Below the pieces are notes generated by a model. It searched no databases. It had not been told where the DNA came from and worked only from the letters and a program-made list of their open reading frames with translations. DNA of 64,000 nt from Blastocystis hominis (Eukaryota > Sar > Bigyra > Opalinata > Blastocystidae), in assembly GCF_000151665.1 (NCBI RefSeq), contig NW_013171867.1:658896-722895 (forward strand), in the 5' to 3' direction. The translations under genes and the position numbers were made by a program. Positions 1 to 64,000 of this stretch are shown here, piece after piece (within the stretch, counting starts at the first letter, position 1; each line of letters starts with the position of its first letter).

Positions 1-124
1 CAAGATACACTCAACATCATATTTGTATATCCTCCTCATAATAGAAACAACTCTATTTCGAAATGTTCACAAAATACTTGTTTTCGATATTATTTCCTAT
101 TTATAACTGCAAATATTAGTAAAC

Positions 125-1496
125 ATGAGCACAGAAATGGAATCGTTGATAGCGAAGTACAAAGAAGAGCACAAGCGTTTAGTAGACAGAGAGAGAGAGT
201 TTGTTAATTCTTAATAGTGTAATTGTTTATAGATATGATGAGGAACGCGCTTTAGTAAAAAAGACAGACGAAGACTACGCTAGTATCAAACGGAAGCTGA
301 CGGCATTCCAAGTATACAATTTGTACAAGGATTGATATGAAGAGTGTTGGGCATTCGATAGGAGATGTAGTTTGTGTACTAAATGATGAAGAAGTACTTG
401 TCAAGCTCTCTCTTGGAAGTCGTTATGTAGTGAATGTAAAGAAGTCTGTAATCGCTTTTTGTGTGATTTGAGGTTGTTAGGTTGATATGAGCTCCCTCCA
501 ACAAGGAACGCGTGTGGCATTGGATACTACTACAAAAATGATTATGCAGTCTCTTCCCCCCAAGGTGGATCCTTCTGTTTCTGCCATGATGGAAGAATCT
601 ACCGAACAAATCAAGTGGTCTGATATAGGCGGTCTAAATGATCAAATCCGTGAGATTCGTGAAGTATCAAGAATGCCATTGATTTCCATTTTCTTTTTAG
701 GTCATCGAGCTTCCTTTGGTTCGTCCGGAATTCTTCGTTCGAACGGGTATCAAGGCTCCCAAGGGCGTTCTTCTCTACGGTCCTCCTGGAACCGGGAAAA
801 CGTTGATTGCGAAGGCATTAGCATCGTCTATTAAAGCCACCTTTATCAAAACAGTGGCTTCGTCGCTGATCGAAAAGTATGTCGGAGAATCTAGCAGAGT
901 CGTTCGAGAGCTCTTCAGTACGTTTGCCTCGGTCCTCTTATCTAGATTACGCGCGACAACACACGCCAGCCGTTGTGTTTATCGACGAAATCGACGCAAT
1001 TGGAAGCAAGCGCCGCGAAAACGTACCGATTTTTGGAATTCCCTAAATCGAGGGTTCTGGCGCCGATCGCGAGATCCAGCGAGCCATGATGGAGCTGCTG
1101 AACCAGCTGGACGGATTTAACGAGCTAACGCAAGTGAAGGTGGTGATGGCGACGAATCGTCCGGACACCTTGGATCCGGCGTTGCTGCGTCCTGGTCGAT
1201 TGGACCGCAAGGTGGAGATCCCGCTGCCGAACTCGATCGCGCGGAAAGACATCCTGCGGATCCACAGCCAGAACATGAAGAAGAACGGAGAGATCGACTT
1301 CGACACGCTGAGCAAGATCACGGACGGGTTTAATGGCGCGGATCTGCGGAACGTGTGCACGGAGGCGGCGATGTTTGCGATCCGCGAGGAACGGAACTAT
1401 GTGATGAACGAGGACTTCACGAAGGCGGCGCGGAAGCAGACGGAGGCGAAGAAACTGGAGAGCAAGCTGGAGTATGAGAAGGTGTGGGGTGTTTGA
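125..1496 (+). CDS. RPT4: 26S proteasome regulatory ATPase RPT4 (PSMC6/p42)
   Basis: AAA+ subunit of the 19S proteasome base, which unfolds ubiquitinated substrates and feeds them into the 20S core. The protein has an N-terminal coiled coil, an OB-like region, Walker A GPPGTGKT, Walker B VVFIDEID, and the RPGRLDRK and [15 protein letters not shown] motifs. The last two, and the ending [12 protein letters not shown], match RPT4 better than RPT6. At least six introns of about 27-37 nt interrupt it; those near 701-717 and 927-954 restore the frame exactly. The start is the first ATG in frame with the coiled coil. A TGA is encoded at 1494-1496, but the family would end three codons earlier (see findings). 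It converges with the MFS gene; the two stop codons are only 13 nt apart. Confidence 0.93.
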
Positions 1497-1509
1497 GAGA
1501 AAACGCAAG

Positions 1510-1651
1510 TTAAAGGGAAGGAGGAGTGGTTTCGATTGAAGAACTCGCTTCAAGGGCGCGCTTGGCTTCCTTCGGCTCCGCGTCGTTGACGTTTTGGACT
1601 GCTTCGACTTTCGTTGCCTCTTCGTTTTGGAGCTTGGCTTTGTCCTCCTTA

Positions 1652-1690
<39 letters not shown>

Positions 1691-3800
1691 CTATTGGGAG
1701 GTTTCACATCCACATTCACGACATCGTCCGCAGCTTTCTTCTCGCCCAGCTCGACCATTTCCACTTCGCGCGCCATCTGCTGCGCCACAAATCGGCGGAT
1801 TGTCGGCGTTCCGTAGTTTGCACTCTCGTCCAAAGCGAAAATCAGAAGAGTGATCAGCAACTGGATGATCCCAAACAACTAGCACTCACATTTCGCTCGT
1901 CGATCCTACATAGAAAACACACCCGAAGTCGAAGGGCCAGGAGTGTTGCTGGATTAAACTCCACGAATACACGTTTGTAGCGATCGCAGGTCCCTACTTC
2001 TCACGCCTTCTCTTCGATTCACACGAGGAACCTTCCCGTAGAGGCGCACACTTGGCCGATCCCGTTCACCTTGCCTCGGAAATCGGGGAAGGAAACGTTC
2101 GTAATGATGACTATGATGGCGGTAAACTGAACGATTCGAAGAACAATGGCGCATGCATAAATGACGTAAATAACGAGCCATTGAGTCTAGGCTTCGAGGG
2201 ATGAGCGGCTGAATCTACCCATTCTGGTTTACCGATCGTCAACGCGCAAATGGGAGTGAGAAGAATGCACAGCATGTAGAGAAGTCCAGAACTCAGCCAC
2301 ATGTATCGATAACCCAATAAACGACCGATGATGCCATTAAGAACGGGTGGAGTGAAGGAAATCAAGTCAAATGAATTGAATGACGACAGAAAGAACTGCA
2401 AAGATTGGTCAAGAAGGCGAATGACAAGCAAACACCCAAAGCATCAAGTGGATCAATGATGATTCATTCATTCAATTCATTCAATTCATTCAATTCATTC
2501 AATTCATTCAATTCATTCAATTCATTCAATTCATTCAATTCATTCAATTCATTCAATTCATTCAATTCATTCAATTCATTCAATTCATTCAATTCATTCA
2601 ATTCATTCAATTCATTCAATTCATTCAATTCATTCAATTCATTCATTCAATTCATTCAATTCATTCATTTCCAAATGGATATGTCCAGCAAGCATTTGCA
2701 CCGGACCCAGCCACGAATACAGCAATCCCACCTCGGTCTGCGACCATCCAAATCCCTTGTTCTCCGCCGGATTGATCATCCACACCGGGTAGAGCGCATC
2801 CTGCCCTCCCTGGACCAAGGAAAGCAGTCCATACAACACCACCGACAGCAGAATTCGCTTGTCCGCCACCAGCTTCGCATAGGACCCTCGCATGAGAATC
2901 TCCTGGATTCGCTCTTCTTCGGTAGGACGATAATTCGGATCTCGCTCCCGTTTTTCCTTCAGACGAGCCATTCCTTCCTGCGATTCAATCAAATCCTTCA
3001 CTCCTACGCGAGAACGCTTCAGAAGCTCCTCGTTTTTGCGCACATCCTCTTTGGAGAGAGTTTCTGGCAGACAGAAAAGCACCATGATCAGAATAAAAAG
3101 ACATATCAAGAAGGCGGTGAAACACGGAATATAGTAACGATACTGAACGTAAAACAAAAACAATCAGCCAATCACATCACGTAACACTGGATAGCGCTTT
3201 GTCAGTTCCGGAAAATTCTCTTCGGGCTTCGATAGATAGCCACCGAGGGTAGGACCCAGGATACTGCGTGTTACGACATTTCTCTATGATTACGTCGCAA
3301 TTCCACCCACTGTCTGGAAAATGGCAAAACCAGTTGTCTGGGTGTAGTCATTACAGATTTCGCTAATGTACGTCTTGGCGATTCCCAAATTACCGTTTAA
3401 AAAGCCCCAAAGAGCTCGACCCAAGATAGCAGTGGCGTAATTGGTTGCCAATCCGAAAATATTGATCGAAATCATCACACCTATAATACTTAAACAGATC
3501 GACCAGCGTCGCCCGTATCGATCTGCAAACCAACCCCAGAAGAAGTTTCCCGGGATTCCACCCAGGGCATACGATGCTGTGATCCATCCACTGTAGTGAC
3601 CTATCTCAGCATCCTCCAGCTACTAGTCAAAATAACAATAATAATCCAACATCTGGAAAATAAACTTTGCAGAGATACGGAATAATGGGGTTGACCAATG
3701 TGTTGCAGAAATTGTCCAAGAGCGTGACAAACGAAATGGCAATCATGGGAACCAGAGGAATCGTTCTCCTCTCATAGTCCGGAATAAACGGTTTCACCAT
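1510..3800 (-). CDS. Major facilitator superfamily transporter, ZIFL-like
   Basis: Twelve-helix MFS carrier of the group that includes plant ZIFL proteins; the substrate cannot be told. The N-terminus (MVKPFIPDYERR) is followed by the first helix, then ITASYALGGIPGNFFWGW and the loop 2-3 motif DRYGRRW, a GFLNGNLGIAKTYISEI helix typical of the family, a charged central loop, and six more helices ending near 1840. The C-terminal tail is acidic and has an (ND)n run encoded by a GTTGTC repeat. Several introns of about 30 nt are visible. One, at 2396-2701, is about ten times longer and consists mostly of a 9-bp repeat. The start ATG at 3800 is the first in frame with helix 1. Confidence 0.8.
1653..1690. 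repeat. Coding microsatellite (GTTGTC)n
   Basis: Six near-perfect hexamers. On the minus strand they encode alternating Asn-Asp residues in the cytosolic tail of the MFS transporter. Confidence 0.9.
2396..2701 (-). repeat. Microsatellite-filled intron, (TTCAATTCA)n
   Basis: About 200 bp of tandem 9-bp TTCAATTCA units (2464-2668) inside the MFS gene. Reading it as coding gives (NEL)n followed by a stop. Splicing from a GT at 2701 to an AG at 2396 instead joins the exon ending SWLGP to the next helix with the frame kept. I therefore call it an intron of about 306 nt. Confidence 0.7.
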
Positions 3801-3951
3801 TTTGTTTGATATTATTTTTTGCGGATTGTTGTTCCACAACCGCGGGGATGTTTTTTACGTTTATTGTCGATTGCCCATTTGATGGAATCAATACACTCAT
3901 TTCTCAGAATAAATAGTCGGCTGTGGACTCTTTTACTATTCTCTTTCTTGT

Positions 3952-5313
3952 ATGAGTCTAGCTGTAGTTCTTAATGAGTTATTTGTGTTGTAGGTGGTCA
4001 ATAGTTTGATTCGCGTTGCTCAGATCATAGAAAAGTCGTATTCCTCCAATCCAAGGAGTGTTATCGTTTGGTATTTCTTTGAATAGTAGATCCCGCAGTG
4101 GATAAAAGAATTGTGTCAATTCAATGCAAAGAGCGAGAATGCGCTAGTTCGTTCTGCTTTTCTCGGATGCATAAATAACCTAAACGAAAAATCTACAAAA
4201 CCAATAGACAATCCGACCCAGGATTCTCCTTCCATGTCTGAATCGAAGTTAGTGGAAACGTGTCAAAGTTACTTAAACAAACTGGAGGCAGCCATCATAA
4301 ACGAATATGATGTGGAAACGCTCTCAATCCTAAACTCACTTCAGGTTGCATCCTTATTCACCTTGTTACTCGCAGAATCTTCCAGTTACCTTGTCGGCGA
4401 TCAAGAAGACAAAAGCTGTCGATTCTTTGAAACAGCTCTCGCTTGTTGCGAGCAGTACAACGATCAAAGGCCAGATAAAAAAGGTAATTCACCACTGGAA
4501 AAACTTCATCCTGTCAAAATCCAAGGTCGTTGCCATCAAACCTCCAGTAGCCAAACCTTCCGAGTCTTCCGAATCCAGCAAGATTCAGTACATCGACAAG
4601 GAGCCTAAAGTCCGTTCTTTAACAAAGAAAGAACGAGACGAACTAAAGGAGAGAGAACGGCAATGGCAACTCCTCGTAGATGCTGTTTGTTTGTTGGGCT
4701 AATTTGCAGCACCCTCCTACGTTTCCTCGTTCAAGAGGGTCAGACGCGCCCATTCCTGCTTCTATTCGGCTACGAAAGAGAAACACGAGCACATCAGAAT
4801 TGATGAGTTCGACGAACCTTTCCCATCGAAATAATAATAATAGTAATAATACCCGAGCATGGATTCAAAAGCAAGAAGTCCCATCTACGTCACAAATAAA
4901 AATGAAAAAGTCTGAAACACGACACAATTCGCAACTTTCCCTCCAAGTTCCACAATCCAATTCGTCTTCTTCTTCTTCTTTGCAGAGAAAATCCTCTTCG
5001 GTCACTCCAAATAGAACAAAAAATGAGAGAAAGCAAGAGAGAAGAGTAACCTATGAGAGTGAAGAGTCGGATAATGATATGGGTGATTTCATTGTTGATG
5101 ATGTGGACAACTCCATGGAAATGCAATCATTCATAAGGCAGATTTTTGGGACTAGAGAGTACGACGAATCGAGAGAAATATCCTTTCTAGCTACTCTACG
5201 TTAGACCTTAATGGTAGGGAGAAGCAATGGAGAGCACAGGAGCGCAGATTGATGCCGAGGAGGAGTATTCTAGAATTGTTGGCGAATACGAAGACCGTAC
5301 TGCAGTGTTGTAG
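3952..5313 (+). CDS. SPT2-like chromatin protein
   Basis: Probable homologue of SPT2, a histone H3-H4 binding factor acting with transcribing polymerase. The N-terminal part is a helical region with no recognised domain. The middle is basic and Ser/Asn-rich. The C-terminus carries the SPT2-like signature: an acidic stretch (DNDMGDFIVDD), then SFIRQIFG, then an acidic end (AQIDAEEEYSRIVGEYED). This end is reached only after removing two short introns near 5158-5190 and 5212-5240. Other introns lie near 3964-3993 and 4060-4090, one lies somewhere in 4450-4500 (exact ends unclear), and one at 4676-4710. An octamer poly(A) motif follows 18 nt after the stop. Confidence 0.55.
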
Positions 5314-5331
5314 TTTTGTGTTTAGGAGATT

Positions 5332-5339
5332 TGTTTGTT
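5332..5339 (+). terminator. TGTTTGTT poly(A)-site motif of the SPT2-like gene
   Basis: Perfect octamer 18 nt after the TAG stop. Confidence 0.7.
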
Positions 5340-5391
5340 TTGTCATAATTATCGTGGAACTGCTTGATCTTTTATTTTCGTACATCCATAC

Positions 5392-5696
5392 ATGGTAGGA
5401 TATTCCTATTTTCGGAAGGATTGTAACGAAATAGACAGAGGCATTGTATTGCGGAGATTATGGAATTATTCCATATTCTTCTCTCATCGAATATTTAAAG
5501 GGTTCGAGATACCTCCAAATCATTAATCGTAGAGAGTAATGACCAGAATATTTCGTTTTATGTCGTTCCAGCGCACATGCTTGTAGAAACACAGAGCAAA
5601 GGCACCCCAGAAACTTTTGAGTCTGTCAATCAGAGTAATAATGCTGTGCCTGGCTCTCTTTCACATTCTTCTAAAGGAACTTCTTCTGTGGAATAA
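5392..5696 (+). CDS. Small protein of unknown function
   Basis: I do not recognise this gene. An ATG 52 nt after the SPT2-like poly(A) motif opens a frame with a basic/aromatic N-terminal half (DRGIVLRRLWNYS, FFSHRIFK). A candidate 31-nt intron (GTTCGAGATACC... to CGTAG) follows, then a Ser/Thr-rich tail ending KGTSSVE. About 91 residues. A further intron could remove this stop and extend the gene toward a second octamer-like motif near 5832. No homology is claimed. Confidence 0.35.
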
Positions 5697-5853
5697 GAAG
5701 TTGAGAACTTGATAGGTTAGGAATTGTATACATAACTATAAAGCTCGTGTCTTTCTAATTCCATGGAGTGTATTTGCCTATATAGCGCAACAGCTTCTTT
5801 TACTCTCTTATGGAATGCAAACTATCTGTTTTTTGTTTGTTCAAAAAAACTCT

Positions 5854-6530
5854 ATGGAATCATCATCCCAAAGAGTGAACCTTGATCTGAAAGCTGTAGC
5901 GATCAACGAGTTCATTCAGTCTACTGTTGAGTTTTTAAACTCTTTTGCAACACAGTATGTGGAGCTCTATTCTGGTGAACTTTTGTAGATGTGAGGCCAA
6001 ATTAAATCAATTGAATAACAGAATCTGTGCATTAGAAGCTTCCTTATCGTTGATTGAGACGAAAATGAATTCCGTGCAGCAAGAACCATGTGTGATATTT
6101 GAATCGTATTCAGATGATAGATTGCGGCAAAGCCAAAGAATTTCAGCAGAAATTGCGAGGCACTGTGCCTTCTCCCCGACCTGTTAGTGTAGAAGAGAAC
6201 GGTAAGGCGCAAGAGACTTCTTCTACATTACCATCTTCTGTCTCACAGTCCTCTGCCAAGGCGCCTCCCCCTCCTCCGTCTTCTGTTCCTCCTCCGCTCC
6301 CTTCTTCGCAGCCTCCCGTAAGCAACGATGTTGCACAATCCGGAGTGAAATGGAAGGATCACCCGTTGTATGCGGAGTATTTCCGCAAGTTAAGATATGG
6401 TGTACCGATTGACGCTATCAAATCCAAATTATCTTTTTCGGGTCTTGATCCGACCGTTATCGAGTTGTTTTGTGTGCTGTGAGTCACATGTAGTAACGAT
6501 CCGGAAGCTTTTGCTCCATCAGGTGTGTAA
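5854..6530 (+). CDS. WASHC3: WASH complex subunit 3 (CCDC53)
   Basis: Subunit of the WASH complex, which activates Arp2/3 on endosomes. It has the short helical start (INEFIQSTVEFLNSFATQ), a coiled coil (CEAKLNQLNNRICALEASL), a proline-rich linker (APPPPPSSVPPPLPSS) and the conserved C-terminal block DHPLYAEYFRKLRYGVP, then IKSKLSFSGLDP. Order and length fit human CCDC53. Three introns of about 27-34 nt (near 5956, 6091 and 6468) give one frame, ending FNDPEAFAPSGV. The start is the first ATG, just after an octamer-like motif that may end the preceding gene. Confidence 0.85.
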
Positions 6531-6573
6531 TCTTTATAATATTGTTTTGTTTTCTCAAACAAACTCTCTTTAT

Positions 6574-8703
6574 GAAGTTCAAGCAAAAGAAGTTGCGTGG
6601 CCAAGAGATTTATGTCCAAGTAAGGGAATTGGACTACTGTTTCCAAATAGAACGGGAAGTTTTATAAGAAGGTGAGCGATCTGGTCCGTAACTTTTCGGA
6701 GGATGAAGAGCCCTTCGAGATTCCCTTGCCCATGGATTATGTCTCACGCACCTCTTTTCACTTGGACACCAGTCTTATCCCAACTGCGATGTATAGTTTT
6801 GGTGATTTTTGAAAGTATAGAGAGGAGTTGGGTAATCGTAGTTTTCCGGAAAAGGAAAAATACACGGATGCTTTGAACAAGCTGTTGGCTCTTCAGAGCG
6901 AAGGGGAGGAGGAAGAATGCCCATCTCCTAGTCGATTTCAAAATTCGGAGTGACATTTAGGCTTAGTATTGGACCAATCTTCTTGTGAGAGCTCGCAGAG
7001 TAGTACAAGGAGTTCTAAGAGCTACTATGTTTCGACCCCTCTAAGACATTCAAATTCAAATCGTCATTATTTTGATAACTCTGTTATTGTTACCAGTAAC
7101 AGTGTTTGGTATAACACCTACATTCGCATTGAACCACTCCCTCCAGGTGTTATAACTGCTCGTAATGAGCAAGTAGTGAAGACTGAGTTTCAGCACATTT
7201 TGGCAAACATCTACTTGAATAAGCCCAAGAAACCTGTTGTACCTGGTTTGATTCACGTTCTCCCACCTAGGATGAATCCAGTCCTTGTAACTGTATTCCT
7301 CCTGAACGAGCAAAGGAAATTCTGAGCAAGCACACAAACTCCCTCCATTCCGAGTATAGTCGAGAAGATATTGAATCATTTGCGCACAGGGGTTGTGGAG
7401 ACCGTTGCATCAATAGACTGTGCTATGTTGAGTGTGATCCGAGCACATGTCCTTGTGGAGATGATTGCACGAACCAAATGTTCCGTCGTCATGAGTGAGA
7501 GCAGAGTATTCAAGATAAAGGGTAGATACCAGAAATTGGTACTCTTTTATGATGAGCAAAAAGGATGGGGAGTGCGCACCGATGTTTTCATTCCGCGCGG
7601 TACATTCATTATCGAATACGTTGGCGAAGTGATTTCTCAAAAAGAAAGCGAGTACCGAAGACAGGTAGGAGTTTTTTTTGTTAATTTCGTGTAACGGGCA
7701 GAAACGGCAAGGCCAGATGCACATGTACTACATGAGCTTAGCTCCCGATCAACTGATCGATGCTACAGACAAGGGAAATGCATCTCGGTTCATTAATCAT
7801 TCATGCGATCCGAATTGTGAAATCCAGAAATGGGCCACAAGCAGCACATACTCCGTAGGCATATTCGCGATTCGCGACATTATTCCCGGGGAGGAAATCA
7901 CGTTCGATTACCAATTTGAGCGAATCGGCAACGGAGCAATTCCCTGCTTCTGCGGCAGTCCCAAGTGCAGACACATTCTGGGCAAGCCGAAAGAGGTTCC
8001 GAACATCAACAACGTAGCGCTGAATCGAGTGGATGAGAGCTAGCTCCCTCTCAAAGAGCGGATTCATCGCAATCGGTTGTTTCAATGCGACTGCATGATT
8101 GACATGGTGGATAAAGTGCTGATGCCGACGACGCTGCTGCCGTTTGTAGGAGAGGGGGAGAGGTGTGACGATGAGGTGTGCAAAGGGATCGCGAAGTCGC
8201 TGGCGAGCTATATGAATACGTTTAATTTGACGACGTTGTCGAGACGAGCGACGAAGCGCTCGTTTTTATTTGTTTCGCAGAGGGAAGGAGTGGGAGAATT
8301 TGTACCCAAAGAGATTCGAATCAGCGAAGATGAAAAGGAGAGCCAGGTTGAGAACGAAAACAACAATGAAAAGGAGGCAGAATCAAATGCAAACCAGCCT
8401 CAAACGCAAACGCAAACGCAAACGCAAACGTTAACGCTAACACCGACGCAAACGTTAACGCAAACGTCGACGCAAACGTTAACGCAAACGTCGACGCCAA
8501 CACCAACGCAAACGCAAACGCAAACGCTAACGCCAACGCTAACACCAACGCCAAATGAATCATCAAACCTCACTCTACACAGTAAACCTACCAATCATCA
8601 AAGAGCGGTAGAAGAGGAACCTGCAGCTCCGCTTCTGCTGTATCGACGCTTTTCGTCGAGGGGCATTCAACGCGTTGGGGATTGGGTTTTTTGTTCCACG
8701 TAG
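6574..8703 (+). CDS. AWS-SET-postSET histone lysine methyltransferase
   Basis: SET-domain enzyme of the SETD2/NSD/ASH1 class, probably methylating histone H3 (K36 is typical for AWS-SET proteins; the site is inferred). Order: a Ser-rich N-terminus; AWS zinc cluster (CNCIP, GCGDRCINRLCYVEC, CPCGDDCTNQ); SET core with KGWGVRTDVFIPRGTFI, EYVGEVIS, ASRFINHSCDPNC and GEEITFDY; and post-SET CFCGSPKCR. After the post-SET the protein continues through an intron at about 8028-8057 into a low-complexity tail rich in Thr-Gln/Thr-Pro. Introns near 6936, 7232, 7487 and 7665 each restore the frame. The NHSCDPNC and Y residues needed for catalysis are present. Confidence 0.88.
8400..8560 (+). repeat. Coding repeat based on ACGCAA
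   Basis: Imperfect hexamer array (ACGCAA, ACGTTA, ACGCTA, ACGCCA variants). It encodes a Thr-Gln/Thr-Leu/Thr-Pro run in the tail of the SET protein. Confidence 0.85.
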
Positions 8704-9007
8704 AATTGTAATAGTTCACTTTTACTCAATCGAAATATCTCAAGTGGGTTAAAACGCGTATTCTTTATCGATCGTTGAGTCAGCAATAGTTTCAGTGGAT
8801 CTATTCACGGAATCCAAAGGGTCGATTAGGACTTGTGGACATTGATTTCTTCAAGGACTTTACGGACCCTTCCATCTTTTCATTAATATATTAGTTTATT
8901 TAGTTTAGATATGCATGCATTGTTTTTGAGTTTGTTTTCTTCAAACAGGTGCTTTCCAAAAAACGTGCCTAAATTTTGATTACATATAATATATTATTTA
9001 TTACTGA
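8704..9007. other. Intergenic, SET gene to TRRAP
   Basis: AT-rich spacer of 304 nt. It has a TTTGTTTTC run near 8932 that may be a weak poly(A) motif. No gene was seen. Confidence 0.6.
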
Positions 9008-9738
9008 ATGTTTTCTGCTGGTTCTGCACAATCTCTGTTGGACAGCATCAGTAATATTGATGTTCCAAAGGAGAGTGTACTCGTTTTGATTGTTTTGTTT
9101 TAGTGTAGTTGATGAACAAGGTGGAGAATGTATACAATTATATGTTTTTATTAAAGACGAATGAAATGATATCTGAGCTCCTCAATCGCTTATATGTCAT
9201 TTTACGTAAAACTCCGATTTCATTCCAAGATGATGTGAACTACAAAATACGAAGGTACCTGTTATTCCAAAAATTCTGATCCACAGCAACTTTTACAACA
9301 TTTTGAAGAAATTAACCATGAAGAGATTAAACGATCCGAAGATCATAAAGATGATCATCGAAATTATATTTGAAGTAGATACTGAGTGTGTCTGTCACGT
9401 AGAACTTGTTTTCCGAGAATGAACTGAATGGTCGCATAATTATAGATATCTTATCGGGCTTACACAACTACTATAAGCTCATTCCGGAAAACTATGTCGA
9501 TATGTTCTTCCGCTTCGTCGAAGCAAGTTACAGCAAGTTCAATCAATCCGCCAAATCATATCTCTCCACATACCAAGATTCCAACGAGCCGCTACAGAGC
9601 CAGTCCTCTGAGAAGTCCTCGCAGCAAGGCTCCGTTTTGTACAAGAATCTGTCTCCGGCTCCTGACGTTGCGCAGTCGTCCACTCCGATGATAACGACGG
9701 GTTCCTCGACGGCGACGACAACACCGACGACAACGGCA

Positions 9739-9773
<35 letters not shown>

Positions 9774-12700
9774 CGTGGATGAGCAGGAACTCACACGAAG
9801 CCGCTCGCTGTCAATCGATCTTCTGAACCAACCGACCTCGATTCTGCAAATCAGACACAACAACAAAATGACCGTACCGTTTGGGAAGCGGCGTGAGCGA
9901 TAGAACAAACCGATCATTTCGGTGAAGGACTCGATCATCGTGCTGGAAAACCTCATTTCTCCAGTTCGCTATTTGTGGCAGACGTTTCCGAAGTGTCAGG
10001 AGGCGCACCGACGCCCGATGATGAGTGCAAATCAAGCAGGTTTATGATGCATAGACGCGCTCTCGACACTGTGGACCAATCCCATCTATCCTCCGCAAGG
10101 ATCTGTGACGCAGTACCGGAAATATTTGGACGTTCTGTGCCACTCGCTGGACATGTACATCGCGATGTTCTGCCAAATGAACCAAACGGACAGCGAGCAA
10201 ACGGACGCGATCACCGCCACCGCGATCCAGATTCTCAAATACTACCCGAAGGAATACGTTGCATCCTCGCCAAATCGATAATGCATAGTACACTTCGTGG
10301 AAAGGCGTGCTTCTCCTGCTCCATTTGCCGTCCCAGTATATGCCTAGTCCGGTTTGGAAAGCGAATCTCGCGTCAGTGATCGCGGGGGGTTTGCTGTTTC
10401 CGTCCGAACTGCAGCGACCCGACGAGAGCAACATCAACATCATCGGGCGGATGTCGCTTTTCAGCAACTTGTGCAAGTGTTACTTCCCGCATCTGGACTT
10501 GATGGATCGCCGCATCATCCTTTCGCAGTACTGCCAGCTGTTTGGAAGCAACCGAACGTATTTCCAGATCCAGTTTCGAGCGCTCTCCGACATCGATTCG
10601 GTTCTCGGGCATCTTCGAAGCAGTCTCGCCACGCATCCGCACGAGCTCTCCGACATTCTCTATTCGCTGCTCGTCGTGTTCGTTCGGAAGGCGGAAGACG
10701 TGCAGTCCTTCGTACAGAAAGGAAACCGTGCGTGCGAAGTGCGGCCACAGGTCTACCGCGACGAGTGCTCCAATGCGCGATTCAACGCCTTCATTCGCAA
10801 CGAGGTCTACACGCCGCCCTCGCCTTCCTACGATCAATACGGAATGCACTTCGTGTACAACATCGCAAGCGTAGAACTCGGCGACATCGTCATCTACAAC
10901 ACACGCTCCGACATCTTCGATCTTCTTCTTCGTCTCCGCATCGTCATATGCCAAATCATCTCCTTCTTCAAGCCCCAAACCACCGGCATGCTCTCGACGG
11001 CCACCGGGGTTTCTTCGCTTCTGCGATCCCCTGCGCAGCCGACGCACGGCGTCGTTCAGAATCCCAACACGCCGATGCGTGTGGGCGTTCCTGGCGTTGC
11101 TGGTGTTGCGAATGTTGCGAATGTTCCTGGCGTTGCGAGTGTTCCTGGAGTTGCGAATGTTCCTGGCGTTCCTGGCGTTGCGAATGTTCCTGGTGTAACT
11201 GGCGTTGCTAGTGTTCCTGGTGTTACTAACGTTCCTGGTGTTACTAACGTTCCTGGTGTTCCTAACGTTCCTGGTGTTCCTAACGTTCCTGGTGTTCCTG
11301 GTGTTTCGCCCACGACGGGCGCGGGAGCGATGAATCCGAGCCTGGGCGGTGCGAATGCCTCGATGAATCCTCCTGCAAACGCGTCGCTCTCGATGAATCC
11401 AGGGACAACAACAAACGGAGCCGCGGAAGTCCCGCCTCTTCCCTTCACAGAGCGATTCGTCCATCTGATCTACCGATTTGTGATCGCGTTCTTCAACTGC
11501 GGCGAGCTGTACTGCGAGGAAGTCCACCACCCGCGGGAAAAGGTGCGTTTCGAGGAGGGTTGTAAGGGGTAGCTCGACAAACACATCCACCATGTGGCGA
11601 AAGTGATCACGACTCTTCCTGAAGTGGTCGCCCAGCGCGTGTTATCGATGGCAATGGAAGACATTTACGCGATGACGAAGAAGCACCCCATTTTCGTCGA
11701 GTTCTTCCACGAATTGGTGAAGAATTTGGAGTCGTTCCGATACACTGCGCGCATTCTGCTCGATTTCTTTTTGACGCATCTCTCCGAATTCGAAAAGAAG
11801 CGAGACGATGAAATCCCTGTGATTTTCCGACTCTTCCGAGAGTTTTCGTCGCAGATCAACCTCACATCGCGCGATGACAATAACTTTTTGCCGAGTTTAC
11901 ACCAGCTAATCATCGAATGCATGCATCACTTATACAAAAGCCAGCACTGGGATCGGTATTTGGATGTTTTGTTCGGTTGCTTCAGCATTCTGCATTATCA
12001 TCCTCCCAAAGAACAGAGCATGATAACCAAACAAGTGTCCGATGAGTTGGAGGAATTGGAGAATCAAGTGATGGAGAAGCTCCTCCAGATCACGCAGAAT
12101 TGCACGGAGAGTCCAATTCGCGAACGGATTTTCGAGATTGCATTCCGCGTGTCGTTTCGATATCGAAACAAGATTTTGTTCTGCGTGAAAGCACTCGCAG
12201 GTCCGGACACGCTTCAGCAAAAAGGTACAGTTGGGTTGGGCGTGTGAGGCATAGCGTTCACCTTCTTGGAGCAGATGATTGAATACAAGTCGATCGACCA
12301 GGTGTACACGTTTCTGCAGCAGGAAAGCATTCGCGAAGACTTCGTCTCTTCGGTCTACTCCATTCTGCACAGCTCTTCGATTCTCTCCGCGAAGGTGCTG
12401 AACATCCTCGCTCTCTTCGGAGGCCACATGCGCGCCGAATTGAAAGGCCGCGTTGATCTGCCCATTATGGATCATCAAGTGTCTTCGCTCGTCATTCAAA
12501 CCCAGAGCGGTTCTTCCTGGGATATTCACATTTACGTGGAACTGGCGGTGAAGTTCATCGACCGCAATTTGATTTTCGAGCCGCTGGATTACTCCAACTC
12601 CAAGCTCTGCTTGACGTTGCATTGCTCCAGCGAGAGCATCAACAAGATCCGGTCGATTCGCGTCCACTTCAAGCAGGTAGCGCTGCAGTTGCTCGAGAAA

Positions 12701-15700
12701 AGCCTCCTGCTCTGCATTCATCCCAGCGGCGCCGACATACCCGCCAATTTCTCGCTCTCGATGGCGCTCCAATCCGCCTCGCAGCAGCTTCTCGCCTCGC
12801 AGCGCAGCGCAGACCCGTCGAAAGATCCTTCCCAAGCCAAATCGATCCGCGTGCTGAGCACCGAAGACATCATCGAATCGCTTTCCACGCTTTCCGACCA
12901 AGACCGATCGTTCTCTCTGAGTCTTCTGGGGCTTCTAATCGCGTGCAGCGATGTGGATATCAAGAGCAGAGCGCGCGAGCTTCTTGTGAACTATGTCGCA
13001 TACTTTGCAGGGCTTTTCGTTGCCTATGCAACACCTGCGACTTCGTCGGCCTCGCGCTCCTTCACCTATCAAGCCAGCCAGAGTTCGTTCTTGGGTCCGA
13101 AAATCCCAGCCTATCCTCTGGGATTGGCGATCCTTCCCGATTCGTTAAACCCCTGCTTGCTTCTGCATGTCCTGGTTCTCTTCCTCCAACGAGACCAGAG
13201 CGTGGTCTCGCCGACCACCATCCTTGTGATCAACTTGCTGATCTCCCAGATTCGGCAGTTGCAGCCGGACTCCATGCTGTTGGAAGGCTTCTTACTGGAG
13301 AGTTTTCTGCGCGTTGCGTCGCAGGCCGAGATGCAGGGACACTGGCGATTGAAGGCGAATCTGCTGCCTGTGTATCTCCACATTACCACCATTCTTCCGG
13401 ATTTCGCCCTGTCTAGAGTTAGTGGCCTTCTCATTCGCTTCGTTTCGCGCGTGCTGTCGGTGATTCCCACGGAGTTGGCCGTTCCGACGCAGGAGAAGGC
13501 CTTCCAGCTGATTTTCACGCTGCTGCGAAGAGTGTTCCACGTGCCAGTCGAGGATTCGTTTGATCTGGCTTTGGTGAATTGATTGTAGATTGACTTCGGC
13601 TTCCAATTCGGCTTCCAATTCGGCTTCCAATTCGGCTTCCAATTCGGCTTCCAATTCGGCTTCCAATTCGGCTTCCAATTCGGTTACCAATTCGGCTTCC
13701 AATTCGGTTACCAATTCGGCTACCAATTCGGCTTCCAATTCGGCTTCTGATTCTGGTGCAGCCACGAGTTCATCGAATCCGACTGTCTCCAACCCGACCA
13801 TCACTCCTTCCAATTGCGCGAATTCGACTTGCACGCTCAAGTCAACCATTTCTTCCAAATCCCCAAGCACATCCAATACTTCAAAAGCTTCCACATCTCC
13901 AAAGACACCCAAGGATCCCTTGGCGATTACTCTCTCACCCGCTCTGCCTAATCCTTCGAACGCGCCTGAGGTCGCTCTGCTGATCTCCCAAGAAGCTTCG
14001 GTGATCGCTGAGAAGAGACAGGACTTCGTGTCAGTTGTGCTGGATGGGCTTCTCGGCCTGCAAAACACGCTGGCTCGGACGATGTACGACCTCATCGCCA
14101 TCCTGGCGAAGACAGAAAACGCCTCCGTAGTGAATCAAGTCCTTCGCGAGCAGATTCGTCAGCGCAAGGAGTTCGAGCGCGTGTCGCAGCTGACGATCTT
14201 AATGCAGTGCAATACCTACAAAGCCATGGCGCAATGCCTGGAACTGGGCTTTTTCCAGGTGACCGACAAAGTCGCGGCGAACGTGGTGATGGAGGCGTCG
14301 AAGAGCCTTCCGCATATCAACAACTACGAGGCGTTGATTCGCAACTGCACGCCGTATGATTGTAGGGAAGAGAGGAGGGAGAGTAATGAATAGTTGACGA
14401 TTCGGTGGGCGCGCCGCTTTTGGGAACCAGCAAGCAACTCTCCAGCGTGAAAGTGATTTTGCAACTGATCATCACTTACGTCGTGCTGCGTTGTCGCTTG
14501 AATCAAGTACGCTGCAGTGCTGACTGTGCAATGTAGAACGACAATCCCGTTGTGCATGACACGCTCTCTCTCGACGCGCCTCTCCTAAAGCACGTGATTC
14601 TGATTTGTGGATGCGCATCGGAGTCGCTGAGCTCGCTAGCCACTCCCATTCTCCCCTATCTCTACCAGTTATCCGACGAGGCACTGCGTCTCTCCATCTT
14701 CGATATCAATTCCTGCGAGGAAATGCTCATGAAGATGTCGCAGGAGATTTGCGAAGGGCGGAGCGTGAGCTTATTCGAGCTCTACCAGCTTCAGCGACTG
14801 CTTCCTTGCTGGGTGCAGAACAAGGAACGCTTGGCTTCCGCCGTGCTGAAAGCAGTGACCACGTTCAAAGACATTACGAAGAACACCCGGTCGCTGAAGG
14901 AAAACGCGCTTCTTTTCTTCATTCGATTGTTGTGGATCTTGTCCAAGCTGTCGCTTTCGGCCTCGCAGCTCCGCGATTTGTTCTTCTACGTGAGCTCGGC
15001 AATCACGTTCATTCTGGCGAATTGCAGCACCTTGGGATCGCTCGAGCGGATCGTAGACTTGCGTGACGCGTTTTACTGTAGTACAAACCTATTTCGGAGA
15101 TCGCTTCTGCCAATATCGACACGTTGATGGAGCTCCTTTTCTCGATGCAAGGAAATTCTCTGACTCCGATGCTCATCGCGGATGAAGTGCTGTCCATCCT
15201 GTCCGGGATCTTCTTGTATACGAAATCGGATCTGTTCGTGATGAAATTGTTGCAGAACTGGACGCGATTTGAATCAATCACGACCACCTGCTACAAAGAA
15301 AACAACCTCGCTGCGACCTCCTCGATCTTCCAGCTTCTCAACGTCGTATCGCCTCCCTTCTTGTCTCACGCGTAGCTTATCTCCACCTCCAACCCAGAGC
15401 TTCTGCTTCAAAAGCCCGCCTTCCTGAACTTCATCAATCATTTCTGGCAGCTGATTTCGTCTCGCTTCGAAGTCCTCGCGCAATCCAGCGAGCGCCAGAA
15501 CGAGCCCGTCCCCGCGGCTGTGCAATCGCGTCAGCTCGCAGTGGCTTCCGAGCGCTTGGACATGAGTCTGTCGAACATCTACGAAGTGCTGGTTTCGATT
15601 TACATCCGTCTGATGAAGCTGAAATATGTGAGAGTGGCCGAGAGTGTTCTGATCACTAGAATCCGTCGATTAGCAACCGATTCGCCTTCGCGTTCACAGT

Positions 15701-18700
15701 GAAAAGCGGGCTCTCGCTGCAGAATCTGGCCGACTACTACCAGCAGCAGCTTCCGATGATTTTGAGCAATGAGCAGCGCGCTGGGATGATGATGTGAGGC
15801 TAGAAAAGCGTGGTGAGGAATAGGGATCTGCTGGATATTCTCCGCGATAACTCGATCTCCGATCTGAAGAAGGAGAGCGTGGTGGTCGAAGCCATCATTC
15901 CCATTGTGGCCGCGTCGTGCAACAACCGTTCGCTGGATCTGAAGGTTATCTTCTCGGATACGTTCTTAGACGCGTATGTTCACGGCTATCTCAACTTCGT
16001 AATGCAATCGAGCGCGACGATCTCGAAATACTTGCTGGTTGCCATCCTGCAACTGAACATCGTGCTGTTCCGCCATCTCTACAAGCAACTTGGCGATTAT
16101 GGGAAGGAAATGAAAGCGTTCGCCAATCATTTGTACAGTTCGGTCGATGATCGCGTGGTCAGCTACTCGCTGCTGTTTTTGTGCCAGTACTGCCGTTGCT
16201 GCGACGAGCGCGATCAGGCGTATCGCCTGCTTCTCAACACGATTCATTTGTGTGATAATCACTGCCAGGACGTGATTATGAAGGCCAGCGAATTGCTGAA
16301 GGAGCGTACGTGATTTGTGGTTTTGTGTGAATGTAGCGCTGCTCCGATTGGATCAGGAGAGTCAGAGCAAGCTGTTCCTGAGAGTGGTTCGGAACATCAC
16401 GATGAACGAGCACTTCCTCAGCCAGCAGAAGCAGATTTTGAAGCTGGTGATGCAGCACACCGAGTTGTTTTACTCCGCCGGCGAGCAGCTCTTTAATAGT
16501 GTCTGGAACTTTTTGTATCGGTACTTCGAGTACTTGGAAGACGAGCTGCGCATTGAGGCGGTCTCGACGCTGACGGCGTTCTGCTTGCGAAGACAGCAGA
16601 CGCCTGGCTACAAGCCCGATCCCAACAAGCAGCGGCAGATCAACAGCCAGCTTTGGTATCTCGCGATTCGGCTTTGCTGCTCTCGGAAGAATGCTCCGCT
16701 GAAGTTAAAGCAGAGCTTGGAGCTTGTGAAGTGCGTGTTGAGACTGAAGCCGCATTATCCGATCGTGCTGCCGATGCAGCTTTTGAATGTGGAGAAGTTG
16801 CAGGATAAGGAGAGCACTTACTCGATGTTGGTGCAGATTGTGGTGTTCTGTCTTCCGTATCTCAAGGAGGACTACCGCGAAGAAAACCTCAAGTTCATTC
16901 AGAAATGCGCCGAGTTTTTGATTGGGATTCTCGAGGAGCCGCTCGCGTTTTCTTCGCTGATTTACCTTCTCCCCGAGCTGTTCGCGTCGCTCACATCCAA
17001 ATCCACAGAAGTGCAGACGTTCCTGGCGTCGCTGAAGGATTCGCTGTTTGCCGTTTACAAGAACGACGAAGCGCTCATCCAGAAGCAGAGTCAGGACAAG
17101 AAGATCCGGATCTATCACGTGCTGTATCTCATTCAACGAATCGTCAAGCGCGCGCCTTCTGCGCTTCCTCGCTTCCTCGGCGATTTGATGATCTGCTTCG
17201 GCAATCTTCTCAAGTTCAGTCAGAGCGTGTACACGAACTATTTCTGTCCGCGATTCGGCATATCAGAGAATAACGTGATCACATCCAGGTCGCTTTGTCG
17301 AGGGGGATGAACGTGTAGAAACAGCCAGCTCGAGATTCGCGGACTTCCGCCTACGCCCGTTCTAAACACGAGCGACATCAACTCCTCGATTCTGCTGCTA
17401 ATGGACCTGCTTTGTTCCCACATCGGCGATCTTCACGATCATTTGTCGTCCTTTGTGAACCAGCTGCTGTATCTCTGCAACATCGCCAAGTCGCGAGAGC
17501 GCTACATCACCAAGCTGCTGCAGTACATGGAGAGCTGGATGGCCTCCGAAAAGGAACTCATTTCGCTGGAGTACCTTCAGAAACTGATCGGCGTGGTGAG
17601 TTGTGTGACGAATCTCGCAGAGAACGTGGAATACATGGGATTGATTCAGTGCTACTGGAAGTTTGTGTATGCGGCGTGCAAGCGATATCCGGAATGGAAG
17701 CTTCTCCTAAAGCAGCCTGCTCCCAATCTTTCGGGAGTGCGACTGTGGATGGCGCGCGCGATGCTGGACGCCGTGATCCGCGGCGCGACGATTTCGAACT
17801 CCGAGATCCGCTCTCGCTTCCGCCCATTAGTGTACTCCATTCTGCCGGACGGGCTGTTCCAGCGATTGGTGCTGCTGTTCTCCTATCCGGGGCCCGAGAA
17901 ATGGCAGAGTCGAATCCAAATCAACGCGTCGCTGCAGTGGCTTCCCTGGCTCGTCGATGTTCTGCTCACCTCCCTCATGGAAGCCGGCACCGTGCAGCTC
18001 GGAGCCTCCATGCGTCGCCTCCCCGCTCTCCCGATCGAGTTCATCTCCGTGGACGGGGAGTCGGCTTCGTCGCGGTCTTCGAATTCGCTGCTGAGCCAGC
18101 TGCTTCCGCTGCTTCGACGCTCCGTCTCGCTTCCGACGCCCGATCTCACGAACAATCTCATCGAATTAGCGTACGGCGATTCGCGAATCGCTTACAAGTA
18201 CCCTCATCCCGAATCCTCTCTCATTGCAGACTTTGGGTCGACCTCTTCCCCCTCGCCTGGCGATCCTTCTCCACCTCCCAGCAGATCGAGCTGACGCACT
18301 GCATGGTGAAGTTCATGAGCTCGGACAGCCACCAGAAAACGATCGTTCCCGCCTGGGAGGAGCTCGACCACGACTTCAAGCAGTGGGGATCCACGTGCAC
18401 GCTCCCCTACTGCCAGCAAGCCAAGTCGCGCTATGGAGACATCACGACGACGCACGGCTCGCAAGCTCTGCTCGAGGGAATCATGCGTTGCGAGCCGCTT
18501 CCTCGCCTTCCTCCCATCGTGTTGCTGCACTTAACGCGCTTTTGCGGATGCGGACCACAAGCGTCGGTGTTGCTGGAGCGGCTGCGCTCGGATTGCACGT
18601 CGGAGAAGGAGAAGCGGTCCTTCACTGCGTGCCTGGAGAGTGTTTATGTAGAAAAGCGAGAGAGGACTGATGGATAGAAGGAACTGAACGAGCTGGACGC

Positions 18701-21700
18701 CTTCGCGGCCATGATCAAGTCGATGAAGCTCCCCGAATTCCACAATGGAATCGTGCTCGAGCGGTTCGGGCGGTACAACACGGCGCAGCTCGCGTATCTC
18801 AAGGGCCTGCGGAACCAGAAGCTAATCGAGAACGCGGACGCGCTGCGCACGTTGGAGGAGCGGTGGAAGGAGTGCGCGTACAACCTCCGTTTGTACCAGT
18901 TGCTCTTCACGTACGGGAAACTGAACAACGACCACATCGTGCTGAGCTACTGCTTCACGCGCGTGAATAACTGGGAGTAGGTTCTTTGGATCCGGTTCCA
19001 ACGCAGCGAGTACAAACGCATGGTGACCTTCATGGTTCCGAAACTGTCGTCGAACAATCTCGAAGTGCAGCTGATGATCAATCGGTACTATCAAATCACG
19101 CAGCTGGGCAGCGGAACGAACGTGCGTCCGCCCACCATCCTCACCGACATGGTGCTTCGCTCGTACAAAGTGCTTCCGCACCAGCCCGTGAACCAGCACG
19201 ACCTTCTCTTCCACGCGAACTGTCTGCAGTTCGATCTGGGCATGACCTACCACTTCGTGAAGCAGGGTCCCGTCAAAGGATTCACCGACAACCTCCGCAT
19301 GCCGCTGAAGAACCTCACGATCAACACGCTCAATCCGTGGGATCCCCTGCGCATGTGCGAGGAAGTGATGAACTGGAGAAGCAGTTTCATCACGCAGTTC
19401 GATCAGCGAATCCCGCCAGATATGCCGCACTGCCCCATTCCTTTGTCCTCCTGGTCGCTGCTTCTCTCGCGAGCGGCGCGCGCGCAGAACCTTCCCGAGA
19501 TCGCGTATCAGTACATTATGTCGCAGCCTCCCGACTCGTCGTCGCGCTATGACTCCTTCGAAACCTGGGCGGAGAAAGTGTGGGTCAGTCTGGATCTCAA
19601 CACGCTGGACGGGCAGATCTTCAAGGATCCGGAAGTGAGCCAGCCGGAGAATCTGAAGGACAGCCAGCTGGAGACGTTGAACTATCTGAAGGGGCTCTAC
19701 TTCCAGAAGAATCGGAACATCAGCGAGGCGATCAACTGCTTCAACCGCGCTTCGAAGGGCCTCAAAGTCTGGGAGTCGTTCTCCTCCATCTTCTACCAGC
19801 GCTGGAAGGAGCACGGCGAGTCCAACGACGCCAATCAATGCATCAAGTCCTGCATTCATCAGCTCTGCCAAAGCAGCGACGTGACCAAACCCATGATGCG
19901 GCTTCTCCACATCGTTCTGTTCTCCTTCGAGAACCAAACCATCAGCACCAGTGCTCTCAACAATCTCCCGCAAGTCCCTACCCTGCACTGGATCCACTAT
20001 CTCCCCGTGCTGCTGTCTCGTCCCACCGAGACGCAGATGTACTTGTTCAATCACGTGCTGCGAAGCATCATCCTGGAGTTCCCGCAGATTATCTTCTATC
20101 CGCTCTACACGCTGTGCCAGTCTCTCGGAATGCCTACGGATAATCCGTATTACCGACCTACGACGCCTCTCCATGGCGCTGTCGTGGAGCCAGCGGTACC
20201 TTTGTTCTTCTCGCCTAATCTCTAGTCGGCGCAGCTTGCATTGACAGGTCGTGCGAGCGAAAAGACCGTCCCGATCAACGTTTCCGATGTCGATTCTCCT
20301 CACTTGTAGACCATCTACTTCTTCTGGATCATCATTCTCTCTCACTACCCCCACGTCTCCCAACTGCTTCTCTTCCTCGACACGCTCTACTCGCTTCCCC
20401 GCGATCCCTACCGCGAGCTCCTCGCCTCCGTCGATCGCATCCTCAGCTCGGCCTATTCCGAGGTGGCTTCCAGCGGTCCCTCGGCGCTCTCGCGTTCCGT
20501 CAGCGACGCCATCAAGCAGCGCCTCGACAGCGTGATTCTCGCCACCTTCAGCTCCAAATGGGCGGTTCCCTCGACCTTCGCCTTCATCGAACAATACGAA
20601 AAGGCCTTCCTCTCCGACTTCGCCTCCTCCATCGTCACTTCCGACGGCCTCGTTCCCAACGCCTCCTTCCCTTCTTCGCTCCAAGCGCTCATCCAGCGCC
20701 TGCTTCTCTGGAAGGACTTCCTTCGCTCCGAGATCAAGCGCGATCGCCCCAACCCGAACGCCTTCTTCGGCTGCAAGTTCCTTCCCAACATCCTGGAAGT
20801 CCCCGGGAAGTTCCTCTCCTACACCAACTTCTACCGATCGCTCCCGACCGTGCAGAGCATCGCGCCCGTCCAGCCGCGCCTCTACCTCGACCGCCACGGC
20901 TCGCGGTATTTCTCGCTGACCGACGAGCGGAGCCACGAAGCGCGTTTCTATTTGGAGCAAGTCAACGGGATCGAGCTGATTCTGGAAGAGCGCGTGTTGG
21001 CGCAGCAGATCTACTTCGAGAAGATCTGCTTCGCTTCCCCGCCGATCCAGTCGCGCCATCTGCACGCTCCGCTGCCTTGCTATGTGAACATCGGGCCCAC
21101 GCTTCGACTCGTTCGCTCGGATGCGTCCATGGTGTCCTTCGAAGGCGTTTATCAAAGCGTCCTGCAAGACACGTTCGACAAGGAGCAGCTCACCTTCGCC
21201 TTGCGGCTTTTCTTCGCCAATCACTCCGATCTGCCGCCAAGCGACGCGATGAAACCCCTCATCGCCTCTGTTCCCCGCGAGAAGCTTCTATCGAGCGTGG
21301 TGTCGAGCGACACGCTGACGTCCTTCGTGTATTCTCTGCGACGCTTGGGTTCCTGGATAGATTCAATCGACTCGCGAGCATCAGCGATTTCTACGTGTTC
21401 CGAAGCGAATTCGCGCGGCACTACGGCTACTCCCAGTTCATTCAATACCTCTTCGCGTTCGTCTCGTTTTCTTTCGGTCACACGCAGGTCTCCGATGAAT
21501 CGCCCGGCGCATTTGTTGCTGAATCTCCGCACAGGCGAAGTCACCGCGCTGAACGTCCATCCGAACTACCTGTCGCATGAGCAGGGCTACATCGTGCAGG
21601 AGCCTTCCTCCGTCCCGTTCCGCCTCACGCGCAACGTCTGCGCGTTTATGACGGAGTTCTACGAGGAGGGAAGCTTCCAGCTGGCGACGAGCGCGTACGC

Positions 21701-22022
21701 TTTGGTAGGAGCGAAGGAGGGCGATGAGGCGCAGACGTTCAAGCGGAACGAGGAGATGCTGCAGGTGTACGCGAAGATTTTCGAGCGGGATAATATGCGG
21801 TTGCTGCTGAAGCCCACGGTGATGGGGGAGACGCGGGACTTCGCGTCGAATAACGTGGATTCGTTTGTGAAGAGAGGCCTTCGATTGGCGCCGAATGTGG
21901 ATTTGACGCCGTTGCAGGAGAGAAAGGAGGATGTGGATCGAGGGATTGTGGAGGCGGTGCAGCAGAGCAAAGAGATGCAGAACTTGCTGTCGATGTCTCC
22001 GTCCTTCTGCGCCTGGTTTTAG
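9008..22022 (+). CDS. TRA1: TRRAP/Tra1, PIKK-family pseudokinase of SAGA/NuA4
   Basis: Giant scaffold subunit of the SAGA and NuA4/TIP60 acetyltransferase complexes, contacted by transcription activators. About 4,000 residues after removing some 25 introns of about 30 nt. The bulk is HEAT-like helices; the FAT region follows (about 18.3-20.6 kb), then a PIKK-like lobe ([13 protein letters not shown] and onward) and a short FATC ending SPSFCAWF. Where an active PIKK has DRH...N and DFG, this protein has NRPAHLLLN and LNVHP, so the kinase is dead, as in known TRRAP. Example introns: 10021-10050, 11541-11571, 12222-12251, 15050-15077. Low-complexity inserts are coding. A minus-strand frame of 800 codons under the 3' half is a shadow. 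Confidence 0.9.
9716..9773 (+). repeat. Coding (ACG)n / poly-Thr
   Basis: Trinucleotide ACG/ACA array encoding a Thr run near the N-terminus of TRRAP. Confidence 0.9.
11095..11312 (+). repeat. Coding repeat, Val-Pro-Gly units
   Basis: Tandem degenerate 9-15 bp units (GTTCCTGGCGTT...) encoding [10 protein letters not shown]-type repeats in a long TRRAP exon. They resemble elastin-like linkers and lie between helical blocks. Confidence 0.9.
13596..13750 (+). repeat. Coding 12-bp repeat, Ala-Ser-Asn-Ser
   Basis: About 13 copies of a 12-bp unit GGCTTCCAATTC encoding (ASNS)n in TRRAP. The frame entering it is set by a 31-nt intron at about 13558-13588. Confidence 0.9.
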
Positions 22023-22041
22023 TCATGAAATTGTGATGGAG

Positions 22042-22049
22042 TGTTTGTT
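22042..22049 (+). terminator. TGTTTGTT motif of TRRAP
   Basis: Octamer 19 nt after the TAG stop. Confidence 0.7.
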
Positions 22050-22280
22050 TGAAGAAGGATTTGGAGGTGAAAGTGGAGTGGAATGGATTGTGTTGTGTTT
22101 TGATGAATGACTTAGTAAAGGGATGACAGGACTGGGGAAAGTGAGAAGGAAAAGCAAATCAATGTGGAGATATGTGTGAATGTAAATACGAAAACAAAGA
22201 GAAGAACAATAGTGACAAGCTGACTGACATTAGACCAAGAGTTTAAATCAATGTGAATTGTTATTCCATTCATTTATCCT

Positions 22281-22361
22281 TTCATTCAATCATTCATTCA
22301 TTCATTCATTCATTCATTCATTCATTCATTCATTCATTCATTCATTCATTCATTCATTCAC
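22281..22361. repeat. (CATT)n microsatellite between convergent genes
   Basis: About 20 uninterrupted CATT units in the spacer between the TRRAP and dihydroorotase 3' ends. The rest of the 371-nt spacer holds only their two poly(A) motifs. Confidence 0.95.
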
Positions 22362-22374
22362 TCACTTCCTTTCC

Positions 22375-22382
22375 AACAAACA
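22375..22382 (-). terminator. TGTTTGTT motif of dihydroorotase gene
   Basis: Minus-strand octamer 11 nt past the TAA stop. Confidence 0.7.
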
Positions 22383-22393
22383 ATCTCATCTCT

Positions 22394-23611
22394 TTACTCT
22401 CTCTCCACACACTTCCAACGCATCATTTCTCCCGCCTTCAACGGCACCACCACCGAGTCTCCGAACTCGTAGCTCTCCGGCACCTTCCACTCCTTTCTCT
22501 CCAGCTCCACGAACTCTTCATTCCGCGGCAGTCCATAAAAATCGGCTCCGTTCTCCCTACGATTCGCTCCCTCGCCCTTCCCTACGCCGCGAACGCCTCC
22601 AGCTTATCCAAACACCCGTTCGCTTCGAAGATCTCCGCGTACAGCTCCAGGCTCAGAAACTCGCTGAAGCATCCAGCGCAGGCCTTCTTGCATTCCTTCG
22701 TCTCTCGCACGTGCGGCGCGGAATCGGTTCCCAAAAACAATCGCTTGCAGCCCGACTGAATCGCTTGGATCAGCGCCTGGCGATGCTCCTCGCGTTTCAG
22801 AATCGGCAGGCAGTAGAAATGGGGCTTCAGGCCGCCGACGAGGAGTTCTATTCGATTAGGAAGGAGGGAAGGAGGCACGGTTGCGATTGTACATCAGATG
22901 CTGAGGGGTGATGGTTCCTCCGACATTCGCACCGCCGTTCAATACGAATTCGACTCCCTGCTTGGTTGTAATGTGTTCCATGATGATCTTTAACTCCGGA
23001 AGATCTGCATGGAGAGGTTTCAACACGGACTCGACGAAAGCAGCCTCTCGATCAAAAATATCGATCGACGGATCTGTTGCCTCGCCATGAACGCACAGTG
23101 GCATTCCCAACTCTGCCATTTTTCGCTACTCATTAAAAAGCTCCATTATCATTACTAGAACACTGTAGACATTATGGATATCGGTAACGCCATTGTCACT
23201 GTTCGTTGTCGCTCCAGCAGGGTAATACTTGCAAGCATACACTATTCCACTCTTTTTGGCCAGTTCAATTTCCTCCGGCGTTGTGTGGTCCGTGAGATAT
23301 CTTCGTAAAATGCAAACAATAGAAGTACAGCGTCATTAACAACTGTAAATCACAGTTCTTGGGGAAATTGGCTTCGATTCGTTTCTTGTACTCTCTAGCC
23401 TACAATTGAAGGTTCCTGTTATAGGGACTCTTTCCACAGTGGTAATAGGATCGGGCATAAGATTTGGCATAACTAGGAAACGTTTATAGATCGTAGAAAC
23501 CTTTGCTAGCGACCTATTGGAAACATGAGCAAGAAACTACTACACCATATTCTTTCCATCACGGAGATGGATGTGGAAATCATCCGGACGTCGAATTCGA
23601 ATTCTCTGCAT
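22394..23611 (-). CDS. pyrC: Dihydroorotase, class II (PyrC type)
   Basis: Zinc enzyme that closes N-carbamoyl-aspartate to dihydroorotate, third step of pyrimidine synthesis. It is a stand-alone bacterial-type PyrC, not a CAD domain. Visible motifs: [13 protein letters not shown] (metal-binding HxH), [26 protein letters not shown] (the position before YYPAGAT matches the carbamylated lysine), [57 protein letters not shown] and LGTDSAPH. About eight introns of about 30 nt interrupt the 5' half. A last intron leads to the tail [17 protein letters not shown]. The start ATG directly precedes [10 protein letters not shown], and the family starts there. Confidence 0.92.
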
Positions 23612-23947
23612 CAAAAAACAAAAACAAATAAAGATAGTGTTGTGGGAATCGAACGAACGAGATGGAATTCAATCAATTTGCTTTTTCTTTTTCCTGATTA
23701 ATATGTAACATATTATTGATTGCGAAGAAATTTAGATATCAACGTATTGTGAGAATATGGAATTAATGCAAGTCAAAGGATTGACATAAATGACAATGCA
23801 CTCAAACAAATAGAGGTTAATCCATTTAATATAATTTGATGAACTATTCTATCTATTTCAGCAAATGGAAAATAGTTAGAATTAGAAAATAAAACCAAGA
23901 AAATGAAGTGAATGAAAAACTGGAAAATAACGTTTTTACATATAATA
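23612..23947. other. AT-rich intergenic
   Basis: Spacer between the divergent dihydroorotase and MORN/LRR genes. It contains AAACAAAAACAAATAAAG and long AT tracts. No RNA gene or ORF of interest. Confidence 0.6.
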
Positions 23948-26471
23948 ATGCAAAACATTGCGGAATTGGTCAATTCCCTTACCAGTGACTATCATATTGA
24001 TAGTTCCATCATCCAATATGTGCAAACCTGTGTGGATGAAGAATGGAAAGTGGATGGCTGGATTTCACTCATATTGAGTAATAGAGAATGTGTAGTATTG
24101 CAATTCAATAATGGAGTATTCTTGAATCAAGGATTTGTCCTCAATGATGAAAAAGTGTTGAAAGTGATTGGAAATCATCAAATTGGTGCTATTTCATATA
24201 ATGAAGAATTCTTGGTAAAAGGAATCGTGGATTTGGATCATGGAAGTCGATTTGAAGGATTGGTATTGGTAGAAAACGAAAAAGAAAACGAAGGTAAAAT
24301 AGGAATTCCATTTGGATATGGTGAAATGTATGATGATGATGGATTCTTGATGTACAAGGGCATAATGATCAATTGGAAACGATTTGGATATGGAACGAGT
24401 TATCATAATAATGGATGTATTGAATATGAAGGATATTGGTGTGATGATAATTGGTTTGGAATTGGAAAAGTGTTTGATTTATCAGGAAAGTTTGTAAAAG
24501 AATGTGAATGGTATAATGGAATCGAATGTGATACTGATGAAAAATATGAAGGAGATGGCAGCAAACCAAAGAATATTGGAATCAAATATTTGAAACTGAG
24601 TAACAATTGTGTATTGGTTGATTGGGATGTTTCCTTGTTCCACAATTTGGAATCAATTGAAATCGGGAATGAATGTTTTAAATCAGTGCAAACATTCAAA
24701 ATCGATGGATTGAATCGATTGAAAATCATCAAAATCGGAAACAATTCATTTACCCAATATAAGAACACATATGGAGGGAATGAATCGAAATCATTCCACA
24801 TATTGAATTGCGGATCATTGGAATCGATTGACATTGGTGAATTCAGTTTCAGTGATTTTGCTGGAGACTTTGAATTGAAGAATCTGCCACAACTACAATC
24901 CATTCAAATTGGAGCAATTGAAAGTGATTCATACAATTTTTATCATAGTTCATTTATAATTCGAGGTAAGCAATGATATGATATTGAATATTTGGGTAAT
25001 GCATAGATCTTCCAAATCTACAATCCATTACAATGGGTAAATATACATTTTGCCTCTCTTTATCAACAATAATCGCAAGTATTGAATGAATTTGAATGAA
25101 ATCATAAATTTAGATCTTCCAAATCTAACATCCATTCATCTTGGCTGGTGTGCATTACAAGGAAGAGAATATGACGAATCATGCTCCTTGATAATGCGAA
25201 GTATGAAAATGAAATGATTTGGAATAATTGAGTGTAGATCTCCCCCTTTTTTCATCGTTCCAAACAAACGGAATGTGCTTTTATTATACTGCAAATCTTG
25301 AATTGGAAAGTATTAGGAATCATTGGATCCTGATATGATTTAGATATTCCAAATTGCAGAAATGTTTGGGATCCATCTTCATTTACAAATGTCGTGTCAC
25401 ATAAAATTAGCAGTATTCTTTGTCCATTTATATTTTTATATATAATAGATGTCTGCTCCTCATTATTTCCAAATGTATATAACATTGATACATTTCCTTC
25501 TATTGAATCAACTGCTACATCCATTGTTCTTGAACCATGGACATGCAATGATATGGAATTTGAATTCTTCGATATCAGTCGATTTACTCTGTTAGAATCA
25601 TTAGACATTGGTAGTAATAGCTTTGCATTTGTGAAAATGTTCAAAATTAAGGCTTTGTCAAGACTGAAAAGTCTGAGAATAGGAATACGATCATTTACTG
25701 AGCGAAAAGGTAGTTTTGGAGAAAACAAATCGAAATCCTTCCACATTTTGAATTGTGAATCATTGAGATCGATTGAAATTGGCGAATTTAGCTTCAGTGA
25801 TTATGCTGGCGAATTTGAGTTGAAGAATTGTCCACAATTACATTCTTTGAAGATCGGATCAATAAAAAAGGATTCGTATAATTTTTATTATAGTTCATTT
25901 GTGATTCGAGGTATTGATATGAAATCAGCAGTGATGAATAGATCTTCCGGAATTGAAGTCCGTTGAATTAGGAACGAAAGCCTTCAGTAGTTCGCAAACT
26001 GTGAGAATTGAAAGTAAAGAATATGAGTGAAGCTGAATCATCAGAACTCCCTAAATTGCATTCTATCAATCTCGGTATGTTTTCTCTTTGTGGAAGAAGA
26101 AACGACCCATCTACCCGTTTGATCATGACAAGTTGGAATAAATTCAAAGACTTAACAAAATAGATCTTCCTTCCCTCTTATCCATTATTAATATTCAAGG
26201 AAATAGTTTTTCCTATTACAACACCGTAGTATTACAGAGTAAGTGAGGAACGTGTATGCTGGCTCAATATGCAGATATTCCGAATCTTACAACTTTGACC
26301 ATTCCTTACTCATTTGCATCAGTTCAAGAGATGTCAGTATCGAGTAAGCACCAAGGATAATTGTTAACAATAGAATTATCCTCTGCATTTTGCACGTTTT
26401 TGAAGGGTACTCCGGGATATCATACAATCAAATTGAACGACTCGTCATGCAAGAATTGTACTATTTTTTAG
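23948..26471 (+). CDS. MORN and leucine-rich repeat protein, exon-per-repeat
   Basis: Function unknown. The long first exon encodes a short N-terminal domain starting MQNIAELVN, then MORN-like repeats (FGYGEMYDDDGFLMYKG, GYGTSYHNNGCIEYEG, FGIGKVFD), then LRR_5-type repeats (LESIEIGNECF, LKIIKIGNNSF, LESIDIGEFSF, LQSIQIGA). After about 24966 the gene breaks into small exons. Each mostly opens with AT CTT CC after a TAG acceptor and encodes one repeat beginning DLP or DIP. Phase is 1 at both ends. Introns here are 30-80 nt, longer than in the housekeeping genes. The last exon ends CKNCTIF. The start was chosen at the ATG shared with the paralogue at 59031. Exon limits in 25.0-26.4 kb are approximate. 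Confidence 0.7.
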
Positions 26472-27458
26472 AATTAGAACCTGTTTGTTTTTACATATGT
26501 ATTTGGGATAGAATCTGTCTTGATGGCAAATAGGGGTTGTTTGTTGTCATAGAACGTGTTAATAATAGAATTTCTAAAATATATATTACTCATTACCGAT
26601 TATGAGAATATAGAGACGTTATAACAATCCTCATCCGTGATATCCATTTTTAGGCTCATTCCATTTGCTTATCAAGGACCTCCTTACTTTAACAACATAA
26701 ATATGTTCCAATTTCATGTTTTCTACAGTACTCCACTGAATAACTCAATGTCTCTGTAGTGTGCAATAAAAATCCTATTTCCCTTTCTCCATCCTATCGG
26801 TTAATTCGTTCTGGCTGTTGTAGTGTGTTTCCGTTTTTGTATGGCAACATACGCCACGTATCTACATTGATCACTTAGTATCTTGCAACAAATGATATAG
26901 TAAAAAAGAATTTTTAAATTTTAAACTCATTTTAAATATTGCTTTATCCTGTGGATAGTTTCATCTTCTTTCGATTTAGCAAATTGAACGCAGTAATCGT
27001 TTTCAAAAACTGTAAGAATTGTTTTAGACTTACCGATTCAAAGAAATCTAGTGATCTACCCTTGGTGAGTATAATCTCATGAACTTCATGATATCCGACA
27101 TTAATAATTATGGAAAAGACGCTTTAGTACGGTTATTTTACTAAAACGATGCTCCACAATAAATCGATGTATTACGTTCCGCTTACGTCATATTTCTTTG
27201 TTTACTTCAATGAGTGAGGTTTTAAGGCATATTCACTACCACGCTATTATTAATAATGGATTTTTTAAACGAACTAGACCTTCCATATTGCACAATTTTA
27301 AATTTTCTATCCAATGCTACTCCGGCTATCCAATTTTAGACGCGTTTGTCTTTCTAGGAATAATGAAAAGTTCGTTCTCCAATCACATTTATGCACAAAA
27401 ACAGCGAGTCGTGGTATTTATTTTATATCGATAAAGTGGATTTTAGTAGATTTTTGTT
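26472..27458. other. AT-rich intergenic
   Basis: Nearly 1 kb without convincing coding sequence; short ORFs only. TTTGTTTT-like runs near 26482 could end the MORN/LRR transcript. Confidence 0.6.
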
Positions 27459-30400
27459 ATGATCACTCCACTTCTGTTGCTTTTTGTTTTTGCGCAAATA
27501 GTTGTTGGAGAAATAATATGTGGAGCTGGACAGACGTATGCACGATTACTAATGCATTGTGAAGCTGCTTGCAATGAGCAAGCAGTGTCAATTTTGTCGG
27601 GAAGTGAAGTTGTTTATTTAAGCCCGATGTATATAGAATATGTAGATTCTGACACGGAAACCTGTTTAAAGTCATCTGTGAACAATCTGTATACTATGAA
27701 TTTCACGGACACACAGAATGATGGCTGGTATCCGGGGTCGTTTTTGATTGTATATGGGAAGTATGGTAATATTTTCTATAAGTATTACCAGGTCAGTCCC
27801 ACATACGAAACTCATCTTCTCTCTCTGCATTATGCTTTAAATTTAAACGAGGTTTGGAAAATATCGGAAAGCTATTATCCAGGATGGAATACCTATTGGT
27901 TTGATGATAGTGCGTGGAGTGAAGAGCAATTAGGAGTTCATTTTGGGAACTATTTAGTTACGCAGTACTTTCGGAAACCCTTTGCGGGAATCGACGGTAT
28001 GGCATCATATGAAGTACGTCTGAAGTATCGATTTGGCGTTGTGGCTTATATCAATGGAATCGAAGTGTTTCGTGATAATATGCAGGAGGGACCAGTTACA
28101 CCAACCACAACATGTTCTTCCTCTTATCAGGTGTCTGAGTTCCATGGATTCATTCGTCCAGGGAATGAAATAAGTCATACGCAGAGCATTCTGGCCGTAG
28201 AGATTCACTTTGCGCTTATGAATCAAACATTATTGGACTTTGATGCTTTTGTCGCCTTTATGGCTCCTTCTGTGTTTGAAAGCAATTGCATCGTTTATCC
28301 ATATCCAATGGACATTACTATTTCTGATAGTGGTGTACAGAATCCGGCCGCTATTTTTGATTTTGATACTTCATCCCGTGTGATACTGGATTTATATGCA
28401 AACGATACTTACACTTGGACGATGACAGTGCCCTCCTCCATATGGCCGCTCGTGAATGGGCTGCGCTATTATTCAGCGTCTTCTATCAATGGTTTTCGAC
28501 ACGCTGTTTTTGCTGGTGTAGATAGATCGGCGGTTCATCCATTGTTTACCTTGCGCGACTTGATTCTTCAAGACAATGTATATTATAATTTCAATTCTTA
28601 CTTTAACACGAGTATCTATAAGCAATTTCACTGGATCGTCTATGATTCATTTAGTAGTATATATATGGAACACGAGATCACGCCGATGATCTGTCGGACA
28701 GTTGTCCCTACTTCTCTCGAGCTCCGAGGCACTGACTTTGAAATCTTTCGAGATCTGGGAGCGGTGCTAATCCGCCCTGTCAACCTCGATTTTTCCGATT
28801 GCGAGCTCTCCCAAGCCCTGCCTGCAGGCTTAACGTTCAACGCGGATGGCTGCACGATTTCGGGGACTGCCACGGAATCGATGCCGCGAACCGAGTTTGT
28901 AAAGACGTCCAATGCCGTGTATCCTCCTGTGTCCGGAGCGTTTAACCTCACAGTCCGTGTTTGCACGGGAACGGTGTTGCAGGTTCACCGCGTCTATAAG
29001 AGTGGTGCGGCCAGCGAAGGATTCACTGTGTACAACGCGCTCGATGAGCAGAACGTGTACTATTCCGTTCCTGTGCAAGGAAGCCAACGAGATGCGGATG
29101 ATACGAAGGTTTTCATTTGCTCTGAATCGAACCAGATCGGAGTCGACCTTATTTCATCTATGGGTGCATGGAATACAGGTTCCTTTCTGTATATTGAGTA
29201 TCTTCTGGACGATGAGCAAACCGTAACGCTTCTTCGAGCGCACTATGATTCCTATTTGGGGCTGAGCACCTCGTACACCCTGACAGTGAATTTTCCCATT
29301 CGTCCTTTTGAGGAATGGCATTATTACACTGCTGGCGACGTTCCCGATTCCTGGTATTCTGCCGAGACGAGCGGATGGTCGAGCGCGTCGAAGGGGCACT
29401 TCACTCCGTTCACCAACCGCGTGCAGCTGTACAAAAAGACGTTCTCTCTGGACTCTCTGGAGAACGTGGCCGGGTTCATGGTGTCGGTGCAGTACCAGTA
29501 CGGCGTTGCGATCTACCTGAACGGAATCGAGGTGTTCAAGAACGGCATCACGGAGGTGAGCTCGACGGCGACGATCAGCAACATCTACCCCGCCCTGACG
29601 TTCCACAGCGTGACGCTGCCGGTGAAGACGATGATCGTGGACGAGCAGCCGTCGGTGACGTATTTGCAGAGCGGGTCGAACACGATCGCGATCGCTCTGA
29701 TCGCCAACTCGGACACCAACGTGAACTCCACCTTCGATGCCGCTTTGATGCTCCTCGAAGATGCTCAGTCCAGCCGGGTGTTTTCGTATTCTGTGAGTTT
29801 TGAGGGCGCTGAGCAGGTAAGTAGTAATCCCTTCGGTCATTCCCACGATTCCTATTTGAGCTCCCGGGAGTGCGGAGAGAATTCGATCGTCATCACGTTC
29901 GACAACGATCGTCGCGAATGGATCTCGTCTGTGCTTATCCAGGTGTACGCTGATGACATTAAAACCTACCCTCGCAAGTTCTCCGTCTTTGCAAAGAACC
30001 AGGCCGATCTGGAGTGGACCGCATTGGGCAGTTATGAGAATCTCGGCTGGTCGCTTTCCGGCCAGACCAAGAAGGTGTGGCTGAAGAACAACAAGCCCTA
30101 CAACCAGTACAAGTTCGCGAACTTCGGAACGGGCGACAGTACGAGTTGTCCTTGGAAGCTGAACCGAATCGACATGCTCTCCGATAACCTGAATGTGAAC
30201 ATTCCCGATCTGACCTATACCGAAATCAATCCCTTTGTGAATATCGAGATCGCCGAGGCCTACCCGAACTCGAACTTGTACTACGAATTCTCTGTGAATC
30301 CCGAGCTGCCCAACGGCATCCACCTCTGCCCCGTTTCTGGAATGATTTATGGAACTGCGACCGAGGGAAGGGATACGCAGACGTACACGATCTCAGCCCG

Positions 30401-32417
30401 CAAGGCAACGGGAGAGGCGACGAGCGTTCAGCTCAGTTTTGATGTGGAGGTGTGCACTGGAGGTCGTTCGCTCATCACCGTGCGCATGAAGGTGGACTCG
30501 TACGTCTCCGAAAACACCTACGAGCTCTACAAGGGTCGCGGAGACGGAGGCGAACTGATCACCTCGGTGGACATGATGCCTGTCGCCAACTCAATCTATT
30601 TCCTGGACAAGTGTCTCAACGACGACATCTACACGTTCTACGCGGCCGATTCCTACGGAGATGGCTGGGACGTGACTGCGGGATACATGTTCACGGTGGA
30701 TGTGGGCGCCACCATCTTTGAGGTGAAGGCCGTCCCGTCGGGCCAGAAGCCGGTGCGCGTGCCGACGTCGTTCTCGTCGTATCTGCCCTTCCAGATCAAG
30801 TACAGCGAGTGGATGGTCGCCAAGGTGAGCTCGCCTCCCGCCGACTGGACGTCTGTCTCGTACAGCGGCAGCGAGTTCCAGCCGATGAAGGCGGCGGAGA
30901 TCGGCGCGAGTCAGTACGTCACGACCTACATCCGAAAGACGTTCGAGATTCCCAACCTCGACGACTACCAGGTGCTGAACGTCCGCATTCTGTACGAGGG
31001 CGGTGTCGCTGCCTACTTTAACGGCAAGCTGGTCGCTCGCTTCAATCTCGAGAAGGACTTCAAGGAGAACACGCTGGCAATGTCGGTCCACGACACCCAA
31101 ACTTTCTCGAGCTTCCACATCATCCTCCCCATCATGGACGCCGTGGTCGGCACGAACGTGCTTGCCTTCGAAGTCCACGCAGCTCCGGACTCAGCGAACC
31201 CGGTGACCTTCGATGCGACGGGAATCTTCGGAGTCGAAGACTGCTCTCTGGTCCTGGATACGTTCTCGTCGATCACTGGAAAGACTCTGTACGGAAAGGA
31301 TGTGAAGGACCTGTTCAAATTCGAGATTGGCCAGCTCGGTCAGATCGACACTTTTGCTGGCAACGCGATTGAGTGGACGGTGGAGAATCTGGAGGGAACC
31401 GTGTTCAACAGCTTCGGCTTTTTGGGCTCCAGCCTGTCCACCTTCAGCTACTCTCTGGAGGGCACGCAGAACGCGGGCGAGGAGAATCTGAACATGTTCT
31501 CGGTCGTGGACGAGCCCGTCTTCAGCCGCCAGATCATGCGCAAGGACTCTCCGCTCAACTACCTCCCCTTCAAGAACTTCAGATGGGTGGTGGACGCGAA
31601 GGGTCCCGGCAATCTCCAGCTGCAGACCTTCCTCTTCTACTATTGCAAGACCTCCGGAGAAATCTGTGAGGGAGACGGCGAGTACCCTGCCGTGGGCGAG
31701 GGCCAGTTCTCCCCTGCGTTGTGCGAGTACGGATTCACGGGATACAAGTATCGCGAATGCCACAACGGCGTGCTGGGCGAAGTGATGACGGAGTACTGCA
31801 CGTACAAGATTCCTTCCGATTTGGAGTACCCGATGCGTACCGTGGAGATCGTGAAGGACGTCAAGATGAAGCCTATGGTCCCGACCTACAGCGAGCTGAT
31901 CACCAGCTTCCGCATCAACAAGGAGCTCCCGCGCGGACTGAAATTCGACAACGTGACCGGTACGATCTCGGGCACTCCCTTGGAGGAGACCACGCTGAGC
32001 GAGTACACGATCGTGGGCGAGAACCCCGTGGGCGCGGTGCAGACGATCATCAATCTGTCGGTGCGGAAGGGACGATGCATTGGCGACGGCAACTTCCCCA
32101 CGACCAACGTGGACGAGGAGGCCGTGTACGACTGCGCGCTGCTGGGAAGCTTCGTCGGCACGCAGAAGCGAATCTGCAAGCTGGGAGAGAGCGATGGCGA
32201 GTGGAGCCGAATCAGCGGAATGTGCATCTCCATCGTCACTCTCGTTCTCATCATTGTGGTGGCGATCGTCGTGTTATTTGTCCTTATTGTCGTCTTAATC
32301 CGAGTCACCCGCAGGAGAAAGGCTGTGCATGGCGTGAAGGCCACCTCGAAGACGACGACCACTCCTAAGAACAAGAACAAGGAGAAGGCCGCCAAGACGA
32401 ATAAGGTGAAAATCTAA
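27459..32417 (+). CDS. Large type I membrane protein with triplicated beta-rich units and He_PIG-like domains
   Basis: One uninterrupted frame of 1,652 codons. Signal peptide at residues 1-17 (MITPLLLLFVFAQIVVG) and one membrane helix near the end (LVLIIVVAIVVLFVLIVVL) followed by a basic Lys/Thr tail; most of the protein would be extracellular or lumenal. Three units of about 430 residues each hold a jelly-roll-like module (YFRKPF / KKTFSL / RKTFEI followed by VVAYINGIEVF, VAIYLNGIEVF, VAAYFNGKLVA) and, after each, an Ig-like putative cadherin motif (LPAGLTFNADGCTISGTA, LPNGIHLCPVSGMIYGTA, LPRGLKFDNVTGTISGTP). Two Cys-rich sushi-like segments precede the membrane helix (CEGDGEYP..., CIGDGNFP...). 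Likely a surface or adhesion protein. The 5' third is AT-rich and the rest GC-rich. Confidence 0.85.
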   Translation: MITPLLLLFVFAQIVVGEIICGAGQTYARLLMHCEAACNEQAVSILSGSEVVYLSPMYIEYVDSDTETCLKSSVNNLYTMNFTDTQNDGWYPGSFLIVYGKYGNIFYKYYQVSPTYETHLLSLHYALNLNEVWKISESYYPGWNTYWFDDSAWSEEQLGVHFGNYLVTQYFRKPFAGIDGMASYEVRLKYRFGVVAYINGIEVFRDNMQEGPVTPTTTCSSSYQVSEFHGFIRPGNEISHTQSILAVEIHFALMNQTLLDFDAFVAFMAPSVFESNCIVYPYPMDITISDSGVQNPAAIFDFDTSSRVILDLYANDTYTWTMTVPSSIWPLVNGLRYYSASSINGFRHAVFAGVDRSAVHPLFTLRDLILQDNVYYNFNSYFNTSIYKQFHWIVYDSFSSIYMEHEITPMICRTVVPTSLELRGTDFEIFRDLGAVLIRPVNLDFSDCELSQALPAGLTFNADGCTISGTATESMPRTEFVKTSNAVYPPVSGAFNLTVRVCTGTVLQVHRVYKSGAASEGFTVYNALDEQNVYYSVPVQGSQRDADDTKVFICSESNQIGVDLISSMGAWNTGSFLYIEYLLDDEQTVTLLRAHYDSYLGLSTSYTLTVNFPIRPFEEWHYYTAGDVPDSWYSAETSGWSSASKGHFTPFTNRVQLYKKTFSLDSLENVAGFMVSVQYQYGVAIYLNGIEVFKNGITEVSSTATISNIYPALTFHSVTLPVKTMIVDEQPSVTYLQSGSNTIAIALIANSDTNVNSTFDAALMLLEDAQSSRVFSYSVSFEGAEQVSSNPFGHSHDSYLSSRECGENSIVITFDNDRREWISSVLIQVYADDIKTYPRKFSVFAKNQADLEWTALGSYENLGWSLSGQTKKVWLKNNKPYNQYKFANFGTGDSTSCPWKLNRIDMLSDNLNVNIPDLTYTEINPFVNIEIAEAYPNSNLYYEFSVNPELPNGIHLCPVSGMIYGTATEGRDTQTYTISARKATGEATSVQLSFDVEVCTGGRSLITVRMKVDSYVSENTYELYKGRGDGGELITSVDMMPVANSIYFLDKCLNDDIYTFYAADSYGDGWDVTAGYMFTVDVGATIFEVKAVPSGQKPVRVPTSFSSYLPFQIKYSEWMVAKVSSPPADWTSVSYSGSEFQPMKAAEIGASQYVTTYIRKTFEIPNLDDYQVLNVRILYEGGVAAYFNGKLVARFNLEKDFKENTLAMSVHDTQTFSSFHIILPIMDAVVGTNVLAFEVHAAPDSANPVTFDATGIFGVEDCSLVLDTFSSITGKTLYGKDVKDLFKFEIGQLGQIDTFAGNAIEWTVENLEGTVFNSFGFLGSSLSTFSYSLEGTQNAGEENLNMFSVVDEPVFSRQIMRKDSPLNYLPFKNFRWVVDAKGPGNLQLQTFLFYYCKTSGEICEGDGEYPAVGEGQFSPALCEYGFTGYKYRECHNGVLGEVMTEYCTYKIPSDLEYPMRTVEIVKDVKMKPMVPTYSELITSFRINKELPRGLKFDNVTGTISGTPLEETTLSEYTIVGENPVGAVQTIINLSVRKGRCIGDGNFPTTNVDEEAVYDCALLGSFVGTQKRICKLGESDGEWSRISGMCISIVTLVLIIVVAIVVLFVLIVVLIRVTRRRKAVHGVKATSKTTTTPKNKNKEKAAKTNKVKI

Positions 32418-32500
32418 GCAGAGAGCGATTGATCACCCATCGATCTTCGATGGATGAATCAATCAATGAATCGGTCGATGGATCGAACGAATGAGGATCG

Positions 32501-32508
32501 TGTTTGTT
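32501..32508 (+). terminator. TGTTTGTT motif of the membrane-protein gene
   Basis: Octamer 83 nt past the stop. A second copy lies at 32535-32542. Confidence 0.6.
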
Positions 32509-32557
32509 AATCATTCGTTTTTTCTTTCATTGTCTGTTTGTTGCCTCAAACATCCCA

Positions 32558-33225
32558 TCACTCCGCGAGCACTTCGTCGATCGTCATCTTCCCTCGCTGG
32601 TTCAGTCGGCACAGATAGCGCTCCATCTGCTGCGCGAACGGGTCTTCCTCGATCACCACCACCTCGTTCTGGTCCCACACCTTCTCCAGCGCGCACAGCC
32701 ACACCAGCTGGAAATAGTCATAAATGCTGAGCTGTCTCTCCAGCAAGCTCTCGATCTCCTCGATCTGCTGCTTCACCGGCATCTCCAAGTACTTCTTCGC
32801 CGCCTCGAACACCAGCAAATAGTGCGCCAGCACGAGCTGCTCCGACCGCATCTGCGCGTCACCCCGCCGTTCCCTTCTCCTACCAACGCCACCACATTGC
32901 GCCGATTCGAGAACATCGGCACGCTCTCGTCCTTCAGAATCGCCACGTTCTCCCCGATCGGCCGCTCATAGCTCGCCAGACGCATTCTGCAGATCGCCGC
33001 CAGCGCGCGCAGCACGCGGAACTCGTTCTGCACGGAGATGGGGCCGCGCACGCGCGAGAACAAGTCGGAATACGCCGCGTTGACCTCCGCTCGGCTGAAC
33101 TCCGCGAATTCCTTCACCGTCATCATCAGCACGCGCAGCTGCCGTTAAGAAACCTTCACACTTTCAAAAAAATAAACAAAACAACAACAAAACAACAACA
33201 ACAAGACAACAATAACAATAACAAT

Positions 33226-33263
<38 letters not shown>

Positions 33264-34723
33264 ACCCTAAAAGGATATGATTCCGAACACGGTCACCGTC
33301 CCCGCGTCGTCGTGGCATCGACTCAGATACACGTACCGCGCGTCCGAATGGTCGTAGTGCAAGTCTCCGTCGAAGTTCAGCAGGTTCGACGAGAACACCG
33401 CGCTGTGCTCGCAGATCCACTGGCTCCGACGGCTCAGCTCCGCGCCGAACGTCTGCAGCGACGGGTCCACCGGGACCATCGGGATCCCCGCGGTGAGCTC
33501 CTTCTCCTCGCCCGAATCCACTTTCTCCATCACGTCCAGAATAATGGAGTTCCAGAATTCCCCGCAATCCGCGTCCTCGTCGAGCAGAAACTCCTCCGGC
33601 GAGGCGGAAACGCAGTCCTCGGGGGTTTCGGCGTGCGGGAGGGTGTGGTATCTCCGCGGGAGAATGGCGATGGCGACGGTGTCGGGGGAGCAGAAGTTTC
33701 CGTCGAGGTTGTCGTCCTCGACGAAGCCGTAGGAGAAGAGAAGGCGCCGATTGTCGCGGCGGCCGTAGGAGTCCATGACCTGCGCGCCCTGGCGCAGATT
33801 GAGGAGAGAGGTGATGACGAAGGCCTTCTCTTTGTCGTCGTATTCCCAGGTGGTTTGGCGCGGGCGCGTGTGGTTGAGCATGTCGGCGAGCGGGACGAGG
33901 ATGCCGTTGTTCAGCGAGTTGAAGAAGGAGCCGAAGTTGCGGCTAGAGTGGAGAGGAGCGAGGAGAGCGACCTGCCGATGAGAAGGCGAACGCGGAGGTA
34001 TTGATCGAAGGGGTAGCGGCAGAAGAAGGAGTTCACGTCGCACATTTTTTGGTAGTCGCGGTAGATCTCGACCACGCGCGAGCGGATGCAGATCGACTAG
34101 GCGGTGAGAAGAGAAGGACGGAGAAGAGGTACGAAGTAGGAGCCGTGGAGCTGGTTGATCTCGCTGTTTGTCCAGATGACGGGGATGTTGCTGATGTCCT
34201 CCGGAAGGGTGTCGTAGTAGGGTTTGTAGAAGGAGTCCTCGTTCTCCATGTCTTCGAGGAGGAAATTGGCAAAGTAGACGTGCTTGTATTTCTCGAAATC
34301 GACGTTTTGTTCCCGCAGATTGGCGGACAGCTCGCAGTCCCTTCCCATATCGCAGGACATGATTAGTTTCTTTGGAATTTTGATAATTTTGGTTCCACGC
34401 TGTATATCACGATTCAAATACACCCCGCGCATCTATTGGAAACCACAACTAGCAAACCTGTACGCTTCCTCCCATCGAACACATATCTACACAATCAAAT
34501 TCGGCTCCGTTGTCTTTTAACCACTTGAGAAATATTTCAAACTTTGGGTCGTCCACAATCCCCTTCTGAAAGGAAACAGAGGTTACGGAACGCCCAATCG
34601 GAGTAAACAAGTCCTACATGTCATAATCTAGACAGCTCGACTTACTGGACCAGGAGAACTAAACTTTCGTATTTCACCGTCTTTGTAGTAATTGTACGAA
34701 ATACTTAGGTTATACGGGTCCAT
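32558..34723 (-). CDS. SETD3/Rubisco-LSMT-like protein methyltransferase
   Basis: Split-SET methyltransferase of the SETD3/SETD4/LSMT class; these modify non-histone substrates (actin His73 for SETD3), and the substrate here is unknown. The N-terminal exon leads through FEIFLKWLKDNGAEF into MRGVYLNRDIQRG, IPKKLIMS and an insert. SET-C follows: NGILVPLADMLNHT (the conserved DMxNH), a YGRRDNRRLLFSYGFVE block (GxxxNxxLLxxYGF), and a helical substrate-binding-like C-terminus ending GKMTIDEVLAE. Introns are about 25-32 nt except one of 152-158 nt at 33139-33290/33296. The ATG at 34723 gives a plausible short N-terminus. TGTTTGAG lies 5 nt after the stop. Confidence 0.82.
33172..33263 (-). repeat. 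(CAA)n/(CAATAA)n microsatellite in a SETD3-like intron
   Basis: About 90 nt of CAACAA/CAATAA repeats forming most of an oversized intron. A frame of poly-Val/Leu across it would need an in-frame stop to be ignored, so coding use is unlikely. Confidence 0.75.
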
Positions 34724-34818
34724 GAGGAAAAATGTGTATGTTCTCTTCAGTTTGAATACTCGATATAAAATCAACGAGACGTTTTGTTTTTTCAACTATT
34801 CACTTTTTTTTTGGCACC

Positions 34819-35545
34819 ATGGCTGACGATACAAGTAGATCTTGATTTGTGATTGGTTTAGGAATAGAAGGTGACATAGAAGTAATGAATCAAGAGATGT
34901 ATCCTGATACACTCGATGAACCCGTGTTAATGACTTTTGTATTTTTAACTGGTACTCTTGATCCTTAAGAAGCGAGACGCACATATCATATTGGCAAAGC
35001 TCCGAATCGTCTTCTTTGCAAATTTAACAAAACCAGAGATACGGAAAGATATGGAGGAATGTAGTGTCTATTTTCGCCGATTATTGCTAGCCGATTTGTG
35101 GGGTCCGTTGCTAATCAGTATTGGTATAGCAATACTGATGGAGCCTATCTCATTCAGTAACAATTCGGCTGTACTGTTGATTCTCCAATGGTTGGGCGCC
35201 ATTCTCTTAACTGTGAATTGCAAATTGCTCGGTTGCAACGTGTTTGCTATGCTATCGCCTTGTCTCTCCTCTAGTTCCTACGTTCAAATGTTTTCCAACA
35301 TTGGCTACGCCTCCTTCCCCATCTTCCTTCATAGTTGCGTTCATTGGTTAATTCACGCCAGACCGATCAATTTTCTAATAGGCCTTTCTGCTTCTGTGTG
35401 GAGTCTGCGGAGTTCGCACGCTCATCCTGTTTCTAATGTGTAGCAATCTCTGCGTTTCTGTCAATCCATATCGACAATCGTCGTCGCGTTCTGATTCTCT
35501 TCCCCTGTCTTCTCTATATGTTCTTTATCAGTTTCGCGAATATCT
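34819..35545 (+). CDS. YIPF6: Yip1-domain protein, YIPF6-like
   Basis: Five-helix Golgi/ER membrane protein of the YIPF family, linked to Rab-dependent vesicle traffic. A short cytosolic N-terminus with TLDEPVLMTFKRD matches the LDEPVWDTI..RD motif of YIPF6. Then LADLWGPLLISIGIAIL (DLWGP is diagnostic), WLGAILLTVNCKLLG, and helices through RPINFLIGLSASVWSL to VLILFPCLLYMFFISFANI. Introns: about 34838-34864, one ending near 34970, 35241-35273 and one ending near 35442. No stop codon is encoded where the family ends. The codon after ATC starts with T at 35545, four bases before TGTTTGTT, so poly(A) addition would give UAA. The end is placed at that T. Confidence 0.8.
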
Positions 35546-38500
35546 GCTTTGTTTGTTGCATCCAACAGCCCACACAAAAACAAATTGCCCTTCCATTTCC
35601 TTCGTCACTTTCGCGCTCGTGCTCGCCTCCACTTCATTTCGCTTCCTTCCCAGCGACAACGTCGTCAAATTGCGAGGCCGTTTCGATCCTATTCTTCACT
35701 CATCCGCCCTTTTCTACGCCGAGTCATCGGCGGCGAGTCTTCAAACCCTCCATCCCTGCAGTCCATACACACAAAATCCGACTCATATCGACTCATCACC
35801 TGGTTCTTCCTACCCATCACGCCTTTCCTTTCTCTCTCCTTCCATACACGCAATGCAAATGAAACAACCGCTGGCAGATCCGACACACCAGCAGCTCCGT
35901 TCCATCGCGGAACCCTCCGCAGATGCACAGTCGCTGATACCCGCTCTTCTGGATCTCCTTCAGAATCCGCCGCTCCTTCAGCTATTCAGTCACTCCTTCC
36001 CCGCGGTTCTACGTGCACCGGGAGATGGATCGACTCCTTCAAGCACGCGTCGATCTGCTCCTTCTCGTTCTCCATCGGCGTCGTCGAATGGATCAAAACC
36101 TCCGCCTTCCCGATCCACACTTCGCACCGCGCGATCATCTACCTCAAAACCCGCGGTTATCTCTACCTTCTGCACGAACTGGATCACCGGCTCGTTCTCG
36201 TCCAGCAAAAAAAGCCGGTGGATCTCCTGCACTCGCTTCCACTCCCCGAAATCCCGCGGGAATTGCAAGAGATTGTGGGTGACGCCGCAGAACGTGATCA
36301 CAAAAAGCTGCTGGATGATTTTGAGGATCGTGGCGTGCGAGTAGAAGTCCAGCCGCAGGCTTTCTTCGATCAGCAGAACGAATTCGCCTGGAAGCGACTG
36401 CGCGTGATTCGGAAGCGACAGATCCAAAAAAAGCTCCGGATTCCGCAGCACTTTCCGCAGCAGAAGGAACCATTCCCGCGGGGAATTCACGTGCTGCATG
36501 GATCCAATCTTCAACGCATCGAGATTCTCGCCTTGCAGCAGCAAATTCGCGAGTCGATGATTCCCCATCATCTGCAGTTTCGTCAGAAGAAACTCCCGGA
36601 TCGCTTTGTCTTGAATCGGCTTCCGCCGCCCCGATCGGAACTCGTTATTCGCGGGGAGGATCGCCAGGCGGTCCAATCCCCGCGGGGACAAGAACTCCGA
36701 AATGTACCGGTTCAGCTCCCCCACGCGGATCGTCACCACCAGCGGGTGTTTCACCGTGGACACGAAGCTCCCGCGGTTCTCGGGGAGTTTCGCGAGACTG
36801 TCCTGAACGATCTGCTGCACGGTGTCGACGGAGCGTTTCAGCGCGGCCTGGCAGAGGCAGAGCGGGCAGAGCACGTCGGGAGAAGGGCGAGTTGGCTCGA
36901 CGCCGAGGCAGAGCGCGTGGAAAGAGAGCCGGCAGCGGACGCATTGAATGATTGGCTCGTCGTCGTGCGTCGAGTGACACACGCAGAAGTTCGTCACCGC
37001 GGCTTCCAACTGCGCCGCACAGTCGTGCAGGTCGATCTACTTCTGAGCGGGTTTCCACGTTTCCACCATGCGGGAGCGACGGATGAGGTCGAGAAGGGCG
37101 TCGCGTTTTTCGATTTGGCGGTCGGATTGCTCCAAAAACTGCTGCGTTTCGCGGATTAACCGCTCGCCCCGGTCGATCCACGGCGCGATTTCCGCGGTGT
37201 GCGTGCCGTAGAGCGAGAACAGCGCGAGCTGCTCCGCGTATTCCTTCAGAACGCTCAGCGAGAAGGGAGTCTCGCCGGTCATCGCGGAGGGATACTGCGA
37301 TTCGAACTGCTTCAAGCGGTCCAATCCCTCGCGGATACTTTTCCCGCTCAGCGTCGTCCCGCGGATATGTGAAAACTAGGCATCGTGAGAGACGATCAAA
37401 CGGCCTACGAGGGCTTCGACTTGCTCGAGCTGCGACCACGAAAACGCCTCGCGTTCCCGGAAGTAAAGGCCGAGCAAATACTCGTTGATGTACAGTTCGT
37501 CGTACGCAGACGACATGAAAACGCGGAGAATCCGCGGGAATTTCTCTCCCGAACCGTCCACTCGCAGCTCATTGGCGAGTTTCAGGGCGATAAACAAAAC
37601 CACCAGCGGCACGTGATCGACCGTTTCGCCTTGATAGGTTTGAAACGCCTCGCGCGGCAGCCCGCCGACCAGAATGTTCTTTTCTTCGATTCCCGACTCG
37701 TCCGGGATCGCGGTGTTCAGCGAGAAATACTGTTCCTGCATGGCGGGAGCGAGGAGTTTCCCCTGGAGGGTGAGGAACTTTCCGAACCGCGGGATTTGGT
37801 CGTCGGGGATGGCGGGAAGACGCGTCTGCATGAGCTGAAAGGAGGTATCGGCGAAGAATTGGCAGAGGTTTCGGAACCGCACGAGATCGTCTTCCTGATT
37901 CATGTAGAGCATGCGATGTCGCGCGAAGTAGAGGAGTCTCTGAATGAATTGAATGAGAAGAGAGAGACGTCCGCGAAGGGTTTGTAGCGAGCGAACACCG
38001 CGCAGATCGACGAAACGATTCGATTGGTGCGGAGCGCGAGGTCGTCGAGATGCTTCAGCACGTCTTCGAACGAATCTTTCGTCAGCCAAGCAGCCAGCAG
38101 CGTACAGGAGCTCAGATTCACTCGTCGCTCGAGATGCTTTTGATACGACGACTCCGCGATGGGACCGAAAATCGACGGGAACGACCCAACTTTCTCGGCG
38201 CTGGGCCGCATAAACGGCCGTTTCTGCTCGGATTCCAGGTCTTCCAACTGGATTTTATCGAACGTCCACTCGTCGTTTCGCCCCGAGTTCAAGTCCGAAT
38301 CGCCCCAATCCGATCGGAACGTGTACTGCCCCGCGGATTCCCAGTCCTGCTCGTCCCACACCTCGTTGCTCTCTAGTTCTCATCGAATTCGATCGAACCC
38401 ACCTGGAAGATACGCGGCCAACGCCTCGTCGATTTCGGACTGGAAGCAAAACAGAAGATAGCGAACTTCGCGGATCCAATTCTCGTGGTCCGACTGGGAG

Positions 38501-41500
38501 TTACGCACGAAACCGAACCGAATCTACCTGGATCGTGCAGAGCTCCTTCTCTTCGCACTCGTAGTACAGCCGGCTTTTCATGTTGTCTCGCAGTTTGGCG
38601 CACATTTTCTGATAGCTTCGCCGCTCATCCGGAACGTATTCCTCGCTGCCCAATGAATGGTAGACGTGCAGCCATTCCTGCGCCCAGCGACGCCAGTCCG
38701 TGTGTGGGCGTTTCAATCTGCCGTTCAGGAGAAAAGGAAGAGGAAACAGATTGGGAGGAAGGGTTTGGGAGGGCTGGAAAGGCAGCGAGTTGGCCTCATT
38801 GCGCATTTTCTCGAGCGATTCGTACGAAATTCCTGCCCATCAATTCATTGAAAAAAACGAAAACGAGGCTGGTTTCGAATCGCCAAAACCCGTTCATTGT
38901 ATTCGCGGACGGTTTCTACCTTCCTCTCCAGCTCCGTGAACTATTCCTCACTCCTTTTCGATGCAATCCACCTCGGCTCGACTCGTAACGCCGATTTTCC
39001 GCCCCATTTCGAGGAGTCGCTCGGCTTCTTCCAAGGGACCCTTCGATCCGAGACATTGTTTCACGCTCGCGAACCAATGGTGCGAGTCGTCGAAGAACTT
39101 CCGAAGCGTCGGCAGCGACGCGAAAGCGAGCTGTGTCTGCAGTGAACGGGGTTTGATCGAGGGTACTTTGCGGACGGAGCAGCCCTGCTTGATAATCGAC
39201 ACGTCTTCGATGATTTGCTTGAGGAGCTTCATGTCGTAGCTGATGGAATCCAACTGCTCGGAGGTGTAGCGGTTCCAATACGCGCAGATGATGCGTGCCG
39301 CCAACGAAGACAGCTCCGAAACCACCACCACGCGTTCTTGCGCTTCTTGGAATAGTGTTTCCAACTCCGAAACTTCCGTCTATTCGATAAAACGCTCAAA
39401 AACAATTTAAAAAAAACATTCGATGACGTTAACGTATCCAAAAACGACGATCGCCATTCCGTCTATGCATCAAATCCGCACGCCACTTCCACCTCCGCGT
39501 CGTGCAGCGCAATCAGCTCATGAAACTCCCCTTCAGGGAAACGAGCACGTTGCAACCGATCACGAAACTCCCCCAGTTTCTCCAGTGTGAGGAAATCGGG
39601 GTCGTAAAGTTCGGCCAATCGATTGAAGTCGAACACGTGACCCGGTTCGTATTTCAACTCGCTGAGTTCGATCGAATTCGACGGCTTGTGAACCGAATCG
39701 ATCAGCTTGTGCATGTGTCGCAGAAACTCCTTCCCCAACGCCAATCGGTTCTATGTTTCTCCGTTTCCCCATTCCTACGTCGACGTTGTACAGTTCCTGC
39801 GGCTGCTGCACGCGGTCGCTGAGCAATTGGTCGTGAAATTCCTGCAGTTGGGCGATCGAAAGACTCACGAAATTGCGGCGAACGCGGCGGGAGATCGCGC
39901 GCGCGGAGCGAATTGTGTCGCTCAACTGGCGCGCTCCGTTGACGATGAGACGCTTCTCGAGAATCTGCGGTGAGACACAGAAACACAATTGAATACGAGG
40001 TTGTAGATGTCTTCGAGTTCTTCCAAACACGGATATTTCTATAAAGAAAAAGGCCCGATTTTTGGAGGTACAGTCGACGAAGAAAACGGCGCGCGCATAA
40101 TCGCGAGTTTTTCATCGATGCGGTTCGCCAGCTCGATTTTCTTCCGCAGTTTCTCCAGTTTCCCCACTACGAGATCGAACTTCTGCGCACGATCGAGCAA
40201 TTGGAGCAAGAAGCTAACGGAACTGAACGAATTCACGCTACAATTCAACGCACTCGATCGCCCCAACGCGCTGTCGATTTGCTTCTCCAGCTGCGATTTC
40301 CCGCGGATTAACTTCTCGAACACGAAGAAGTCGTTACAACGGGGAACCGAATCGGGGAAACTCCGCAGAATCCGGTTGAGTTGTTCCGTGGTGTGGAATT
40401 CGCCGCTTCGAATCACTTCGTGGACGCGGCTTCGCCACTCGTTTACCGAGTTTACCGCGGTTTTCACGCGGCACACCAGAGAGAAGACGCGGGAGCTGGG
40501 AGGGCCGTGCGATTCGATGAGGGATTGGGCGTTTCGGAGGAGTTCTTCGTATTCTTCGATGGTCATTTTGTGGTCCAAATGACTCTGGAAGTTTTCCCGC
40601 CATTTCGCCCAGAGTCTACGTGTGACCGAACAAACAGATTGCTGCTTTTGTGTTGAATCGCCCGATTCTTCGGTTTCGGAAAAGTTTAGCTGAATGAAAA
40701 GAAAAAAAAGAGAGCTACGATGTGGTAATGAATGTCTTGTCTGGCTTCGCTGCCGTGGACGTCTTCGATCTTCCAGGAAGTGCGTTCTGCATCTCCACTC
40801 ATGGAGCTATCGAAGAATAGACGAGCCTGACTCGCATCGCCGTTGAATCTAGAAATAGCAAATACCAATTTTAAAAACCGTGCAACGAGATTAAGAGCCA
40901 TCTCTTCCGCTGTCTACAAATCAGATCGAATAGAGGGTGTCGACATAATAGTTTGTGTGCATCGGCGTATCAGCACCGATTTTCTTACGTACATAGGTGA
41001 TAAAATCATCCACCTGAAATCAAAAAGAGGGGACATGACCTACACTCTGCTCGTTCTCTCCCTCTGCATGCTCAGGAAGAAATACACTGCTTTGGTGTAA
41101 AAATAAAATATCCGATGGAACTGTTGCGCACTGTCGTGGTATTTCACTTACGTCATATCGTTTTGGAATGTGTTCCGGATCAAACTTCGGGACCTCAGCT
41201 TGATACCTAGCATGAAAAGCAAAGATCGATCTCACATATCAACATCAACACGGCTTTCACTAGGCTCAAAAAAGAGCTCTTCTTTCGGATCAACATACCC
41301 TATCCAATCAGAATATTCAAAGAAACAGCAGTACCTTCGAACTTGGGAGGAACCGACATTTGAATCAAATCTCTACAGTTCATCTCCCTCCGCACTGCCC
41401 ACGTTCTTCTGTCCAATAAAATAACAAAGGCGCTCCTTTTCCAAAACAAACACTTCCACTTGTAAAACAGTTTTCACATTGTACACAACATTTCACAGGC

Positions 41501-41559
41501 CAAGTTTGGGATGCATTCTCTTTTTCATGCCGAGTCTTGCCATGTGCAGGGCTATCCAT
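35528..41559 (-). CDS. PLU-1-like / PHD-finger chromatin protein
   Basis: Multi-exon gene resembling the C-terminal half of KDM5 histone demethylases. N-terminus from MDSPAHGKTRHEKE, a Cys-rich stretch (KCCVQCENC), then an ELM2-like segment (DMYQAEVPKF ... AEEMALNLVARFLK ... FNGDASQARLFF). About 1,200 residues of PLU-1-like helices follow (EYEELLRNAQSLIE, EWRSRVHEVI, LASLPTLRKFF-type blocks, LEMGRKIGV). There are two PHD fingers: FCVCHSTHDDEPIIQCVRC...CPLC, and LCICGGFRDGTELLVCRIC...CMDC. No JmjC, JmjN or C5HC2 sequence was found. Introns are about 30 nt. The last exon is uncertain: stopping at 35689 is possible, but a 29-nt intron would extend the frame to 35528, overlapping the YIPF6-like 3' end. 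Confidence 0.65.
35550..35557 (+). terminator. TGTTTGTT motif, YIPF6-like gene
   Basis: Perfect octamer four bases after the T that would become the first base of the UAA stop. Confidence 0.75.
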
Positions 41560-41741
41560 CCTTCATTGGCATAATCTATCATCCTTCCATCACACCTTCT
41601 CAAAATCTCTTCTTTCACTCTGTAAACTATTCCAAGCAATTCATGTCCTTCTATTTCCCATCAACGTTCATATTCCCCACTCCTTCCTCCATCATTCCAC
41701 CATCCCCCTTTTTCTTTTTCTTTCTCTTTCTCTTTCTTTCA

Positions 41742-41753
41742 AACAAACAAACT
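41742..41753 (-). terminator. TGTTTGTTTGTT motif of GCVT gene
   Basis: Overlapping octamers on the minus strand, 14 nt past the stop. Confidence 0.7.
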
Positions 41754-41767
41754 CACACATTTCTTTC

Positions 41768-43113
41768 TTATCCTCTATAATAATTGTTGGGCACGAACGG
41801 CATCTTGGTGACCACAGCGGGGTACTTCTTGTTGCGCACCTCCACCTCCACCTGGGTTCCGGCCGTGTGCAGTCCCTTCTTAATGTATCCCATCGCCACC
41901 GGCTTCTTCAGCGACGGCGACAGCGTGCCCGACGTGATCTCTCCCACCAGCTCGCCGTTCGAGTAGATCTTGGCTCCGTGTCTCGCGGGCGCGCCCTGCA
42001 CCATGAATCCCACTCGCTTCTTCTCGCACGTCTTCATCTACAATCATCACCGCCGCTTCCCTCGCCCCACTCTCTCCATAATCGCCTTGTGTCCGATGAA
42101 CCCGCCATCCGCGCGGCGCTGCTTGCTGATCGTCCACATCAGCGTGCCCTCCACCGGCGACACCGCCGTGCTCAGATCCGTGCCGTACAGACACAGACCC
42201 GCCTCCAGACGCAGCGAATCGCGCGCTCCCAGACCGCACGGCAGCACTTCCTTCTCCTTCAGGATTTCCTTCACCAGCGGGATCGAGTCTGCCGCGGGGA
42301 TCTGCACTTCGTAGCCGTCTTCGCCCGTGTAGCCGCAGCGCGTCACGCGGCAGTTCACGCCGCCCACCTTGATGTCCTGACCCGTCATGAACGGCATCTT
42401 CGTCACGTCGAATTCCGTGAAGCGGCGCAGAACCGCGGGAGCCATGGCGCCCTGCAGAGCGATCAGACCGATGTCGCCGAGGTACTCCATCTGCACCTCC
42501 TTGCCCTCGGCCTGGAACTTGGCCATCTCCTTCTTGAAGTGCTCCATGTCGCCGTATTTGCAGGCGCCGTTCACCACCTCGTAGCTGCAATCGACACAAC
42601 ACACAAGGAGTACTGGTAGTCGCCGGCGTTGGTGATCACAGTGTCATCGATGATACCACCGTCCTCCTGGCACAGCAGAGTCAAACGGCCCTGGGTGGGC
42701 TGCAGAGAGTGGATGTCGCTCACAAGAACGCGCTCCAGGAACTCAACACGGTCCTTTCCAGTCCACCTGCCACTCATCCCCATCGTCGAAACTCACTTGA
42801 TCTGACCCATGTGGGAAACATCGAACAGACCGCAGGTGTTCTTTCCTCTCACGGCCATATGCTCCTAGAATGAAGAGGAAACCGAAGAACAACGGGAAGC
42901 ACTCCGGAATACTGCACAGGCAGAGCATATCCAGCGAACTCCACAATCTTGCCCTTGAGCTCGTTATGGAGATCGAACAGGGGAGTGTGAGCGATATTTG
43001 CGGAAACAGAGAAAGCGCGAATTGCCTAGAGAGCGGTAAGTCCAAAAGTTCTCCCAAACAGCTCCCAAATTGCCTACAGGTCTCGTAAAGGTCTTAGCTA
43101 CGGTAGCAAGCAT
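41768..43113 (-). CDS. GCVT: Glycine cleavage T protein (aminomethyltransferase), organelle-targeted
   Basis: Folate enzyme of the glycine cleavage system: releases ammonia from the aminomethyl group on H protein and makes 5,10-methylene-THF. The N-terminus MLATVAKTFTRPAIRAFSV is a typical mitochondrial presequence, so it should act in the mitochondrion-related organelle. Then TPLFDLHNELKGKIVEFAGY, LFDVSHMGQI, the catalytic-region block GGIIDDTVITNAGDYQY, TRCGYTGEDGYEV, PCGLGARDSLRLEAGLCLYG, GFIGHKAI and GEITSGTLSPSLKKPVAMGY to the end NNYYRG. Five introns (29-53 nt) join these in one frame. Divergent from SPB1 with a 273-nt shared upstream region. Confidence 0.92.
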
Positions 43114-43386
43114 AATGTTGTTTGATTGATCAAATAATGAATGAGAACATGGGGAAACAAATCGGAGGTTTGTTCCTTATTATTATTATAGTGAATCACT
43201 GTACAGTTTTTGTTTTTCTAATTCACCGAAAAATGGGTAATTTTGAATTTTTTGGATAGGGATGGCGTGAAGAAGGTACTGCAATCCGTGGAATGCATCA
43301 TCCACTTCCATGCAATTTGAATTCGCAATACCGCGGTTCCTACCCTATTTCAGCCACACTTGTTTCAAACCCATATTTCCTTATCG

Positions 43387-46300
43387 ATGACCAAAAAGGC
43401 ACAGAGAACAGGAGATAAGTGGTACGCCCTTGCTAAGCAGCAGGGCTACCGAGCTCGTTCTGCTTTTAAGCTTATCCAGTTGAATCGTCAGTTCAACTTC
43501 TTATCAAAAGCTCACGTGTTGATTGATCTCTGTGCAGCTCCAGGAGGATGGTAGAATGGCACGGTTGGATTGTAATTTGGTAGGTGTCAAGTGGCAGCAA
43601 AGCAGATGCCCATCGAAAGCACGATTATTGGCGTGGATTTGCTTCCTATTAAGCCGATACACAATGTCAAGACATTTCAAGAGGACATTACGACGTTGAG
43701 CTGTAGGGACGTGATAAAGAGAGAATTGCACGGAAAACATGTACTTCTGACTATGGCGATATTATGGAATAGGCTGACGTAGTGCTGCACGATGGTGCTC
43801 CGAATGTAGGAGGAGGTTGGAGCAAGGATGCGTTTGACCAGGTTTGTGCGATGTGCCTGCCTCACAGAGTAGAACTCGCTGGTCCTTCACTCGCTCCGTT
43901 TGGCTGTGGAGTTCATGACGAAGGGCGCGACATTCGTCACGAAGGTGTTCCGTTCTGCGGATTACCACGCTCTCATCTATATCTTCAACCAGCTCTTCGA
44001 GAAGGTGCAGGCCACCAAGCCCGCTGCTTCGCGTACCGAATCAGCAGAAATTTTCGTGGTGTGCCAGGTAGGTGAAATCCCCGCGTGAGTAACGCCCAGA
44101 ACTACAAAGCGCCATCCTACATCGACCCCAAATTCCTCAACCCGGACTACGCCTTCAAGCAGGTGGGAGCCCCCAAGCAAGAAGTGAATCTGTTTGCCTC
44201 GAAGAACCCGCGAAAGCGATTCCGCGAGGTACGATCAACCCCGATCGGTGAGTGTGTAGGGCTACGACGAGGATTTGGGCCTGGGACTGAAGCGTGTGAT
44301 TTCGGTGAAGGATTTTATGACGCGTTCGGACCCGATTCGCGTTCTCAGCGAGGCTCACGAGGTAGAAACGGAGAAACCGGTCGATGGTAGTTGCGATTCG
44401 ACGAGGACAGCGCGGCGTTCCTGGAGAGTCCGCTCACGACGGAGGAAGTGCGCGCCTGCTGCAGCGATCTGCGCGTGCTGAACAAGAACGATTTCAAAAT
44501 GCTGCTCAAATGGCGATTGCAGATGCTCAAAGAGAAGAAGGAGTTGATCCAGTCCATGCAGCATCCTGCCCAGCAAATCGGGGAAACAGGGGAAACCGGG
44601 GAAGCTGGAGAAACAGGAGAAACCGGGGAAACGGAAGAGAAAGAGGAGAAGAAGAGCGTGGAGAGCGAGTTGCAGGAAGTACGCGAGCGTATAGCGGTAG
44701 AAACGTGGAAACGGAGTAATGGATAGTTGGAGAAACGCCGTGAGGAGCGGAAGGAGCGAAAGCGTCTAGCGAAGGAGCGAAAGCGTCGGTTGCTGGGCAT
44801 GGACAAAACGCCTGTGATGGATTTGGGCGATCAAGTGTTCAGCGTAACGGATTTGAGTCGCGTGGAGGTAGGAGAGAAAGAGGAGAGAGGGTAAACGATA
44901 GCGAGACGAGTTGGGCGATGTGGATCTGAACAAGGCAGAGAACCCGCTGGATTGGATCGATGGGGAGAAAGAGGAGGCAGAAGAGGATGGAGAGAAGGAA
45001 GAGGACAGCGACGTGGACGAAATGGAAGTGCTGCAAGCGCAGCTCGACAATTTGTACGAGAACTATAAGATGCGACACGCCGCTAATGAGAAGCGATATC
45101 TGCAGGAGCTGGAGAAGAAGAAGGGATTGCCCGCGCAGAAACTGCGGGAATTGGTGGGAAAGCCGCGGGAATGTGACGTGTAGCACAAACTGGACGAGTT
45201 GTATCAGAAGGAAGTGGAGATCAAGAAGGAAGATTTGATGAAGCAAGCGGAGGATGAAAACGACGATGAAAGTATGAGCGAAACCGGCGAATCGGACGAT
45301 GAGACTGTCAAGAAATCGAAATCGAAATCAAAGAAATCCACTCGCATGACCGAGTCTGCAGCCAGCAGCGACGAGGAGAACGAGGAGAACGAGGCCTCCG
45401 ATTCCTCGGACGAAGCCTCGGCGTCGCTGCGTCGTCAGCGTTGGTTCAGCGACCCGCTCTTCGCCTCCCTGAACGACGAGGCCTCCGATTCCTCGGACGA
45501 AGACGCGATCGCCGCGATGAAAAGCGAGGCGCGCAAGTCGCAGAAGCGGCCGCAGAGCGAGCTGCCGCTGGCGGATCGGCTGCGAGCGTACAACGACGAG
45601 GAGGACGCGGAGCTGCTCGCGGAAGCCCCGAAGATCGACGGGAGCCAAATCGCGGACGGAGAATACGTGCCGCCTCTGCTCGATGTGCCCAAATCGGATA
45701 AAGAAAAGCGACATGAAAAGCGCGTGAAGCGACTCGAGAAGGAGCGAAAGAAGAAGGAGAAAGAGGCCAAGGCGGATCTGGAGATCGTGGAAACGGGGTT
45801 CCCGCAGGCGACGAGCCATCTAACGGAGGACCAGTTGGCTCGGCAAGCGATGATCAAAGCGGGCCTGGGCTCGCAAACGGACGATTCGGCGTACGGTGAC
45901 CTGGAAGTGGTGAAGGCCAACGAGCCCAAAATCGGCTCGGACGAACACCTGGAAGCGCTGTCGCTGGGGTTCCTTCTCTCCAAGCACAGCACGGCCAACG
46001 ACCTCATCGACTCCTCGTACAACCGGTACATGTTCAACGACCCCGCGGGACTGCCGGAGTGGTTCCTGGAGGACGAGCGGAAGTACAATCGCCCGCAGCT
46101 GCCGATGACGCAGGAGATCATGGCGAGGCTGCGGAAGCAGTTCCAGAACGACGATCGAACGATCAAGAAGGAGCGCGAGGCGATGGCGCGGAAGCGAAGA
46201 CGCGTGGAGCGGTTCCGAAAGCAGCAGAAGGCGAAGATTGACAGCATTAATAACGACGAGGACATGCCGGACAGCGCGAAGCTGAAGGCGATTCAGAAGC

Positions 46301-46479
46301 TGATGAAGGGAAAGGACGTGAAACATCCAGGGAAAACGTATGTGGTGGGGAAGAAGGGAGCCAAGGGCGGACGCGGAGTGAAGGTCGTGGATCGACGACT
46401 CAAGAAGGACAAGCGCGGAGAGAAGCGCGCCGCGTGGAGGGCGAAGCATCATTTGAAGGGGAAGAAGGGGAAGAAGTGA
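43387..46479 (+). CDS. SPB1: SPB1/FTSJ3 rRNA 2'-O-methyltransferase
   Basis: Nucleolar enzyme for 2'-O-methylation of 25/28S rRNA and 60S assembly. The FtsJ domain starts [20 protein letters not shown] and shows [13 protein letters not shown] (catalytic K), [11 protein letters not shown] (SAM site), [11 protein letters not shown] (catalytic D) and FVTKVFRS (catalytic [10 protein letters not shown]). An acidic, Ser/Glu/Asp-rich centre follows. The SPB1_C domain runs from about 45870 to the end ([16 protein letters not shown], then Lys/Arg-rich [16 protein letters not shown] to GKKGKK). Introns of about 26-33 nt split the 5' two-thirds. The last 1.28 kb is a single exon. Start ATG fits the family exactly. 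Confidence 0.93.
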
Positions 46480-46793
46480 GCGACATGCATGGAAAGGGTT
46501 TTGGTCATTTATTATGTGGTAGTGAGGTGTTTGTTGGAGAATGCAGCGATGGAGTGAGGGGTGGAGGCAATAATGATATTATGGAATTGCACCACAGCAG
46601 TGATTCTCATTGTCCACCCAAATAAAAATTTGAGTTATAGACCATTCAGTAGTTTCATTCACATTTTTAAACCTCGAGAAATCTCAACTATTATCGAAAA
46701 TACTATAGATTGAAAGGAGATTATTTGCATGAAATGTATACAACTTCCTTGGTCGATATTGACAAAAATACAAAACTCATTAATTTCTTTCCG
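46480..46793. other. Intergenic, SPB1 to ubiquitin-like-L40
   Basis: Contains the SPB1 poly(A) octamer at 46528-46535, then an AT-rich upstream region of the L40 gene. Nothing else was seen. Confidence 0.6.
46528..46535 (+). terminator. TGTTTGTT motif of SPB1
   Basis: Octamer 48 nt past the TGA stop. Confidence 0.65.
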
Positions 46794-47183
46794 ATGCTAC
46801 AGTTATTCGTGAGAACTGTGTCTGGAAGAACTCTTCCGCTACAGGTGGAGAGTGGAGAAACCGTGGAGACGGTCAAACAGATGCTCCAGGAGCGAGAGAA
46901 CGTGGATGTCGATCACCAGCGCCTGGTTTTCGCTGGAAAGGAGCTGGATGATAGCAAGACACTCGAGTCTTACAACTTGAAGGGAGATGAAACTCTGGAA
47001 ATGCTTTTCAAGATTGCTGGAGGAGTGATCGAGCCCACCTTGGCTGCTCTGGCCAAGAAGTACAACTGTGAGAAGATGGTGTGCCGTAAGTGCTACGCTC
47101 GTCTTCCTCTTCGTGCGCATAACTGCCGTAAGAAGAAGTGTGGACACAGCAACCATCTGCGCCCCAAGAAGAAGCTGAAGTAA
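46794..47183 (+). CDS. UBA52: Ubiquitin-like / ribosomal protein L40 fusion
   Basis: Fusion of a 77-residue ubiquitin-like module to 52-residue eL40 of the large ribosomal subunit. L40 is highly conserved ([35 protein letters not shown]; four zinc cysteines). The ubiquitin part starts [18 protein letters not shown] and keeps [10 protein letters not shown] and the terminal GG, but ends KIAGG instead of RLRGG. By alignment only the lysines equivalent to K27 and K48 remain; K6, K11 and K33 are Arg, and K29 and K63 are lost. It should still be cleaved after GG to release L40, but is unlikely to be the cell's working ubiquitin. An upstream intron that would change residues 1-2 cannot be excluded. 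Confidence 0.9.
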
Positions 47184-47213
47184 CTGTGAATGTGTATCAT
47201 AGATGTATTGTTT

Positions 47214-47221
47214 TGTTTGTT
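47214..47221 (+). terminator. TGTTTGTT motif of L40 gene
   Basis: Octamer 30 nt past the stop. It is part of a small hairpin with the AACAAAC that follows. Confidence 0.65.
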
Positions 47222-47253
47222 CCAACAAACATCTTATGAACAAACCTTTATTT

Positions 47254-48068
47254 TTATTGCTCCTTACCATTCCCGTTTTTACCGTAATAAGGACTGACCA
47301 TCAAACAGTTCCCGCCATCCCTACCTTGATTCGTGAATCTTATACCCATAAATCTTTGGCTGGAATAGCTTCTTCGCGTTGGTTATGTACTCCGGGTAAG
47401 CCAATAGGAAAATGTGAGGGAACGTAGTTCCAAAAAACGCTCCATCAATATCTATCTCTCAGGCCTTTGCGACTCACTAACGGCTGTAATCCAGAGGGGG
47501 GTGGTAAACATCTTTGCAGCAGGGACAGAAGAGCTTGACGCATCCATTTCCGGGTTTGTCAGATAGGCCGATTGGAAGAAGGTTATAATTGTTACAGTAT
47601 ACGCGAGGACATGTACCGAATGTGCACTCTTTAAATTTTTGGAGCTACAGCGTAAACAAGCAGAAATGGAGAAACCATAGCGTCTAATCCTTGTGCAGTC
47701 AGTATGTAGCGCGCGTGGATCATCCCATAAATGCACTCCGCATTTGCTTGAAGCTCGTCATCGTCAATATCCGCTATTCCTCAGAAGATTGGATCAGAAA
47801 TACAGTCCATGCCCTCAAAGTTTTGTCTGTCTAAGATGAGATTAAGAGCTTGTCTATATAGATGAAATTCGGAGTTAATCCCGTAGAGGTTAAATGCATC
47901 CGTTATAAAATCAGTGTCGACTTCCACAAAATAGCTATTTTCACTTTTACTACAGAATTGAGAAATCCATGACTTGTTATCCCTAATTTTCAGAAGAGTT
48001 GGCAAAATCTACTCGTGATCATAGTCACTCGACTCCTTATCGTATGGTATTGTAGGAGTATTCTCCAT
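47254..48068 (-). CDS. CKB: Casein kinase II regulatory (beta) subunit
   Basis: Regulatory dimer of protein kinase CK2. Begins [19 protein letters not shown] (acidic, as in CK2 beta), then [19 protein letters not shown] and DAFNLYGIN (kinase-family landmarks SWI..FC, EVD.D, FNL.GL), [26 protein letters not shown], and zinc ribbon residues CPRVYC...CPCC around [11 protein letters not shown]. Then the C-terminal [15 protein letters not shown] and [13 protein letters not shown]. About five introns of about 30 nt. An upstream in-frame ATG (48176) exists, but the chosen start gives the usual length before SWI. Confidence 0.85.
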
Positions 48069-48214
48069 TCCCAAACAAATTGAAGTTTTTTTGACAAAAA
48101 ATGTGCCGGATTTGTTGTTCCATAATTCCATAAAAGCAGCATATCGCGAATTTGAGTGTTTACAAACTGAATCCATGCACCATTTGAGACAAAATGTCAT
48201 CAAAATTGTATAGA

Positions 48215-48222
48215 AACAAACA
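48215..48222 (-). terminator. TGTTTGTT motif of EB1 gene
   Basis: Minus-strand octamer 9 nt past the TAA stop. Confidence 0.7.
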
Positions 48223-48231
48223 TCATCACCA

Positions 48232-49272
48232 TTATTCCTTTAGAGAAAAACTATCATCCAGATACCCTATCGACAGCCCATCATTCAGCCACTTCTCTTC
48301 CTCCGCCGGGTGTTCCGCATGGAAAGACGAATACCTACACATGTTTCTCCGCCTCTTCTCCTACAGCACTTCCAACAGCTCGTTTATTCCTACAGTCTTC
48401 TCTCCGCGCGCCTCTGCGTCCTGCGCAAAGCTCTCCACTCTTTGCAGCGCTTGGTACATTGATGTCCCTTCTTTCTGCAACGCCTCGATCTACGTTCTAA
48501 AAATTGCACAGCCAGTACTAATCGATCCCGTTCGTTGATCTTCTCCTCTAACGTGCGCAGTTTGTGCTTCAAATCGTCGACCTGCTTCATGGGTTCACCC
48601 AGTCGCAGCGTTCCGTGGCGTTGCGGCGCTGTTGGTGGTGCTGCCAACGTTGACGAACGGACTGTGCGCTGAGAAAATGTCGCAGAACCGATCGAACAGC
48701 GACCGGAACTGAGTATCTGTTCATTTTGGCGAAGTTCCCGGTCGCGCTCAGAAAGATTGAAATCTTCGTGGAAACAGGGAAGCAAGCATACCTTTGCCGC
48801 CTTTGCTGTATTGACGCCGCTTGATGGGATCGTAATCACGCTCTTCGTACAATTTGTCATATAAGTTTTTAAGAAACTGTAAAAATTCTAAGTTGTCCTG
48901 CGGACGGCCTCGGCTGAGGTTTTCAATCGGAATGTTCTGAAAGGTAATGAAACGAATGCTAAGATACGAATTGGACATTCTTTGCAGTAAAAACACTCTG
49001 AATTAACCTATAATTCTTCTGAATTTCAAATGGCTCCTTTGCCAGAAAATTCACTTTTGACATTGGCATACTCGCTAGGGATGACGATACATGCAAAACA
49101 AATACACGGAAACAGAATATCAATGATCTGACAAGAAAACGCTCCTACACATGATATTACTCTCATAAAGAATACCGTTATAAACCTCTTCGAACTTATT
49201 AATACTCACCAGTAAGGTGTCTTTCAGCCATTGGATAATTTCGACTCGCGTGGCTTTATTTATCCCGCTCAT
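48232..49272 (-). CDS. EB1: EB1-like microtubule plus-end protein
   Basis: Binds growing microtubule ends. The CH domain begins MSGINKATRVEIIQWLKDTL, with a later LFP, SKVNFLAKEPFEIQKNY and IPIENLSRGRPQDNLEFLQ (matches EB1 VDKLVKG+FQDNFEF), YEERDYDPIKRRQ. After a short linker, an EBH-like coiled coil (QVDDLKHKLRTLEEKINERD) runs into GINELLEVL and an acidic tail ending SFSLKE, not the EEY of animal EB1. Six or more introns; the 5' splice sites near 49000-49200 are approximate. Divergent from the YbaK-like gene, with 100 nt between starts. Confidence 0.78.
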
Positions 49273-49372
49273 ACCTTTAAAAAGAGAGCAATGCTAGGCA
49301 CACAAATTACACAAGAATTGATAAGCAGGAGTTTTTTTCTGCTGGACAATTTCCGTTAGATTATTTGGATTC

Positions 49373-50209
49373 ATGAGCGAGAGTGATTTGAAAGCGTTGT
49401 CTGAGAGGCTCCAGGCATTAGAACTGCGATTGCGCAAGGTCGAATCGCTGCATGTCAGCTTCATTGGATCTGATGAGAATTAGAGAGACGACCCCAGTGA
49501 TGACACTGAAGCACAGGCGAGAGTCAGAAAAGCGTGCAGTGAGAGTGGATTAAAGCAGTAAGATGTATTCCTTCGATGTCATAGCAGATTCTTCTTCCGC
49601 AGAACACCTACAGACTATTACGATTGGAAGCTTAGTCAACGAAGGTGTGCTTGTTGTTTGGACCTAATACGTAGTACATTTTTGAAGTGCCCCGTTCGTT
49701 GTCTCTGTAAGTCGGTAATTCTCGAGAACCGCGCATGGAATGGCGAGGAGAACAATGCTCGTAATAGCAGGTAACCTATTTTTGATTCTTTTATGCAGGT
49801 TCTATTTGGTGATCATTCAGTACATCACCAAGCTGGATACAGAGAAACTGCGAGGTTTGGTACGCGATCTGCTTCCTGAGGATGTTCGTCTTTCAAAAAA
49901 GAAGTACAATTTCCAATTGGCCGACGAAGCAATGTCTTACGAGCTATCCGGGTTCCGACACAATGCAGTGACGCCGTTCGGCATGCTTCGTCCGGTTCCA
50001 GTAGTTTGTTTTTTATGTGTTGAATGGAGATCATTCTGAGCAAATCGATTACGGAAATACCGGAGCAGGGTATTTATTTGGGAGGCGGCGAAGTGGATTT
50101 GAAGCTGTGGATTAACATTCCGGAGTTCATGAAGCTGTATGAGCCGTTTGTTTTGGATTGCACGATTCCAAAGGAAGGGAAAAGCGAGGAAAAAGAAGCG
50201 TTTGAGTAA
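49373..50209 (+). CDS. YbaK/aminoacyl-tRNA deacylase-like protein
   Basis: Eukaryotic YbaK-domain protein related to Cys-tRNA(Pro)/prolyl-tRNA editing factors. N-terminal coiled coil (SERLQALELRLRKVESLH), then RRTPTDYYDWKL, RCLCKSVILENRAWN, YLVIIQYITKLDTEKLR, LSKKKYNFQLADEAMSYEL, SGFRHNAVTPFGML, and IYLGGGEVDLKLWI. The conserved K (LSKKK) and the GxxHNAVTPFG and GGGEVDLK loops are all present, as in plant and protist homologues. Deacylase activity is inferred. Introns of 26-31 nt near 49460, 49562, 49645, 49773 and 50001. Confidence 0.82.
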
Positions 50210-50219
50210 TGGATTGCGA

Positions 50220-50227
50220 TGTTTGTT
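50220..50227 (+). terminator. TGTTTGTT motif of the YbaK-like gene
   Basis: Octamer 10 nt past the TAA stop. Confidence 0.7.
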
Positions 50228-50320
50228 AAAAACTCTGAGAGGGAATATGAAATGAATGAGTAATATAATTATATTTTAAGAATGTGATATTTAAATAGGT
50301 AATTGAATAATAATAAAATG

Positions 50321-50436
50321 AGAACGGCCATATCTGATGGAAAGCGCCCTAACCCGTCCGATCTAGGAAGCTAAGTCATCACGAGTCGAGTTAGTACCAG
50401 TGTGGGTGACTCGCTGAGAAGTCTCGATGCTGTTCT
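50321..50436 (+). rRNA. 5S rRNA: 5S ribosomal RNA
   Basis: A 116-nt sequence with the 5S core CCCGTCCGATCT, the internal-promoter A box region (GGAAGCTAAGTC) and C box region (GAGTTAGTACCAGTGTGGG, GTGACTCGC). The ends AGAAC and GTTCT pair as helix I. A short T run follows, as expected for RNA polymerase III. It lies alone between protein genes, not in an rDNA array, within this window. Confidence 0.95.
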
Positions 50437-51996
50437 TTTATTCAACTATTCTATTCTTTTTTATTCTATTCTATTCTATTCTATTCTATTTTTCACTTTT
50501 CCATTGTTACATTCTATTCCACTTCGTTCCAAAATTGTAACCCGCGGGAATCCCTTTCTTTCCATCGGGTTTCACAGCAATCCAATTCATTCACATTGTT
50601 CCATTCATATTTTTATTCGTTCATCGGTTTTCCACAACTCCATCCAATCCATCTTCCAACCAAGTATCAAAACCATTTTCATTTACACTAACACCAACTG
50701 CCAAATCAGAATCAACGGGTTGAACACACACGAATAACCTGTCATTTGGTTCAGGGGATGATCACCGAGAGTTTTTATCAGTTCCTGACGTCCCATTCGA
50801 GATGCAAATACCCTAACCACCCAACCAGTATTACACAATTACTACAGCTTGTAATGGAGAATGGCGAACTATTGATGGAAATCAAGTTTGGATTGAATCC
50901 TATGGATGTGAAGATCGACAATTCGTTTTATCGAAATACGTTTCACACATTCCCAATCGTTTTCTTTATGTATTTGAATTGTCTGTTGGAGTCCTAATTC
51001 CAGTTGTCGTCTTTCACTCGTTATTGCTTCTTTCTCATTTTTCGATTTGGGTCTTTCTACAATTATAAACACTCACATTATTCAAGATTTGCTTTCTTAC
51101 AATTACATACCTTGATGGAATAACATATTATTATAACCAGAGTGATTGAGACATATTTGATTCCAAAAGGTAAATTGGACGATAGTCAATAAAATCATCA
51201 ACGAAATCAAGGTATATCGAAACCTATCTTCTCACTCATTCAATCCATCCACTTTTTTTATTGCTTTTACCTTTCTATCATTATTCCACTTCCCCGCGGT
51301 ATATCGCATCAGGCACAATGACTTTCTGCTTTCAATAGAATCACGGGAATATAAACACACACAAATCAACCAAACTCTAAACAACCTATCATCCTCATCC
51401 AACTCAATAGTTTTTATTCCACTATGAAACACAATAGTCGCCTCAATGAATCAACAACCAGCGATATTGTTAAACTATTGAATCTCGATGGATTATTTCA
51501 AGCAAACAAACAAACACCTATTTTTGTGAACATTGTTGATATCCATTGTGAAGTACAAGGAATTATCATTCACAATCATATTGTTTCTTTTCCAATCTTC
51601 TTTACATTCTATACACTCCAAAATCGAATCGAATCGAATCGAATCGAATCGATTCGAATCCAATCAATAGCCAAGAATCATAATCACAATCACATTTTCC
51701 AGTCCAAATACTTCCACATTATTTATCATATTACTCGAAATGCTCTTCATTCCAATCCATTCTATGAACAACATATAATAGCAGAAATGCAATGGAAGTT
51801 CTTATCGATATCCTTTTCTCTTACTCGTTTCAACGCCTGATTCAGTTCAGCAGTGTTACCAGCAAACGTGGATTCAGCCTCATTATCTCGTTGATGGGTT
51901 CTTTAGGCGTTCTTGGGCTGTGTTTTCTACTCTTTACCTCGAATTGAAACATGAATACTCTGCGTCACCACCGAGCTGTGGTCAGATTGGACATGT
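50437..51996. other. Low-complexity intergenic region
   Basis: About 1.5 kb of AT-rich sequence with (TTCTA)n at 50455-50492 and (CGAAT)n at 51624-51656. Two modest plus-strand ORFs (50746-50997, with ITQLLQLVMENGELLMEI; 51424-51840, with DIVKLLNLDGLFQANKQ) show some protein-like composition. They have no recognised family and could be decayed or unknown exons. Confidence 0.5.
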
Positions 51997-53693
51997 TCAC
52001 ATCGATTTTTGTAAATCGCGGAGAACTACATAGAAGCAAAACAATGCAATGAAATCCAAACGGTCGGCAAGAGGGAACCCTGGGTTGGAGAAATTACGGC
52101 AAATCCTTTCTGCGACGTGAATATCTTTGGTGTTCCGCAAATCAGAACACTCCGCGTCGATGTTTCCACCCGATAGTTCCGTCAGCTTCACTTGGTGAAT
52201 TAGCGACGTTCTACAATGAACGTTTTTCTCCATGGATCCTACTTTCCATTCTCAAGGCGATGATGTCGGAACGGCGTATAGTTCTCGAAGTCGCGTTTTT
52301 CCGTCCAGCCATCACCCCATTCCCCACTCAGCCGCCCTTTATATCCGTTCTTCGCCACTCTCAAATCCATCGCAGAGGGCTGGCTATCAAGCGGAAGCAG
52401 CGTCGGACTGTTCAGTGCCTGCTTCTCCTCATCGCCAAGCGGAAACGATGTGTTCAGATCGACTTGGATGGATGAAATGAACAGCTCCGGCGTGGTTTGG
52501 CTCAGTCGTTCGCACTGTTTGCGAAACAATTGGTTCACTTGATTCCCTGGTTCTGGAAATCCTGATTCAGCTCCTACTGGTTGCGCTTTTTCAGACGGGA
52601 GAGGCCTGCGTACTCGTTCTTTCATGCCGCTCAATGTATCCATCGAGCGACCAGCGGTATATCACATCAATCTCCGCCTTCGAACGACCCAGATCGCGCG
52701 CGATGTGATGCAGCTCTCCCATTTTGAGGCTTCGCAGATCCAGCTGTTTCCTCGGCTTTTCCGTCTTTTCCAAGATATTTTCTTCGCTTTGCTGAGATCT
52801 TCTTGTGAGTTTGTGTCTTGATATGGATTGCAGCGATATCGCTGCCCGCCATTGGCTTTTTCTTTTCAAGAGCGAAGAGTCTAGAACAGAAAGGCGCGTG
52901 GATGAGCGAGTATCTTGTTTGGAAAATAGAGATACGCTTCGCCGACGGTATCTTTGTGCAGATTGCAGAAGTAGATATCGTGCGTCATGCTCATTCGCTT
53001 TTTCTTCTTCTATCCATTCATCGTTCTCCGCATAGCCATTTCGAACATCGCACTGATACACTGATCGGTGAGGTTCCACGACGTTCGACACACGCGATCC
53101 ACCAAGTAGTTCGCAGCATTTAATTCGATATTGATAAAGTCAAGCATGTCGTGATAGAAATAGCGCTTCGCCAGTGTCTTGAAGTTCATCAATCCCTCCA
53201 ATCCACCCAGCACGTTTTTATCCAGCTCAATCATCTGCTTATTCGTGGAATCATAGATCAGTTCCAAATATTATTTGTTTCGCATTAGAGCTACATTTCA
53301 GATTCTATTTCCTCTCTATACTCGCCGCAGATGTCGTTGTGAAGTCCAGAATGTTCGACACGCCTGCATCCTTCAGCCAGTAGTACGCAACTTGAGAACT
53401 CTGCATCAAACACACCTTCTCGGGGGTCAGATTGCGAGAAACCACACAGGATAGTTGTTTCGCATTTTATACCTACAAATAATCCCGATTTTTGGAATTT
53501 ACGTTTTTGGATGTGTGGCTTACTGGGGGCGATGTGTCTCGCTTCCTTCAACCCCAATTCTTTGAGCGTCTGAATGCTTTTGAGCGCGCTTTGCTGGCCA
53601 GTTTAATGTCAGAGGAAAAGATGCAGCAATCGAACTTGGGATGAAGAATAATGCTGCGCACAATCCTCTTTCTCGCTTTGCGTTCGCCTCCAT
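51997..53693 (-). CDS. TAF1-like protein (DUF3591-type fragments), compact
   Basis: Multi-exon gene with weak similarity to TFIID subunit TAF1. LTPEKVCLMQSSQVAYYWLK resembles the TAF1 L(V/T)SPEDVCAYESM block; SWNLTDQCISAM resembles its APWNTT..F.NA region. LKMGELHHIARDLG...IDVIYRWSLDGYI fits the TAF1 LR..G..EE.I..L.RW..I..VR pattern, followed by a helix with VNQLFRKQCERLSQ. A final exon ends VVLRDLQKSM. Splicing in the middle (52.6-53.5 kb) is only partly resolved. It is far shorter than typical TAF1, with no bromodomain or long N-terminus. Another family is possible. Confidence 0.4.
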
Positions 53694-53819
53694 TTTCCAA
53701 AGTGCGATGAATCTGAAGAGTTTGAATGCGCCGCCTTCTGTGCTTCCACTTGAGCAAGAAAAAAAGTTCTTAGTGACTCTATTCCTCGTCCTATGGAAGA
53801 GTTATGTTGACCAAAGCCA

Positions 53820-56286
53820 ATGCTTTATGGAGCTATTCCACCAATGATGTGTATGAGGTCTATTGATTTCGATCAACCAAGAATGATGAGATTTGGAGCT
53901 TGTAATGGAGGCATGGACTCTGAGTGTATGTCTGATGCAGTCAATTATTGTTCTATGCCAATGCCTCCTCCGATGGCCGCTCCACGAATGCGTCGAATGG
54001 CTGCTATGCCAGGTCCTACAATGGATGCCATGCCATCTCATCGATTCATTGCTCAGTCGGCTGATCGAATGGAAGACATTGACACTTACAAAAAGAAGAA
54101 GAGTGTAGAACATCACTACGAACGATTAGAGAAAACGAAGGAGTATCAAAAGGGATACTATTACCAAAGTACTGAAATGTTTTCTCCTGTGAGTCTTGTT
54201 CCCAATTCAGCGTTCTGGGCGTCCTTTGCCCATCATTTGCGCAGCGGCTCGTCTTGTCCCTTCCTCTCCAAAGACTTCATTCTCTGCACTCACTCTGTTT
54301 CGGAAGTATTATTCTACCTATCGGTGCTGGGGATTCAGAGTGAAGAAGCCGCCTATCACCTACAGAAATCGCAGTTAGTCACGAACTCGCCCGTGTTCGT
54401 GTTCCACAAAATGCTGAAGGAGGGAACAAAGCCTGCGGATTGTCCTCTCATGGTGCTGACCAAGTACATCGATAACAGCAATCACTGGAAGACAGTGAAC
54501 GGGAAGAAAGTGGAGCATTTCATGGAAACCAACGAGTTCGTCGCGGGAGTTTCGTACACCTGTATGATTGTCATTACGAATGTGGCGCCCATCCAGCAAG
54601 TCGTGGAGATCATGTATCAGATTCCGCGGGGATCGTACCCTCTATCCAATCTCAAGTCTTTGGTGAACAAGGTGAAGATAATCGATGCCTTCAGCACCTG
54701 CACGTTGAGTTATTCGCTTCTTCTATTTCCCGAAGGTGGGAGACTTTGAGCATCTTCCAGCGCACATCATCGATTCAACGAAGGCGACCATCCTCGCTGT
54801 CGCTTCTCCTTCCTTCACGACGCTTCACTGCGTGAAGGAGGCGAAGACGCTCGATGTCACTTCGTGGAAAGATGTGGCGCTCAACGCTTCGGAGGACGTT
54901 CTGTTTGATTCCATTCGATCACATGATGTGCAGGAGCTGGAATGGAAGTATGTGTTGGGCAGACTGTCCAATGCTTCGTTCTTTACGAAGCTGATTACTG
55001 AGCTGCGTCGAATTCGATTCTATATCGAGGATATCTGGAAGTTCGGAGTGAAACACCGCGATCTGCAGTCCACGAAGGATCTCGTAGGAATGAGAATGAG
55101 GAAGCGTGTTGGACTGGCATTCTCTTCGCCAATGCTCATGATCGATTCAGTGGCTGAGGGACTCTTCAATATTCGCGAGTACAAACCCTACGTGAATAAT
55201 CGTTGTTTCCGCTTAGGAGAGAGCATGAACATTCCGAACGACAAGCTAACGAAGTGGTACGAGCTTTTCTTGAAGTATCTGAAGCAAAAGAAGCCCACAT
55301 GCAATGATTACGCGTTGTTGGTGTATTATTTGATTCTTCAGGATCGTGTGATGACCGCCCTTTCTGTGTTTAAACAGTTCGTCTGTGAAGAGCGAGAAGG
55401 TCGCTTTGTTTCGCGCGCAGACTGCGTTTGCAACGTCCAGGTCGATTATATGATCGCGTATTTCGATTGTTTCACGGAGAGTTTGACGCAGGCTCGCGAG
55501 ATCTGTGCTCGCTATGAGTCCTATCCAGTTCTGTACTGGCGAAATCTATTCAGCAACATTTCTTCGATGGTGAAGCGCGTGGATGGAACGATGGATGTCG
55601 AGAAGACCTTCGAAATCAGGGACAAATCGGACCTTGCTCACGATGAATTCAAATCGAAACGATCGCAAATGAATATGGACAGTTCGCTCGAAGTGTCATC
55701 CACGAATCAGGTGATTACGCTGCACTACTACAATCTACGCGAGGCAGACATCAATCTCTACGAGCTGGATGTGGAGTTGCTCTTCAGTCTGAATCCATTC
55801 GTGTTCAACAAGTCTTCGTCGCTCTTCATTCGTCCTAACTACACGCAGCATGTCCAGCTGCCTCCTGAAGTCGATGGCGTGGGCGAGTTTATCTACACGC
55901 TTCCGAAAGAATACCAGGAGAAGAATGTTTTGGTGGAAGTGCGGAATCGAAAGGAACGGAACGGAACGCTGCGCGAAGCCTGCTATTCGCTGAACAATTC
56001 GCTGCTCGTGGCACTGTCTGTGAAGTCTGGATAGCTGCGAGTGAAAAAAAAGAAGACACATATGGGCATTCCGTGCTGCTATGTGAAGGTGTACGCGGAG
56101 ACGAAGAGTGGAGAAAGCAAATTCTTGAAGGATGGATTCACGGATATCAGTGGCTGTTTTGATTCTTATTTTTCGGTGAGTACGGAGGTGGCCGAACAAG
56201 CAAAGAAACTGGAGATTTTTGTGGATAAAGAGGGGTATGGATCGTGTATTCGGGAAGCTTTGCCTCCCATTTCTGCTGCGCATTAG
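53820..56286 (+). CDS. Large conserved protist protein, C-terminal part (macroglobulin-like?)
   Basis: About 800 residues in three reading blocks. The first begins with a Met/Pro-rich stretch (MCMRSIDFDQPRMMRFG, MPMPPPMAAP), then STEMFSPVSLVPNSAFWAS, SEVLFYLSVLGI and NEFVAGVSYTCMIVITNVA. The second starts VGDFEHLPAHII (a FYFP..GDFEHYPAH-like motif) and includes NLREADINLYELDVELLFS. The third, after a 27-nt intron at about 56008-56034, carries YVKVYAETKSGESKFLKDG, FTDISGCFDSYFSVST and IREALPP. I recall this ending from very large proteins of unknown role in many protists, with beta domains similar to alpha-2-macroglobulins. The N-terminal part is missing. The first two blocks can be joined only by an unusual 64-nt intron or by a frame error near 54.7 kb. 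Confidence 0.55.
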
Positions 56287-57611
56287 AGAGTATGTGTGAG
56301 AAGTGTTATTGTTTGTTGAAATAAAAGAGATAATTGAAGGACTTGAAGGATGAATGATGTGTGGTGTGTTGGATATGGGAAGTGAAAAGGAAACAATTGA
56401 AATGAAGACTAGAATAAGTTACTTGGTGTAGATTATAACTATTGGACGTAATGGCATGCAATACAAACACAATCGTTGAACAAATACTGATTGATTAGAC
56501 AGCGATGAAAATTGCATAGCGAAAAGAATCTGGTCATAAATGATGAATGATAATGATGAGTAATTCAGCCTTCACGACAAGCATCGGATCATAATATAGA
56601 CAATAACTGGTAGTGAATGAACAATAGACTGCAGTATTCCATGAAATATGGTCTATTTAGCATAATCAGTGAAATAGAATAACTTGAATAGGATTGAAAT
56701 AACCACAATAAGGAAAGAACGTGTTTATTTTTAATATCGTGGAAGTGAAATATAGGAAAAATGACAATAAAACAAGGTTTTTGATAGCATATAGATTGAA
56801 TATACACTTTTTGTAGACTTCATGCTGTACAGATAGCAATACTTGGATCATTAGAAAGCACAAACAACTGTGAATCCTTGTGTGAAAAAGAGAGCTTCAT
56901 AAATAGTACCCGATATCACAATAGAAGAATAGAATGAAATACCGTCTATAGAGTTCTTTATAAATTAACTAGATTGACAGTGTAACTAATAGAGTGATAA
57001 TAGTCACTATTGAATTGATAGAGAAATAGTAGAGTAAAAGAAACAAGCATTTTTCGAACACAATGAATAAACTCACTGAAACTATATCAATTCTAGTTGA
57101 AAATACGATTATCTATATGTGGATTTCAAATAGGTTTCAAACATAACATTCCATAAGATAATAAAGTATAATCCAATATATTCAAATGATCGTCTCAATT
57201 CAATCGCTCAGAATCTAGTGATTTGTTAAGGATAACACATATCAATATTGAACAATAAACTATGCTCGATTATATCAGTTTTGCTCCTCCATTCCTCATA
57301 TATGCATTATTATATTCTTAGCATCGATTACACGAAGGATAGAAACAAAATAGCTAAACAAATCTGGGTATTGATGATTATTAAAAGTGTCAATCATTGA
57401 TTGGATTTAGATCATTGACCAAAAAAGGCAGAGGGTATTTAAAAAACACTATAGGTATGAACATACGATGATTATTGAATGGAATGGAATGTGTAGATCC
57501 AATTCTGGAATTACTGCTCGATTTAGTGAACAAGATCAGCGAGAATGGAAGAAACATCTATGAATCAAATCAAATCAATCAAACTATACTCGAAATTGAT
57601 TTCGATCGAAC
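56287..57611. other. AT-rich intergenic
   Basis: Long AT-rich stretch without genes. Its right end may contain decayed or unread LRR exons of the minus-strand gene (for example a TAG-ATG TTT CTT boundary near 57545). Confidence 0.5.
56310..56317 (+). terminator. TGTTTGTT motif, large conserved protist protein gene
   Basis: Octamer 23 nt past the TAG stop. Confidence 0.65.
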
Positions 57612-59031
57612 TTTCTGGAATGAAATAGGTAGCTTGACATTTTGAAGATTTGGAATATCTAAATACTATCAATATTCTCAATTATAAAATACTTTCCAAT
57701 GTCACCCAACGAGGTTCATAGAAACTCCATTTTACAGAAGTTATTGATGTTAGAATTGGAAGATCTACAAAACAAATCATAACCAATCAATTCATTATTA
57801 CTTCGAAGTGTCAATGAAGTTAAACCATACCCAAATTTTCCAGCAAGTGCACCATAACCTAGTTGAATGGATTGTAATGATGGAAGATCTACATCATCAT
57901 TTCATTCGAATTCATTCAATACTATCAATTATTGTTGATTTGGATTCTTGGAATGCATGATAACCTAATGTAATGGATTGTAGATTTGGAAGATCTATGC
58001 ATCATTCAAATATTCAATATCATATCAATACCTCGAATCACAAATGAACTATTATAGAAATTGCCTGATTCTCTTCCAATTGTCCCAATTCGAATGGATT
58101 GTAATTGTGGTAGATTCTTCAATTCAAAGTCTCCAGCAAAATCACTGAAACTATATTCATCAATTTGAATGGATTCCAATGATTCACAATTCAATATGTG
58201 AAATGATTTCGACCAGTTGCTTCCATACGCCTTCTTATTCTGAGTAAATGAATTGTTTCCGATTTTGATCGTTTTCAATCGATTCAATCCATCGATTTCA
58301 AGTGTGTACACTCGTTCAAAACATTCATCGCCGATTTCGATTGATTCCAAATTGTGGAACAGTGAAACATCCCAATCAACCAATATACAATTGTCACTCA
58401 GTTTCAAATGTTTCATTCCGATATTCAGTGGTTCTGAGCCATCGCCTTCATAATCAATATCATTTTCAATTCCATTATACCATTCATATTCATTCACCAA
58501 CTTCCCATATCGATCATAGACTTTGCCAATTCCAAATCGCTTATCATCACACCAATATCCTTCATATTCAATACATCCATTATTATGATAACTCGTTCCA
58601 TATCCAAATCGTTTCCAATTGATCATTATGCCCTTGTACACCAAGAATCCATCATCATCATACATTTCACCATATCCAAATGGAATTCCAAACTTGTTTT
58701 CTGTCAATATCAATCCTTCAAATCGACTTCCATGATCCAAATCCACGATTCCTTCTTCAACATTAGAATGTTCTTCATTATATGAAATAGCACCAACTTG
58801 ATGATTTCCGAACACTTTCAACACTTTCTGCTCATTGAGGACAAATCCTTGATTCATGAATACTCCATTATTGAATTGCAATACTACACATTCTCCATTA
58901 CTCAATATGAGTGAAATCCAGCCATATGGTTTCCATTCTTTACTCAAGCATCCCTGCACATTTTGAATCATAGAACTATCAATATGATAGTTACTAATAG
59001 CAGAATTGACAAAATCAACAATGTTTTGCAT
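57612..59031 (-). CDS. MORN and LRR protein, paralogue of the 23948 gene
   Basis: Closely similar to the plus-strand gene at 23.9 kb along the first exon: start MQNIVDFVN, the shared core GWISLILSN.ECVVLQFNNG, MORN repeats (GYGEMYDDDGFLVYKG, GYGT, GIGKVYD) and LRRs (LESIEIGDECF, LKTIKIGNNSF, LESIQIDEYSF). Small phase-1 exons follow (DLPNLQSITLGYH, DLPSLQSIQLGYG, DLPILTSI, DIPNLQNVKL), each after a TAG acceptor and opening ATCTTCC or ATATTCC. The upstream in-frame extension to 59112 is probably untranslated, because the two genes align only from MQN. The 3' end was not found; the limit given is the last clear repeat. Confidence 0.65.
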
Positions 59032-59785
59032 GGAAATGAAAAGAAATAATGGTAAAACGGTTATTTTGGAAACAAGATCTGGTTCATTATTTCTCGATAG
59101 AACACACGTCATGGATTATTGTGTATGGCTTTGATATGCTGGTGTGTTACAAACTAGAATACATAGGATAAAACCTCATTTTCTTTACCCATTCCTATTT
59201 TTCTTTATTTCGGTGCATTTCCATCTATTCATTTATTCTTGTGTTATTTTCAGATAATTATAGCTATAATTGTAAATTATTACGCATTTTGATCACCTTT
59301 ACTCTCTCATGTTAGAATGGCTGTTCTATTAAGTCTAGAATGGATGTATATTATTCAAAATATATCAATTATGTGGTAGTTGATCTTGTTTTGGAACAAT
59401 CGAACTCACAATAGTGAATACTGTTGGAATGGTTAGATTCGTAATAGAGAGGATGGCAGTAGTATGTAGAATGCAAAATCCATTATTAGTATTTGATTAG
59501 TAGTTATGTGTTGGCGTGTATTACGCGATAATTATGACGGCCAAAGTATCCCCTCAGGCCTCATCTTCCATCGATCACCGTTGCTGACCCTGGACAACAT
59601 GTAGTTTTCACCCTTCATAAGAAATTAGGTGCGATATTCTAATCTTAGCTTATTTTGCTCACCCCACTGATTATGGTAAAAAGAGACAAACCATACACTA
59701 CTCCGTGCTCATTTAAGGCTCACCTAGTAAAGGCACGTTCGAATGGATCAACTCGTACAAGTATCGGAAACTCTACATCACTTCT
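59032..59785. other. AT-rich upstream region
   Basis: No clear gene. In-frame codons upstream of 59786 (TFEWINSYKYRKLYITS) look protein-like and may belong to the capsid-like ORF, preceded by a TAA at 59714. Confidence 0.5.
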
Positions 59786-61379
59786 ATGACTGTCCTGTTC
59801 ACACCCAATCAAGTCATGTTCAACAATGTGAATTCTACGAATGTGGTCACAATATCGAATGACGAAGAGCTAACGATTCCTCCTGGATACTACATGATCG
59901 GTCAAATCATTGCCATCCTCAACACCATGACCGATACTACATTCTCGATATCTACGAAGGCTTCGAGTTATGGGTGTATTTATATCCAGTCCCCTCACAC
60001 CATCGATTTCACCAATGCTCCGGATATTCGAGAAATCCTCGGTTTGGAAGGACAAATGGTCATTCTATCCGCTTCGTTCTATGGATCGAACGTGATTGAT
60101 ATCATGCGAAATCGTCAAGTGATCCAAGTGTACTCATCGATTGTGCGTTCCTCCGATCTGAAGATTGCCAATCAGAACAACAACCTGCTCACCACAATGA
60201 TCATTGCCGATCCCGAGGTTAATTATCTCCGCACCATAGAAGACATCTGCATTCCGATGATAACCCGATTTGACCGATTGATGTTCCTGTTCCGCGATAT
60301 GGATGGTAATATCATGCGATTGAACGGCGAATTCGAACTCCAGTTGACAAGAGAAGATGTGTACGATCAAGTGCCTTCCTCAATTCTACCGATGAACCAG
60401 TTGAGTATGATGGAAGTGTTCGATAATACTACGAAGAAGGAAGTGAAGCTGGACAATCCTCTGTCATTCGATCGATGTTCCATCTCGTCTGTGTCACTCT
60501 ATACCGATTTCGTGTTGCACAACGTACCATCCGATCAAGTGATATTAATCGATGCGGGGACATCTCCACACGAGGTGTTAATACCCAGAGGAGCCTACGA
60601 TATCGAAATGATCATTGCAATGCTGAATGCGAGTGATGCTTTGTTCGAATTGGTGTATAGCGGTGAGAATGCATTCCACATCACAGTGAATCATTTCTGC
60701 ACGATCGATTTCACTCGTGCTCCCGAGATCCAATCGATCCTCGGATTCGAATCGAGTGTGCTGGTGAAAGGACTGGAAAATCCACGGCAATACTTCCTGA
60801 GTACCTCGTGTAACCAGATAGTGGTGTTGGCGAACGGCGAGACCTCCCTTGTCCTATCGATGCCTACTGATACTACACGTTCTCCCAGTTCATCGAGGCT
60901 GTGGGCAACGAAATGGACAAGGTACTTCCCTCGTATCGATGCCGATCAATGACAACAACCAGGCATACTTGGTCTCCGAGAATGCTCAATCGGTCGACCT
61001 GAGTGGTGCATCCGACATTGCGAACATCCTGAAGCTGGAAGGCTTACTGACACCTACTACTACCGTTGCGAGTGAACCATATGACATCACGAATGGCATG
61101 AGTGTGATCCGAGTGTACAGTAGTATCAATGCTCAAACATTCGGTCTGAAGAGTCTGTTGATCGATAACCTGATTCATGTATCGATGGGACTGAACAACA
61201 TGATCACCTGGGACAACCTATCGATCGATGTGATTGAACAATCGAACTTGGATTCCATTGATTGGGTACTGACAGATGCAAATGACCGTCCGATCTCCTT
61301 GAATTCGAATGTGTACATCTCATTCACGATATCTTGTAAGCACAACTTCAGTAAGGTATTCAAGAAGATAGATAGATAG
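59786..61379 (+). CDS. Polinton-like-virus penton/minor-capsid-like protein, tandem modules
   Basis: Resembles the penton (minor capsid, single jelly roll) proteins of Polintons and Polinton-like viruses of protists. Each module shows an IP.G.Y....IIA.LN start (residues IPPGYYMIGQIIAILN; IPRGAYDIEMIIAMLN), an IDFT.AP.I..ILG.E block, a VIQVYSSI-type strand, and an ending like FRDMDGNIMRLNGEFELQL or VLTDANDRPISLNSNVYIS. Two modules lie in the first frame (to about 60850). A third continues in another frame to the stop at 61379. The reading breaks between about 60860 and 60960, so the copy may be decayed, or an intron is present. No other viral gene was recognised nearby. Confidence 0.5.
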
Positions 61380-62594
61380 ATATCAATGTCTATCTTCCAT
61401 CTATATACATATATACATATATATATCTGAAAAGTAATAGTTTGATTGTTGTCTCCAACAAATAATCAGCCAGATATGTCTCACAGCTTGATATTGGACA
61501 ACTACTCATTCCCATAGAGTCCATTCTTATGGGTTTCAGCTTTATTATCAACAATACTGATATCACTATTAGTGAGTAATTCTATTCATCCTAATGAGTT
61601 GGGAACCAAAGCATTTCACTTTCATCAACCAACTCAAACAGCAAGTATTATGTATACTATTGTTATTCATGCTCGTAATAGAACAACATTGTGAATCACT
61701 TTGTATCCCTATTGAAGTGGTGTACAATTCGATCCTTCCTTTAAATAGGAGATATTCTGCATTATTTGGCAGGTGGGGGATACTATATGGGTTAGAATAA
61801 GGGATAGTATTCTCTGGCAATATAACAAACTCTGATAGGTTCAGAGTGCATCAAAACGACAAAAACTGGACACCAACTATCCAAAAACCTAGAAACAGTG
61901 GAATATGAATATATCTCTATTTGTTCGTATAAAATATATTATGTATTCTACCTTATTTTGCTCAGTTCTTCAACGACACACCCACCTTTCTCACAAACTC
62001 TACTATTCGATTCTACTATACACATATCACATATTATTACTATAAATGATAACCCAAAAACTGCTTATCGCTAGCTTTTCCATTTTCATTCCTATCATCA
62101 TCTTCTACATACCCTATTTCTTTCTATCCCATCTAGAGTAGATTCCAAATGAATAGAACGAAAAACAAAACGCTTCCACTGGAAACAACACTCTTCGATC
62201 TATTCATTCCACAATATCCCATTTCCGCTCATCTCCTTCCACTTCACAGTAAAAACAACTCCCTCCCTATTCGAAATCTATTCTTCCACTCATACCCAAT
62301 TTCAACACTATTTTCACAATTGCACAATTCCTGTGTATTTTTGAAATCATTTGTTTTACAATAAAAGCTATTAGCTTCGTCTTACTGGGTTTGAATGTAT
62401 TCAAAATTTGGAATTGGACTTGTATGTCCTGTCTTTTGTTTTGTTTTGTTTTGGGACTTCTATGTGTTTTTGTGTGTTGTGTTGTGGGAGTGTAAGTATT
62501 GTAGCTGGGATGGGTTCTGTCGTCAAGTTGGTGTGTTTGAAGAAGCTAGTGTAGTGTGCGCTATCGTTACTTTGACTAAACTGTGTGTGTGAAA
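61380..62594. other. AT-rich intergenic with TA-rich tract
   Basis: A TATACATA-type tract lies at about 61400-61430, then scattered short ORFs with no recognisable family. GTTTTGTTTTG runs occur near 62435. Confidence 0.5.
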
Positions 62595-63650
62595 TATGCA
62601 TCGTGAACGCATTCAATACCATAATGGCGGTGGACCCTGGTTCCATTTTTGCTGTGTGGAGTGTGTTCCGAGTGAGGAATTTCTGTACTTCAAACTGTGT
62701 AACGTGGCGAACCCATTCATGCCATGTGGGACCGCGGATACATGGAGATAACTTGCAACGTGGGAGGTATCTGGTACAGGCACGACGTTCTTGCCTAGGA
62801 TATCTGTTCTGTTTCTCGTATTTTCATTTTCATATTGTGATGTGGTAGAGTGTGGTAGAGAGAACGGATTTGCGATGAGTGAAAGGGCAAACAATGGGAG
62901 CAATAGCTGTAGGTTTGTAGAAGCGGAGCGTGTGTGGAACTTGGGAGAATGGGACAAGAAGGCGGAGTATGCGAACTGCTGTGGGTACGGTCCTCGCCTC
63001 TGATTGATGGGAGCTGAGTGAACTGGAATGGCCAGTGGGAGCAGGCGAGTTCCAAGACGGTGCAGTTGTGCATTTGTGGGTCTGTGGAGCATGGGAAGGT
63101 GGAGGTGTGCGTGGTGCGGGTACCTCGCGCGCAGGAAAATGCAGAGCTGCGACACCTCGAAGAGGGCGTGGTTGAAAGACTGGGGTTGGTGTTCGGTGAA
63201 CATCAGGAATGGGTGTATGGGGTCAGGAGCGGAGCCTCCGCGCGTTGTGGTGAAGTCCACGAGCGATCTGTGAGTGAGGCTGAAGGACATGGCGCTGTTC
63301 GAGAAGAAGGAATTGAACGTTGAGCGTCGAGCGGAATGAGAGGACTGGCAAAGGATCTCTTGCAGATGGTGGGGTTGGATTGGAGCCTTGGAGCGGTTCA
63401 CGGAGGATAGGATGGATGTGTTGGTGGAGGACGTGAGCGGATGGTGAAGGGTTAAACTGCAGCTTGGGCTTGGGTTGCGCGGCGGATGGGGCGTTCCCCG
63501 CGGGACGCGATGTGTGGCACGTGTTGGAGGGTGGGATCCCCGCGACTTCCTACACGCTGGAGTGCGTCCCGCGCGAAGTGGAATGGAAAGATGGAGTGGA
63601 AGTGAGTGGAAGAGATCTCTATGATGGATGGCATATTCATTCATTCATTC
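62595..63650. other. GC-richer block, probable unidentified gene
   Basis: Base composition jumps to that of coding DNA. The plus strand has protein-like pieces in changing frames, for example GGGPWFHFCCVECVPSEEF and FLYFKLCNVANPF, the kind of WF.F and I.N pattern found in the N-terminal domain of M14 cytosolic carboxypeptidases. A later stretch reads TVQLCICGSVEHG. The minus strand has an open frame of 343 codons, but it is Pro/His/Ser-rich like a shadow. I could not assemble a coherent protein. Confidence 0.3.
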
Positions 63651-64000
63651 ACTCAATATTACTTGTTTATTTTATACTATTGCTATGTTAATCACATTGC
63701 ATTTCACATTGTTTTGTTGATCAAATAGAAAGCAAGGTTTTCATTCATAGGATTCATGGATTCCATCCATTATCATATTATTCAATCGATTGTTTTGTTT
63801 AATGATACTATGATTCCTATTCACCATTTCAATCTATGAACCACATTCCTTTCTCTGCAATATCATTCTTTGTACTCAATATGGATGATCATTGTGACAG
63901 AAGAGAATCGAAGTATCAACAGAGAATCAATACAATAAACCACTTGTCAAATAGAAATGATGGATTTTGCATTCTACACACTAGTACCATACTCTCTATT
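63651..64000. other. AT-rich end of window
   Basis: A short ATTC repeat at about 63635-63650 and AT-rich DNA. No gene was seen. Confidence 0.6.

Follow-up and report, generated by a model that had tools for sequence, protein, structure and literature searches.

A probable decayed end of a Polinton-type virus in the Blastocystis genome, with parts of two penton-type genes joined in one remnant

Does a sequence with three penton-type stretches in a row, a broken reading frame and no other viral genes beside it represent a gene, or what is left of a virus? The question is raised by the window, i.e., the whole 64-kb stretch of Blastocystis DNA that was analyzed, in which an endogenous Polinton-like penton gene with three tandem capsid modules had been predicted at 59786..61379. 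These bounds correspond to the start of a 388-aa ORF (59786-60952, plus strand) and the stop of a second, overlapping ORF in another frame (60849-61379). Searches of the window ORFs against Pfam, PHROGs and NCBIfam gave PF24524 (DUF7596) as the best match, with an E-value of 0.0026 and under its cut-off, and the sequence search against the PDB gave no convincing relative. A viral-contig scan, from which records near this genome were possibly excluded, yielded three pattern matches to the window ORF and no confirmed relative. When the window protein was compared with the window's own assembly (18.7 Mb), at least 107 matches were obtained (106 of 343 candidates scored). Forty-six of the 107 rows, at 45 places, lay in open frames of at least 900 aa with no stop in the match, and the window residues aligned to the N-terminal part of these frames.

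One intact relative, an element of about 22.5 kb at approximately C3:248542-271005, was the sole element followed from end to end, and was read in pieces (L012, L031, L033, L036 and L040). Its left terminal repeat is followed by gene A (1,008 aa from the first Met), an ORF of about 110 aa and gene B (232 aa). Next come a coiled-coil-like protein of 749 aa, a protein of 346 aa, a protease-like frame of 199 aa and a KilA-N domain gene (L031:6402-7268; E 1.3e-9). On the opposite strand there follow three frames, one ATPase-like, one of 179 aa and one encoding a protein of 429 aa, and the first strand resumes with a 433-aa fibre-like protein, an rve integrase, small frames, PolB and the right terminal repeat. 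Here, 'ATPase', 'protease', 'fibre' and 'coiled coil' are labels given from a reading of the letters rather than from library matches. The candidate FtsK/HerA-type ATPase (minus-strand frame, L031/L033) has Walker-like motifs by eye and a Pfam AAA match with an E-value of only about 0.1, and the candidate adenovirus-type cysteine protease was proposed from motifs by eye, with no convincing Pfam or PDB sequence match. A second, partly read locus (L032 at C39) has the same gene order from the end of gene A to the KilA-N gene.

Typical of Polintons are a double-jelly-roll (DJR) major capsid protein (MCP), an rve integrase and PolB, together with terminal repeats and a target duplication of 6 bp, all of which are present in the C3 element. 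Its inverted terminal repeats begin with AGTAGTAGGG and are 90-92% identical, and GATACG stands outside both ends as the 6-bp target duplication of this one element. The integrase matched PF00665 (E 2.7e-12) and retroviral integrases in the PDB (best E 4.9e-5). PF03175 matched at C3:268855-269892 within a 1519-aa open frame that was read through to the right terminal repeat, which makes the product a family B DNA polymerase, with protein priming as its predicted mode. A DJR MCP was likewise found. Sequence comparison of the gene-A profile, the MCP profile, the protease and PolB with the PDB gave no convincing relative, the MCP had no match in phage records, and the viral-contig scan with the MCP gave one pattern match and no confirmed relative, records near this genome again being possibly excluded. 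The original prediction had called for a search for inverted repeats and MCP or ATPase genes outside the window; the repeats and the MCP are present in the C3 element, whereas the ATPase is a candidate from motifs.

DNA homology between the window and the C3 element starts at 59668 (78.4% identity to L012), and the following parts were distinguished:

59668..61379, plus strand: full extent of the Polinton remnant, in which the 5' portion of gene A runs into the 3' portion of gene B (start of the C3-element DNA homology; stop of the B frame)
59693..60376, plus strand: module M1 of gene A, a penton-type jelly roll that spans residues ~1-228 (tblastn with the intact gene A; fold matches of homologue residues 1-230)
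60398..60868, plus strand: module M2 of gene A, which repeats the first half of M1 and spans residues ~236-391 (tblastn; hhalign of M1 vs. M2)
60871..60930, plus strand: gene A residues 393-412, out of frame with the preceding part (tblastn, 85% identity)
60930..60936, plus strand: gene A/gene B deletion junction (the A match stops and the B match begins here; A and B apart in 2/2 loci)
60936..61379, plus strand: C-terminal part of gene B, residues 94-232, the third module of the original prediction (tblastn, 79% aa identity)
61339..63120, plus strand: non-Polinton flank, common to many loci and outside the element (40 scored matches of 61400-62500; runs into a repeated gene family with weak fn3)

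The window copy spans three frames, with gene A residues 1-391 at 59693-60868, gene A residues 393-412 at 60871-60930 and gene B residues 94-232 at 60936-61355 (tblastn). The original start of gene A is lost, an early stop is present, and the 388-aa ORF starts at an internal Met. Window positions 61065-61337 share 94% DNA identity with C3 gene B, and the remainder of the element is absent beyond the fusion. When 14 element protein pieces and gene A were searched against the window (tblastn, E <= 0.01), only genes A and B matched, and the terminal-repeat motif was absent from the 64 kb. The sequence thus stands alone inside the window, as had been stated, but the genome has MCP, integrase and PolB loci. 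The window copy does not itself carry the core genes and terminal repeats of a Polinton; it is a remnant, not an element, and very probably a non-functional pseudogene.

The assignment of 59786-61379 to Polinton-type penton sequence was borne out by tblastn of intact genes A and B and by hhalign, in which M1 and M2 of gene A were homologous to each other (probability 97.6) and gene B was homologous to M1 (probability 94.2). Residues 1-230 of a gene A homologue matched penton folds, with PBCV-1 8h2i_bG in the top VIA-align row. These fold matches were obtained with a low-confidence model (gene-A pLDDT of 65.5 and pTM of 0.41); gene B is tied to pentons only through its sequence relationship to gene A. 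A chance motif as the source of the penton signal was ruled out by the module homology and the tblastn matches.

Gene A resembles a pair of penton-type jelly rolls, with an insertion of about 550 aa splitting the second one. The Mavirus penton (PDB 6g41/6g42) and the adenovirus penton base have one jelly roll each and differ from gene A in the second, split jelly roll that it seems to have. The usual length of a Polinton penton is 250-300 aa, compared to about 1,000 aa for gene A, and 51 of the 55 database relatives of gene A are 922-1,121 aa long. The PBCV-1 capsid protein (8h2i chain bG, 504 residues) belongs to a giant algal virus, and its match is limited to the first module. The closest named match was A0A8S5L5B1, a putative penton of the unclassified MELD virus sp. 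(taxid 2834287), which resembles gene A in length (996 aa) and is 39% identical to it over 1030 alignment columns (Foldseek E 6.8e-86). Row 2 of the same search was a second MELD virus sp. protein of gene-B size (A0A8S5L5C7, 236 aa); the window copy is instead a truncated fusion of the counterparts of these two genes. In intact elements, A and B most likely form the five-fold vertices of a DJR-MCP capsid.

With a probability of about 0.93, this part of the window represents the left end, now decayed, of a Polinton/Maverick-type virus that had integrated, with genes A and B joined by a deletion. That it might be the relic of an integrated protist virus had been one of two suggested origins, and is supported by the alignment to intact Polinton-type loci of the same genome. 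The intact relative has gene A just inside its left terminal repeat, then the ORF of about 110 aa and gene B. Alignment to intact loci shows that a deletion in an older Polinton lineage brought codon ~412 of A next to codon ~94 of B.

The three penton-type stretches do lie head to tail (tblastn), and gene A itself is partly repetitive, both of which favor the reading first proposed, a true penton gene of three modules with one simple break in its frame. However, the third stretch is gene B at 79% aa identity, and B is a gene separate from A in both loci read across them (L031 at C3 and L032 at C39), while full-length gene A continues beyond residue 412 with other sequence. The frame does change before the third stretch, but through a small break plus the deletion junction, and with three frames in use rather than two. 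One three-module gene was rejected on gene order and tblastn, and is regarded as highly improbable. A fragment of a minor capsid gene of an endogenous giant virus (Nucleocytoviricota) would fit the PBCV-1 protein at the top of the VIA-align rows and BFVD rows 3 and 4, in which Catovirus and Klosneuvirus proteins are listed as putative minor capsid proteins. The best viral match is to MELD virus sp., however, and a giant-virus origin was rejected on the related element of about 22.5 kb, which carries an rve integrase and PolB and is bounded by terminal repeats with a target duplication of 6 bp; it is given next to no weight.

Two other C39 loci have the structure and flank of the window copy (97.96% identity over 2,796 bp and 95.67% over 2,889 bp). 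These three loci share non-viral sequence beyond the remnant, which was later copied together with its flank. Sixteen further loci (L038, L039, L041-L054) have a shorter form without window positions 60604-61070; a further loss of about 466 bp would have given rise to this commoner '1-281' form, presumably in that order. In eight of these 16 derivatives, a single open frame of 362-464 aa from stop to stop runs across the join. With window 61400-62500 as query, the flank gave at least 40 scored matches (52 candidates) with 95-100% identity, the window included. It runs on into a GC-rich gene, itself repeated, whose match to fn3 is weak (22.2 bits against a cut-off of 25; window 61400-64000, L055/L056). 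Where the flank is present, its homology begins in the 3' part of gene B (61070, 61071, 61075, 61084, 61311 or 61339). It is not shared by L004, L005, L010 and L037, ends at 61375, at the Polinton end, in L039, and is masked beyond in L044. Since flank and remnant were duplicated together, the remnants seem to have traveled with a host repeat rather than by transposition of their own. Compared with the window, the gene-A parts diverge by about 7-13%, but gene B together with the flank by only 2-4%. Simple co-duplication does not explain this contrast, for which gene conversion of the flank is a possible cause. In L039, a Polinton terminal repeat (PolB end) abuts the 3' end of the penton remnant near position 1207, an arrangement that would fit the insertion of a younger Polinton into a remnant already present.

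The surroundings of the remnant (GC content of 0.35-0.42 in 2-kb windows near the feature) contain host genes for a Tra1-like protein, Spb1, ubiquitin-L40 and a PHD protein, and a 5S rRNA gene (50320-50438). A 95.8% identical copy of the 5S rRNA region (50277-50443) was seen on another contig near a Polinton remnant (L039:2819-2985). A repeated host gene family, MORN-like and leucine-rich-like by eye with weak Pfam matches below cut-off, is present at 58006-59112 (minus strand) and 23912-24976 (plus strand); it was seen several times beside Polintons or remnants, and region 57000-59100 gave at least 62 DNA matches (40 of 420 candidates scored). At 27450-32417 (plus strand), a 1,655-aa frame without stop has putative Ig (He_PIG) matches (E 6e-16) and looks by eye like a surface-type protein. 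The sequence TGTTTGTT occurs in 22 exact copies in the window, compared to 2.4 expected from base composition. It lies within 60 bp after three of 13 frame ends (Tra1-like, Spb1 and ubiquitin-L40), several of the other ten being exon ends or antisense frames. In the part of PMC4159000 consulted, it is described as a Blastocystis polyadenylation motif whose variants differ by up to two bases.

The age of the window copy was analyzed in an unrooted tree of 281 codons and 47 loci. Twenty loci of the C3 kind formed one group (branch 0.138, support 1.000), while the window copy fell with L002 and L003 in a star-like group; it belongs to an older, decayed lineage. Pairwise dN/dS was 0.17 for full elements (19 loci), 0.29 for the 16 derivatives and 0.34 for the C39 trio. 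Singletons, taken as younger changes, were compared with a neutral expectation of 2.83 nonsynonymous per synonymous change. Full elements had 27 nonsynonymous and 34 synonymous singletons and no stop, and are constrained (p 1e-6). In 23 other loci (the derivatives, the trio, L037, L004, L005 and L010), 120 nonsynonymous and 59 synonymous singletons were counted, with four stops where 7.4 were expected. The resulting ratio of 2.03 is close to neutral and just below it (p 0.04), and differs from that of the full elements (p 0.002).

These values bear on a host gene, captured and duplicated as the original prediction alternatively suggested, in which the host would keep the chimeric A/B frame, e.g., as a particle-forming protein or an antiviral decoy, and its copies would have multiplied together with the flank. 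The open frames across the join, the scatter of chimeric loci over many contigs with a common flank, the dN/dS of 0.29 and its slightly lower value in the eight intact-frame derivatives than in the eight broken ones (0.27 vs. 0.32) are in its favor, as is a one-mismatch TGTTTGTT at 61443, shortly after the window copy. With dN/dS below 1 and singletons below neutral, some constraint on the remnants is possible; divergence inherited from the active virus can explain such dN/dS as well. The three frames of the window copy, the broken frames of L002 and L003 and the near-neutral singletons argue against a kept host gene, although not conclusively. The lack of an exact TGTTTGTT after the remnant is a weak point against it, since published variants differ by up to two bases. 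Overall, a domesticated gene is considered very unlikely, and a decayed viral end is preferred, the window copy itself most likely doing nothing.

The abundance of related elements was determined by position, C3 alone having been read through. The assembly contained 83 MCP, 115 integrase and 86 PolB matches. Since 77 of the 83 MCP rows were 93-100% identical to the query, many element copies are young. After fragments beside other rows were dropped, at least 76 MCP loci, whole or partial, were counted; at the expected spacing, gene A lay upstream of 53, and integrase and PolB lay downstream of 65 and 54, respectively. All three surrounded 38 of the 76, with a median distance of 20.3 kb between gene A and PolB. 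Among 107 integrase loci, 53 had both MCP and PolB, 12 only MCP, 15 only PolB and 27 neither. In L037 (G000:C24:131500-141400), an integrase comes directly after the 5' end of gene A, with small frames and PolB behind it, a layout which indicates that capsid-less Polinton derivatives exist in the genome; three of 106 gene-A loci have a same-strand integrase no more than 3 kb away. At an estimated 22.5 kb each, the 38 four-marker loci would amount to about 0.9 Mb, and all 76, if whole, to about 1.7 Mb of the 18.7 Mb. By analogy with known Polinton biology, the intact elements would replicate through PolB and integrate through the rve integrase.

Integrated Polinton-like viruses are widespread in protists (PMC10120064), and protist Polintons/Mavericks and polinton-like viruses (a topic also of PMC12220804 and PMC12721341) are likewise integrated dsDNA elements. 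Neither 'Blastocystis' nor 'penton' occurs in the main text of PMC10120064, 'virus' was absent in a word search of the main texts of the Blastocystis genome papers PMC5608401 and PMC3129679, and 'Blastocystis' is absent from PMC11071308 and PMC11071296. The 2011 subtype 7 genome paper gives 25% repeats (PMC3129679, in the part consulted). In the literature searched, neither a description of Polintons in Blastocystis nor a vertex design of a double-jelly-roll gene A and a single-jelly-roll gene B was found. A host link between Blastocystis and MELD virus may already be published (Starrett et al. 2021), and a claim of novelty is weak there. The virus-like particles of Blastocystis, described in the accessible part of one review as about 30 nm with a dsRNA fraction, may or may not be these Polintons; their size and dsRNA do not fit a Polinton, which lowers the likelihood of a novel particle reading.

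It is conceivable, although on balance doubtful, that Blastocystis harbors dozens of intact, recently copied, particle-capable Polintons whose vertices consist of a tandem double-jelly-roll penton A and a single-jelly-roll partner B, with fragments, including chimeric A/B genes, dispersed through the genome together with a host gene family that is itself repeated. Taken by itself, the window copy is a pseudogene, and the main interest lies outside the window, in the intact elements and the doubled penton. They point to a large Polinton load in a very common protist of the human gut, offer a candidate host for the 'MELD virus' contigs and raise the question of how a five-fold vertex is built from gene A.
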